From Elusimicrobium minutum (GTDB taxonomy: Bacteria; Elusimicrobiota; Elusimicrobia; Elusimicrobiales; UBA9959), in the NCBI GenBank assembly GCA_020723765.1, contig DYIF01000018.1, positions 1 through 47,297 of the forward strand: a DNA stretch of 47,297 bases. Direction: 5' to 3'. Positions 1 to 47,297 of this stretch are shown here, piece after piece. The notes beneath the pieces are model-generated. The model did not search any database, was not told where the DNA came from, and saw nothing but the letters and a program-made list of their open reading frames with translations. Positions within the stretch are counted from its first letter, which is position 1, and every line of letters begins with the position of its first letter. The translations under genes were made by a program, and so were the position numbers.

Positions 1-116
1 CTTCCCTTATATCTTACTACTATCATATTTTTACACACTTTATTATACATAACCGTTTAGGGTCCAGTAAGCTATATAGAGCCTTTTTATTATATAATTT
101 AAAAAAGGGAGGAGAT

Positions 117-536
117 ATGAGTGAAAGTTACATATACGACAGCCTAAATCCCGAGCTTGTAAAATCCATACTTGAAACAATTCCGGGGGAAATAACGGTA
201 ATAAACGCAAAAGACGAGGTGGTCGGATGGAACAAACACGACACGAGAATTTTTAGAAGGCCGATAGTCGCCATGGGAAGAAACTTCAGAGAATGCCACC
301 CGGAAAAAAGCCTTCATATGGTCGAAAAAATAGTCCGGGAAATGAAAGAAGGAAAAAGAAATACCGCAAGATTCTGGATAGATATGAAAGTAAAAGAAAA
401 CGAACCGAAACATAAAATATTGATAGAATTCTACGCTTTGAGAGACGCTAACGGCAGATATTTAGGCTGCATGGAATTCGATATCGATATAGAAGACATA
501 AAAAAATTGGAAGGAGAAAAAAGGCTTTTGGATTGA
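117..536 (+). CDS. PAS-domain protein, DUF438 C-terminal type
   Basis: A 139-residue single-domain protein. The sequence matches the PAS module found at the C-terminus of DUF438 proteins: a GEITVINAKDEVVGWN strand region, a GRNFRECHPEKSLHMVEKI helix (about residues 55-73), an FWIDMKV strand, an FYALRDANGRYLGCMEF segment and the closing KLEGEKRLLD tail. In that family the module is thought to bind a small ligand or haem; no ligand can be read from this sequence. It lacks the N-terminal hemerythrin-like part of full DUF438 proteins and has no output domain, so it is a free-standing sensor or binding module. The start has a strong GGGAGGAG Shine-Dalgarno sequence. The stop lies one base before xseA, so the two are probably co-transcribed and translationally coupled. 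Fold assignment is secure, function unknown. Confidence 0.85.
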   Translation: MSESYIYDSLNPELVKSILETIPGEITVINAKDEVVGWNKHDTRIFRRPIVAMGRNFRECHPEKSLHMVEKIVREMKEGKRNTARFWIDMKVKENEPKHKILIEFYALRDANGRYLGCMEFDIDIEDIKKLEGEKRLLD

Positions 537-537
537 T

Positions 538-1737
538 ATGGAAGATGCGGAAATAGTTTATAAGGTAACAGAGCTAAATGCCGAGATAAAAAATATTTTA
601 AAATCCGCTTTTAATAACATATGGGTCGAAGGAGAGGTTTCGGGTTTTAAAAAATCCTCCTCAGAGCATTTTTATTTCGATTTAAAAGACGAAAACTCAT
701 TAATATCCTGCGTTTTATTTAAATGGTCGGCTCAAAAGGATTTAAATATCGAAAACGGAACTCTGGTTAAGGTACTTGCCGACATATCCACATTCGACAA
801 ACAAAGCAAATACCAGCTTATAGTAAAAAAGATAATACCGATAACCGTAGGAAAATTACAGATAGAATTTGAAAAACTTAAAAAAAAGCTTGAATCCGAA
901 GGCCTTTTCGACGATAGCCGCAAAAAAAAGATCCCGCCTTTTCCAAAAAACGTAGGAGTAATAACATCTATTTATGGAGCCGCGGTAAAAGACATAATAT
1001 CCATAATAAAAAGAAGGGCTCCGCATATAAACATAATAATATATCCGGTTAAGGTTCAGGGAGAAGGAGCAAAAGAAGAAATTTCAAACGCCATAAAAGA
1101 AATAAACGAAAAACTTTCAGATATAGACGTTTTGCTGGTCGGAAGAGGCGGCGGTTCTATGGAAGATTTATGGGCTTTTAATGAAGAAATAGTCGCAAGG
1201 GCTATAGCTAATTCCAAAATACCCGTAATATCCTGCGTAGGCCATCAAACCGATTTTACAATAGCGGACTTTGTGGCCGATTTAAGAGCCCCGACCCCTT
1301 CGGCTGCCGCAGAGATTGTGGCGAAAAACGCCGAAGATCTGATAACCCATATTAAACAAATAGAAAAAAGGCTTTTATCCGCGCTTAAAATAATATATCA
1401 CAGAATATTTCAAAGGTTTTCCGTTTTTGTAAACTCAAGAATATATAAAAATACTTTTAGCTTAATAGAAAACAAAGTTTTATCTCTGGACAACCTTTAT
1501 GAAAGAACGATAAACGCAATAGATGATAAAATATCTTTTTTTTCAAATAAATTGGAAAATTTAAACGGAAGACTTAAAAACTTAGACCCTAAAACCCCAA
1601 CCAAAAAAGGATACGCCATAGCGACAATAAAAAACAAAACCGTTAAAAAATCCTCGGAATTAAAAGAAGGGGACGAAATAAAACTGATATTTTCCGAAGG
1701 TTCGGCGGATGCGGATATTAAAAAGATATATAAATAG
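538..1737 (+). CDS. xseA: Exodeoxyribonuclease VII large subunit
   Basis: Catalytic subunit of exonuclease VII, which degrades single-stranded DNA from both ends into acid-soluble oligonucleotides, acting with several copies of XseB. The 399-residue length is usual. An N-terminal OB fold covers about residues 5-105 (IWVEGEVSGFKKSSSEHFYFDLKD). The catalytic domain shows GVITSIYGAAVKDI near 140, VGRGGGSMEDLWAFNEE at 201-217 and CVGHQTDFTIADFVADLRAPTPSAAAE from 233, including the conserved His236 and Asp239. A helical, coiled-coil stretch that would bind XseB follows (about 265-345). It sits between the PAS gene (1 nt) and xseB (10 nt), a normal xseAB pair. Assignment is firm. Confidence 0.97.
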   Translation: MEDAEIVYKVTELNAEIKNILKSAFNNIWVEGEVSGFKKSSSEHFYFDLKDENSLISCVLFKWSAQKDLNIENGTLVKVLADISTFDKQSKYQLIVKKIIPITVGKLQIEFEKLKKKLESEGLFDDSRKKKIPPFPKNVGVITSIYGAAVKDIISIIKRRAPHINIIIYPVKVQGEGAKEEISNAIKEINEKLSDIDVLLVGRGGGSMEDLWAFNEEIVARAIANSKIPVISCVGHQTDFTIADFVADLRAPTPSAAAEIVAKNAEDLITHIKQIEKRLLSALKIIYHRIFQRFSVFVNSRIYKNTFSLIENKVLSLDNLYERTINAIDDKISFFSNKLENLNGRLKNLDPKTPTKKGYAIATIKNKTVKKSSELKEGDEIKLIFSEGSADADIKKIYK

Positions 1738-1747
1738 CGGAGGAAAT

Positions 1748-1981
1748 ATGAAAAAAGAAAACAAAGAAAATTTCGAAGCAAAATTAAAAAAATTGGAAGA
1801 AATAGTTTCAAAATTGGAAAACGAGGAAACTCCTCTGGAAGAATCGATTAAACTTTTCGAGGAAGGCGTAAACATATCCAAAGAATTAAACGAAAAATTA
1901 ATAGAAATAAAAGGGAAGATAGAAGTAATTAAGAAAGACGCGGAAGATAAAATCAAACTCGAGGAATTAAAAGATATATGA
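1748..1981 (+). CDS. xseB: Exodeoxyribonuclease VII small subunit
   Basis: Small, wholly helical subunit that oligomerises on the XseA coiled coil. The 77-residue product has the family signature FEAKLKKLEEIVSKLENEETPLEESIKLFEEGV. The ATG at 1748 is chosen because GGAGG lies 5 nt upstream. The reading frame stays open back to 1709, but that would overlap xseA by 29 nt, has no Shine-Dalgarno sequence, and would add residues unlike the family. The gene ends 9 bp before the convergent protease gene, leaving no room for a separate terminator. Confidence 0.95.
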   Translation: MKKENKENFEAKLKKLEEIVSKLENEETPLEESIKLFEEGVNISKELNEKLIEIKGKIEVIKKDAEDKIKLEELKDI

Positions 1982-1990
1982 TAAAAATAA

Positions 1991-3052
1991 TTAGATTTCC
2001 ATTACCGGATTCGGTTTTGGCGCTGGATGGTAAATCGCAGGGACAACCCGAGGAGAGTCGGTCCATGGGTTATAAACCGCCGGCCTTGTTTCGTTTCTTT
2101 CATCTATTCTTCTAACCGCGCCCGGGTTAGAATTTAAGAACCTCTCAAGATCGTTCTGAGGCAAAAAAGAAGCAAAAACGGAAGTTTTTACGCAAATCTC
2201 TCCAAACCCATCGTTTTGGCCCACCCTATAAGAGCTTCCCGGCTCGTAAAGTTGCGGATATTTGGGGTCGTAAACGCTTGAGTTATCCGAGGAGTAAACA
2301 AAATCCCTGTCTCCTCTTTTAATTATACCGACCACTTTAAGAGTTTTTTCGTCGAAAACCGGCGACCCCGAGTTTCCTCTAAAAGTATCCAGATCGGTAA
2401 AAAAAGTATTGGAGTTAATTTTTCTTATTTTGGAGCTTCCCATCCTTGTTATTTTAACCGGAAGACCGGAAGGATATCCTATAACAAAGACGCTATCGTT
2501 TTCTTTCAAATTAAAATTTCTCGAAACGGCGAGAGGCGTTCTATCCGTTTTCCTATCGAGCTCTAAAACCGCAAAATCCTTTCCGTTATCCGATTCGTCT
2601 ATCTCCGATTTAATAATTTTTTTGCACTCAAAAACATTTTCGGCGGAAATTTGAAGAGGCATCTCCCCTTCTCTTTTAACGGCGTAATCGAAAACGATAA
2701 ATGTGTTTTCGCATTTTATCTCGTTAAAACAATGAGCCGCGGTGACCGCGGTATTGGAAGAAGACAAAAAACCCGAGCAATGGGCGACCGAGGGCTCGTT
2801 TAAAAACTTTTCCGAAGAATGAAGATTGAATCTCGAACCGAAAGTAATGTTTCTAACGGCATAAATCGAATCGTTCAACCTAACCAGATTGCTTTTTTTT
2901 ATAAGGGCTACGGTGGATGACGCTAAAGCCTTTGAAACGCTATCCGCTTCGTAATAATTCATTCTATCGTCTTCCCCGTATATACTGACACGCCTTATTT
3001 CCTCGGAATTTAACAGGTTTAAAAATACGGCTATTAAAAAAATCGCTTTCAT
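1991..3052 (-). CDS. Secreted trypsin-like (S1, V8/Glu-endopeptidase type) serine protease
   Basis: A 353-residue secreted protease. An N-terminal signal peptide (MKAIFLIAVFLNLLNS) precedes a chymotrypsin-fold domain. The catalytic triad is visible as His107 in TAAHCF, Asp159 in GKDFAVLELD and Ser228 in RGNSGSPVFD. The VFVIGYPSGLP segment between them is typical of bacterial V8-like members. Cys92 and Cys108 flank the active-site histidine and could form the usual disulfide. The last 40 residues are proline-rich without a recognisable domain, perhaps a surface linker. No Shine-Dalgarno sequence precedes the ATG; a near-consensus promoter would place the transcription start at or next to the start codon (see the promoter entry). 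Substrate is unknown. Confidence 0.9.
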   Translation of the reverse strand: MKAIFLIAVFLNLLNSEEIRRVSIYGEDDRMNYYEADSVSKALASSTVALIKKSNLVRLNDSIYAVRNITFGSRFNLHSSEKFLNEPSVAHCSGFLSSSNTAVTAAHCFNEIKCENTFIVFDYAVKREGEMPLQISAENVFECKKIIKSEIDESDNGKDFAVLELDRKTDRTPLAVSRNFNLKENDSVFVIGYPSGLPVKITRMGSSKIRKINSNTFFTDLDTFRGNSGSPVFDEKTLKVVGIIKRGDRDFVYSSDNSSVYDPKYPQLYEPGSSYRVGQNDGFGEICVKTSVFASFLPQNDLERFLNSNPGAVRRIDERNETRPAVYNPWTDSPRVVPAIYHPAPKPNPVMEI

Positions 3053-3058
3053 ATTTAT

Positions 3059-3086
3059 ATTTTAATCTTTTCTCTTGACCTGTCAA
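3059..3086 (-). promoter_or_regulatory. Sigma70-type promoter of the serine protease gene, probably leaderless
   Basis: Read on the minus strand, TTGACA (3081-3086) and TAAAAT (3059-3064) are separated by 16 bp. The -10 box lies 6 nt from the ATG, so the expected +1 falls on or next to the start codon. The -35 box is one arm of a short inverted repeat, CTTGAC-N2-GTCAAG (3074-3087), which could bind a regulator. Boxes are seen directly; leaderless transcription is inferred. Confidence 0.65.
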
Positions 3087-3113
3087 GGGTCTAAAGCCTA
3101 CCGGATTTAATGC

Positions 3114-4064
3114 TTATTTTAGAAAAATATAAAAAGAATCGCTCAATTTAATTATATCCCCGTATCTCGCCAGTTTTTTTGTCCATTTTTTAGGTATTGA
3201 ACTGAAACCGTAATAAAGGCCCGCCATGGCCCCGGAAACCGCGCCTACGCTATCGGTATCTTCGCCTAAATTAACAGCTTTTAAAACGGCATTTTTAAAA
3301 TTATCGGTAGTCATAAAACACCATACGCTTGCCTCAAGAGTATGAAGGACATAACCCGAACTTGAAATATCGGATTCTTTAAGCTTATAAATATCGCCGG
3401 ACAACAACTTGTCAAAAATTTCTATTTCTTTGTTTTTTACTTTTAACGAACTTAGAAAAGAAGGTATTTCCTTTTTTAATCTCGAATACGTTTCAAATTT
3501 TTCTTCGCCCAAAAGAATTCCCCTCAGAAACTCGATGTAATAAAAACAAGAGATAACCGAACGCATATGGGCGTGAGTAATCGAAGATATTATTTTTGTT
3601 TTTTTATATCTATCCAAAATAGGCTCTTTATATATATAAAAAACAAGAGGAGATATTCTCATTAAAGAACCGTTGCCGTTTGAATCTTCGGTTTTGGCTC
3701 CGGATTTTAAAGGGCTTACTCCCGATTTTAATTTCTTTATCGCAACTCCGGTAGCATATCCCAAATCGAAAAACCTTCCGTTTGCAGTCCAGTATCCTTC
3801 ATATACGCTTTTTACAAACTTATCCGCGACATCTTTCGGACTAAAGCCTTTTATCAAAGACTCTGCCAAACAAAATGTAAGGGAACTGTCGTCGGACCAC
3901 GTTCCCGCGGCTTGATTATGAACCCCTCCGGATATCATATCCTTTACGGGATTTGTTTTGAGATATTCTCTCGATTTAAACTCAACCGGAACACCCAAAG
4001 CGTCTCCCACAGCGGTTCCAAATAATAATCCTTTTACCTTTTCTTTAAACTCGTTTTTCTTCAT
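3114..4064 (-). CDS. ADP-ribosylglycohydrolase family protein (ARH/DraG fold)
   Basis: A 316-residue member of the ADP-ribosyl hydrolase family, which removes ADP-ribose from proteins or small molecules using a two-metal centre. The hallmarks are GLLFGTAVGDALGVPVEF (12-29), TWSDDSSLTFCLAESL (55-70, metal-binding WSDD), GNGSLMRISPL (130-140), THAH (163-166) and NLGEDTDSVGAVSGAMAGLYYG (265-286, with the metal-ligand EDTDS). It is about the usual length and appears intact. The ATG lies 12 bp after the kinase stop codon, so it is probably expressed with the upstream hybrid kinase; no clear Shine-Dalgarno sequence is present. No ADP-ribosyltransferase is encoded in this window, so the substrate (arginine, DNA, free ADP-ribose derivatives) cannot be inferred. 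Confidence 0.93.
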   Translation of the reverse strand: MKKNEFKEKVKGLLFGTAVGDALGVPVEFKSREYLKTNPVKDMISGGVHNQAAGTWSDDSSLTFCLAESLIKGFSPKDVADKFVKSVYEGYWTANGRFFDLGYATGVAIKKLKSGVSPLKSGAKTEDSNGNGSLMRISPLVFYIYKEPILDRYKKTKIISSITHAHMRSVISCFYYIEFLRGILLGEEKFETYSRLKKEIPSFLSSLKVKNKEIEIFDKLLSGDIYKLKESDISSSGYVLHTLEASVWCFMTTDNFKNAVLKAVNLGEDTDSVGAVSGAMAGLYYGFSSIPKKWTKKLARYGDIIKLSDSFYIFLK

Positions 4065-4076
4065 ATATATATCGGA

Positions 4077-7000
4077 TTATTTTTTTATCTTATTTATCGT
4101 TTCTATAAGTTTATTCTTAAAATCTTCTATTTTAAAAGGTTTTAAAAGGAATCTATCCCCAATCTCTTTAATTTTTTCTTCTCCTATCATATCCTCGCTA
4201 TAGCCGGATATATATATGACTTCCTTTATCAGTTTTTTTTCAAAACATTTATCCGCCAATTCTTTACCGCTCATTCCCGGCATTATCATATCCGTAATAA
4301 GTATGTCTATCGAAACTTTGTTTTCCTCAAGATAACTTAACACTTTTAGCGGGTTATCGAAAACATAAGTTTCTATATTTAAAAATTTCAATAATTTCGC
4401 CCCCAATTTTCTTACGCTTTCCTCGTCGTCTACGAAAACGACCTTAACCCCGGAAAAATCCAGCGCCTCTTTTGGGACCGACCCTTTAAAAATCTTTTCC
4501 TCCGTTTTGTTTTCAATAGTCGGGAGATAAACATAAAAACAGGTTTCTTTGCCGGTTTCGGACTCGAAAGCCACATACCCGTTGTTTCTTCTGACTATAG
4601 AATATACCGTAGAAAGCCCGAGTCCCGTTCCTTCTTTTTTGGTGCTGAAAAAAGGAATAAAAATTTTGTCTTTTATATCTTCCGATATTCCGGTGCCGTA
4701 ATCTTTTACTTTAATCAAAGCGTAATTTCCTTTGGCTATTCTAAGATCATTATGATAAAAGTCTTCGTAAGACGAAAATTTCTCCACCGATATGTCTATG
4801 TTTCCGCCGTTAGGCATGGCATCTCTCGAATTTGTTATAAGGTTTATAAGAATCTGATTTATGGAGTTTTCATCCGAGTAAACAAAAACATTTTCGGATT
4901 TAGATTCCAAATTTATTAAATACTTTTCGCCTATCATTCTTTCAAACATTTTTTTGGATTCCACGATAAACTTATTCAAATCCAAAACTTTTTTATTAAC
5001 CACGTCTTTCTTTGAAAAATAAAGCAATTGTTTTACAAGCGAACTTCCGCGCTCGGCGGCCGAGACTATTTCTTTTGCATCTTCGTAAAGCTCATTATTT
5101 CCTTTAAGCGCATCCAACAAAATTTCACCCGAACCCATTATCGCCGTGAGTATATTGTTAAAATCGTGAGCTATACCCCCTGCTACCAAACCCACGGTTT
5201 CCATCCTCTGTTTTTGTTCCCTATCTTTTTCTTTTTTCAACTCCAAAGTTATGTCTCTTTTCAAAGCGACAAAATGGGTTATATCGTCGCCTTTTTTTAC
5301 CGGAGATATGATGGCGTCTTCGACAAAAAACTCTCCGTTTTTCTTTTTGTTAACGATATTGGCTCTAAAGACATTTCCGTTTAATATGGTCTCCCACATA
5401 TTTTTATAAAAATTAAAATCGTGCTCCCCGCTTTTTAAGACTCTCGGATTTTGACCTATGGCCTCTTCTTTGGAATATCCGGTTATATACTCAAACCAAG
5501 GATTGACATATTCAATCGTTCCGTTTTTATCGGTTATGACTATAGCGAAAGGAGCCTGCTCTATCGCAGTTTTAAGTTTGATTATTTCGGACTCGAATAC
5601 CTTTCTTTCGGTTATTTCTCTTCCAGAAGACTGCACATAGCTTACTTCTCCCTTTTCGTTTACAATCGGAACATCCACCCAATCGTGCCATATTTCTTTG
5701 CCGTTTTTATCGTATGAAACATGCTCGTATCTAAAAACGTTTTTATTTTTAAAGATTTTTTTTATGTTCTCAAATATTTTTTCTTTTTCTTCTTCTTTAA
5801 CCCAATCTATCCATTTTTTTCCTTCTATCAAATCTCCGTAGGTTTTTTTATAAGCGGAATTTGCAAACAATACCGTAGTGTCCCTGTTCCATATGCAAAC
5901 AGGATCTATCATATTATTAACAAGAGATTGGTATCTGTTGTTTAGAATCATTATGTTGTTCTTTTCTTCGTATCTTTCCTCTTCGTTGGAAAGCGTGGTC
6001 GATACGAGAAACATATAATGTTTTTCAACTTCCGGAATTTGTTTTTCCCATTTCCAAAGAACAAATATTAGACCTTTAAAGCCGTATTCCGTTTTAACTT
6101 TTAACCCCAGGCAAGAGACATAACCCTTTTCGGAAATGTCGCTTAAGCTTTCCGATCTTAAATCTTTAATAAAAAAGAATTGATTCGAGTCTTTCAAAAA
6201 TCTCTGAAAATAATTATAATTTTTCTTGAAATTTTCTTTCAAAGCGTCGGGAAGATTATAAAAACTCATACTTCCGGATTTATCTTTTTCAAATCTTTGA
6301 TAAAAACACAAATCGCCGTCTAATAGATAACACATAAGATCGCATAGTTTTTTGATATTTTCTTCAAAATCGCTCGATAATTTCGACAGCATGATACTGC
6401 TCTTTTCAAGTTTTTCTTTATAAATCACCTCTTCCGTTATGTCAGTAAAAACCGTAGAAAATCTATTTTCCGAAAATCGGCTTACGCTCATATTTATGTG
6501 TTTTTTAAAAGTGGGGAAATATCCCTGAAAATTTTGGGAAACGCCGGTTTTTACTACTCTTGCAAAAACATCCAGATAAGGTATTTGTTTCGTTTTATAA
6601 ACCTCGCTTGCCCTTTTGTTTAAGGCTTCTTCTCTTTTTATACCGGTTATTTTTTCAAAGGCCTTATTTACGTCGAGTATAAGATAATCTACGGGTTTGC
6701 CCTTTTTGTCGTAAATTATCTCGTCTATACAAGAACCGGCGCTTGAATTTTCAAATATCGCTTTATATTTTTTCTCGCTCTCTTCGACATCTCTTTCCGA
6801 TTTCATTTTAGACAAAGCGTATTCCACATCCATTACAAGCTCTTTTAAAAGATTAATCATATCTTTTGAGAAGAAATTTTCTTTATCGGAATAAAAAGTT
6901 ACGGTAAATCGAATTTCCCGACCGACAAAAACCGGAAACGCGGCTCCGCTTTTAGCGTTATATTTTTTTATAATTTTTGAAGTATATCGCGGAAGGAGTC

Positions 7001-8801
7001 CCGCTATCGAGTTATCTATGGCGACTTCTTTATTTATAAAAGCTTTTTGAGTTATCGACAACGGTTTGCCTTTGTATTTAACGAAAAGGATTTTTATTGT
7101 TTCTTCCATGTCTTCTCGGCTAACTCCGTAGCAAGAAAAAACGTTTAGATTATTGGCTTCACCTTTAAAACCAACCCAGCATCCCAAAAATCCGCCGTAA
7201 TCCACCGCTATTTTAACGAGATTATCGAAAAGCTCTTTTTCATTTTCGGCTCTTACCATCGACTGATTAGCCTGGCTTAAAGTCAAATACATTTTGTTTA
7301 AAAGATTTAATTTATTTTCTTTTTCTATTTTTTCGGCCACATCCTCGCCGACCGCGAAAAAATAAAGATCTCCGTCGAAAAAATAACTGTTTAAACGAAT
7401 TTCGACCGGATACAAACTTCCGTTTTTTCTTTTATGATAAGTTCTAAAAACTTTCCTATCTACGGTTCCATTTCTTAAAGGAGATATGAATTTAATAAAC
7501 TCGTTTTTGGAAAACTCCGGCTTAATGTCAAGCGGCGTCATTTTTAAGATTTCTTCTTTGGAATATCCAAGATTATTTAAAGCGGTATCGTTTACATATT
7601 CGAAAACTAAGTCTTTTGCTCTAAACAAATAAAACTCGTCCGAAGCTTTATTCATAATATTAAAAAGCATTTCCAGCTTTTTTTTATTTTTCAACTCCTC
7701 GGTAGTATCGAATATTAGAGAATGAAGGTATATTTTTCCTTTTTTGTAAAAAGGAGAAGAATAAACCCTAACGTTTCTTAATCTTCCGTCTTTTAATCTA
7801 TGAACGAAATCGAAAACTTTTTTCTCTCCCTTTTCGGCGTTTTTTAAATCCTTAAAAACCTTTTTTTTCATTATGTTTATATCGGATATTTTCATGGATA
7901 TAAGCTCTTCTTTCGAATATCCGTAAAATTTAACAGCGGATTTGTTGGCGTCGACTATCCGGCCGGTTTGAGGGTCTATTATAAGTTTAACGGCGTTACT
8001 ATTTTCAAAAGCTCCTTTATACCATTCTTCATTCTCTTTAATTTTGTTTTCTTTTTCTTTTTTATCCGTTATATCGTAGAACAATGTGGCAAACCCATCT
8101 CCTCCGACCCAAAAAGCGTTTATTAAATACCATCTTTTAAGCGCCGGAGAATACTCTTCGAATATTATATTCTTTTTCTTTTTAACCACTTCCCCGTACT
8201 TTTTTATGAATTTTTCGTTTTCTATTCCCTTTATAACCTCGGTAACCTTTTTTCCTTTTACGTAATCTTTTTTAAGTCCGGTCATCTTTTCAAAAGCGTT
8301 ATTTAAATCTAAAAAAACATAATCTATGGGATTTTTATTTTTATCGAAAATCATCTCATGTATGGCGTAAGCGGATATTCCGCTTGAAATAAAAATATTG
8401 TTTATTATCCCCTGATCTTCCCTTAAAAGACAACTTTTTATATGAGCCTCTATATCGTTGAGGTATTTATTAACATCTCCTTTAAAAAAGTTTTCTTTGA
8501 AAGAAAATACAAAAAGTCCGTAGCTAAAAAACCCCGGAATAGAAACGGGAATAAAAGCGTAAGATTTAAAACCGGAGTCTTTCATAGGGTCTTTTGCAAA
8601 AATTTTATTTTTTACCAAACTCGTATGAACTTGAGAAAAAAGAGAAAATTTATGATTGGAAATTTTTATTTTTCCGCCGAAAGCGTATATGTTTTTAAGT
8701 TTTCTAAAATCGAAAAGCGTTATCCCATCCGCATTTAAACTCTTAAAAATCATATAAGCGAGCGACACTATTCTCTTTTCAAAGCTATATTTCGGTTCCA
8801 T
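4077..8801 (-). CDS. Multi-PAS/GAF hybrid sensor histidine kinase with C-terminal receiver
   Basis: A 1574-residue hybrid kinase without membrane segments, so a cytoplasmic sensor. From the N-terminus it reads as a GAF-like region (1-115), three PAS domains (about 122-245, 260-375, 385-505), a GAF domain (515-680), PAS (690-800), a second GAF-like region (805-965) and two more PAS domains (975-1090, 1095-1210). These are followed by a dimerisation/phosphoacceptor helix GGIAHDFNNIL with His1212, an ATPase domain (NQILINLITNSRDAM; DYGTGI; GTGLGLSTVYSI) and a receiver from 1450 with Asp1504 and Lys1554. PAS1 and PAS4 are similar (DKNKNPIDYVFLDLNNAFEKMTG / DKKGKPVDYLILDVNKAFEKITG), which suggests internal duplication. 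The ATG at 8801 is chosen because GGAAGG lies 5 nt upstream; an in-frame ATG at 8858 lacks a Shine-Dalgarno sequence. The ADP-ribosylglycohydrolase follows. The signal is unknown. Confidence 0.93.
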   Translation of the reverse strand: MEPKYSFEKRIVSLAYMIFKSLNADGITLFDFRKLKNIYAFGGKIKISNHKFSLFSQVHTSLVKNKIFAKDPMKDSGFKSYAFIPVSIPGFFSYGLFVFSFKENFFKGDVNKYLNDIEAHIKSCLLREDQGIINNIFISSGISAYAIHEMIFDKNKNPIDYVFLDLNNAFEKMTGLKKDYVKGKKVTEVIKGIENEKFIKKYGEVVKKKKNIIFEEYSPALKRWYLINAFWVGGDGFATLFYDITDKKEKENKIKENEEWYKGAFENSNAVKLIIDPQTGRIVDANKSAVKFYGYSKEELISMKISDINIMKKKVFKDLKNAEKGEKKVFDFVHRLKDGRLRNVRVYSSPFYKKGKIYLHSLIFDTTEELKNKKKLEMLFNIMNKASDEFYLFRAKDLVFEYVNDTALNNLGYSKEEILKMTPLDIKPEFSKNEFIKFISPLRNGTVDRKVFRTYHKRKNGSLYPVEIRLNSYFFDGDLYFFAVGEDVAEKIEKENKLNLLNKMYLTLSQANQSMVRAENEKELFDNLVKIAVDYGGFLGCWVGFKGEANNLNVFSCYGVSREDMEETIKILFVKYKGKPLSITQKAFINKEVAIDNSIAGLLPRYTSKIIKKYNAKSGAAFPVFVGREIRFTVTFYSDKENFFSKDMINLLKELVMDVEYALSKMKSERDVEESEKKYKAIFENSSAGSCIDEIIYDKKGKPVDYLILDVNKAFEKITGIKREEALNKRASEVYKTKQIPYLDVFARVVKTGVSQNFQGYFPTFKKHINMSVSRFSENRFSTVFTDITEEVIYKEKLEKSSIMLSKLSSDFEENIKKLCDLMCYLLDGDLCFYQRFEKDKSGSMSFYNLPDALKENFKKNYNYFQRFLKDSNQFFFIKDLRSESLSDISEKGYVSCLGLKVKTEYGFKGLIFVLWKWEKQIPEVEKHYMFLVSTTLSNEEERYEEKNNIMILNNRYQSLVNNMIDPVCIWNRDTTVLFANSAYKKTYGDLIEGKKWIDWVKEEEKEKIFENIKKIFKNKNVFRYEHVSYDKNGKEIWHDWVDVPIVNEKGEVSYVQSSGREITERKVFESEIIKLKTAIEQAPFAIVITDKNGTIEYVNPWFEYITGYSKEEAIGQNPRVLKSGEHDFNFYKNMWETILNGNVFRANIVNKKKNGEFFVEDAIISPVKKGDDITHFVALKRDITLELKKEKDREQKQRMETVGLVAGGIAHDFNNILTAIMGSGEILLDALKGNNELYEDAKEIVSAAERGSSLVKQLLYFSKKDVVNKKVLDLNKFIVESKKMFERMIGEKYLINLESKSENVFVYSDENSINQILINLITNSRDAMPNGGNIDISVEKFSSYEDFYHNDLRIAKGNYALIKVKDYGTGISEDIKDKIFIPFFSTKKEGTGLGLSTVYSIVRRNNGYVAFESETGKETCFYVYLPTIENKTEEKIFKGSVPKEALDFSGVKVVFVDDEESVRKLGAKLLKFLNIETYVFDNPLKVLSYLEENKVSIDILITDMIMPGMSGKELADKCFEKKLIKEVIYISGYSEDMIGEEKIKEIGDRFLLKPFKIEDFKNKLIETINKIKK

Positions 8802-8940
8802 AAAACCTTCCTTTATATGATTTAAAACCCGAAAAGTCCCATAATAAAATCTATCCATAATTTTATCATTTTTTGTTTTCCTCGAAACATTTATTTAACA
8901 AAATTTAAACAAATATTAAAAAAGAAAAGGCTAATATATG

Positions 8941-8968
8941 TTTATGGAGAGCAAAATTTATCTATAAT
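8941..8968 (+). promoter_or_regulatory. Possible promoter for the coiled-coil gene pair
   Basis: A perfect TATAAT at 8963-8968 lies about 30 nt before the first coiled-coil start codon. The -35 position holds only a weak TTTATG (8941-8946, 16-bp spacer). The 8802-8998 gap is the divergent intergenic region between the kinase and the coiled-coil genes. Confidence 0.45.
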
Positions 8969-8998
8969 AGTTTTAGTGTTAAATTGCCCGGAGGCAAG

Positions 8999-11620
8999 AT
9001 GGATTTCGACGAAAAACAAAAATTAGACCCTTCCACAATAACGGATCTTGAAACCGCCAAGCTGGCGCTAAGATGGGCCCTAGAAAAACTCTATTCTTTA
9101 AGAGAGCAATTTGAAAAAGAAAAAAACGAGAACGGCGAACTTAAATCCCAAATAAGAGATATGAAAATTAAAATAGAGCAAAATCAAAATCTGGTGACGA
9201 AATGGCAGGAAACCGTTAAAAAATGGGAAGCGGTGGCGAAATCGCAGGAAGAATTGGAGCGGGATTTAAAAGAAAAAATAAGGTCGGAGATAATAAAAGA
9301 AGAAACCGAGCATTTTAACGAATCAAAGCGAAAACTTAGCGAAGAAATAAATTTTTTGAAAAACGAGCTTTCCCTAAAAGAAAACGAAATATACGCTTTA
9401 AAACTTTCTCTTAGCGAAGAAATAAAAAAGTTTTCCGCAAAAAAAGACGAGGAGCTTGAAAGCGTAATAGAAAACTACAAACGGCAATACGAAACCAGCG
9501 AAAAAAATTTAAGAGAAAGATATGAAAAATTGGAAAAAGAGCTTATAGAAAGATATAGAATGGAAAAAGAAATATCCGAGCAAGAATTAACAAAACAGTT
9601 TGAAAAAAAATATGACGAGCTTTTAAAATTTTACAAAACGAAAGAAGAAGAATTGGCTAAAAGAAACGAAGCCGCCGAAAAAGCCAACAAAGAGGCTTTA
9701 GAGAGATTTAAAAACGAAATTTTAAACGAATACAAATTAAAAGAGATAGAGCTAAGAAAAAGTTTAGACGAAGAAAAAAGCGTTTTTTTAGACGAATTGA
9801 AAAACCGGGAAGAGACGCTAAGAAAAGAGTTTTTGGATAAAATAAGAAAAGCGGCCGAAGCTTTAAGCGAAGAGAAAAAAAGATTTATTTTGTCGCTTGA
9901 AGATGAACGAGAAAAGATAAAAACCGAATACGAAGCCAAATTGGAAAAAGAAAGGGCCGAATTAAAAACGGCCGTCGATTTGAAAGAAAAGGAGTTTTCA
10001 AATCTAAAAGAAAAATTGGAAAAAGATTATTTGGAAAAAACCAAAAAACATGAAGAAGAAAGCGCCAGAAAGATAGCCGAAATAACCGAAAAAATAAAAG
10101 AAAACTGGTTGGAATTAAGCTCAAACAAATCTAAAGAACTTATACAAAAAACGGAAGAACTTAACAAAAAATGGGCAAGTGAGTGGGCGGAAAGAGAAAA
10201 ACAATTGATATCGGAATACGAAGAAAAATTTTTAAAATTAAAAAAAGAAGCGGAAGAGCAAACAAACTCGGAAAAAAACGAATGGTATCAAATAAAGCTA
10301 AAAGAACTTAACGAGGAAAGAGAAAGGTTAAATAAAGAAACGGAAGAAAAATTAAAGATGTTTAAAAAAGAATTAGAGGAAAGATTTAAAACCAGAGAAG
10401 CGGAGCTTGAAGAAAAAAGGAAGGAAATGGAAGAGGAAGCCGGAGAAAAAGTAAAAAGGGAAGTTTTGAGATATAGGGAAATGCTTAGGAAAAGTTATAA
10501 CGAGCTTGAAGAACAACTAAACCAAAATATGATGAAAAAAGAAACGGAGATAGAGAAAAAATTGAGAAAAGAATTTGAGGAAAAGATGGAAAGGTTTAAA
10601 AAAGAAAAAGAAGAAGAAACGGAGATAAAATTAAAAGAAAGGCTTGAAGCCGAAAAAGAAAAAATTAAAAAAGATTACGAAGCAAGGATATCGGCTTTAA
10701 AAAAGGAAATCGCCATAAAAGAAGAAGAGCTTGATAAGGAGTTAAAAAATCTTCCGCAAAAATACGAAGAACTTCAATCTCATTACAGGTTAAAATTGGA
10801 AGAAGAGAAGAAAAAGATAGCCGAACTTTATAAGTCTAAGGAAATGAGCATAGAAAATCAGAGAAAGGAAATAGAAAACCTAAAATCCAGACTTGAGGAA
10901 GAGTATTACGCGAAAAAATTGGAGCTTGAGAAAAGACAGATAGAGAAAGAGGCGGAGCTTAATTTTAAGATAACCGAGTTAAAAGAAAATATGATTAAAG
11001 AAACCGCTCAAAAGATTAAAGAAATGGAGATAAAATACGAGCAAAAAGCGGCGGAAAAAGAAAAAGAAATGCAGGCCGAGCTTGAAACATATAAAAACTC
11101 TCTTTTAAGGGAATACGAAAGGAAAAAAGCCGAAACCGAAGAAAGAATAAGAAAAACATACGAAACAAAAATAGCGGAAATGGAAATGTCTTTTAAGAAA
11201 AAAGAAGAAAAAATGGAAAAAGACTACGAACTGTTGAGGCAAAAATTCATATCCGATTTTGAAAAGGAAAAAACGGAGTGGGAAAAACAAAGAGCGGAAA
11301 AAATATTAAAAGAAAAACAATTACTGGAAGCCGAGTTTGATAAGAAAAGAGCGGAACTTGAAAACAAAATATCCGCGGGACTTGAAGAAATAGACAGGCT
11401 CAAGATGAAACTAAACGAAGAATATGAAAACAAGATGATAGAACTTGAAAAAGAATATTATTTAAAAATAGAGAAATGGCAAAAAGAATTTAGTTTAAAA
11501 AGAAAAGAAATGGAAGACAAAATAAAAGCCAAATACGACGAGCTTGAGATGGAAAGAAATACGATGCTCGGAGAAATAGCGGAAAAAGAAGAGGAACTCA
11601 GGAAAAAATACCAAAAATAA
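8999..11620 (+). CDS. Giant coiled-coil protein 1
   Basis: An 873-residue protein. After a short non-repetitive head (DPSTITDLETAKLALRWALEKLYSLREQ, about residues 8-35) it is essentially one uninterrupted heptad-rich, Glu/Lys-rich coiled coil to the end. There is no signal peptide, membrane segment, P-loop or globular tail, so it is not SMC, MukB or a myosin-like motor. Proline is almost absent (one in the head, one in NLPQKYEEL near 590), consistent with a long rod. The start chosen has GGAGG 5 nt upstream; the frame is open to a TTG at 8984 without matching support. A second protein of the same kind follows 11 bp later, so the two probably form a complex or co-polymer. Filament-forming bacterial coiled-coil proteins (crescentin, FilP) are analogues in architecture only; function is unknown. 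Confidence 0.85.
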   Translation: MDFDEKQKLDPSTITDLETAKLALRWALEKLYSLREQFEKEKNENGELKSQIRDMKIKIEQNQNLVTKWQETVKKWEAVAKSQEELERDLKEKIRSEIIKEETEHFNESKRKLSEEINFLKNELSLKENEIYALKLSLSEEIKKFSAKKDEELESVIENYKRQYETSEKNLRERYEKLEKELIERYRMEKEISEQELTKQFEKKYDELLKFYKTKEEELAKRNEAAEKANKEALERFKNEILNEYKLKEIELRKSLDEEKSVFLDELKNREETLRKEFLDKIRKAAEALSEEKKRFILSLEDEREKIKTEYEAKLEKERAELKTAVDLKEKEFSNLKEKLEKDYLEKTKKHEEESARKIAEITEKIKENWLELSSNKSKELIQKTEELNKKWASEWAEREKQLISEYEEKFLKLKKEAEEQTNSEKNEWYQIKLKELNEERERLNKETEEKLKMFKKELEERFKTREAELEEKRKEMEEEAGEKVKREVLRYREMLRKSYNELEEQLNQNMMKKETEIEKKLRKEFEEKMERFKKEKEEETEIKLKERLEAEKEKIKKDYEARISALKKEIAIKEEELDKELKNLPQKYEELQSHYRLKLEEEKKKIAELYKSKEMSIENQRKEIENLKSRLEEEYYAKKLELEKRQIEKEAELNFKITELKENMIKETAQKIKEMEIKYEQKAAEKEKEMQAELETYKNSLLREYERKKAETEERIRKTYETKIAEMEMSFKKKEEKMEKDYELLRQKFISDFEKEKTEWEKQRAEKILKEKQLLEAEFDKKRAELENKISAGLEEIDRLKMKLNEEYENKMIELEKEYYLKIEKWQKEFSLKRKEMEDKIKAKYDELEMERNTMLGEIAEKEEELRKKYQK

Positions 11621-11631
11621 TCGGAAACATT

Positions 11632-14370
11632 ATGGAATGGGAATTGGAAAAAAAAGAAAGCCCGGAGATTGAAAAACTCGACGAAGCCAAGATTATACTC
11701 GAACTTTCTTCGGAATTAAAAAAACGGGAAGAGGAAATAGAAAAAATAAAAAATTCTCATTTCGAAGAAATATCCAAACTAAAAAAGCTAAAAGACATAG
11801 AATTTGAAACCCTCTTAAAATCCAAAGACAACGAAATAGCCAGAAGAGAAAAAGAACTTATAGAAATGATAACGGAAAGAGAAAAAAAGATATGGAACAG
11901 ATATAAAAATTTAATGGAAGAAGTAACGTTAAAAATGAGAGAAGAGGTGGAAATTGAAAAGAAAAAAATAGATGAGGAAAAGAAACTGCTGGAAACGGAA
12001 TTTGAGAAAAGAAAAGAGGACCTTGAAAACAACTTCAAAGAGCTTGCCGAAAAACTAAACAGAGAAAAAGACGAGGAACTTTTAAAAGAAAGAAACAGAA
12101 TAAATTTTGAAATAAATTTCATAAAAGAAAGATATTCGAAAGAAACCGAAGAGCAGGTTAAAGCCATAGAAAAAATATACCTGGAAAAACTGGAAATGGT
12201 CAGGAAAACTCTGGAAGAGAGACACGGCTTAAAATTAAAAGAAGCGGAAAACAAAAAAGAAAGAGAAAAGCAGGAAGAATTAAATCGATTAAGAGGGGTT
12301 TTGAGGGAAGAATTTGAAGAAGAACAGAGAAAGATTATCGAAGAAAACGAAAAAAACAGAAAAAAAGAAATAGAATCCATAATGAGACACTCCGAGTTGA
12401 GAATAGAAAACATAAGAAAGGAATATGAAAATAAGATAATAAGACTCGAAGAAGAAATCGGATTTAAGTCGGAAGAGATAAAAAGAATCTCTTTAAATCA
12501 TAAAAAAGAAATAGAAGAGATAAAAAAAGATTACGAAACGGAAATAGAAGAGATAAAATCGGAAAACGAACAAAGAATAACCATACTAAAAAAAGAATAC
12601 GAAATAAGAAGAAAAGAAATAGAAAAATTTTATTCGGAAAAAGAAGCGGAGTTAAAGGCGGAAAAGGAAAAGTTCGAAATAAAAAAGAAGGAATTGGAAA
12701 AAGAAAGGATGTCCGTAGAAAACGAAAGGGCGGAAATCAAAGAAATTTTAAAAGAAAAAGAAAAAGAATTAAAAGATTTTTATATGAAACTTAAAGAAAA
12801 AGAGATTTCCGCAATAACCGAAATGTTTGAACTAAGAGAAAAAGAGCTTTTAAAAAAGATCGAAGAAAAAGAAAGACAATTGGTATCGGAAAAAGAAAAA
12901 GAAAAAGAGCTTAAACTGGAAATAGAAAAGTTAAAACTGGAAATATCCGGGATTAGAGAGGAGGAAGAAAAAAAGATTATAAGATTAAAAGAAGAAAAAG
13001 AAGAAGCCGTAAAAACTTTAAGAGAAAAATTTTTAGAAGAAAAAAACAAACTGGAACTCGAATATATAAAAAAAATAAACGATACCCTAAATTCCCTTGA
13101 ATCGAAGCAGAAAAAATTCAGGGAAAAAATCGGGGAAGAATTTAAAAAATTGACCGAAACCACAAACGCCAAACTGGCGGAAAACTTAGAGGAAAACGGA
13201 AAAATAATTTCGATTATAGAAAATCATTTTGAAGAAATTTTCGCTCAGATAAAAGAACAGTCGGTTAAAAGAACGGAAACAATATCGGAGCAGTTTAAAA
13301 AGAATCTTGAAAATATCAAGAATTCCTTTCATTCGGCATTAGAAAGAGAAAAACAAAAAAATTCTTTTGAACTTGAAAGAATTTACAAAGAATACGCCGA
13401 ACTTGAAAACAAAAAAGAAAAGATAATCGAAAGTTTAAACGATTCTTTAAAAGAAAAAGACAAAAAAATAGCCGAACTTGAAAACGCAAAAAGAGAGAAA
13501 GAAATGCAAATGGAAATAATAAAATCGGAATTCGAAAACAAAGAAAAAGAAATTAGAATATACGACGAACTTTCCAAATCTTTAACCAAAAAACTAAACG
13601 AAGTAGAAGAGGAAAGAATAACTCTAAGAAAAGAAAAAGGTTTAATAGAATCCGAATTTACATTGAAACTACTGGACCTTAAAAAAGACCTTGAAAAGGA
13701 ATACTCGTTAAAGATAAACGAAATAGAGTCAAGATATATAAAATATATAGAAGAAATAATAACCGAAAAAGAAAGTACCGATAAAAGCAAGATAGACGAC
13801 GTAATAATATCGATAGATAAAATAAGAACCGAAATAGAAAACAAATACAAAAACCAGATAGAAGAATTGAAACGAATATACGAAGAAAGGGAATCCAAAT
13901 TAATAATGTCCATAGAAGAGATATACTCCGCAAAAAACTCGGAATTAAAAAACAAATACGAACTTTTGGAAAAATTATACGACAAGATGATAGAAGAAAG
14001 AAAATTGGAAGACGAGACGAGAGAAAGATTAAACTCCGAAATACAAAATCTTCAGAAAGAATTAAAAGAAAAAACCAGAGAGCTTAACAAAAAAATTTTA
14101 GATTACGACACAAACATTAAAAACATAGAAGAAAGATACAAAAAAGAAACCGAAGATTTTAAAAAACAATTGGATTACGAATACAGAATCAAATCGGAAT
14201 CGATAGAAAGAGAAAAAGAAACTCTGGATAAAATGATAAAACAGGAGAAAGAGCTTATAGAAAAATACGAAAAAAGAAAACTGGAACTGGAAGAAAAATT
14301 CGTAATAAGACAACAGGAACTGGAAAGAGAATACCAAATTTTAAAAGAAAAACTGGAAAAACCGGAGTAA
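11632..14370 (+). CDS. Giant coiled-coil protein 2
   Basis: A 912-residue partner of the preceding gene and of the same design. A short head (MEWELEKKESPEIEKLDEAKIILELSSEL) leads into heptad-rich Glu/Lys coiled coil along the whole length. There is a possible break near residues 470-540, where the sequence is less charged and contains more small and polar residues (FREKIGEEFKKLTETTNAKLAENL). No enzymatic motif, signal peptide or membrane segment is seen. The ATG has only a weak GGAA upstream and probably depends on coupling to gene 1. The coding strand is very purine-rich, so the opposite strand shows long Ser/Phe-rich open frames that are artefacts. A structural role (cytoskeletal filament, scaffold or spacer) is a guess from architecture. 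Confidence 0.85.
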   Translation: MEWELEKKESPEIEKLDEAKIILELSSELKKREEEIEKIKNSHFEEISKLKKLKDIEFETLLKSKDNEIARREKELIEMITEREKKIWNRYKNLMEEVTLKMREEVEIEKKKIDEEKKLLETEFEKRKEDLENNFKELAEKLNREKDEELLKERNRINFEINFIKERYSKETEEQVKAIEKIYLEKLEMVRKTLEERHGLKLKEAENKKEREKQEELNRLRGVLREEFEEEQRKIIEENEKNRKKEIESIMRHSELRIENIRKEYENKIIRLEEEIGFKSEEIKRISLNHKKEIEEIKKDYETEIEEIKSENEQRITILKKEYEIRRKEIEKFYSEKEAELKAEKEKFEIKKKELEKERMSVENERAEIKEILKEKEKELKDFYMKLKEKEISAITEMFELREKELLKKIEEKERQLVSEKEKEKELKLEIEKLKLEISGIREEEEKKIIRLKEEKEEAVKTLREKFLEEKNKLELEYIKKINDTLNSLESKQKKFREKIGEEFKKLTETTNAKLAENLEENGKIISIIENHFEEIFAQIKEQSVKRTETISEQFKKNLENIKNSFHSALEREKQKNSFELERIYKEYAELENKKEKIIESLNDSLKEKDKKIAELENAKREKEMQMEIIKSEFENKEKEIRIYDELSKSLTKKLNEVEEERITLRKEKGLIESEFTLKLLDLKKDLEKEYSLKINEIESRYIKYIEEIITEKESTDKSKIDDVIISIDKIRTEIENKYKNQIEELKRIYEERESKLIMSIEEIYSAKNSELKNKYELLEKLYDKMIEERKLEDETRERLNSEIQNLQKELKEKTRELNKKILDYDTNIKNIEERYKKETEDFKKQLDYEYRIKSESIEREKETLDKMIKQEKELIEKYEKRKLELEEKFVIRQQELEREYQILKEKLEKPE

Positions 14371-14402
14371 ATACTCCTCAATCAATATTTAGCTATAACT
14401 AA

Positions 14403-15279
14403 CTATTCTTGATTTACTTCCTCTTTAAATTTAATTTTTAGTTTTTTTTCAATTTCTTCTCTTGTAGGACATTCTCTTATAAATTCTCGTCCGCTTTCTT
14501 GATACAAATCATGGCATAACCCATAAATTTTATTTTCTTTATCCGAATCGGTATTGGTTGTGCATTTCTTATATAGTTTTAAGTCCTCTATAGCTTTATC
14601 ATACTCTTTAACTGTTTTATAAACTCGCCCTTTCGAAATATTCCGCACTCGGCTTAAAAGTATCGGATTCTATAGCTTTGGTATAATAAAGTAAAGCCAA
14701 ATTTAAGTCTTTAATAGCAGTATCTTCATAAATAAATCCAAGCCTATCGTATATCAACATTCTAAATGGCACTCCCCATATATCCAATTCTTTATCGCTT
14801 CTAATATATTTTAGCGCTTCTTTGTAATCATTAACCGCTTTTTGACATTTATTTTTTTCGTTTGTTTTATAGCAAATCTTAGTATAAATACCCGCTCTCT
14901 CATAATAAGCGTTAGGATTGTTTTTATTTAATTCTATTTCTTTCGAAAATATTTTAATAGCCATATCGGGATACTTCTCTTTCATCTCTTCAAGCGCAAG
15001 ACCAGCTTTTACTTTCTCATGCGGATACATCTCTCGTTTTATGTTTATAAGCTCAAAAACATAATCTCTAAATCTTTTGTTTTTGTCCTTTTCCATTTTT
15101 AATTTATCTTCGGCTTCTTTTAATATCTTTTCAAACTCCGGCTGAGTTATATATTCGGCTGTATCGGTTTTTACGGCGCTTTGCGTCGGTTTTACTGATA
15201 CCTCTTTACTAACCGCATTATCATCGGAAAAAACATTGGAGCTAAAAAACAAACCTATAACGATTATTATAATTTTCAT
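14403..15279 (-). pseudogene. TPR-repeat secreted protein, frame disrupted
   Basis: Two overlapping frames together make one TPR protein. The 5' part starts at the ATG at 15279 (GGAGGA upstream), has a signal peptide (MKIIIIVIGLFFSSNVFS), and shows TPR-like helices such as NPNAYYERAGIYTKICYKTNEKNKCQKAVNDYKEAL and LALLYYTKAIESDTFKPSAEYFERA before a stop at about 14617. The other frame continues the same repeat as VYKTVKEYDKAIEDLKLYKKC and ends at 14403. Restoring two bases near 14628 would give a normal TPR helix pair (ERAxVYKTVKEYDKAIEDL), so a 2-nt deletion or equivalent +1 slip is the simplest explanation. It could be a real pseudogene, an assembly error or, less likely, programmed frameshifting. 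Function beyond periplasmic protein-protein contact cannot be given. Confidence 0.75.
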
Positions 15280-15299
15280 TACTCCTCCCACTTATATAT

Positions 15300-15568
15300 T
15301 GTAAAAAAAAAAAAAAAAAAACGATTGTGTCAACCCGAGCACATAATGGAGATTTAGACGATTAGAGGATTGGATGACCGGAAGATTAGATGACTGGCTA
15401 TTTGAATAAACGTAAAACTTTTAACTTTAAACTTACGACTTTATGTTCCTCTCGTGCAACTTTGAACATTAGACTTACAACTTTATAGCCCTATTTTCTA
15501 ACCCCTTCTCTCTACTCTCTTTTTTATGACTTTCAACATTGAACATTAAACTTTCAACTTAGTTTCGT
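15300..15568. other. Repeat-rich intergenic stretch
   Basis: No gene is seen. The stretch begins with a run of 19 A (15303-15321). It then holds two near-identical 16-mers in tandem, AGGATTGGATGACCGG and AAGATTAGATGACTGG (about 15365-15398). After these come three degenerate copies of a motif of the form AACTTT-RAAC-TTA-ACTT-CAACTTT (about 15415-15445, 15465-15495, 15528-15560). The composition is unlike that of the coding neighbours. Confidence 0.6.
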
Positions 15569-15714
15569 CAGCAATGGGCGGTAGAGGATTTTCCCGCAAA
15601 TAAAAACGCTTGCCGCTAATTTTTTCGCGGGCCGCTCCTCGCAAAACTGTATGCGAAAGTTTTACTGCGGACTTTCAAATCCTCGCGCGACAACTACCAG
15701 TTGTCGCTTAGTAC
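15569..15714. repeat. 146-bp unit starting with a copy of the tRNA-Val 3' end
   Basis: The 23 bp at 15569-15591 (CAGCAATGGGCGGTAGAGGATTT) are repeated exactly at 15715-15737, where they form the 3' end of the tRNA gene plus six flanking bases. The unit between the copies carries three inverted repeats: CCCGC-AAA/TTT-CGCGGG (15593-15631), AAAACT/AGTTTT (15643-15663) and a perfect 9-bp hairpin GCGACAACT-ACC-AGTTGTCGC (15687-15707). This looks like either an attachment-site duplication left by an integrated element or a small structured repeat of the REP/MITE kind that uses the tRNA end. Confidence 0.7.
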
Positions 15715-15720
15715 CAGCAA

Positions 15721-15794
15721 TGGGCGGTAGAGGATTTGAACCTCTGGCCTTTCGCGTGTGAGGCGAACGCTCTAAACCGCTGAGCTAACCGCCC
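15721..15794 (-). tRNA. tRNA-Val(CAC)
   Basis: Folds as a complete 74-nt tRNA. The acceptor stem is GGGCGGT/ACCGCCC with discriminator A. The D arm is GCTC-AGCGGTTTA-GAGC, and the anticodon stem is TTCGC/GCGAA with loop CTCACAC, giving anticodon CAC, which reads GUG. The variable loop is short, and the T arm is CAGAGG-TTCAAAT-CCTCT with the conserved TTCAAAT. No CCA is encoded (TTG follows the discriminator), so the CCA must be added enzymatically. Its 3' end is duplicated downstream. Confidence 0.95.
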
Positions 15795-15810
15795 GATTAA
15801 TATATTCTAT

Positions 15811-15844
15811 AAAAAAAGAGGCGGTTTTTTAAAACCGCCTCTTT
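15811..15844 (-). terminator. Intrinsic terminator after the clostripain-family gene
   Basis: A perfect 14-bp stem (AAAGAGGCGGTTTT paired with AAAACCGCCTCTTT, 2-nt loop) is followed, on the minus strand, by a run of seven T. It lies 27 bp after the clostripain stop codon and just before the tRNA gene. Confidence 0.9.
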
Positions 15845-15871
15845 AAGCTTCAACTTTTTAGTCTAATAATT

Positions 15872-17212
15872 TTATATCTTACCGCCAAACAACCAGTCGT
15901 AATAAGAACCGGTTGAAGGAGTAGAGGGAGTCGTAGTCGTGGTTGTGGCGTCTTTTCCCGTATACCATACCAAGAACTCGTCCCAGTTGGAATATTTAGA
16001 CCACTGAAGGTCGGTATAACCGCTGGCTACGGAATAAGAAGGCAGATATATCGCTATTCCGTAAGAATTGGAATAATCGGAACTGCCGTACCAGCTGTAC
16101 CCGCCGTTTGTGGTTTTATTATAAGCGACAAGTTTGTTTTTTATAAAGTCCATAAGAGCCTGAGATTTGGCTTTTACTTCGGCGTTATTCGAGTTAGATA
16201 AAAGCTTTGCGAAATGATATAAGTCCTTGTTATCGCTTATCGCGTAAGACTGAGCCGACGATGCCGCATTTTTAATCGCGGTCTTGTCGTTAGACTGAGA
16301 TAAAGCGTAAGCGAAATTATTAACCGCATCTAAAAGGCCCGGCATCTGCTCAGCTCTTATAACCGATTTAGTGGTGCCTTCTCCTTTCTGAGAATAGTAT
16401 GAAGAGTAAGCGTCGACTATGGCTTTAGCGAGATCCAGAGGCCCCATAGTCGGATTTGCGGTTAACTTTGAAAGGAATCCATCATAGCTATCCCCGTCTC
16501 CGGGTTCGGTTTCTTCGGAAGCCACTATGTATGTAACATAATCTTTTATTTCATAAGCTACTTCAGCCATTTGCATTAAGCAGGCGTCAAAATCCAAAAT
16601 ATCCACTTTTCCTATTTCTTTCATAGCCATGCCCAACTGCGGCGTGTTTATGTGGTTTCCGCTCTGCTCGTCGTACGAAATACCTTTTGTTACGGAAGAT
16701 TTAAAACCCTTTTCCCATCCGGAACCATGGTTCCATATTATGAGGGCGTATTTTTTGGCCGGATAAGTTTTTTTCGCCCATTTGGCGAAATCTATAAGAG
16801 TTTTATAGCTTCCCATATCCACTTCGCCCATGTTTTCGATCAGTTGAGAATTTATTATGGATCTATCTGTATCTTTGGTAACATAATATCTTCTAACACC
16901 CGTCCAGTCTCCGTTTGATGAATCGTAACCTTTTATTCTTCCCATCTGAACGACAATGTTCAAATTATCGTTGGAGCCTACGGTTTCCATTTCGTTCATA
17001 TCGCTTATGCCGAACCTCTCTAAGTCGTTTTTAGCGTTTAAGAATACCATTATCGTCCATTCTTTGGTAGTCTTTGTCGCTTTTGAGACCTGAGGAGCGG
17101 GGGTCTCGACATTAATCATGGTTTCTTTTATATTATTTTTATTCCCATCGAAGTTTACTTCCGCAAATACGGATATCGGCAGAAGTAAGCCCGATAATAA
17201 CACTTTTAACAT
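15872..17212 (-). CDS. Secreted clostripain-family (C11) cysteine protease
   Basis: A 446-residue secreted protease of the caspase-like clan CD. The signal peptide is MLKVLLSGLLLPISVFA. The C11 signatures are EWTIMVFLNAKNDLE (51-65), KYALIIWNHGSGWEKG with catalytic His162, and DILDFDACLMQMAEVAYEI with catalytic Cys211, followed by VASEETEPGDGDSYDGFL. Family members cleave after Arg or Lys and are often autoprocessed. A Thr/Ser/Pro-rich linker near the C-terminus (TTTTTTPSTPST) is followed by an aromatic tail, YYDWLFGG, which might be an anchoring or sorting signal. It has a strong Shine-Dalgarno sequence (AAGGAGG), its own terminator and an upstream palindrome overlapping a -10-like box, so it is probably monocistronic and regulated. 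Confidence 0.93.
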   Translation of the reverse strand: MLKVLLSGLLLPISVFAEVNFDGNKNNIKETMINVETPAPQVSKATKTTKEWTIMVFLNAKNDLERFGISDMNEMETVGSNDNLNIVVQMGRIKGYDSSNGDWTGVRRYYVTKDTDRSIINSQLIENMGEVDMGSYKTLIDFAKWAKKTYPAKKYALIIWNHGSGWEKGFKSSVTKGISYDEQSGNHINTPQLGMAMKEIGKVDILDFDACLMQMAEVAYEIKDYVTYIVASEETEPGDGDSYDGFLSKLTANPTMGPLDLAKAIVDAYSSYYSQKGEGTTKSVIRAEQMPGLLDAVNNFAYALSQSNDKTAIKNAASSAQSYAISDNKDLYHFAKLLSNSNNAEVKAKSQALMDFIKNKLVAYNKTTNGGYSWYGSSDYSNSYGIAIYLPSYSVASGYTDLQWSKYSNWDEFLVWYTGKDATTTTTTPSTPSTGSYYDWLFGGKI

Positions 17213-17251
17213 ATTTCCTCCTTGTCAATTTCATACATTTTAATATTTATT

Positions 17252-17265
17252 TTGATTATAATCAA
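17252..17265 (-). promoter_or_regulatory. 14-bp palindrome overlapping a -10 box upstream of the clostripain-family gene
   Basis: TTGATTATAATCAA is a perfect palindrome and contains TATAAT on the minus strand, about 40 nt before the start codon. The -35 region is weak (TTGCTT-like, 16-bp spacer). A dimeric regulator bound here would cover the -10 box. The regulator is unknown. Confidence 0.5.
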
Positions 17266-17304
17266 GGAAATTCGGGAAGCAAATCTGTGGGACCAAAGTC
17301 CTAT

Positions 17305-18321
17305 TCAATACCCCGCCAACTGTCCGCAGGCTCCTTTTATATCGGAACCGTAACTTTTTCTTACGGTGGAATTCACTCCTTCGGAAATTAGCAGATTACA
17401 AAACTCTTTTATCCTCTCGTAAGACGAAGACTCGAATTCTTTGGAAGTCGGATTGTAAGGTATTAAATTTACGGTAAAATACTTTCTTTTGGATATGGAA
17501 TCTATGAAATTAAGTATCTTATAAACGTCCTTTTCTCTGTCGTTTACGCCTCTTATCATAACATACTCTATGAAAATTTTTCTTTTGGTTATATTAAGAT
17601 AATCGGAAAGAGCGTCTTTAAGTTTGGAAAGAGGATATTTGGAAGAAAAGGGGACCAGTTCGTCTCTTCTTTCTTGAACCGCCGAATGTAAAGATAAGGC
17701 TAAGTTCACCTGAGGCATATCTTTGGCGAAATCCCTTATCCTCGGTATATATCCGAATGTGGAAACGGATATGTGTCTTTTACCTATTTTAATATATCTA
17801 TTTATCGCTTCTATGCTTTTAATAAGGTTATCGTAATTAAAAAGAGGCTCTCCTATTCCCATATAAACTATTCTTTTAATATCTCCGAGTTTCTTTTTTA
17901 AAATATGATTTTTGGCAAAAAGCACCTGATCGACAATCTCCTCCCAATCTAAATTTCTTTTAAGGCCTTTTTTTCCCGAAGCGCAGAACAAACAGCCCAC
18001 GGGACACCCTACCTGAGAAGAAACGCAAACCACCCACTCCCCCTCTCCTTTTTCGAATACCATCGTTTCTATCCTGTGTTTGTCGTAAAGCTCGAAAAGA
18101 AACTTAAAGGCTTTATCGTTTTTCGAATTAAAAACTCCTAAGTTTTTGAACGAAAAAAAAGAAAATTTTTTATCTAACTCTTCTCTTACGTTTTTCGGAA
18201 TGGAAGTTATTTCGGCGAAAGAAGAAATTTTGCCCGAAAAAACAGCCTCGATTATCTGGTTAAATCTATAATCGGGATAACCTTTTTCTTTTATATATTC
18301 CCTTATTTTATTCGCATCCAT
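17305..18321 (-). CDS. rlmN: Dual-specificity 23S rRNA A2503 / tRNA A37 C2-methyltransferase
   Basis: Radical-SAM RNA methyltransferase of 338 residues, usual length for RlmN. The radical-SAM CX3CX2C motif is seen in VGCPVGCLFCASGKKGLKRNL, followed by VYMGIGEPLFNYDNL, ALSLHSAVQERRDELVPFS and the IEYVMIRGVNDREKD stretch. The C-terminal VRKSYGSDIKGACGQLAGY holds the methyl-carrying Cys332. No Shine-Dalgarno sequence precedes the ATG; a TATAAT ends 7 nt upstream, so the mRNA may be leaderless. It is divergent from the TolC-like gene, with only 23 bp between the two start codons. Confidence 0.96.
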   Translation of the reverse strand: MDANKIREYIKEKGYPDYRFNQIIEAVFSGKISSFAEITSIPKNVREELDKKFSFFSFKNLGVFNSKNDKAFKFLFELYDKHRIETMVFEKGEGEWVVCVSSQVGCPVGCLFCASGKKGLKRNLDWEEIVDQVLFAKNHILKKKLGDIKRIVYMGIGEPLFNYDNLIKSIEAINRYIKIGKRHISVSTFGYIPRIRDFAKDMPQVNLALSLHSAVQERRDELVPFSSKYPLSKLKDALSDYLNITKRKIFIEYVMIRGVNDREKDVYKILNFIDSISKRKYFTVNLIPYNPTSKEFESSSYERIKEFCNLLISEGVNSTVRKSYGSDIKGACGQLAGY

Positions 18322-18328
18322 AGTTTTT

Positions 18329-18334
18329 ATTATA
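18329..18334 (-). promoter_or_regulatory. -10 box of rlmN, 7 nt from its start codon
   Basis: Minus-strand TATAAT followed by AAAAACT and then the rlmN ATG, so a standard +1 would coincide with the start codon. No convincing -35 box is seen. On the plus strand another TATAAT (18338-18343) abuts the start of the divergent TolC-like gene, which also lacks a Shine-Dalgarno sequence. Confidence 0.45.
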
Positions 18335-18344
18335 CAATATAATT

Positions 18345-19610
18345 ATGAATTTGATTTTTCTATTTTTAACGGCCGTAAACCTTTCTTCAGAAATAACCAT
18401 AGAAAACTATCTAAGGCGCAACCTTGAAGTTTCGCACGAGATAAAAAAACAGGAAGAAGAACTGGAATATTCCAAAAGAAGCTATATATACCAGCTCTAC
18501 GATATGTATCTTCCGCAAATAAGCTATAATTTTTCGACGGATTTATATTCCGATTATAAAAAAAACTTGAGTTTTGAAAAAGATTATTCCTCTTCTTACC
18601 TTTCAGTATCTAAAAATATCTTTAACAATTTCAAAGACGATTTAAATCTTAAAAATTCCTTTATAAATTTCGAAATATCCTCAAACAATCTGTGGCTTGC
18701 CAAACAAGAAATCAGCTACAACGCGATAAATACCTACATAAATTATTTAAAAGCGATTAAACTTCTGGAAGTTTCGAAATTAAACAAAAAATCCTACGAA
18801 GAACAGTACGAAAAAACAAAATCTTATTACAACGAAGGCCTAAGAAGCTATTCCGACCTTTTAAAATCCGAATTGAATTTGAAAACGGCGGAACTTTATT
18901 ACCTATCCCAACAAAATTATCTTAAAAACTCTCTTATGAATTTCAATTCTCTTTATTACGAAGACCCGTTAAAGGAAGAAACGCTATCCGATATAGTCTT
19001 TGACGAAAACATTAAAATCCCCGGGGAAACGGAAGCGGTAGAAAAAGCTCTTAAAAACAGAAAAGAAATAGACACGCTTAAAAAAAACTTAAAAATAAAA
19101 GAAAACGAATTCAAAAAATCTAAAATAAATCTATATCCCGAATTAAAATTGGATTTTTCATATTCCAGACAAAACATACTGAGTCTTTCCAACAAAAAAG
19201 ACACTAATTATTCGCTTTCCTTCTCTATGTTTTATCCTTTCGGGCCTTCCGAACTTGTCGATAAATCCGCTCAGAAATACAGGGCTGAATCCGAATTGGA
19301 ACAACTAAAAAGAAAGTTAAACGAAACGGAAATATCGATAAAAAAAGAGGTTATAGCCGCCCTGCTTTCGCTTTCTTACGTCATAAAAAGATATGAAGTC
19401 GCAAAAATAAAAATAAAAATTTCAAGAGATAATCTGGATATAATAAAACAAAAATATGCCGAAGGGAAAGCCTCGGTAATAGACCTTATAGACGCCCAAA
19501 AAGACGAGCTGGACGCAAATACCGAGGTAGCCGAGTCTTATTACGAACTTTATTTATCCATCATTTCGCTTAAAAAAGCCATGGGCGAAAAACTATGGAA
19601 CGGAGAATAA
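18345..19610 (+). CDS. TolC-family outer membrane efflux protein
   Basis: A 421-residue outer membrane channel protein. A signal peptide (MNLIFLFLTAVNLSS) is followed by the two repeated helical/beta units of the OEP family: NLEVSHEIKKQEEELEYSKRSYIYQLYDMYLPQISYNFS in the first half and NRKEIDTLKKNLKIKENEFKKSKINLYPELKLDFSYS in the second. The usual closing segment ENLDIIKQKYAEGKASVIDLIDAQKDELDA is present in the form RDNLDIIKQKYAEGKASVIDLIDAQ. It heads a four-gene operon with an adaptor, an ATPase and a permease (1-nt gap, then two 14-nt overlaps), so it is the exit duct of a tripartite exporter. The substrate is unknown. Confidence 0.92.
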   Translation: MNLIFLFLTAVNLSSEITIENYLRRNLEVSHEIKKQEEELEYSKRSYIYQLYDMYLPQISYNFSTDLYSDYKKNLSFEKDYSSSYLSVSKNIFNNFKDDLNLKNSFINFEISSNNLWLAKQEISYNAINTYINYLKAIKLLEVSKLNKKSYEEQYEKTKSYYNEGLRSYSDLLKSELNLKTAELYYLSQQNYLKNSLMNFNSLYYEDPLKEETLSDIVFDENIKIPGETEAVEKALKNRKEIDTLKKNLKIKENEFKKSKINLYPELKLDFSYSRQNILSLSNKKDTNYSLSFSMFYPFGPSELVDKSAQKYRAESELEQLKRKLNETEISIKKEVIAALLSLSYVIKRYEVAKIKIKISRDNLDIIKQKYAEGKASVIDLIDAQKDELDANTEVAESYYELYLSIISLKKAMGEKLWNGE

Positions 19611-19611
19611 T

Positions 19612-20526
19612 ATGAAAAGGTTATATAAAACTTTAATAATCGCGATAATATTATCCGGGGTTTTCTACGGATTTAAAGCTTATAAAAAATACTCGGTGGT
19701 AGAGGCGGACATAGAGAAAGTAAAAGCGGAAAAAGGCGATATAGAAATAATGTTTAACGAGACGGGATACATACAGCCGAAAATCGTTAGAGAAGTATAT
19801 TCTCCCGTAAGCGGTGTCATATCCGAAATGTTTTTTAAAGAAGGAGACGAGGTAAAAGAAGGAGATAAGCTTTTGGTAGTACAACCCGGCTCAAGCGCCG
19901 CAGACAAATTCGTCCCCATAGAAATTAAAAGCCCGATAAACGGCGTTGTAATGCCATGTTCTTCAGATGATGGATATTCAAATCGAACAAGCGAAATTAA
20001 AAAGGTTGGTGAAAGAATAACAGGTCAGGCGGATTACAACCCGACCTGCGTTATGAAAATAGCAAATATGGAAAGAATGATAGCGAAAGTGGAGGTTAAC
20101 GAGGTAGATATTTTAAAAATAAAAAAAGGGATGAAAGTAGATATAACGATAGACGCCGTAAATCAAAAAGTCAAAGGTAAAATTTCGACGATATCCCTGG
20201 CGTCTTCTTTGAATTCAAAAACCTATCCTGTAGAAATAGAGATAGATCAAAAAATAAACGCCCTTCCCAATATGACCGCAAGGATTACCGCCTCGATAGA
20301 GAAAAAAAGCGGCATAATAAAAATACCCATATCCGCTTTATTCAACGAATACGGCGCAAATTTCGTGTATGTTTATAATCCGAAAACAAAAAAAGCTAAG
20401 AAAACTCCCGTTTTGACCGGAATAAGAAACGACACCGATGTGGAAATATTAAGCGGAGTAAAAGAAGGGGACGAGTTATATACCGATAAGCCTTTGAACA
20501 TAGAAAGCGAAAATGATAAAACTTGA
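19612..20526 (+). CDS. Periplasmic adaptor (HlyD/MacA-like membrane fusion protein), short form
   Basis: A 304-residue adaptor with one N-terminal membrane anchor (about residues 7-23). The first lipoyl half is EVYSPVSGVISEMFFKEGDEVKEGDKLLVV (about 61-90) and the second is IEIKSPINGVVMPC (about 103-116). A beta-barrel domain (MIAKVEVNEVDILKIKKGMKVDITI) and a membrane-proximal domain follow. Only about 12 residues join the two lipoyl halves, so the long alpha-helical hairpin that normally docks to TolC is missing. A 35-residue loop with two cysteines (CSSDDGYSNRTSEIKKVGER...PTC) is inserted in the second half instead. It overlaps the ATPase gene by 14 nt. Confidence 0.9.
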   Translation: MKRLYKTLIIAIILSGVFYGFKAYKKYSVVEADIEKVKAEKGDIEIMFNETGYIQPKIVREVYSPVSGVISEMFFKEGDEVKEGDKLLVVQPGSSAADKFVPIEIKSPINGVVMPCSSDDGYSNRTSEIKKVGERITGQADYNPTCVMKIANMERMIAKVEVNEVDILKIKKGMKVDITIDAVNQKVKGKISTISLASSLNSKTYPVEIEIDQKINALPNMTARITASIEKKSGIIKIPISALFNEYGANFVYVYNPKTKKAKKTPVLTGIRNDTDVEILSGVKEGDELYTDKPLNIESENDKT

Positions 20527-21184
20527 AAATATAACTAAAAATTACCGCTTCGGCGGCGGATATTATCAGGCGTTGAAGGGAGTAAACTTAGAAATAAAAG
20601 AAGGGGAGTTTATATGCCTTTTAGGGCCTAGCGGCTGCGGAAAATCCACTTTATTAAACATAACCGGATTTTTAGACGCTCCTTCCGGCGGAAAATATTT
20701 ATTTAAAAATGAAAATGTCTCGAATTTTTCCGATTATAAAAGAACAGTCATACGAAGAAAAGAAATAGGATTTATATTTCAATCTTTCAATTTGCTCCCG
20801 AGACTCTCCGCTCTTGAAAACATAATACTCCCGGCTCTTTATTTAAATACCGACAAAAAAAGGGCGGTAGAAAAAGCGAAAAAATTAGCCGAGTGGTTAA
20901 ACATATCAGAAAAAACAAAAAACTCCATAATCGAACTTTCCGGTGGAGAAAAACAAAGAGTCGCAATAGCCAGAGCCCTTATCAATTCTCCTTCCGTTTT
21001 ATTGGCGGACGAGCCTACCGGAAACTTAGATTCCAAAAACGCGATGGAAGTGGTAGAAATTTTAAAAAACCTAAATAAAAAAGAAAATATGACTATACTT
21101 ATGGTAACCCACGACATATCCATTTCTAAAATAGCCGACAGAATAATAAAAATCAAGGACGGTAAAATAGATGAAAACTTCTGA
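20513..21184 (+). CDS. ABC transporter ATPase, MacB/LolD type
   Basis: A 223-residue ATP-binding subunit with all motifs: Walker A GPSGCGKST (39-47), Q-loop FQSFNLLPR, signature LSGGEKQRVAIARAL, Walker B VLLADEPTGNLDS and H-loop VTHD. The sequence YYQALKGVNLEIKEGEFICLLGPSG is typical of the MacB/LolD/FtsE group. It overlaps the adaptor and the permease by 14 nt each, so the three are translated as a coupled set. It powers the permease that follows. Confidence 0.95.
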   Translation: MIKLENITKNYRFGGGYYQALKGVNLEIKEGEFICLLGPSGCGKSTLLNITGFLDAPSGGKYLFKNENVSNFSDYKRTVIRRKEIGFIFQSFNLLPRLSALENIILPALYLNTDKKRAVEKAKKLAEWLNISEKTKNSIIELSGGEKQRVAIARALINSPSVLLADEPTGNLDSKNAMEVVEILKNLNKKENMTILMVTHDISISKIADRIIKIKDGKIDENF

Positions 21185-22466
21185 AATAATAAAATCGTCG
21201 TTGAACGAAATAAAACACCATAAAGTAAGGTCCTTTTTAAGTTTTTTTTCCATAATGATAGGCGTCATATCCATAATATACACTTTGACTCTTACCTACT
21301 CTATGAGCTATAGAATAAGCAAAGCGGTAGAAGTAAACGGGCCCGGGAGAATAAACATTGAAACAAAACGCAGATGGGACGACGATTACGATAATAAATC
21401 CAAATCTTATCTCAATTTATACGACGCCTACGCCATAAGAAAATCATTCCCGGAGCTTTATATGGTTTCCCCTTATTCCAATAAATGGGTAAGATTTTAC
21501 GACGTTCAGTCTAAATTTAAGGAATATGTGGGAGTAACCGGAATAACCCCCGAATGGAAAAAAAGAGGATGGATATATAAACTGAAAGGAAGATTTATAA
21601 ACGATTACGACATAGAAAACAAATCCAAGGTTTGCGTGGTGATAAAAGAAGGAGGATGGCTAAAAAAACCGAAATGGATGAAGTTTTACAGATGGAAAGA
21701 TAAATTTCAAGAATACGTAAAACATAACGAGCTTTTAGGAAAAGACATATACATAGGAAATCAAACTTTCAAGGTGGTAGGCGTCCTTGAAGAACCTCCC
21801 CAAGAACAAAATCCGAAATCTTTTATAGGCGTAGGTTCGTGGGAACCCAATATTCTTATGCCGATATCGAGCATGCAGTCTTTTTTAAAAGGATACTCGA
21901 TGAACGAAAAAGAAGACGCTATAGACGGAATAAACATAGATACCGGCCAAAAAGAAACGATAGAAAAATACAAAAGAGTCATAACCGAACTTATAAAATC
22001 CAGGAAAGGAAACGCGGATTTTATTAATATGAGAGACTATATAGAAGTCCTGAAAGACCAGATGGCGGATAAAAAAAGAGATATGACTACGGTTATGATA
22101 ATAGGCATAATAGCCATTTTTGCCGGCGGAATAGGAATAATGAACGTTTCTTTAGCCGCTATATACTCCAGAGTAAAAGAGATAGGAATAAGAAGAGCGC
22201 TGGGGGCTTCCAAATCCGACATAATGAAACAATTCGTATTCGAAGCGGTGCTTTTGGGTTTTTTGGGAGGAATTTTCGGTTCCGTTTTGGGAGTTGCGGC
22301 GATAGAATATTTAAAATCCAAAGGCGATACGAATATGATAATGTTCAAGTGGTGGATGGTTTTGGCCGCAATAATCGCGGCGATGTTGACCGGTTTTATA
22401 GCTTCGGTCTACCCGGCTAAAGTGGCCGCCGACTTAGATCCGGTGGAATCTCTTAAATACGAATAA
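21171..22466 (+). CDS. MacB/FtsX-type ABC permease
   Basis: A 431-residue permease with four membrane segments in the MacB pattern. TM1 (about residues 18-42, FLSFFSIMIGVISIIYTLTL) is followed by a large periplasmic domain (about 45-290), and three C-terminal segments follow. The conserved cytoplasmic loop is NVSLAAIYSRVKEIGIRRALGASKSDIMKQFVFEA, and the C-terminus is YPAKVAADLDPVESLKYE. MacB-type permeases do not move substrate through the membrane but drive it from the periplasm through the outer channel by a mechanical stroke. Together with the adaptor and TolC-like protein this forms a complete tripartite exporter; candidates for the cargo are peptides, lipopeptides or antibiotics. Confidence 0.93.
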   Translation: MKTSEIIKSSLNEIKHHKVRSFLSFFSIMIGVISIIYTLTLTYSMSYRISKAVEVNGPGRINIETKRRWDDDYDNKSKSYLNLYDAYAIRKSFPELYMVSPYSNKWVRFYDVQSKFKEYVGVTGITPEWKKRGWIYKLKGRFINDYDIENKSKVCVVIKEGGWLKKPKWMKFYRWKDKFQEYVKHNELLGKDIYIGNQTFKVVGVLEEPPQEQNPKSFIGVGSWEPNILMPISSMQSFLKGYSMNEKEDAIDGINIDTGQKETIEKYKRVITELIKSRKGNADFINMRDYIEVLKDQMADKKRDMTTVMIIGIIAIFAGGIGIMNVSLAAIYSRVKEIGIRRALGASKSDIMKQFVFEAVLLGFLGGIFGSVLGVAAIEYLKSKGDTNMIMFKWWMVLAAIIAAMLTGFIASVYPAKVAADLDPVESLKYE

Positions 22467-22467
22467 T

Positions 22468-22496
22468 TTGACTAATAACGAGAAAACTTGTATTAT
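22468..22496 (+). promoter_or_regulatory. Promoter of infC
   Basis: TTGACT (22468-22473) and TATTAT (22491-22496) are 17 bp apart. An overlapping TATAAT sits at 22494-22499. The promoter begins just after the permease stop codon and would give an mRNA leader of about 100 nt before the infC TTG. No hairpin with a T-run is evident in that leader. Confidence 0.6.
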
Positions 22497-22605
22497 AATC
22501 TATATGAAGAGTTTTATTTGCTGCCATTTTCCTTTCTAAATATGGGTCGTTTCTCATTTGAAATCGAAAAAAATTATCTAATAAATAATAAAACGGGAGG
22601 TTCAA

Positions 22606-23118
22606 TTGTCAGATAAAAGATACAGAGTAAATAATTATATAAAAACGCCTCAGGTTAGATTAATAGCTACCGACGGCACGATGATAGGAATAAAACCGAC
22701 TTATGAAGCTCTAAATATGGCCAGATCCGCCGGGCTGGATCTTGTCGAAATATCCCCCAACGCCAATCCGCCGGTGTGCAAGATAATGGATTATCATAAA
22801 TTTTTATACGAAGAAGAAAAAAAGGAAAAGGAAGCGAAAAAGAAACAAAAAGAAAGCGTTTTAAAAGAAATAAGATTAAATCCGAGAATAGCGCAGCACG
22901 ATTTGGACACCAAAATAAGGCACATGGAAGATTTTTTAAAGCATAACGACAGAGTCAGAGTCGTTTTGATGTTTCACGGAAGAGAAATGCAGCACAAAGA
23001 ATTGGGAGAGGCTTTATTGAATCAAATAATAGAAAAACTCGCTCATATAGGCGAAATAGACGGCAAGATGGCCGACACCGGCAATAAGATGATAGTCACT
23101 TTAAAGCCTAAAAAATAA
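22606..23118 (+). CDS. infC: Translation initiation factor IF-3 with TTG start
   Basis: A 170-residue IF-3, normal length. The N-terminal domain shows YRVNNYIKTPQVRLIATDGTMIGI and ALNMARSAGLDLVEISPNANPPVCKIMDYHKFLYE. A charged linker (EEEKKEKEAKKKQK) leads to the C-terminal domain with EIRLNPRIAQHDLDTKIRHMEDFL, VRVVLMFHGREMQHKELG and TGNKMIVTLKPKK. The start is a TTG, fixed by GGGAGG 5 nt upstream and by the SDKRYRVN start that matches the family. infC genes commonly use rare start codons, since IF-3 rejects non-canonical starts and so limits its own synthesis (known in E. coli, where the codon is AUU). The usual downstream rpmI and rplT are absent here. Confidence 0.97.
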   Translation: MSDKRYRVNNYIKTPQVRLIATDGTMIGIKPTYEALNMARSAGLDLVEISPNANPPVCKIMDYHKFLYEEEKKEKEAKKKQKESVLKEIRLNPRIAQHDLDTKIRHMEDFLKHNDRVRVVLMFHGREMQHKELGEALLNQIIEKLAHIGEIDGKMADTGNKMIVTLKPKK

Positions 23119-23125
23119 ATCAAAA

Positions 23126-23560
23126 ATGAAAACAAAAATATCGGTTATTTTCTGCTTATTATTCCCTTTTCGTTTGTTTTGCGAGGATATAAATTTAAAA
23201 GGATACCTGAGCTTGTGGGAAAAGAAAGAAACGGAAGTTCTTCCCATAGCCATAAACAAAAACATACCGATAAACTTAAAACTAAAACTGCCGACTTCTC
23301 CTCAAACAATCGAAACTCAAAAATTTATATATAAAACAACTCAGACATACGCTTTGGAAATGGAAATAACATTCTACTCCATATTCCCTTACGAAGGCTC
23401 TGTTTATTTTTCGCTGCAAACCAAAATAAAAGGGGAGATAAACATAGTCTGCGGAGGATATTTTAACAGAGCGGATTTCGAACCCTTCCCGGTAATGTTT
23501 TGCTCGGGTTATAAGGAAGATAGAATAATAGGAATAACCCTTTCCAGAAACCCACAGTGA
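23126..23560 (+). CDS. Small secreted protein of unknown function
   Basis: A 144-residue protein not recognised. A signal peptide (MKTKISVIFCLLFPFRLFC) is followed by a mostly beta-strand sequence with alternating hydrophobic residues (ALEMEITFYSIFPYEGSVYFSLQTKIKGEINIVCGGYF) and two further cysteines (Cys109 and Cys125). The FRLFC segment does not match a lipobox, so a lipoprotein is not proposed. It lies 7 bp after infC with no clear Shine-Dalgarno sequence of its own, and its stop codon abuts the stop of convergent hydF with no base between them. Confidence 0.7.
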   Translation: MKTKISVIFCLLFPFRLFCEDINLKGYLSLWEKKETEVLPIAINKNIPINLKLKLPTSPQTIETQKFIYKTTQTYALEMEITFYSIFPYEGSVYFSLQTKIKGEINIVCGGYFNRADFEPFPVMFCSGYKEDRIIGITLSRNPQ

Positions 23561-24751
23561 TTAAATTTTAAAAGGGGTTAAAACTCTTTCAAGACACCCG
23601 TTGCAGGCCGCTATAAGCATACCGTAGTTTGTAATCGGTATATTTTTTTCTTTGAAAAAATTCTGCCTCAAAATCATATTTTTAGAGTTTATCATACAAC
23701 CGCCGCAATGAACCCCCATTTTATAAACAGAAAGATCCTCGGGAAAATCAAGCCCCGAGAAATAATCTATCTTTACCTCCCCCTTTACTTTCTCTTTAAG
23801 CCATTTCGGAATTTTTACTCTGGCTATGTCGTCGCCTATCGGATGATGCGTACACGCCTCAAAAACTGCTATTCTGTCTCCGGGTTTCAATTGCTCCACA
23901 AACTTCGCTCCTTCCACAAAAATCTTAAAATCTCCCTTAAACCTCGAAAATAATATTGAAAAAGTGGTAAGCTTTATATTCGAAGGAGTGTTTTCGCAAA
24001 CGAATTTAACCGCCTGAGAATCGCAAACTACTATATCGGGCCTTAAAGTTTTGAGAAGCTCGGGATACTCTTTGTCTCTTACGCATACCGCGGTATTTCC
24101 CCCGTCTAAAAGCTCTCTTATGACCTGCACCTGAGGAAGAATTATTCTGCCCTTCGGCGCCTCTTTATCTATCGGAATTACCAGAACCGCGGTAGAACCT
24201 TTCGAAATTATGTCGTTTATTATTTTTTTATCCGGTTCGTCGTTTTTCAAAAATAGTTTTATTTTATTAAGAGCCTCGTTTCTCATCTCGCTTTTAATCG
24301 AAGAGCACTCAATAAAATTCAATCCTAAAGATTTTAATCGGTTTTTAAAATCTTCGGAAGGTTTTTTAATGTCCGTTTTGTTTATTACCACAATAACATC
24401 CGTTTTCCTTTTTAAAAGCTCGGATTTTATATAATCCTCGTAATCACCCCAAACATCCGCTTCGGTCAATATTATTCCTAAATCAGTTCTGTCGAAAGCT
24501 TTATTTGTCTTTTCTATTCTCAATCTCCCAAGCTCGGTCCGGTCGTCTATTCCCGCCGTGTCTATGAAAACCACCGGACCGAAAGGCAAAAGTTCCATCG
24601 TTTTTTCAACGGTATCGGTTGTGGTTCCGGGTTTATCCGAAACTATGGATACGTTTTGAGCGGTCAAAAAATTAATAAAACTGGATTTACCGGTATTGGT
24701 TCTTCCAAAAACCCCTATATGAAGCCTCATCGATTTAGGAGTTTTTTCCAT
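23561..24751 (-). CDS. hydF: [FeFe] hydrogenase maturation GTPase HydF
   Basis: Scaffold on which the 2Fe subcluster of the H-cluster is assembled before transfer to HydA. The product has 396 residues. The GTPase domain has the P-loop GRTNTGKS (16-23), the G2/G3 region KPGTTTDTVEKT...VVFIDTAGIDD and the NKTD specificity motif. After a dimerisation domain comes the cluster-binding motif CxHx46CxxC, seen as Cys300-x-His302 and HCGGC with Cys349 and Cys352. The ATG at 24751 is chosen because GAGGAGG lies 5 nt upstream; this leaves a 17-nt overlap with hydE. Last gene of the hydrogenase operon. Confidence 0.96.
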   Translation of the reverse strand: MEKTPKSMRLHIGVFGRTNTGKSSFINFLTAQNVSIVSDKPGTTTDTVEKTMELLPFGPVVFIDTAGIDDRTELGRLRIEKTNKAFDRTDLGIILTEADVWGDYEDYIKSELLKRKTDVIVVINKTDIKKPSEDFKNRLKSLGLNFIECSSIKSEMRNEALNKIKLFLKNDEPDKKIINDIISKGSTAVLVIPIDKEAPKGRIILPQVQVIRELLDGGNTAVCVRDKEYPELLKTLRPDIVVCDSQAVKFVCENTPSNIKLTTFSILFSRFKGDFKIFVEGAKFVEQLKPGDRIAVFEACTHHPIGDDIARVKIPKWLKEKVKGEVKIDYFSGLDFPEDLSVYKMGVHCGGCMINSKNMILRQNFFKEKNIPITNYGMLIAACNGCLERVLTPFKI

Positions 24752-25739
24752 AAAAACCTCCTCGTATGCTATCTCCGAATTCATAAGAAATATGTCGGGA
24801 TATGGATGAAAGCATATCTTTTATTTCGTTAACATTATCCTCGGGATCTTTTATGTTTTTGCCGGGATATATCCTGTAATTTTCGCCGTAAATACCGGGG
24901 GTTATGTCGGGCATTAAGACATTGGCTCCGGCCAAAAGAGCTTTTTTTCTTCCGTTTGGGTATAATACGCCCATAGAAGTCGTAGCCGGCATATGAGAAA
25001 AAGGAGATAAAATTCTTGTTAAAGCCAATATTTTAATCATTTTAGATTCCTCTATCGTCGAGTAATTTTTTAACGGGGTATCGGGGTCTGAGATAAAAGG
25101 CCCTACGCTTACCATATCGAGTTCCATATTTTTTATAAGCTTAAGGTCTTTGGCCAATATTTTATCGTTTTGACCGGGCAACCCCGCCATAATACCGGAG
25201 CCGGTTTGATAATTCAATTCTTTTAAAATTTCTATCGCTTTTAACCTGTCGCCGAAAACCGAATCCGGTTTTAAATATTCGTATAGTTTTTTATCCGAAG
25301 TTTCGAATTTTAAAAGATATCTGTCGACACCGGAGTTTTTTAAATCGCTGTAATCCGATTTTTTTAAAACGCCCGCCGAAAGGGTCACTCTTAAACCGTA
25401 ATCCCTTTTTATTTTATAGACGATATCGCATAAATCTTTAGTTTTAAAAAACAAATCCTCTCCGCTTTGAAGCACCACGGTTTTAAACCCCATATCGAAA
25501 GCTTTTTTTGCGCAAGAAAGTATCTCTTTAGAACTCATCCTGTATCTTTTCAATTTATTATTGTCTCTTCTTAAACCGCAGTAAAGACAATTTCGAGAGC
25601 AGTAATTTGAAAATTCTATCAAAGCTCTTAAATGAACCCCGTCCCCAAAATTTTCTTTTCTTATTTTATCGGCTTTATTAAAAATATCGGTTTCAAAAGA
25701 TTTATCGGCTATTAAATCTTCTATTTCTTTTTCTTTCAT
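24735..25739 (-). CDS. hydE: [FeFe] hydrogenase maturation radical-SAM protein HydE
   Basis: Radical-SAM enzyme of 334 residues that helps make the dithiomethylamine bridge of the H-cluster; in current models it acts on the Fe-cysteine complex made by HydG. The CX3CX2C motif is seen in EFSNYCSRNCLYCGLRRDN (about residues 46-64). Other family stretches are FKTVVLQSGEDLF, LKFETSDKKLYEYLKP, GSGIMAGLPGQN, VGPFISDPDTPL and LMPDITPGIYGENYRIYPGK. It starts 1 nt after hydG and overlaps hydF by 17 nt. Confidence 0.95.
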   Translation of the reverse strand: MKEKEIEDLIADKSFETDIFNKADKIRKENFGDGVHLRALIEFSNYCSRNCLYCGLRRDNNKLKRYRMSSKEILSCAKKAFDMGFKTVVLQSGEDLFFKTKDLCDIVYKIKRDYGLRVTLSAGVLKKSDYSDLKNSGVDRYLLKFETSDKKLYEYLKPDSVFGDRLKAIEILKELNYQTGSGIMAGLPGQNDKILAKDLKLIKNMELDMVSVGPFISDPDTPLKNYSTIEESKMIKILALTRILSPFSHMPATTSMGVLYPNGRKKALLAGANVLMPDITPGIYGENYRIYPGKNIKDPEDNVNEIKDMLSSISRHISYEFGDSIRGGFYGKNS

Positions 25740-25740
25740 A

Positions 25741-27189
25741 TCAAAAACACAAATCCCTCTCCCCTTCGGCTATCTTCTGATAATAAGAAAAAAACATTTT
25801 CTTCATATCTATTGAAAACCTTTGGTCTTCGGAAAGTATTTCTTTTATCTCTTTCATTATAAGCTTCTCACATTTTTTCTTTATATCGGGACCGGCGAAA
25901 TCTTCTATCCATTCTTTAAAAGTCAAAACCGCGTTTAGTTTGCAAAACTTAGATTCCCTGCCGCTTTTAAGCATCTTCATTATATGGTCTCCGGTTCTTG
26001 CGCATCTATATCCGGCGGTGCAAAAAGAGGTTATGTAACCCATATCGGCAAGCTCTCCTATTATCTCCTCAAGCGAACGAGTATCTCCTAACTCAAACTG
26101 CTGTTTTTTAAGTGCCTGTTCGGAGTATCTTTCGGAATAAGCGCCTATTCCTATTTTAGTGGAAGCGTCTCTCTGGGTGCAAAAAGGTATTACGCTTCTT
26201 ATGGTTTCGGGTTTTTCGCGGCAGGTCACTATAAGGCCGGAGTAAGGAATTGAAACCCTCAATAAAGCCACTATCTTTTTAAAATCTTCGTCCAATATCT
26301 TTACCCCATCGTAGGCGCTATTGGACGCTTTTTCAAGCCTCGGAAATGAAACGGTATGAGGGCCTACTCCGAATACTTTTTCAAGTTCTTTGGCGTGACA
26401 AACAAGACCCAAAACCTCAAACCTCCAATCCCCCAAACCGAATAACGCCCCTATGGCAACGTCGTCTATGCCGGCCTCGAAGGCTCTATGGTGAGAATAA
26501 AGCCTGTATTCGAAATCGGATTTGGGAGTGTTTTGAGGATGCAATTTTAAATAAAGATTTTTATCGTATGTTTCTTGAAAAACCTGATAGGTTCCTATTC
26601 CGGCTTCTTTTATTATTTTTAAATCGCCAACGCTCATCGGAGCCGCGTTTATGTTTACCCTTCTTATGTTATTTATTCTGTTTTTCTTTTCGACCTTAAC
26701 CGAATATATCGTTCTAAGAGCCCCGGCTATATACTCCGCTCCTGTCCTGGGATGTTCTCCGACTACGAATATTAATCTTTTATGGCCTATCTCTCCGGCC
26801 AAAACCTCCGCTTCCTTTTTTATCTCTTCCATAGAAAGCGTTCTTCTTACCGCTTCTTTGTTTTGAGACCTGAATCCGCAGTAAAGACAATTGTTAACGC
26901 ATATGTTTGAAGCGTAAAGCGGAGCGAAAACCACTATCCTGTTGTCGTAAACCTTCTTTTTTATTTTTTCTGCGTATGAGAAAATCAGTTCCCATTTATC
27001 CCGGCTTTTAACGGCCATAAGCTTTGAGGCTTCTTCTATACTTAACGCGTCGCATACCGAAAAAGATTTTTCAAGTATGTCGGTTAGTTCTTTTAAATCG
27101 GGCTCGTTCGAATTTTTAATCAAATAATTTATTTTGTTTCCGTCTATAAAATTTTTCATATACTCTTTATCGTCGTACTTATAATTCAT
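25741..27189 (-). CDS. hydG: [FeFe] hydrogenase maturation tyrosine lyase HydG
   Basis: Radical-SAM lyase of 482 residues that cleaves tyrosine to p-cresol, CO and cyanide and delivers an Fe(CO)2(CN) unit for the H-cluster. The radical-SAM motif is ICVNNCLYCGFRSQN. Family stretches include VVGEHPRTGAEYI, YQVFQETYDKNLYLKLHP, DVAIGALFGLGDWRFE, GPHTVSFPRLEKA and IPFCTQRDAS. At the C-terminal auxiliary-cluster site the usual CX2CX22C is altered: Cys390 and Cys416 are in place, but the middle cysteine is Gly393 and a new cysteine lies at 396 (SFCTAGYRCARTG). It overlaps the receiver-kinase gene by 4 nt. Confidence 0.95.
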   Translation of the reverse strand: MNYKYDDKEYMKNFIDGNKINYLIKNSNEPDLKELTDILEKSFSVCDALSIEEASKLMAVKSRDKWELIFSYAEKIKKKVYDNRIVVFAPLYASNICVNNCLYCGFRSQNKEAVRRTLSMEEIKKEAEVLAGEIGHKRLIFVVGEHPRTGAEYIAGALRTIYSVKVEKKNRINNIRRVNINAAPMSVGDLKIIKEAGIGTYQVFQETYDKNLYLKLHPQNTPKSDFEYRLYSHHRAFEAGIDDVAIGALFGLGDWRFEVLGLVCHAKELEKVFGVGPHTVSFPRLEKASNSAYDGVKILDEDFKKIVALLRVSIPYSGLIVTCREKPETIRSVIPFCTQRDASTKIGIGAYSERYSEQALKKQQFELGDTRSLEEIIGELADMGYITSFCTAGYRCARTGDHIMKMLKSGRESKFCKLNAVLTFKEWIEDFAGPDIKKKCEKLIMKEIKEILSEDQRFSIDMKKMFFSYYQKIAEGERDLCF

Positions 27190-28340
27190 ATACTTTTCCC
27201 AACCCCGACCTCTTCCGCTATGTTCGCAAGATTTACCGAAAAGACGCTGCCTTTGCCGTATTCCGATTTAACGTCTATGTTACCGCCGTAGTAATCGACT
27301 ATTTTTTTAACTATGCTAAGCCCCAAACCGCTGCCCTCTATTTCTCTGGTATGTTCGTTCTTTATTCTTACGAAATCATTGAATAATTTTTTTAAATCTT
27401 CTTCTTTTATTCCTATCCCTGTATCGGAAAAAACAAGCGATATATTTTTATCGTTTCTCTTAACCTCGATATTAACCGATCCGCCGTCTCTATTGTATTT
27501 TATCGCGTTGCTTAAAAAATTTGAAACGAGCATCTCAATATCCGTCTGATCGGCTTTGACATAAAAACTCTCGCATGAAAGATTTATTTTTATGTTTCTT
27601 TTAGCAGCGTAATTATAAAAACCCTCCGCGGTTCTTGTTATCAAGTCTTTTATATCGAAAGTTTCTATATTTCTTTTCTTTCTTCCCGACTCAAGCTTGG
27701 TAAGATCGATTATGTCGGCTATTAACTTCCTCATTGAGTTTATTCTTTCTATAGACCTTTTAACCATCTGGTCGTAAGATTCAAGACTTTCACCTTTTAC
27801 TCTTTCGTCTATAAGCCTTAAATAACCTTCTATCGCCGCAAGCGGAGATTTTAGTTCGTGAGCGAGTATCGATATAAACTCAAACCTTACCTGCTTTTTT
27901 TCCTCCTCCAAAGCTTTCATTTTTCTCGCGGTGTATAAGCTTTTTGCGGCTTTTTTTACGGATTCCCTCAGCTCCTCGGGAGTAAAAGGTTTGGATAAGA
28001 AATCGAAAGCCCCTTTCTTTGTCGCGGCTATGGCTACGTCCAAAGAAGCGAAAGCCGTGATTATTATCGTCAAAAATTTTTTATCTTCTATGCTTTCAAG
28101 TATCTCAAGCCCGTTCATATCCGGAAGCTTATAATCGAGTATAAGTATATCAGGCTGTTCGGTTCTTATGGCCTCCACAGCCGATTTTCCGTTATTATAA
28201 GATTTAACCTCGAAAGAAATTTTATCGGAAAATTCTTTTTCTTCTATCGCGTAATTTTTCAAACATCTCTCTCCGCCCGCGCACATCCCGTGTTCGTCGT
28301 CCACTATCATTACTTTAAGTTTTATCTCCGGTTTATTCAT
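27186..28340 (-). CDS. Receiver-histidine kinase fusion in the hydrogenase operon
   Basis: A 384-residue cytoplasmic protein. An N-terminal receiver (MIVDDEHG, Asp69 in ILILDYKLPDMNG, Lys117 in LSKPF) is joined by a helix to a kinase core. The phosphoacceptor is His161 in FISILAHELKSPLAAIEGYL. The ATPase domain shows SNFLSNAIKYNRDGGSVNIE, DTGIGIKEEDL and GSGLGLSIVKKIVDYYGG. There is no separate input domain, so its input is phosphate transfer to the receiver. An unusual Cys-rich start to the receiver (HGMCAGGERCLKNYAIEEKEFS, Cys20 and Cys26) may be redox-active or metal-binding. It overlaps both neighbours by 4 nt, placing it firmly in the operon between a receiver and hydG. Confidence 0.92.
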   Translation of the reverse strand: MNKPEIKLKVMIVDDEHGMCAGGERCLKNYAIEEKEFSDKISFEVKSYNNGKSAVEAIRTEQPDILILDYKLPDMNGLEILESIEDKKFLTIIITAFASLDVAIAATKKGAFDFLSKPFTPEELRESVKKAAKSLYTARKMKALEEEKKQVRFEFISILAHELKSPLAAIEGYLRLIDERVKGESLESYDQMVKRSIERINSMRKLIADIIDLTKLESGRKKRNIETFDIKDLITRTAEGFYNYAAKRNIKINLSCESFYVKADQTDIEMLVSNFLSNAIKYNRDGGSVNIEVKRNDKNISLVFSDTGIGIKEEDLKKLFNDFVRIKNEHTREIEGSGLGLSIVKKIVDYYGGNIDVKSEYGKGSVFSVNLANIAEEVGVGKSI

Positions 28341-28732
28341 TTAGACCTCGAAAATAAGTTTTCCAGTTCTTTTTTCAACTGTTCGAATCTTAACTCCTTT
28401 TGTATTATCGCGTCGGCTTTTATCCAGTTGTTCGAATCGGCGTTTTTGTCGAAATAGACTCCGGTTTCTTTGGCTACCGAGGTTACTATTATTACGGGTT
28501 TATCCGGAAAATTCTTTTTGATTTTATGGCTCAAAATAAAACCGGAATCGGGGTTTTCAAGCATCAGGTCCAAAACGGCCGCGTCGAAATCTCCCGAATC
28601 GATTATTTTCTCCGCCTCTTCCTGAGTATAAGCCTTTAAAACCTTGTAATCGTTAGATTCCAAATATATATTCATCTGCTCCATCATATCGCTATCGTCT
28701 TCCGCGACTAATATTTTTTTCTTTTTTTCCAT
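28337..28732 (-). CDS. Single-domain response regulator
   Basis: A 131-residue receiver without output domain. The acidic pocket is EDD (11-13) and the phosphoacceptor is Asp55 in AAVLDLMLENPDSG. The loop after beta-4 is long (TSVAKETGVYFDKNADSNNWIKADAII), and the usual Lys-Pro is Lys-Glu. It is likely a phosphate shuttle between the two kinases encoded on either side. A strong Shine-Dalgarno sequence (AAAGGAGAG) is present. Confidence 0.9.
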   Translation of the reverse strand: MEKKKKILVAEDDSDMMEQMNIYLESNDYKVLKAYTQEEAEKIIDSGDFDAAVLDLMLENPDSGFILSHKIKKNFPDKPVIIVTSVAKETGVYFDKNADSNNWIKADAIIQKELRFEQLKKELENLFSRSK

Positions 28733-28743
28733 AATCTCTCCTT

Positions 28744-30762
28744 TTAATTTTGTTTTAATTTTTCAAAAAAACCGCTTTTTTCTTTGTAATAAGAAACTTT
28801 GGGAATAGAAACTTTAAAAACGGTTCCGGTCGGCCCTTTGGTTGAGTCCGAGTTGGATTTGACTGTTATGACTCCTTTGTGTGCCTTTATTATTCCGTAA
28901 CTTACCGCAAGCCCCAGCCCAGTTCCTTTTCCTATCTGCTTGGTTGTAAAAAACGGCTCGAATATTTTTTTCATATTTTCTTCTTTTATTCCGCAGCCCG
29001 TATCGGATATGGTAAAACAAACGTTTTCTCCCTCTTCGAAAACTTTTACCGAAATCCTTCCCCCTCCGCTCATCGCTTCTACGGCGTTTGTTACTAAGTT
29101 GGTTATTACCTGAGTTATCTGGTCGGGGTCTATTTCGGCGGAGGTATTTCCGGATTTTTCTATAACAACTTCGATATTATTGGAGTTAAACATTTTAAAA
29201 TAATTTTCAAAGAGAGAATGTATGTCGGTTTTTTTAAAAACCGGTTTATTTTTTCTCGCAAAATTCAAAAGGCTCGCAACTATTTTTTTACATCTTTCCG
29301 CCTGCTCCACTATGGTTTTAATATCGGAATACAACTCCGATTTTTTATCTATTTCTTCTTCTATCAGTTTTGAATAAAGAAGAACCACTCCCAGGGGATT
29401 GTTTAACTCGTGGGCTATGCTTGCGGCTAACTGCCCCATACCGGCTAATTTCTCGGATTGCATAAGGGCCTGTTTTGTTTTGGATAATTGGTCGTAAGAA
29501 TCTTTAAGCTCTTTAGCGGTAACTTTCAATTTGTCTATCGTATAAGGAAGGCACATCTCGTTTTCCGCAAGGCCCTTTATAATCGCTATGGCGTGTTCCG
29601 AGCAGGTAGGGTAACCGCATGCCCCGCAGTTAAGCTCGTCTTCCGGCTTAAACTTACCCATATTCTCTAAAACGGCTTTTATTTCCGATTTGGACGGTTG
29701 TTTTTCGGAAAGCGGTTTAACCGAAAATTCGGCGGAATAATCAAGCGAGTTGAATTTTGTAACGAAACTTTCCCACTCGTTTATCCTCATATTAAAATAT
29801 CTTTCTCGAGCGTAGTTTCTAAGCATCTCTTCTCTTCTGTATTTGGATATTTTGTTTGTAATTCCCGGTCCCATTATGCAACCGTCGCAACACAATAAAT
29901 CCAAAAAATCGGCTTTTATGTCTCCTTTTTCAAAATTTTTAAGAGCTTCGGTGAAATTTTCAAGTCCGACCGCCGTCATAAATCTTCCGCTTAAAATATC
30001 GTCGTCGAACTCCGAAGCGTTCAAAAGCCCTCTTCCTACCGGATATAACACTCCTTTTGCCGGATAAGGCGGATCGAAGTAAGAATCAACGGAGTTTTTG
30101 GGAGTTATCTCCAGGATATAAAAAAGCTCTCTAAGCTCTGAAAACGTGAGGACGAAATCCACTTCGGAATATTTTTCCGCTTCTCTCTTTTTGGCAACGC
30201 AAGGTCCCGCAAAAACGACTTTGGTGTCCGGGCCGTAAAAATTTTTAATAACTCTGGCCGTGGCCACCATCGGCGAGACAATCGGAGCGATATTTCCCAC
30301 AAGCAAAGGATGATACTTTTCTATGTAATTTACAACGCTCGGACATGTGGAGCTGATATATTTTTTACCCGGATTTTTATTTATAAGTTCTCTGTATTTC
30401 ACCGAAACCATATCCGCCCCGAAGGCCACCTCGGTAACGTAGCGAAAACCGGCTTTCCTGAACATTCCCACAAACCTCATAACATCCATATCGAAAAATT
30501 CTACAGGAAAACTCGGAGCCAGTATAACCGCAATCTTATTATCCGAAGATTTTAACATATCCACAAGGTTATCCACATCGGATTTTATCTTTTTTGCCCC
30601 CCTGCTGCACATAAGAACGCAGTTTGCGCAACTTATGCATCTTTCGCTTATTATTTCGGCCTGACCCTGAGTTATTCTAATGGCTTTTGCGGGACAACCT
30701 CTAACGCAGGTATAGCAGGTTTTGCAAAGCTCTTTTACCGTATATACCAAATTATCGTTCAT
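28744..30762 (-). CDS. Sensory [FeFe]-hydrogenase-like histidine kinase
   Basis: A 672-residue fusion. Two 4Fe-4S ferredoxin motifs lie at CKTCYTCVRGCP (13-24) and CISCANCVLMC (42-52). An H-cluster-type domain follows (about 75-300), then a further Fe-S module, CGACGYPTC...C (Cys379, 382, 387, 404), and a kinase core with His451 in SIAHELNNPLGVVLLYSKL and an ATPase domain ending GKGTGLGLAVSYGIIKAHKG. The H-cluster loops are degenerate: STCPS (Cys140) replaces TSCCPGW, GPCVAKKREAE (Cys188) replaces MPCTAKKFE, and CCDGCIMGPG (Cys291-295) replaces MACPGGCINGGG. This matches what is known of group C/HydS-type sensory hydrogenases. It should sense H2 or redox state and phosphorylate the receivers next door. 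It starts 4 nt after hydA. Confidence 0.9.
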   Translation of the reverse strand: MNDNLVYTVKELCKTCYTCVRGCPAKAIRITQGQAEIISERCISCANCVLMCSRGAKKIKSDVDNLVDMLKSSDNKIAVILAPSFPVEFFDMDVMRFVGMFRKAGFRYVTEVAFGADMVSVKYRELINKNPGKKYISSTCPSVVNYIEKYHPLLVGNIAPIVSPMVATARVIKNFYGPDTKVVFAGPCVAKKREAEKYSEVDFVLTFSELRELFYILEITPKNSVDSYFDPPYPAKGVLYPVGRGLLNASEFDDDILSGRFMTAVGLENFTEALKNFEKGDIKADFLDLLCCDGCIMGPGITNKISKYRREEMLRNYARERYFNMRINEWESFVTKFNSLDYSAEFSVKPLSEKQPSKSEIKAVLENMGKFKPEDELNCGACGYPTCSEHAIAIIKGLAENEMCLPYTIDKLKVTAKELKDSYDQLSKTKQALMQSEKLAGMGQLAASIAHELNNPLGVVLLYSKLIEEEIDKKSELYSDIKTIVEQAERCKKIVASLLNFARKNKPVFKKTDIHSLFENYFKMFNSNNIEVVIEKSGNTSAEIDPDQITQVITNLVTNAVEAMSGGGRISVKVFEEGENVCFTISDTGCGIKEENMKKIFEPFFTTKQIGKGTGLGLAVSYGIIKAHKGVITVKSNSDSTKGPTGTVFKVSIPKVSYYKEKSGFFEKLKQN

Positions 30763-30766
30763 AAAA

Positions 30767-32470
30767 TCATTTATCCGCCACGCTCCTTTTCAAATAAGAA
30801 GTGTGGAGAAGGTGGTGGCTTTTCTCTCCTAAGGGTTTGCCCAAAAAATCTTCGTATAAGAACTTAACGGCCGAATTGGAATGCGAAGTTCTTATATTTT
30901 CGCTTTTGTCTATTTCGTATAAAGCCTTCATTCTTTCGGCCAAAGTCTTTTTATTTTTTACAAAAGGCTGGCCACCTCCGTTTATGCATCCGCCGGGACA
31001 GGCCATAACCTCGATAAAATCGAACTCGTTTTTAAAATCGGGCGATTCCAGTATGTTTTTTATATTGCCTAACCCGCTCACCACACCGACTTTTATCTTT
31101 ATTCCGTTTATATCCACTTCGGTTTTTTTAACTCCTTCCATTCCCCTTACCGACTCAAAATCCAATTTCTTTAAATCTTTGCCAGTAACAAGCCAGTAAG
31201 CGGTCCTTAAAGCCGCCTCGCAAACTCCACCAGAAGAACCGAAAATCTTACCGGCTCCGCTTCTTTCTCCGAAAGGAATATCCGCTTTTTGAGGCTTTAA
31301 GTTTTTAAAATCCACGCCGTATACGGATATCATTCTCGCAAGCTCTCTCGTAGTTAAAGAATAGTCGACATCCTCCATATTCTCTCTTCTAATTTCGAAT
31401 TTTTTGGCGGTACAGGGCATTATTGAAACCACGACTATATCTTTGGGATCTATTTTATTTTTTTTGGCGTAATAACTTTTTATTATAGAACCTAACATTT
31501 GATGAGGGCTTTTGCAAGTCGATAGATTGGGTATAAAATCCTGGCAAAAAGTCTCTACATACTTAACCCAACCCGGACAACAGGATGTAAACATGGGCAT
31601 ATCTTTTTTGCCGGATTTAATTCTTTCTACCAATTCGCTCGCCTCTTCCATTATGGTCAAATCGGCCGCGAAAGAGGTGTCGAAAACCGCCTTAAATCCC
31701 ATTTCCTTTAAAGCGCTAACCATTAAACCATCCACATCTTTTCCCGCCGGAAACCCGAACTCCTCACCTAAAGAAACCGAAACCGCGGGAGCGTGTTGAG
31801 CCACCACATATTTTCCGCTTTCTATAGCCTTTTTAACCATCATTATGTTATTGTTCTCCATCAAAGCCCCGGTCGGACAAATGTTTACGCACTGGCCGCA
31901 GTTAACGCATGAAGTTACGTTTATCGACGAATCGAATGCGCAACCAACCTGAGACCTAAAGCCTCTTCTTATAAAATCTATGCAACCTATGCCCTGAACT
32001 TCTTCGCAAACTCTTACGCATTTTCCGCAGAGTATGCATTTATTCGGATCTCTTATTATCGAAGGGCTTGAAAAATCAGGTTTTAAATTTCTGACCGTTT
32101 TAACGAATCTTTTCTCGTTTACCCCGTATTTCCTGGCCAGAAACAAAAGTTCGCAGCTATCCTGTTTATCGCAGTAAAGACAATCGTCCGGGTGAGAGGA
32201 AAGCAAAAGCTCTATTATCGTTTTTCTTGCGTTTATTACCCTCGGCGAATTTGTTTTTATTCTCATTCCCTCGGTTATCGGATAAGAGCAACTTGGAACC
32301 AGATTAGCCTGGCCTTCTATCTCCACAACGCATATTCTACAAGCCCCGGAAGGAATTTTTCCTTCCATATGACAAAGCGTAGGAACATCCACAGATTGGC
32401 TTTTTAAAACGCTTAAAATAGTTTCCCCGGCCTTGGCTTCCACTTCTTTTCCGTTGACATAAACCTTCAT
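30767..32470 (-). CDS. hydA: [FeFe] hydrogenase catalytic subunit HydA (NAD-linked, multimeric type)
   Basis: Catalytic subunit of 567 residues for H2 formation or uptake. The N-terminal 2Fe-2S domain has Cys33, 44, 47 and 61. A His-ligated cluster follows (His93, Cys97, 100, 106), then two 4Fe-4S clusters (Cys145/148/151/155 and 188/191/194/198). The three H-cluster loops are intact: FTSCCPGW (Cys297, with Cys298 for proton transfer), MPCTAKKFE (Cys353) and EVMACPGGCINGGGQP (Cys491, 495). The length and domain set match HndD-type subunits and lack the extra C-terminal 2Fe-2S domain of T. maritima HydA. With the two downstream-numbered partners it should form a HydABC complex using NADH, possibly bifurcating with ferredoxin. 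GGAGG lies 7 nt before the ATG. Confidence 0.97.
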   Translation of the reverse strand: MKVYVNGKEVEAKAGETILSVLKSQSVDVPTLCHMEGKIPSGACRICVVEIEGQANLVPSCSYPITEGMRIKTNSPRVINARKTIIELLLSSHPDDCLYCDKQDSCELLFLARKYGVNEKRFVKTVRNLKPDFSSPSIIRDPNKCILCGKCVRVCEEVQGIGCIDFIRRGFRSQVGCAFDSSINVTSCVNCGQCVNICPTGALMENNNIMMVKKAIESGKYVVAQHAPAVSVSLGEEFGFPAGKDVDGLMVSALKEMGFKAVFDTSFAADLTIMEEASELVERIKSGKKDMPMFTSCCPGWVKYVETFCQDFIPNLSTCKSPHQMLGSIIKSYYAKKNKIDPKDIVVVSIMPCTAKKFEIRRENMEDVDYSLTTRELARMISVYGVDFKNLKPQKADIPFGERSGAGKIFGSSGGVCEAALRTAYWLVTGKDLKKLDFESVRGMEGVKKTEVDINGIKIKVGVVSGLGNIKNILESPDFKNEFDFIEVMACPGGCINGGGQPFVKNKKTLAERMKALYEIDKSENIRTSHSNSAVKFLYEDFLGKPLGEKSHHLLHTSYLKRSVADK

Positions 32471-32484
32471 ATAAAAACCTCCGA

Positions 32485-34431
32485 TTATATCGTTTTTACC
32501 GCGTTAAATTTGCAAACCGTTTTGCAATTTCCACAGGAAACGCATTTTTCTTCTATTATGTAATGCGTTTTTTTGGACTCTCCTATTATGGCTTTTGTAG
32601 GACAACCTTTGGCGCACAGCGTACATCCCTTACACAAAGAAGAATCTATGTGATATACTATCATCTCGGCGCAACCCTTAGAAGGACATTTTCTATCGAA
32701 GATATGGGCTTCGTACTCGTCTCTAAACCATCTCAAAGTGGAAAGAACGGGATTGGGAGCGGTTTGGCCCAAACCGCACAAACTCGTTTCTTTTATCACA
32801 TTGGCAAGATTTTCAAGCTCTATTATACCCTTGAATCTCAAAAGCGTATCTATATGCGATTCGCCGTGCCTTTTTTTGGTTATCGATTCGAGTATATCCA
32901 GCATTTTTTTGGTTCCTTCTCTGCAAGGAATACATTTTCCGCAGGACTCGGACTGTATAAAGTTCATAAAATATTTAGCCACATCGACCATACAGGTTCT
33001 TTCGTCCATAACCACAAGCCCCCCGGAACCCATCATCGCTCCGACTTTTTTTAAAGACTCGTAATCTATCTCGGTATCCAACTTTTCCTTAGGAATACAT
33101 CCGCCGCTCGGACCGCCTATCTGAACGGCTTTGAATTTATAATCCTTTTCTATTCCTCCGGCTATATCGAATATTATTTCTTTTAAACTTATTCCCATTG
33201 GGACTTCGCAAAGACCGGGCCTTTTTATGTTTCCCGATAACGCAAAAACTTTCGTGCCTTTTGAGTTTTGGGTTCCTATTGAAGAAAAATAATCCGAGCC
33301 CAACCTCAAAATCTCCGGAATGTTTGCGAAGGTTTCGACATTATTTATCACGGTAGGTTTTCCGAATACCCCTTTCTGAACCGGATAGGGGGGTCTGGGT
33401 CTCGGCATTCCTCTTTTTCCTTCTATGCTATGAATCAATGCCGTTTCCTCGCCGCATACGAAAGCCCCGGCTCCCATTTTAACTATTATATCCAGCGAAA
33501 AACCGCTATCGTAAATATTTTCTCCCAACAAACCGAACTTTTTCGCGTCTTCTATGGCTTTTTTTAGATTTTTAACCGCTAAAGGATATTCCGCTCTTAT
33601 ATAAACGTAGGCCTTTGAAGCTCCTATCGCATAAGCCCCTATGGCCATGCCTTCTATTACTCTGTGAGGATCCCCTTCTATGACCGCTCTATCCATAAAA
33701 GCGCCGGGATCCCCCTCGTCGGCATTACAAACCATATATTTTTCGTGAGAATCCGCCTCCCATCCCATTCTCCATTTTTTTCCGGTAGGAAACCCTCCGC
33801 CGCCTCTTCCTCTTAACCCGCTTTTTTCAACCGTTTCGATTATTTGTTTCGGAGTCAAAGAGGTAAGAGCTTTAATAAGGGAAATATATCCTCCTCTGGC
33901 TGCATACTCTTTTATCGAAAGAGGATTTATTATTCCGCAATTTTTTAAAACAAATCTTTTTTGTTTTTTAAAAAAAGGATGTTCGGATATAAAAGGAACA
34001 TCCATCCACGGATTTTCTCCTTCAAACTGGCCTAAAATATTTTCTTTTAACGGATTTTTATTTACAAAAACCGAATCCAGTATTTGAAATATGTTATTTT
34101 CGCTTACCTTTTGAAAACTTATTCTGTTTTTACCGTCGAATATAATATCCACAAGAGGCTCTCCGGAACAATATCCTATGCAACCGACTTCTACAGTCTC
34201 GCAGTCGATTTTTTTGTCTTTGAGGTACTTTAAAATAAGATCTTTTATCTTACCCGCCCCGGCTGCAAGCCCACAGGTTCCGGCTCCTATGAAAATAACC
34301 GGCTTAACGTACTTTTCTTTTCTCAAAAACCCGGAATTAGATAAATCTCCGTCGAAAAAATCGGAAACGAATTTTTTGTATGCGTATTCCGGAATATCCT
34401 TTATTTCGTTAAAAAAATTATTTTCCTTCAT
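32485..34431 (-). CDS. hydB: Hydrogenase flavin subunit HydB (NuoF-like)
   Basis: NAD(H)- and FMN-binding subunit of 648 residues. A thioredoxin-like 2Fe-2S domain (about 48-125; Cys53, then a C-x3-C near CIGYCSGEP) precedes the NuoF core. The core has the FMN/NADH glycine-rich site GRGGGGFPTGKKWRMG, DEGDPGAFMDR, GAGAYVCGEETAL in the form GAGAFVCGEETALIHSIEG, and the 4Fe-4S site SCGKCIPCREGT. The C-terminus adds two ferredoxin clusters, CKGCTLCAKGCP and CVSCGNCKTVC, as in HydB/HndC proteins of bifurcating hydrogenases. It overlaps the hydC-like gene by 14 nt and precedes hydA by 14 nt. Confidence 0.95.
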   Translation of the reverse strand: MKENNFFNEIKDIPEYAYKKFVSDFFDGDLSNSGFLRKEKYVKPVIFIGAGTCGLAAGAGKIKDLILKYLKDKKIDCETVEVGCIGYCSGEPLVDIIFDGKNRISFQKVSENNIFQILDSVFVNKNPLKENILGQFEGENPWMDVPFISEHPFFKKQKRFVLKNCGIINPLSIKEYAARGGYISLIKALTSLTPKQIIETVEKSGLRGRGGGGFPTGKKWRMGWEADSHEKYMVCNADEGDPGAFMDRAVIEGDPHRVIEGMAIGAYAIGASKAYVYIRAEYPLAVKNLKKAIEDAKKFGLLGENIYDSGFSLDIIVKMGAGAFVCGEETALIHSIEGKRGMPRPRPPYPVQKGVFGKPTVINNVETFANIPEILRLGSDYFSSIGTQNSKGTKVFALSGNIKRPGLCEVPMGISLKEIIFDIAGGIEKDYKFKAVQIGGPSGGCIPKEKLDTEIDYESLKKVGAMMGSGGLVVMDERTCMVDVAKYFMNFIQSESCGKCIPCREGTKKMLDILESITKKRHGESHIDTLLRFKGIIELENLANVIKETSLCGLGQTAPNPVLSTLRWFRDEYEAHIFDRKCPSKGCAEMIVYHIDSSLCKGCTLCAKGCPTKAIIGESKKTHYIIEEKCVSCGNCKTVCKFNAVKTI

Positions 34432-34894
34432 TTTTCTTCTCCTTTTCTCTTATCTCGGATATAAGTTTTTTAAGTTTTTCCGCGGTCATTTCTCCGTAAA
34501 ACTCTCCGTTTATGCTTATAACCGGAGCTAAGCTGCAGGCTCCCATACAGGCCACCGTTTCAAGGCTAAAAAGTCCGTCTTTTGTGGTCTGGCCGGGTTT
34601 TATTTTTAAAACCTCGCAAGCGATATTTAACGATTGGGAAGAACCTTTGACATGGCATGCCGTACCGCGGCAAACCATTATATGGTATTTTCCTAAAGGC
34701 TCAAACCTGAATTGATTGTAAAAAGTGGCTACGCCGTAAACTTTAGCCGAAGATATTTTCAAAGCTCTGGCTATTTCTTTTACGGCCTCTTTTGAAACGT
34801 AGCCTTGTGCTTCTTGAATCTCTTGAAGCATCGGTATTAAAAAATCTCTTTTGGCGTTTTTGTACTTTTCTATTACGGATTTGATTTTGCTCAT
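34418..34894 (-). CDS. hydC: Hydrogenase 2Fe-2S subunit HydC (NuoE-like)
   Basis: Thioredoxin-fold 2Fe-2S subunit of 158 residues. The four ligands are in MVCRGTACHVKGS and VACMGACSLAPVISING. The preceding helices read LIPMLQEIQEAQGYVSKEAVKEIARALKISSAKVYGVATFYNQF, the family signature. It passes electrons between the flavin subunit and the rest of the complex. It overlaps rex by 4 nt (ATGA). Confidence 0.95.
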   Translation of the reverse strand: MSKIKSVIEKYKNAKRDFLIPMLQEIQEAQGYVSKEAVKEIARALKISSAKVYGVATFYNQFRFEPLGKYHIMVCRGTACHVKGSSQSLNIACEVLKIKPGQTTKDGLFSLETVACMGACSLAPVISINGEFYGEMTAEKLKKLISEIREKEKKNEGK

Positions 34895-35523
34895 TTTTCC
34901 CCCGCGATTTTTTCGGCAAAGTATGCCGTTTTTTCTATCGAAAGCGTTATGTCTATCTGTTCCAAAAAAACGCTCTCGGGAACCTTTATGGTGATGGGAG
35001 CAAAGTTTACTATTCCTCTAATTCCGGCCTTTATCAGTATGTCGGCTATATCCTGAGCGGAATCGGCGGGAGTCGTTATTATCCCGACTTTTACTCTCTC
35101 TTTTTTTACAAAGTTATAAAGCTCGGAAACGTTTAATATTTTGGTCCCGGAGTATATTCTGTCAGATTTCTCCTGGTCGGAATCGAAAGCCGCGACTATT
35201 TCCAGATTGGGTTTCCTTTTAACAAAATAAGAGAGTATCGCTTTACCTAAATTCCCCACTCCAACCAGAACTATTTTGGTCCTTGAGTCGCATTTAAGAT
35301 GAGAACAAACCTCATCGAAAAAACTTTCGACGGGATAGCCCTTCTGAGGAGTTCCCTCTATTTTAAAATCCATAAGATCCTGTCTAACCTGAGCCGGGGT
35401 AACTCCCACAAAATCTGCAAGCTCGTGAGAAAAAACATAGTTCTGTCCCTCGGCTTTTTTATTTTTCACATACTCCAAGTATTTTAAGAGCCTTTCTATG
35501 GCCTTATTTTCGCTTTTCCTCAT
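34891..35523 (-). CDS. rex: Redox-sensing transcriptional repressor Rex
   Basis: A 210-residue repressor that binds DNA when NAD+ is high and lets go when NADH rises. The N-terminal winged helix contains FVGVTPAQVRQDLMDF, followed by the Rex-specific GTPQKGYPVESF (normally G-x-x-G-x-G-Y-x-V) and a Rossmann domain with VLVGVGNLGKAILSY (GxGxxG). The C-terminal domain-swap helix is present. In anaerobes Rex commonly controls hydrogenase, alcohol dehydrogenase and lactate dehydrogenase genes. Here it is inside the hydrogenase operon, so it probably regulates its own operon through the palindrome at 36007-36034. GAGGG lies 4 nt before the ATG. Confidence 0.95.
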   Translation of the reverse strand: MRKSENKAIERLLKYLEYVKNKKAEGQNYVFSHELADFVGVTPAQVRQDLMDFKIEGTPQKGYPVESFFDEVCSHLKCDSRTKIVLVGVGNLGKAILSYFVKRKPNLEIVAAFDSDQEKSDRIYSGTKILNVSELYNFVKKERVKVGIITTPADSAQDIADILIKAGIRGIVNFAPITIKVPESVFLEQIDITLSIEKTAYFAEKIAGEK

Positions 35524-35536
35524 AAGACCCTCAAAA

Positions 35537-35956
35537 TTACTTTTTTTTGGAACCGTCTACGTTTATATCTTCTTTTTTAAGAGAAAGAAGGGTTTCCACT
35601 TTGGATAAAAATTCTTTCGGCTTTATCGGTTTTTCTATAAACATATCGACAGGAAGATATTCTCCGTCTTTTTCGGAAAATTTTTGATTCGAGTGCTGAT
35701 TGACCGAAGTCAACATCATTACGGGGGTATATTTTACCGATTCGTCTTTTCTTATCTCGTAAACCGCATGAAAACCGTCGGTAAAATCGTCCATCATCAC
35801 ATCCATAACAATAAGAGCCGGTTTTATCTCCTTAACAAGTTTTACCCCGTCTTTTCCGTTGGTGGCGGTAAAAACCTGGTGTCCTTTTCCTTCCAGTATA
35901 ACCTCAAGCGTTTCAAGTATATCCTTATCGTCGTCTACGCAAACTATCTTTGCCAT
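35537..35956 (-). CDS. Single-domain response regulator, first gene of the hydrogenase operon
   Basis: A 139-residue receiver with Asp-Asp-Asp at 8-10, phosphoacceptor Asp52 (VMDVMMDDFTDGF) and Lys109 in FIEKPIKP. It has the same long loop after beta-4 (TSVNQHSNQKFSEKDGEYLPVDMF) as the other receiver in this operon, suggesting that the two are related. No output domain. AAGGAGGAG lies 4 nt before the ATG; promoter and operator lie directly upstream. Confidence 0.92.
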   Translation of the reverse strand: MAKIVCVDDDKDILETLEVILEGKGHQVFTATNGKDGVKLVKEIKPALIVMDVMMDDFTDGFHAVYEIRKDESVKYTPVMMLTSVNQHSNQKFSEKDGEYLPVDMFIEKPIKPKEFLSKVETLLSLKKEDINVDGSKKK

Positions 35957-36006
35957 AACTCCTCCTTTTTATGTTTTATTTCTAACTTTTGAAGAGACCT
36001 TTTTAT

Positions 36007-36034
36007 AATCATCGTTATTTATCTAACGATGATT
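36007..36034 (-). promoter_or_regulatory. Perfect 11-bp inverted repeat, candidate Rex operator
   Basis: AATCATCGTTA-N6-TAACGATGATT is perfectly symmetrical. Its core TCGTTA-N6-TAACGA differs by one symmetrical base (C for T) from TTGTTA-N6-TAACAA, the kind of site reported for Rex in clostridia. It starts about 2 nt after the expected transcription start, a place where a repressor would block elongation or open-complex escape. It could also fold as a 5' mRNA hairpin. Confidence 0.65.
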
Positions 36035-36042
36035 ACAATTTT

Positions 36043-36071
36043 ATTTTAGCAGAAAGTTAATTATTTGTCAA
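36043..36071 (-). promoter_or_regulatory. Sigma70-type promoter of the hydrogenase operon
   Basis: TTGACA (36066-36071, 6/6) and TAAAAT (36043-36048, 5/6) on the minus strand are separated by exactly 17 bp. The expected +1 is near 36036, giving a leader of about 80 nt before the receiver gene. It is the only strong promoter seen for the 11 genes down to hydF. Confidence 0.8.
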
Positions 36072-36140
36072 TACCTCTAATTAAATGGTTATTTATAGTA
36101 AGCGTTAAAATATGAAAAATAATTTTTGGAAAAAGAGCGA

Positions 36141-36202
36141 AAAAATAAAAACCTCCTTTCGCTTAAATTTGGATTTATTCCCCAAACCTAAAAGAAAGGA
36201 GG
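36141..36202 (-). terminator. Terminator after the PorV-like gene
   Basis: A perfect 9-bp stem (GAAAGGAGG/CCTCCTTTC, 36152-36160 with 36194-36202) encloses a 33-nt loop that itself has a small TTTGG/CCAAA pairing. On the minus strand it is followed by TTTTTATTTTTT. It lies 13 bp after the stop codon. Confidence 0.8.
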
Positions 36203-36215
36203 CTAAAAAATATAG

Positions 36216-37136
36216 CTAAAAAGCGAAGCTCAACCCTATTCTATGACCTTCTCCCATATCGCCGTAGGGCATAAAAGCGTAATCTATAGAAATCTTTGAA
36301 AACTCAAAACCCACGCCGAAGTTAACCCCGGAAAACCCGCTTACATCGGAATTTAAACCGTTATACCCGGCCCTTAAAACCAGATTCATCTCCGAAAATT
36401 TCTTTCTGTAAGCCGTACCTAAAGAAAAATAGAAATCGGAATCGTTAGGCAAAACCATATCAATCGAAGTTATTAGATTTGAAAAAGGAATATAAGAAAA
36501 ACCGGTTTTAAAAGTAAGCGGCAGTTTTTCTTTTTCGGAGTCGAATTTTATTTTTGTTCCAATGTTTTGTATAACAAAACCCGCTCTGAATTTTTTATTT
36601 ATAACCGGCGTCAAAAATCCTATGTCTGAAGCGAAAGCCGTAGCCGAATCTTTTATCTTAAGATTTACGTACTTGACCGAAAACCCTATCCCTCCTCCGT
36701 TTAACAAAGAATATTTGCTTTTTATTTTTAAAGAATAGCCCAAAGAAAAAGCGAGGTCTTTAGGCGAGTAAGATCCGATTTTAGTACCTGAAAGATCGGT
36801 TTCGTTTATGGAGCCGTAAGAAAAATACTGCAAACCCAAGCCGAGAGCTTTTCCCTCTTTTATTTTTTGAGAATAATAAAGAGTGTCGTAAGAAGTTGAT
36901 TCTATATAAGACATATGATTAAAAGATATTTTTCTCCCTTCAGCAAATACGACTCCTCCGGGGTTATAATAAAGAGAATCCGGACCCTCGGTTATCGTAG
37001 AATACGCTTCACCCATACCGGAAGCTTTCGCTCCCGAGCCCAATCTTAAAAAAGATGCGGAAGAACCCCCGTCTGTTCCCGCATATGAATAAGAAGCCGC
37101 CATCAATAAAGATAAAACTATACTTAATTTTTTCAT
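36216..37136 (-). CDS. PorV/UPF0164-family outer membrane beta-barrel protein
   Basis: A 306-residue protein with a signal peptide (MKKLSIVLSLLMAASYSYA). It has the family start SSASFLRLGSGAKASGMGEAYSTITEGPDSLYYNPGGV (about residues 25-62). The remainder is amphipathic beta strands typical of a FadL/PorV-like barrel and ends in Phe (IGLSFAF), as outer membrane proteins usually do. In Bacteroidota, PorV carries type IX secretion cargo; in other phyla the role is unclear. The ATG at 37136 is chosen because AAGGAG lies 5 nt upstream; a GTG two codons earlier would place the Shine-Dalgarno sequence inside the gene. It follows the FN3/FlgD surface-protein gene by 9 bp, which suggests a link in export or anchoring. 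Confidence 0.87.
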   Translation of the reverse strand: MKKLSIVLSLLMAASYSYAGTDGGSSASFLRLGSGAKASGMGEAYSTITEGPDSLYYNPGGVVFAEGRKISFNHMSYIESTSYDTLYYSQKIKEGKALGLGLQYFSYGSINETDLSGTKIGSYSPKDLAFSLGYSLKIKSKYSLLNGGGIGFSVKYVNLKIKDSATAFASDIGFLTPVINKKFRAGFVIQNIGTKIKFDSEKEKLPLTFKTGFSYIPFSNLITSIDMVLPNDSDFYFSLGTAYRKKFSEMNLVLRAGYNGLNSDVSGFSGVNFGVGFEFSKISIDYAFMPYGDMGEGHRIGLSFAF

Positions 37137-37145
37137 AAACACTCC

Positions 37146-38990
37146 TTATCTCTGAACGCCTATTTTAATGGTTTTATTGGAAGAACCTTTGGTTATTAAA
37201 GCGAAATAAACGCCGCTTGCCGCATCTTCTCCGTTTTCGTTTTTACCGTCCCACACGGCCATACCGGAAGAATCGGTCTTAAGTTTTCTAACTTTAACTC
37301 CAGAGACATTGTATATCGTAATATCCGCATCTGCCGGAAGATTTGAAAAAGTCATATTGGAATAAGCAAGACCTTTAGACGGTCTTAAAGGATTGGGCGC
37401 GACTTTGGGCTCGGATATGGTCGAAGAAGGAGTAAGAGAAAGTATAGAGAAAACCGAGAAGTGATTTGTATAAGCCCTAACCTTCCTATTAGTTTTATCA
37501 ACGTATGATTTTAGTGGTATCCATAAACCGGCATTATCATATCTTCCTATTACTAAATTATCTTCATTTATAGAGCTTAAAGAAGAATAATCAACGGTTA
37601 TTTCAACTGGCTTATTTGGTTGAACGCCTCCCGTATTTATTTCAAGGTAAATTGAAGTAGGAGTAATATTTCCCATAAGAGAATCATTTGAAGACGGTAT
37701 TGTATCCGGTCTTTTAACCGTTATATTAACATTGCTATAAAAAGCATCTGACGGAATATTAACCTTAACCTCTCCGCCGCCGTCGTCAAAAATAAGACTG
37801 CCGCCGCCGGAGCCTATTTCTTGGACCGTTTCTTTAGTTTCAAGTGTTTTGGTAGATTTAAGAACTTCGGTAGTTGAAGTATTTGAATGGTTTATAGCGG
37901 ATATATAGAAGTTGTAATCGGTATTTCCTTTAAGTCCCGTAATAGTTCCGTTAACTGTCCCGGCGTTACCTATAAAAAACGCAGAACCGCTATCACTTGT
38001 CGATTCGTACCTTATCTTGTACAATGTGCCATTCGGGTTACCATTGGCATTCCAGGTAAAAGAAACCGAACTGGAATAAACACCGATAAAGTCAAAATTG
38101 GTAGCAATTGTCGCAAGAGTCACAGTATAACCAATTAGTTGCATCTCAGTTTCGTCTACATTTTTGGCTTTCACAAAAGCATAATAGGTAGTGTTTGGAG
38201 AAAAACTTCCTATACCGCCACTACCAAAAATCGCATACTTATTTACCGTACTTGAAGAATACAAAAATTCATTACGATCCTCAGTATCATAAGTCGAAAC
38301 TATGTAAGATACTTCACCGTTAATAGTATCATCCCACGAAACCTTAAACGAATCGGTTGACACATTAGAAAATGCCGCATTAGAAAAACCGGTAAACGCC
38401 ACTTTTGTCTTAAACTCTTGCGAGTTAACATAAATACTGTCGGCAGCATTGCCTATCGATTTTATTTTTATGAAGTATGTCGTGTTTGGCTCAAGATTGG
38501 AGTAATTTAAATTTAAAGATGTCCCCGTAGACGAATAAACCTGAGAAGAATCATAAGACCTAATAATCAATGCATTATAATTAGTGTTAGCAGGATTACC
38601 ATTGCTTGACCATGTCGCTTGTATAGTCATGGTAGTCACATTAATTAGGTTTATAGAAGTTGCGATATTAGGATCTGTCGAACGTTCACCTAAAGGTTCA
38701 TATCCTGTTTCCTCATTATCAAAATATGCTTTCACTCTAAAATGGTAAGTGGTATTTGGTAAAAGAGTCCCCACACCGCCGTTACCAAAAATAGCATACT
38801 TATTTATTGTCGAAGATGTTATTATAATTGACGGTATATTAAAAGATGAAACGCTTGACACTTCTATGCTATACTGTTTCGCCCCCGAAGGATGATCAAA
38901 TGAAATCTTGATTGAATCATTGGATACGTCCGAAAATGTTTTATTACTAACATCACTTAGAGTAATAAGCGTCTTAGTTGAAACAAAAGA
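37146..38990 (-). pseudogene. Fibronectin-III / FlgD-like surface protein, 5' end removed at an insertion sequence
   Basis: About 614 codons of the original gene remain. Four FN3-like repeats come first; the first and third share the block SSTINKYAIFGNGGVGTLLPNTTYHFRVKA / SSTVNKYAIFGSGGIGSFSPNTTYYAFVKA. A Gly-rich linker and a ZU5-like domain follow (GGGEVKVNIPSDAFYSNVNITVKRP...VEITVDYSSL). The C-terminal FlgD-type Ig domain is VAPNPLRPSKGLAYSNMTFSNL...VWDGKNENGEDAASGVYFALI. The C-terminus resembles type IX-style sorting domains. The frame enters the IS at 38990, so any translation product would begin with about 24 IS-encoded residues and would have no signal peptide. The missing 5' part is not found on the far side of the IS. 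Confidence 0.8.
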
Positions 38991-40072
38991 TGTATAACTA
39001 ATCTTCTTCCAATACAAGTATAATATACGTAAGGAGGAAGAAATGTCAAACGCTGAAAACAAACTAATTCAACAAAGGCTCAGCGCTCTTGAGCTGGCCA
39101 AAATATTAGGGAATGTGTCTGAGGCATGCCGCAGACGCGGGATAAACCGCTCCCAGTTTTACGAATACAAGAGACGATTTCAGACCCACGGTCTGGAAGG
39201 CCTCAAAGACTTGCCGCCTATACATAAGACGCACCCCCAAACAACGCCGCCAGAAACGGTAGAGAAGATATTAAAGTTCAGTCTGGATAATCCCACATGG
39301 GGATGCGTGAGACTGTCCAATGAACTTAAACTGCGCGGCATAAGCGTGTCCAGTCCCACGATACAGAATATTCTTATAAAGAACGGGATGGCCAGCCGCT
39401 ACGACCGGCTTTTGAAGCTTGAAGAAAAGCATCTTAAGGAAAAACTGCCCCTTACCCCCGAACAGATAAAGGCCATAGAGAAGGCAAATCCCTGCTTTCG
39501 CGAACGTCATATAGAGAGCCGTCGACCTGGTGAATTACTTGGACAGGATACTTTTTACGTGGGGTCGCTTAAAGGAGTCGGGAAAGTGTATTTGCAGTCG
39601 GTAGTGGATACATATGGAAGTTACGCTTTCGCTTACCTGCATACAGGCAAACAGCCAGAACATAGCGTTGCCGTGCTTCATAATGAAGTATTACCGCAAT
39701 ATAAGAAATGGGGTATTCCGGTTAAGAGCATACTGACCGACAACGGCCGAGAATATTGCGGGACTGAAAATCACCCGTATGAGCTTTACCTTGAGCTTAG
39801 CGATATAAAACATAGAAGGACTAAAGTTAAAAGTCCGAAGACGAATGGATTTACCGAGCGTTTCAACAGGACAGTTCTTGACGAATTCTTCCGTGTGGTA
39901 TTAAGGAAGAAACTGTATGTCAAATTAGAAGAATTACAGGCTGATCTGGATAAGTGGCTTAAATACTATAATTATGAGAGGTCGCATCAAGGATACCGTA
40001 ATATGGGAAAGAGGCCTTTTGATACAGTGAAGAAATTTGTTAAAATTGTAAGGAAAGAAGGTTAGTTTTACA
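38991..40072 (+). mobile_element. IS481-type insertion sequence, about 1.08 kb
   Basis: The ends carry imperfect inverted repeats of about 20 bp: left TGTATAACTAATCTTCTTCC and right (complement) TGTAAAACTAACCTTCTTTC, both starting TGT as expected for the family. One intact transposase gene fills the element. A possible 5-bp target duplication (AAAAG) is seen only if the ends are moved out by 1 and 3 bp, so it is doubtful. Confidence 0.8.
39043..40065 (+). CDS. IS481-family DDE transposase
   Basis: An intact 340-residue transposase. An N-terminal helix-turn-helix (LAKILGNVSEACRRRGINRSQFYEYKRRF) and a second DNA-binding region are followed by the rve integrase core. The acidic residues are visible as Asp in LLGQDTFYVG, Asp in SILTDNGREYC and Glu in KTNGFTERFNRTVLDEFF. 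The C-terminal segment is WLKYYNYERSHQGYRNMGKRPFD. AAGGAGGAAG lies a few bases before the ATG. Codon choice is clearly more GC-rich than in its neighbours, which supports recent arrival. Confidence 0.93.
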   Translation: MSNAENKLIQQRLSALELAKILGNVSEACRRRGINRSQFYEYKRRFQTHGLEGLKDLPPIHKTHPQTTPPETVEKILKFSLDNPTWGCVRLSNELKLRGISVSSPTIQNILIKNGMASRYDRLLKLEEKHLKEKLPLTPEQIKAIEKANPCFRERHIESRRPGELLGQDTFYVGSLKGVGKVYLQSVVDTYGSYAFAYLHTGKQPEHSVAVLHNEVLPQYKKWGIPVKSILTDNGREYCGTENHPYELYLELSDIKHRRTKVKSPKTNGFTERFNRTVLDEFFRVVLRKKLYVKLEELQADLDKWLKYYNYERSHQGYRNMGKRPFDTVKKFVKIVRKEG

Positions 40073-40121
40073 CTAAAAAGTATATGCTAGTTTTTATAAT
40101 ATGTGCAACATACTTTTAGGT
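40071..40121 (-). terminator. Possible terminator of the restriction-modification operon
   Basis: An imperfect inverted repeat (CACTAAAAAGTAT-ATGC / GCAAC-ATACTTTTAGGTG) about 26 bp after the res stop codon. On the minus strand the second arm ends ACTTTTTAG, a short T-run. It touches the IS right end, so it may belong to a mobile-element end instead. Confidence 0.4.
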
Positions 40122-40146
40122 GATGTAGATTATTTTTGTTTGTTAA

Positions 40147-43098
40147 TTAGTGTTGTAGTTGTTTATTAGTATCTTTTAAAAGTTCATTGAAAGTTGAAAA
40201 GGTATCAAACCAATAGCTTTTATAATTTTCAGGAACTTTTGCGACATCATCTGCTCTCATGAGAAGTTTGACATTTAATGTAAATTCTTTATGTTTAAAT
40301 ATTTTAGTATGTTTCTGTCCGTTTTTTTCTTCTTCGAATATATTTGAGTATCCATTAATTTTTCGGCTAGCATCAGAATGTTCTGTTCCTTTTGGATCGA
40401 TAAATAAAATAGTGTAATTATTCCCATTCTTTAACCAAAAAATAAAATCTGGTTTAAACTTCTCTATCCTATTGGTTTTGGGTTGGTAGTATGGAATATA
40501 CACTTCATCAAGTGTTTCATCAATTTTTGAAAAAAACCACCAGTCAAATTGTTTAAATATATTGTTTTCATTTCTTAAATATTCATCAAGATCTATTAGG
40601 AATTTAGCTTCGCTTTTTGTTTTAATAATGTGCATAAAATATTGTTCTTTTTCATTTTCACTTATCAATACGGGAAGATAATAGTGGTTAAGCAAAACTT
40701 TAATTTTTATTTCCTTAGTTTCATATGTAACAGTTTCTTCATTAATATAATTTTGAGTAATATTTTGAATTTCACTTACATACTCAGTTGCTTTTTGGGG
40801 TTCCTTCTTAATTTTTTCAGTTATTTCTTTAATTTTTTTGTCCTTTTCCTTGAAGTTTAACACTTTTTTAATTTTTTCTTCAATTGTTTTACGCTGGATT
40901 TTTGTTAATTTAATTTGTTTGAAATGAATAATTTCACTTTCAAGCTCTTTGAAATCTTTAAATTCCTTTAAATGGTTAGAAAGATGATTGATTATATTCC
41001 TGATTAAAATATCTGGTCTATTAATTGTGTTAGAAGTGTTTTCTTTGTAATAGTCTTGCTCTCGTTCGAAACTTTCTTTTAAAGCTTTTAATAATTTAGG
41101 TTCACAATCATACTTCATAATGGCAATCTTCTCGCCAATATAGTCGAAATATTTTTTTGTCAGTTCTATATCATCTCTGGAGATTTCAAATTTTATGGAT
41201 TTTTCATCAGCTAAAATTTTTTCACTATCTTTATAGGTAGGAATTAGCAAAAGTTTATCTTTTGCTTCGGGATTTATCTCAAACAAATCACCAATAAGCT
41301 CTTCTTGTTTTTCTTGTTTCAATGTTTCAATAACTTCTTTTAGATTTTCTGACTTTGTGCCATAGACAAAAAGTGTTTCTAATGGTTGAATATGATTTTT
41401 TATGTCATCAAATTCTCGTTGCGTTATCTCATTATTGTTTAGTAAAAACTGCAGCCTTTTTCTTTTATTGGCAAGCGGTTTAATCCTAACCCCGCGCCCT
41501 ATTGATTGTAAAACAAATTTGCGAGCATCTGTTCCTTTTCCGATGTTGATGTATAAAATAATATTTGGTCTATTGCTATCCCAACCTTCATAAAACGAAC
41601 GAGATCCCATCAAAATATTAATATCAGAATTGTTACTATTCAGATTCTTGAAGAAACTTTCATTATTAAATTTTTCATTTATTTCATATCCGGAGAGTTT
41701 GTTTTTAATCCATTCTGAAATATCTCCGATTTTTAAGAGGCCAAAAGGCCTTTCACTCGTTTTAAGTTTTAATGCAATTTCTTGCTTGTTTCCTGGTATT
41801 TTTATTGTTTCTATAATCCCTGCATTACTTGCATTGAAAACATTTTTGAGTATATCTGTGTAACTTATATTTTGAATTACATTTACATCAAAATCAATTT
41901 TTTCGTTCTCAAATTCAAAAGTACCTTTTAGATCATTCAATAAATCCTGTTTGGCTTGATGTAATAAATCTTTATCTGCTTCTCCCTTCGCAATTTTTTC
42001 CAGTTCTTTAAAAAATAAATACAGGTCAGAGTCTTCGGTATTTACAGAATTAACAAGTGTAAGGATCAATGGATTGTGGTAATAGTTATCTATTTCTGCT
42101 TTTTGCTTTTTAATATAAGTTTTTAAAACTAGTGTTTTAAGAATAATTTTTTGTTTTTCCTGCTCGTTAAAATCATCTTTTTTACCTAATTGTGATATAT
42201 TGGATTGAGAGATATAAATATGCTTTCCGTAGCCCTTCAATATAAACTGTTCAAGATTGAAGTTAAATGCACAAGTGGCAAAATCAATTGGATCTGTAAA
42301 TGTAGCTGAAAAATTAAAAAGAAAACCATTGCGAGATAAAATAGAATAATAGTGCTGTCTTTTACTGTCTTCCCTATCACCTTTATGAGCTTCATCTAAC
42401 AGTATATACCATTTGCCATTATTGTCATAATTCTTGAAATTTACTGTTTTGTCTTTTTGTTCATCAGAAATTAAATCACTACGATAATAGAATACTCTTA
42501 TTGTATTAGCAAAAGAAAGACGGTTATCCCTTTTTATCTTTTCGTAATCTTTTAGGCTGTTAAGCTCTATCGATACAGAAGAATTGTTTCTATTAAACTC
42601 TTCAACATGATTTTTAAATTGTTCAAGTAAATCGTCCCTATATGTGAGAAATAAAATTTCATTATCATCTATTTGTTTGTTTTGAATAAGTTTAGAAATG
42701 ATTTCAATAAGTTTTACAATAACTAGAGTTTTACCACTACCTGTGGCCATCCAGAAACTCATTCGGTTGATGAAGCTAGAAAATGCGATTTTGTTGTTTA
42801 CTTGAGAGTAATCTTTGTCAAAATCTCTATATATTTCACGTATTTTATTGGTATTTAATTTGAGATCAAGATCTTCATTAAAGCCATTGTTTTTGTATAG
42901 ATCAAAAAATTTTTGTTTATCAGCTTTAAAATCAGCATAAAATTTATGCAAGGCTTTTAATGCATTTTTCAATCCTTGTTGTTGATAATCAAAAAGATTT
43001 TTTTTGTTTGAAAACTTTACAAAATCAAAATCCAACCACTCTTGCGGTAAGTTTTCAAATTGAATGGAATTGGCAATGTTTTGTAAGTATAGATTCAT
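40147..43098 (-). CDS. res: Type III restriction endonuclease Res subunit
   Basis: ATP-dependent restriction subunit of 983 residues. The superfamily 2 helicase motifs are ATGSGKT (118-124), LLDEAHKGD (DEAH, about 233), FNFSATFTD and, later, QSIGRGVRIKP. The C-terminal nuclease is a PD-(D/E)XK fold, KPDFIFWLKNGNNYTILFIDPKGTEHSD (about residues 890-917). Type III enzymes cut 25-27 bp from their site when two sites are in opposite orientation and one strand is unmethylated at each. The ATG overlaps the PIN gene by 4 nt. The assignment is secure from motifs and from the mod gene in the same operon. Confidence 0.93.
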   Translation of the reverse strand: MNLYLQNIANSIQFENLPQEWLDFDFVKFSNKKNLFDYQQQGLKNALKALHKFYADFKADKQKFFDLYKNNGFNEDLDLKLNTNKIREIYRDFDKDYSQVNNKIAFSSFINRMSFWMATGSGKTLVIVKLIEIISKLIQNKQIDDNEILFLTYRDDLLEQFKNHVEEFNRNNSSVSIELNSLKDYEKIKRDNRLSFANTIRVFYYRSDLISDEQKDKTVNFKNYDNNGKWYILLDEAHKGDREDSKRQHYYSILSRNGFLFNFSATFTDPIDFATCAFNFNLEQFILKGYGKHIYISQSNISQLGKKDDFNEQEKQKIILKTLVLKTYIKKQKAEIDNYYHNPLILTLVNSVNTEDSDLYLFFKELEKIAKGEADKDLLHQAKQDLLNDLKGTFEFENEKIDFDVNVIQNISYTDILKNVFNASNAGIIETIKIPGNKQEIALKLKTSERPFGLLKIGDISEWIKNKLSGYEINEKFNNESFFKNLNSNNSDINILMGSRSFYEGWDSNRPNIILYINIGKGTDARKFVLQSIGRGVRIKPLANKRKRLQFLLNNNEITQREFDDIKNHIQPLETLFVYGTKSENLKEVIETLKQEKQEELIGDLFEINPEAKDKLLLIPTYKDSEKILADEKSIKFEISRDDIELTKKYFDYIGEKIAIMKYDCEPKLLKALKESFEREQDYYKENTSNTINRPDILIRNIINHLSNHLKEFKDFKELESEIIHFKQIKLTKIQRKTIEEKIKKVLNFKEKDKKIKEITEKIKKEPQKATEYVSEIQNITQNYINEETVTYETKEIKIKVLLNHYYLPVLISENEKEQYFMHIIKTKSEAKFLIDLDEYLRNENNIFKQFDWWFFSKIDETLDEVYIPYYQPKTNRIEKFKPDFIFWLKNGNNYTILFIDPKGTEHSDASRKINGYSNIFEEEKNGQKHTKIFKHKEFTLNVKLLMRADDVAKVPENYKSYWFDTFSTFNELLKDTNKQLQH

Positions 43099-43610
43099 AA
43101 TCTAAAATTTAACACCTTTAACATATCTAAAGTATGAATAAACTTCACTTTACAGTGATTACATACATCCGGAATGTAAATTTTTCTTTTTGAATTTGGA
43201 TTTGATTTCTCTTCTGTTACTACAACTAAATTTTTATACTTTGCAAAAGCTATAACCCAAGCATCCGTATTTTTCTCTTCAAGAAATTCTTTAATTGCTT
43301 CTTCTTTATAATTTGCCTTATTATTCTCTACATATTTAACTATATCTGCGTAATGTTTTATAACATCATTATTTTTTGTAGGATAAAAATATTGTTCAAA
43401 ATCTTGTTCTGCCCATTTTCTTAGTGGATCGTTCTTATCGCCTTCTTTAATTTCGTCATATACTTTATCAATAGAGCAGATTATTCCACTACTTGCTTTT
43501 TCTAATAAAAAATCCCAAAATTTTGTACCAAAATCAAATGAATAGTAAGTTCTTGCCGGAGTAATAAAAACATTTGCATCTAATATATACTTTAATTTTA
43601 AAGTGTTCAT
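43095..43610 (-). CDS. PIN-domain protein, DUF4411-like
   Basis: A 171-residue PIN-like protein. The acidic residues expected of a PIN nuclease are visible: Asp11 in YILDANVFI, Glu53 in YDEIKEG and Asp116 in NTDAWVIAFAKYKNLVVVTEE. DUF4411 proteins are PIN-fold ribonuclease candidates that have been noted next to ImmA/COG2856 genes as toxin-antitoxin-like pairs. Here it overlaps that gene by 4 nt upstream and res by 4 nt downstream. A small Cys/His cluster (VCNHCKVKFIH) near the C-terminus might bind metal. RNase activity is inferred from the fold. Confidence 0.82.
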   Translation of the reverse strand: MNTLKLKYILDANVFITPARTYYSFDFGTKFWDFLLEKASSGIICSIDKVYDEIKEGDKNDPLRKWAEQDFEQYFYPTKNNDVIKHYADIVKYVENNKANYKEEAIKEFLEEKNTDAWVIAFAKYKNLVVVTEEKSNPNSKRKIYIPDVCNHCKVKFIHTLDMLKVLNFRL

Positions 43611-44719
43611 ATAGCAATCTTTAATAAATTATCGGCGGTTTTGGGTTTAAGTGAAAGTAGCCTATATGCGTCTCTATGTAATATTTCATTGTTTGAAAGA
43701 GCATGAGAAATTGTATTTAAAAACTTTTTCCCATAGCGATATACAACAGTATTATAGAAATCTCCCCCTTTTTGTTTTGTTGGTTTTATCTCTTTTTGTT
43801 TATAAGTATCATAAAAATTAAAAAAATCCTCTTGATTAATTTTACCTATATCTAATAATCTTCGGGCAATAACAATTTGACTTACTTTAAATTGATTTGC
43901 AAGTTCATCATAATCTATTTTTTTCAATGAGATTATATTTTCTGTAGGAACCAAAAATTCAGCTGTACATTGATCACAAAATTTTTCTATTTCATCATCG
44001 GCACTTATTAATTTTCTTAGGTCAAAAGAAGCACTTTTCCCCATAAGAATATGAACAAATTCATGAATAAGTGTAAAAATTTTTGCGGATAAAAAATCAT
44101 TGTTATTAATAAATACAAAGGGAGCTATATCATCGTAAATAACAAAGCCGCGAAATTCCTCTACATTTAATTTCCTACTGGTATTATTTCCTACTATCCC
44201 ATTAATAACTACATAGATACCTGCTTCTTCGAATCTATTTATTAGGAAATTCAAAGCATCTTTCTGTGAAAGGTGTTGTTGTGCCCAATCATCTTCTAAT
44301 TTTAAAATTTCTTTTATTCCTTTAATTATTTCTTTTGGAGTAGTTTCTGTATTGAATTTCCCTGCAAAAGGTAAAGGCTGATATCCCCAATCCATTAAAA
44401 TTTCTCTTATCCAAGTTTGTTGTTTTTTTACTAACATTACAGTATCATAGAGTTCATCGGAAAGTTCATGATGAAATCCATTTTTAGTACGAAAGTGGGG
44501 AATAGGAAGATTTTTTTCCGGTAACTCATTTAGAAACAAATAACCAAAGGGAATATCAAATATCTTTGAAATTTCTACTAATTGGTTATAAGTAGGGTAA
44601 TCTTCTTTTGTTAACCACTTTTCTTTATTTTTATACTTTAATTTATTCCATTTCACAGGATAATGTTTCCTAAGCAATGAAAGATTTTTTTCGTTGTATA
44701 ATGAAATTTTTGTTTTCAT
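43607..44719 (-). CDS. ImmA/IrrE-family metallopeptidase with N-terminal XRE-like region (COG2856 type)
   Basis: A 370-residue protein. An N-terminal XRE-like region (TYNQLVEISKIFDIPFGYLFLNELPEKNLPIPHFR, about 43-77) is joined to a zinc peptidase domain with HEFVH at 209-213 (LIHEFVHILMG) and a likely third ligand Glu244 in CTAEFLVP. Related proteins cleave phage or stress repressors and are paired with DUF4411 PIN proteins. The ATG at 44719 is chosen because GGGAG lies 6 nt upstream, inside the last codons of mod; the TTG at 44734 would overlap mod and lacks support. It starts 2 nt after mod. Confidence 0.88.
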   Translation of the reverse strand: MKTKISLYNEKNLSLLRKHYPVKWNKLKYKNKEKWLTKEDYPTYNQLVEISKIFDIPFGYLFLNELPEKNLPIPHFRTKNGFHHELSDELYDTVMLVKKQQTWIREILMDWGYQPLPFAGKFNTETTPKEIIKGIKEILKLEDDWAQQHLSQKDALNFLINRFEEAGIYVVINGIVGNNTSRKLNVEEFRGFVIYDDIAPFVFINNNDFLSAKIFTLIHEFVHILMGKSASFDLRKLISADDEIEKFCDQCTAEFLVPTENIISLKKIDYDELANQFKVSQIVIARRLLDIGKINQEDFFNFYDTYKQKEIKPTKQKGGDFYNTVVYRYGKKFLNTISHALSNNEILHRDAYRLLSLKPKTADNLLKIAI

Positions 44720-44721
44720 AT

Positions 44722-47136
44722 TTACTCCCACCAAATTAACGGTTTAATAAGTTTATAGTCCAAATTTTTTGTATTGATTTTTGTTCCCTCCTCAAATTCT
44801 ACTTCATCTTCCTTAATTCTTTTTATCCAGTTGCCTGTAAGGTTTGACAATGTTTCAGCAATGTCTATATTCTGATAGAGTTTGCTCAAATCCAGTTTAA
44901 CTCTGTTGTTTTCATAATCAATCTCTAGCGCTCTGATCATCTTTTCATCTTTTAAAAATACATATTGCTCATAAGGAGATTTATTGCCCATAACAAACAT
45001 ATCATGGTTTTCATAAATGGTATTTACCAATGCTTCCTCGTATTGTTCAAGCTCGTAGTATTTGAAAAAGCCGCCACCTTGATATTCTTTGACCTCTTTT
45101 GATATGCCCGATTTATCATAAGCCAAAACCTTCTTCATTCTTGGCAAAATCACACTATAAAAATGCTCTCCCATTTCAACACCAAGCCATTTTCTGCCAA
45201 GTTTATGGGCTACTGCTGTGGTAGTGCCTGAGCCAAGGAAAAAATCAAGAATCAAATCACTTTTGTTAGAAGTAGATTCTATCACTCTCTGTAATAATTC
45301 TTCTGAATTTTCTGTAGTAAAGCCGTGCGTGGGAGAATAGCCGGAAATATCTGTCCAGTTAGAGCCGAGCGTTTCCCATTTTGTAAGAAACTTAGGCATT
45401 CCTGTTTCTTCATCCATTTTAACCAATCCTTTCGAAACAGCGTCATCTAAGGCTTCCTGACTTAATGCCCATCTCCTGCCTTCCGGTGCTTTTATCTTTT
45501 TCCCAAAAAAGTTTCTATAAAGTAAATTTTCATCCTTTCTTGTTCCTGGTAAATGCATCTCAACCCATTCCCACTCATTTTCTGATTTTAACTTACGAAA
45601 TCCATTAAAGAGGGTATCTTCTGATCTGCCATAAAAATATAAAGATTCCCATGCTGTATGAAATCTTCCACTTTCTCCTTTAAGCGTTCTTGTTCTTTTA
45701 ACTGCAATTTCATTTCTTAAATTATTATCAAATAGATCGTTCATTAAAAACCTAACAATCCAATTACCATTTGAATCACACCTTACAAAAATGCTTCCTT
45801 TTTTATTTAGCCAATCTTTTGCAATTCTTAATCTATTTTCAAGCAGTGTTGCCCAGTTGGCATCTTTGTAATTTGTGCGGTATAAAAATTGATCCGATGA
45901 ATCAAGGTTGAACGGCGGATCGATGTAAATCGTCTGCACCTTCTTTTTGAATTTCGGCAAAATGGTATTGAGTGCCTGATAGTTTTCGCTTTTGATAAGC
46001 CAGCCATCCAAAGACTCATCTAAATTTTTAAATTGGCTTAAAATCTCAAGTTCTAAATCTTTAAAGTATTTGGTATCAACGGGTAAATGTTGATATTTCT
46101 CGGCTAAATGTTCACCTGTTAAATCTTTTTTAATTACATTATCAATTTTAAAATTTTCATCTACTATCCCAAGCTCTTTCCACTCTCTGATTTGTTCGGT
46201 TATTCCATTATGATTAATTATTTTTTTAACAATTTCAAGATTATTCAACCTATCAAGCGTTACCACATAATTGGAGTTTTTTACAAACTTCGGCTTGTTC
46301 CAAATTTTTACCAATTCATCTTCAAACTGCGAGACAAAATCAATAATCTTAAAAGCAATATTTTTTAAAATTTGGAGTTGTCCCACTCTGTTCGCGCTCC
46401 ACTCTTTTGCTCCATCCCAGAAATACTGGTAACTCCAAAGTTTAAATTGCTCTTGTAAAAATGCCTTTGCATTTTTGTTAATAAAAAAGTCTACTTCGCT
46501 TTGTCTTTCGAAAATCATAAAAGCTTTTTCTAATTGTTCCTCAGTAATATTTTTCCCTTCCTTTCTTATGTTTTTTAATATTTCATCCTGTTTTGTTTTA
46601 GTGTTTCTTTCAGAATGTTTAACAATAAAAAATATAGTTTCGTCTTGAATTTTATCAAACTCAAAAATAAGAGAGCGTTTTTCGTTGGATTTTTTGTTCT
46701 CAAGTTTTGATACATCAAAGAAAAAATTAAGTCCGTCAATATCTACTTTTAAATTTTTGAAAATTTTATCTGTTTTAACATAGTACAACATTTGTGTCTT
46801 CCAGAAGAGAATTACATCATTTTCATTTGTATAAACTTTTTCATATACATTGTTGTGAAAAGATGTAGAATTGAAGTAAATCGATCCATTTTCAGTAAAA
46901 TAACGGCTGAAAAAAGAGTAAAGTTTGTCAAAAAGCTCATCTTTAAATTTGTTTCTATCTTCTGTGTTTGATATTGTAGATAGTTCCTTTTCAATGTCTT
47001 TTATGAGGTTGGCCTCGATTTTTCGGTAGTAATTGGATTTTATTTTCATTAAATTTACAAAGCCACCAGTTCCTTCAATTTTGGCTCCAAGGAAAATGTT
47101 TTGGAGTGTTTGATAAAACTTTTGTTCTTGGGTCAT
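44722..47136 (-). CDS. mod: Type III DNA methyltransferase Mod subunit, long form
   Basis: Modification and sequence-recognition subunit, beta-class N6-adenine or N4-cytosine methyltransferase of 804 residues. Motif IV DPPF (IYIDPPFNLDSSDQFLYRTNY, near residue 405) comes before the SAM motif I FFLGSGTTTAVAHKLGRKWLGVEM (near residue 635), the beta order. The region between (about 450-600) would hold the target-recognition part. An N-terminal extension of nearly 400 residues precedes motif IV, much longer than in EcoP1I/EcoP15I Mod, and has no domain that I recognise. First gene of the mod-immA-PIN-res operon. A GAGG Shine-Dalgarno sequence lies 7 nt upstream. Confidence 0.92.
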   Translation of the reverse strand: MTQEQKFYQTLQNIFLGAKIEGTGGFVNLMKIKSNYYRKIEANLIKDIEKELSTISNTEDRNKFKDELFDKLYSFFSRYFTENGSIYFNSTSFHNNVYEKVYTNENDVILFWKTQMLYYVKTDKIFKNLKVDIDGLNFFFDVSKLENKKSNEKRSLIFEFDKIQDETIFFIVKHSERNTKTKQDEILKNIRKEGKNITEEQLEKAFMIFERQSEVDFFINKNAKAFLQEQFKLWSYQYFWDGAKEWSANRVGQLQILKNIAFKIIDFVSQFEDELVKIWNKPKFVKNSNYVVTLDRLNNLEIVKKIINHNGITEQIREWKELGIVDENFKIDNVIKKDLTGEHLAEKYQHLPVDTKYFKDLELEILSQFKNLDESLDGWLIKSENYQALNTILPKFKKKVQTIYIDPPFNLDSSDQFLYRTNYKDANWATLLENRLRIAKDWLNKKGSIFVRCDSNGNWIVRFLMNDLFDNNLRNEIAVKRTRTLKGESGRFHTAWESLYFYGRSEDTLFNGFRKLKSENEWEWVEMHLPGTRKDENLLYRNFFGKKIKAPEGRRWALSQEALDDAVSKGLVKMDEETGMPKFLTKWETLGSNWTDISGYSPTHGFTTENSEELLQRVIESTSNKSDLILDFFLGSGTTTAVAHKLGRKWLGVEMGEHFYSVILPRMKKVLAYDKSGISKEVKEYQGGGFFKYYELEQYEEALVNTIYENHDMFVMGNKSPYEQYVFLKDEKMIRALEIDYENNRVKLDLSKLYQNIDIAETLSNLTGNWIKRIKEDEVEFEEGTKINTKNLDYKLIKPLIWWE

Positions 47137-47207
47137 CTGTTGCCTCTTTCTAAAATAGGAATGCTTTCAGTATGTATATCCACCTAAGTTATCCTGTTAT
47201 TAGAGTA

Positions 47208-47238
47208 ATTATAACATTAAAGTAGTCTAGTTTGTCAA
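47208..47238 (-). promoter_or_regulatory. Promoter of the restriction-modification operon
   Basis: Minus-strand TTGACA (47233-47238) and TATAAT (47208-47213), both perfect, but with a long 19-bp spacer. The long spacing suggests weak or activator-dependent expression. The leader would be about 65 nt. Confidence 0.6.
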
Positions 47239-47297
47239 GACCATGAATTAGATAATAAAAAATGTCTCCGAAATAATCCTTGATGGATCAAAAAGGA

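Follow-up and report, generated by a model that had tools for sequence, protein, structure and literature searches.

Within the window, a stretch of 47,297 nucleotides from Elusimicrobium minutum, a type III restriction–modification (R-M) operon was found to carry a two-gene cassette of the VapBC52 family, inserted exactly in the exchangeable slot between mod and res, and we consider it probable that this pair forms a second line of defence after restriction. As a predicted function, the layered defence proposed in the initial annotation is well supported, since the corresponding slot in related operons holds CBASS, Hachiman-like and PrrC-like modules and the pair also sits inside type I operons and inside a second type III operon (L277). 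The part of that proposal in which the pair senses the failure of restriction fared less well: the VapBC52 homologue senses single-stranded DNA (ssDNA) and cleaves itself, so that there are better grounds for a trigger by damaged DNA or by intermediates of replication.

The four-gene operon and its middle pair

The order mod–ImmA/IrrE peptidase–PIN–res at 40147-47136, as first annotated, was confirmed, with all four ORFs intact on the minus strand (Table 1). Mod matched MTase_III over its full length (E 1e-276, PADLOC) as well as N6_N4_Mtase, and inspection of the translation found its DPPF and FLGSGTT motifs intact, while Res matched ResIII (E 2e-16) and REase_III (E 3e-29, PADLOC). A beta-class Mod and a Res with SF2 helicase motifs and a PD-(D/E)XK nuclease are thus encoded in one operon, two genes apart, as the genes of a type III R-M system. 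Between them, the peptidase matched Peptidase_M78 (E 9e-12) and the PIN protein DUF4411 (E 6e-48). With catalytic motifs kept in Mod, Res, peptidase and PIN, the operon looks free of decay.

Table 1. Features of the operon and its surroundings (window positions)
Feature	Position	Strand	Details
Possible mod promoter	47208-47238	minus	TTGACA + TATAAT, 19-nt spacer; weak, spacing long
mod: type III DNA methyltransferase subunit	44722-47136	minus	804 aa; MTase_III and N6_N4_Mtase matches; DPPF and FxGSGTT motifs intact
ImmA/IrrE (M78) peptidase, a predicted antitoxin that would sense ssDNA	43607-44719	minus	370 aa; H219-E220-H223, E245, linker F76-R77
DUF4411 PIN nuclease, predicted tRNase toxin	43095-43610	minus	171 aa; D11, E53, D116, E134
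Insert separating mod from res, relative to the empty site of Athalassotoga plasmid L034	43099-44725	minus	the two middle genes only
res: type III restriction subunit	40147-43098	minus	983 aa; GSGKT at 120, DEAH at 235, GRGVR at 534, PD...DPK nuclease motif at 883-904

The junctions, too, were read directly in the sequence and agree with the first annotation: a 2-nt gap (TAA-AT-ATG) separates mod from the peptidase gene when ATG is chosen as its start (the ORF list also offers TTG at 44734), and the peptidase/PIN and PIN/res junctions each consist of a 4-nt ATGA overlap. The overlaps suggest that the amounts of the four proteins may be coupled. The contig stops 161 bases upstream of mod, and the promoter candidate in that interval was left unlisted by the promoter scan, which accepted spacers of 16-18 nt only. 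Promoter-like matches were about as numerous as in shuffled sequences, and terminator-like ones only slightly more so; we therefore claim no internal promoter for the pair. No RNA families were detected in the operon region, and the search for repeats across it found no clear mobility ends flanking the pair.

The G+C content of the four genes is 26-32%, compared with 35% for the window, and a transposase gene (39043-40065, plus strand) adjoins the operon, together suggesting that the operon was acquired. On the far side, an ORF with fibronectin-like repeats (37146-39062, minus strand) begins within the transposase gene, its true start having probably been lost through the transposase insertion.

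The middle proteins match both chains of the VapBC52 complex (9vzy_A for the peptidase, 9vzy_D for the PIN protein), and the M78 peptidase gene is followed directly by the DUF4411 PIN gene, so that their earlier assignment to the COG2856–DUF4411 toxin–antitoxin pairs is backed by sequence, by the solved homologue and by fold. The AlphaFold2 model of the PIN protein (pLDDT 94.8) resembles VapC/FitB PIN toxins, and that of the peptidase (pLDDT 89.0) resembles CapP and IrrE/PprI. The zinc site, the FR linker and the four PIN acidic residues are all present; R77, HExxH and E245 of the peptidase were invariant in 39 aligned homologues, and the four PIN residues in 40. In the "XRE-like region" of the peptidase, AlphaFold2 models a small helical N-terminal domain. 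Foldseek likened it only weakly to the DNA-binding domain of ImmR and to C.Csp231I, an R-M controller (probability 0.82-0.85, E above 2), and Pfam matched no helix–turn–helix (HTH) there. The equivalent domain of VapB52 binds the toxin (PMC13273310). Loss of the HTH through embedding was rejected as an explanation, because the nearest free-standing homologues are also without a Pfam HTH and some embedded ones keep a weak one.

The mod–res junction in related operons

Alignment with the Athalassotoga plasmid L034 located the insert precisely: DNA homology runs out among the final codons of mod, at 44726, and picks up again at 43098, the base with which res starts, with the pair and nothing more in between. 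The pair is therefore bounded by the genes of a single R-M system, and the same site is empty not only in L034 but also in a viral contig (L069) and in L095, L096 and L120. Relatives of mod and res were drawn from 341 (mod) and 295 (res) genomes of the window's phylum, and further from 395 genomes in the phylum to which a Dyadobacter locus belongs, two orders within that phylum, plasmids and viral contigs; whole-genome sampling thus covers two phyla. Altogether, 17 operons of the mod/res clade were readable on both sides of the junction, 5 of them empty and 12, the window included, filled with nine kinds of cargo, mostly of defence type. When PIN, Mod or Res was used alone to scan viral and genome contigs, few or no relatives came up, and among deposited phages Res gave only one match, a weak one.

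Besides the M78 and DUF4411 genes of the window, the filled slots hold Bro-N (L058 and L097), AAA_13 proteins that are PrrC-like (L060 and L061, the former also matching PDC-S06 of PADLOC and, weakly, PrrC), SLFN_AlbA_2 (Schlafen-AlbA) with a HATPase (L098 and L099, the latter named by resemblance to the former), RhuM (L117) and Fic, SoFic (L118). The slot of L116 (1657-6677, plus strand), whose operon is closely related to that of the window, is filled by a Hachiman-like HamA/HamB pair (PADLOC PDC-M23A/B) and RhuM-Fic. The cargo of L119 (6939-9306, minus strand) comprises three genes, for two related PDC-M48B proteins, one of them weakly like metallo-beta-lactamases, and a Csx27-like membrane protein. 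A two-gene CBASS, with a CD-NTase cyclase and a Cap15/2TM effector, lies between type III mod and res on the Rhodothermus marinus plasmid NC_015970.1 (L035:8717-10167), where the two genes are annotated merely as nucleotidyltransferase and hypothetical protein. The PDC names denote candidate families of PADLOC-DB, which we take to stem from a 2024 preprint on embedded defence. Slots readable on one side only contain AlbA_2 (L059 and L121) or RhuM-Fic (L065), and in the distant type III operons L101, L102 and L104 a DUF1016/YhcG nuclease gene precedes res, identified by Pfam in L101 and by near-identical sequence in the others.

Comparison of close relatives revealed how readily the content changes. 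Between L058 (Bro-N) and L096 (empty), whose Res proteins are 91% identical, homology is lost where mod ends and returns where res starts. Three operons, L097 (Bro-N), L118 (Fic) and L117 (RhuM), have mod and res in common (Res 68-82% identical) around unrelated inserts. The Res tree mixes cargo kinds, its deeper forks being poorly supported. Immediately ahead of res in L119 is a decayed duplicate of the 3' end of mod, which scored 46 where shuffled sequences reached 27 at most and is likely the scar of a past exchange; a duplicated mod end was sought in 12 slots and was present only there. Cargo may move by recombination in the flanking mod and res. The rapid turnover among close Res relatives and the L119 scar would also suit a junction that merely tolerates insertions, through recombination in its flanks, with the inserted genes working independently of restriction. 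That account strikes us as doubtful, because the slot genes are mostly defence or conflict genes and not a random gene sample, and because the couplings to res stay tight in the window.

The 3' codons of mod (window 44722-44740, minus strand) read TTTGGTGG in all 12 slots compared, those of the window and 11 relatives. This sequence encodes W-W and also resembles a ribosome-binding site for any next gene.

The pair in other genomes

Viral and proviral homologues were collected with the peptidase alignment, the PIN alignment being too diverse as a query, and a PIN gene adjoined the peptidase gene in 67 of the 80 loci. Likewise, peptidase and PIN genes lay side by side at 39 of 40 Bacteroidota DUF4411 loci. 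With both genes adjoining at so many loci in both sets, the pairing is not a matter of chance.

Most copies of the pair, on plasmids, in proviruses and at Bacteroidota loci, are unlinked to R-M genes. Eleven plasmid loci were read, of which one, from Acetobacter (L072), has the order hsdM-hsdS-M78-PIN-Abi-hsdR and the others are free-standing. In Bacteroidota, 9 of the 40 pairs (L240, L241, L243, L247, L253, L255, L269, L275 and L277) are inside or directly against R-M genes, several of them nested in type I operons; the proportion would far exceed random placement among thousands of genes. Three pairs from the window's own phylum (L020, L030 and L031) lie in type I operons, L030 and L031 being recognised by sequence resemblance, and the viral or proviral loci L158 and L161 are type I operons of the form hsdM-hsdS-M78-PIN-x-hsdR. 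The gene marked x, of ~245-253 aa, always stands between PIN and hsdR (L158:6574-7311 and L161:6553-7314, plus strand).

Among the Bacteroidota loci, L277 (5076-12882, minus strand) has the order mod–SIR2_2–M78–DUF4411–res in another type III family (MTase_III PDLC03633, REase_III PDLC03648). The pair appears to have become embedded in R-M operons on two or more occasions among type III systems and recurrently among type I systems. The mod–COG2856–PIN–res order is accordingly not unique to this genome in general, given L277, where a SIR2 gene is added, and the nesting in type I operons; in its own mod/res clade, however, the window is the sole operon of the 17 readable ones that carries the M78–DUF4411 pair. 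The genome of L277 (G445) also holds L098, the AlbA-bearing relative of the window operon.

The distribution of the pair bears on its role. Most homologous pairs are free-standing, either on proviruses or on plasmids, where genes for partition, a relaxase or a recombinase adjoin them, and the G+C-poor genes beside a transposase gene in the window are as expected of acquired DNA. Both observations would suit a selfish stabiliser, in which loss of the operon removes the antitoxin and kills the cell, so that R-M genes and pair keep each other and phage defence is secondary. Stabilisation of the R-M island, raised already in the initial annotation, may play a part, given that in other genomes the pair mostly occurs by itself on a plasmid or prophage, but addiction is unlikely to be the principal explanation: the CBASS, Hachiman-like and PrrC-like cargo of the same slot is defence-related and not addictive by known mechanism, and VapC52 conferred phage resistance (PMC13273310).

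Predicted mechanism and known systems

Among characterized systems, VapBC52 (Rv2515c-Rv2514c) of Mycobacterium tuberculosis, solved as 9vzy and 9vzz, is the model for the predicted function (PMC13273310). In VapB52, an IrrE-type peptidase is preceded by an N-terminal domain that binds the toxin and followed by a C-terminal domain; ssDNA triggers self-cleavage of VapB52 in the linker, with an FR motif as the probable cut site, and this cleavage is thought to release the toxin VapC52, whose cuts in tRNA fall in the anticodon or variable loop and whose overexpression protects M. smegmatis from phage D29 (PMC13273310). Within the COG2856–DUF4411 family, ssDNA self-cleavage and tRNA cutting have been demonstrated for VapBC52 only (PMC13273310). 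The window pair resembles it in the neighbouring genes for an antitoxin with an HTH-like N-terminal part and an IrrE peptidase and for a DUF4411 PIN toxin, and in the HExxH motif, the third-ligand Glu, the FR motif and the PIN acidic residues, but differs in its location inside a type III R-M operon and in the absence of the gating cysteine, with ~25-30% identity. Of the proteins resembled by the peptidase model, PprI is a protease activated by ssDNA (PMC10904395), as is CapP (as stated in PMC13273310 and PMC10904395).

By analogy with VapBC52, the second line could work as follows. Mod and Res would act first, cutting phage DNA under the guidance of methylation. Should the phage DNA persist, ssDNA from phage replication or, more speculatively, from processed restriction ends would activate the M78 peptidase, probably a self-cutting antitoxin, which would cleave itself at the F76-R77 linker and free the PIN nuclease; the freed nuclease would then cut tRNA, and the infected cell would stop growing. 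Loss of the operon may also be made costly by the pair. Slot cargo in the relatives is mostly of abortive-infection type. A more ambitious model, which we put forward tentatively and think unlikely, makes the mod–res junction a dedicated plug-in site, where resected DNA ends left by the R-M enzyme signal the plugged-in module and the ssDNA-sensing protease fires the toxin only if cutting fails to clear the phage. One restriction enzyme would then be the sensor for many interchangeable effectors.

Several related arrangements have been described. PrrC, which acts with a type Ic R-M enzyme (PMC3710099), is likewise an RNA-cutting second line encoded among restriction genes, but there a HEPN anticodon nuclease is fused with an ATPase, and the R-M enzyme holds it, whereas the window encodes a PIN nuclease with its own protease antitoxin. 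A PrrC-type toxin, with ABC-ATPase and HEPN in one protein, was ruled out by the PIN fold of the window toxin, and position alone is analogous. Physical silencing of the pair by Mod or Res, such that phage anti-restriction proteins disarming the R-M enzyme would free the toxin, has this precedent (PMC3710099), and AAA_13/PrrC-like cargo in the slot of L060 and L061 and the translational coupling of the genes are compatible with it. It is nonetheless very unlikely here, because the pair brings its own antitoxin and in most genomes operates independently of R-M genes, and a common mode of binding to Mod or Res cannot hold for cargo with so many unrelated folds. The related suggestion that the pair guards Mod was not adopted either, being less well supported given that the pair is mostly free-standing.

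DarTG2 of enteropathogenic E. coli is embedded in a type I R-M operon (PMC12255303), again a toxin–antitoxin pair between R-M genes in one defence operon, but the R-M system is type I and not type III, the toxin belongs to the DarT family and not to PIN, and a dedicated repressor, RptR, is present. TgvAB is a defence module nested in type I R-M (PMC11411939). RosmerTA (RmrA/RmrT) is a phage-defence system whose antitoxin, like the predicted one of the window, is an ImmA-type protease; PIN domains were reported among its partners, and the toxin tested depolarises membranes (PMC10440598). Against several RmrA models, the window peptidase gave weak matches only (E 1e-8 to 5e-5, 20-33 bits).

The association of COG2856 with PIN was predicted as a toxin–antitoxin system in 2009 (PMC2701414), and multi-pronged defence against phage at the DNA and RNA level has also been published (PMC3710099). 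Defence genes placed between the genes of another defence system, as in the window, were described as embedded defences in a preprint (Payne et al. 2024, bioRxiv 10.1101/2024.01.29.577857) that is cited in PMC11411939 and PMC12255303. COG2856–PIN toxin–antitoxin pairs, ImmA-protease antitoxins in phage defence and modules nested in type I R-M are thus already known. The operons compared here reveal a type III Mod/Res lineage with an exact exchange slot, seen in empty and filled states and with nine cargo kinds. In the literature searched, which included that preprint as represented in the papers citing it, the embedded defences found were type I systems, and neither a VapBC52-type pair inside a type III operon nor an account of the exact slot with its varied cargo in the present type III lineage was found. 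The series of empty and filled slots is a natural one for testing whether restriction and abortive infection cooperate. The ssDNA self-cleavage trigger of the window's cargo family was shown only recently, in one organism, and the pair adjoins an enzyme that makes DNA ends; the question of what signals failure of the first line to the second becomes directly testable.

The cysteine switch of VapB52 is missing from the window peptidase, which has F232 at the aligned place, and the trigger may therefore differ from that of VapB52. A cysteine between H223 and E245 occurred in only 1 of 39 and 2 of 21 aligned members; as the switch is absent from nearly all homologues, it was not counted as family-defining. 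A different cysteine, C248, three residues past the zinc ligand E245, is invariant in 39 of 39 homologues, and a regulatory role for it is possible.
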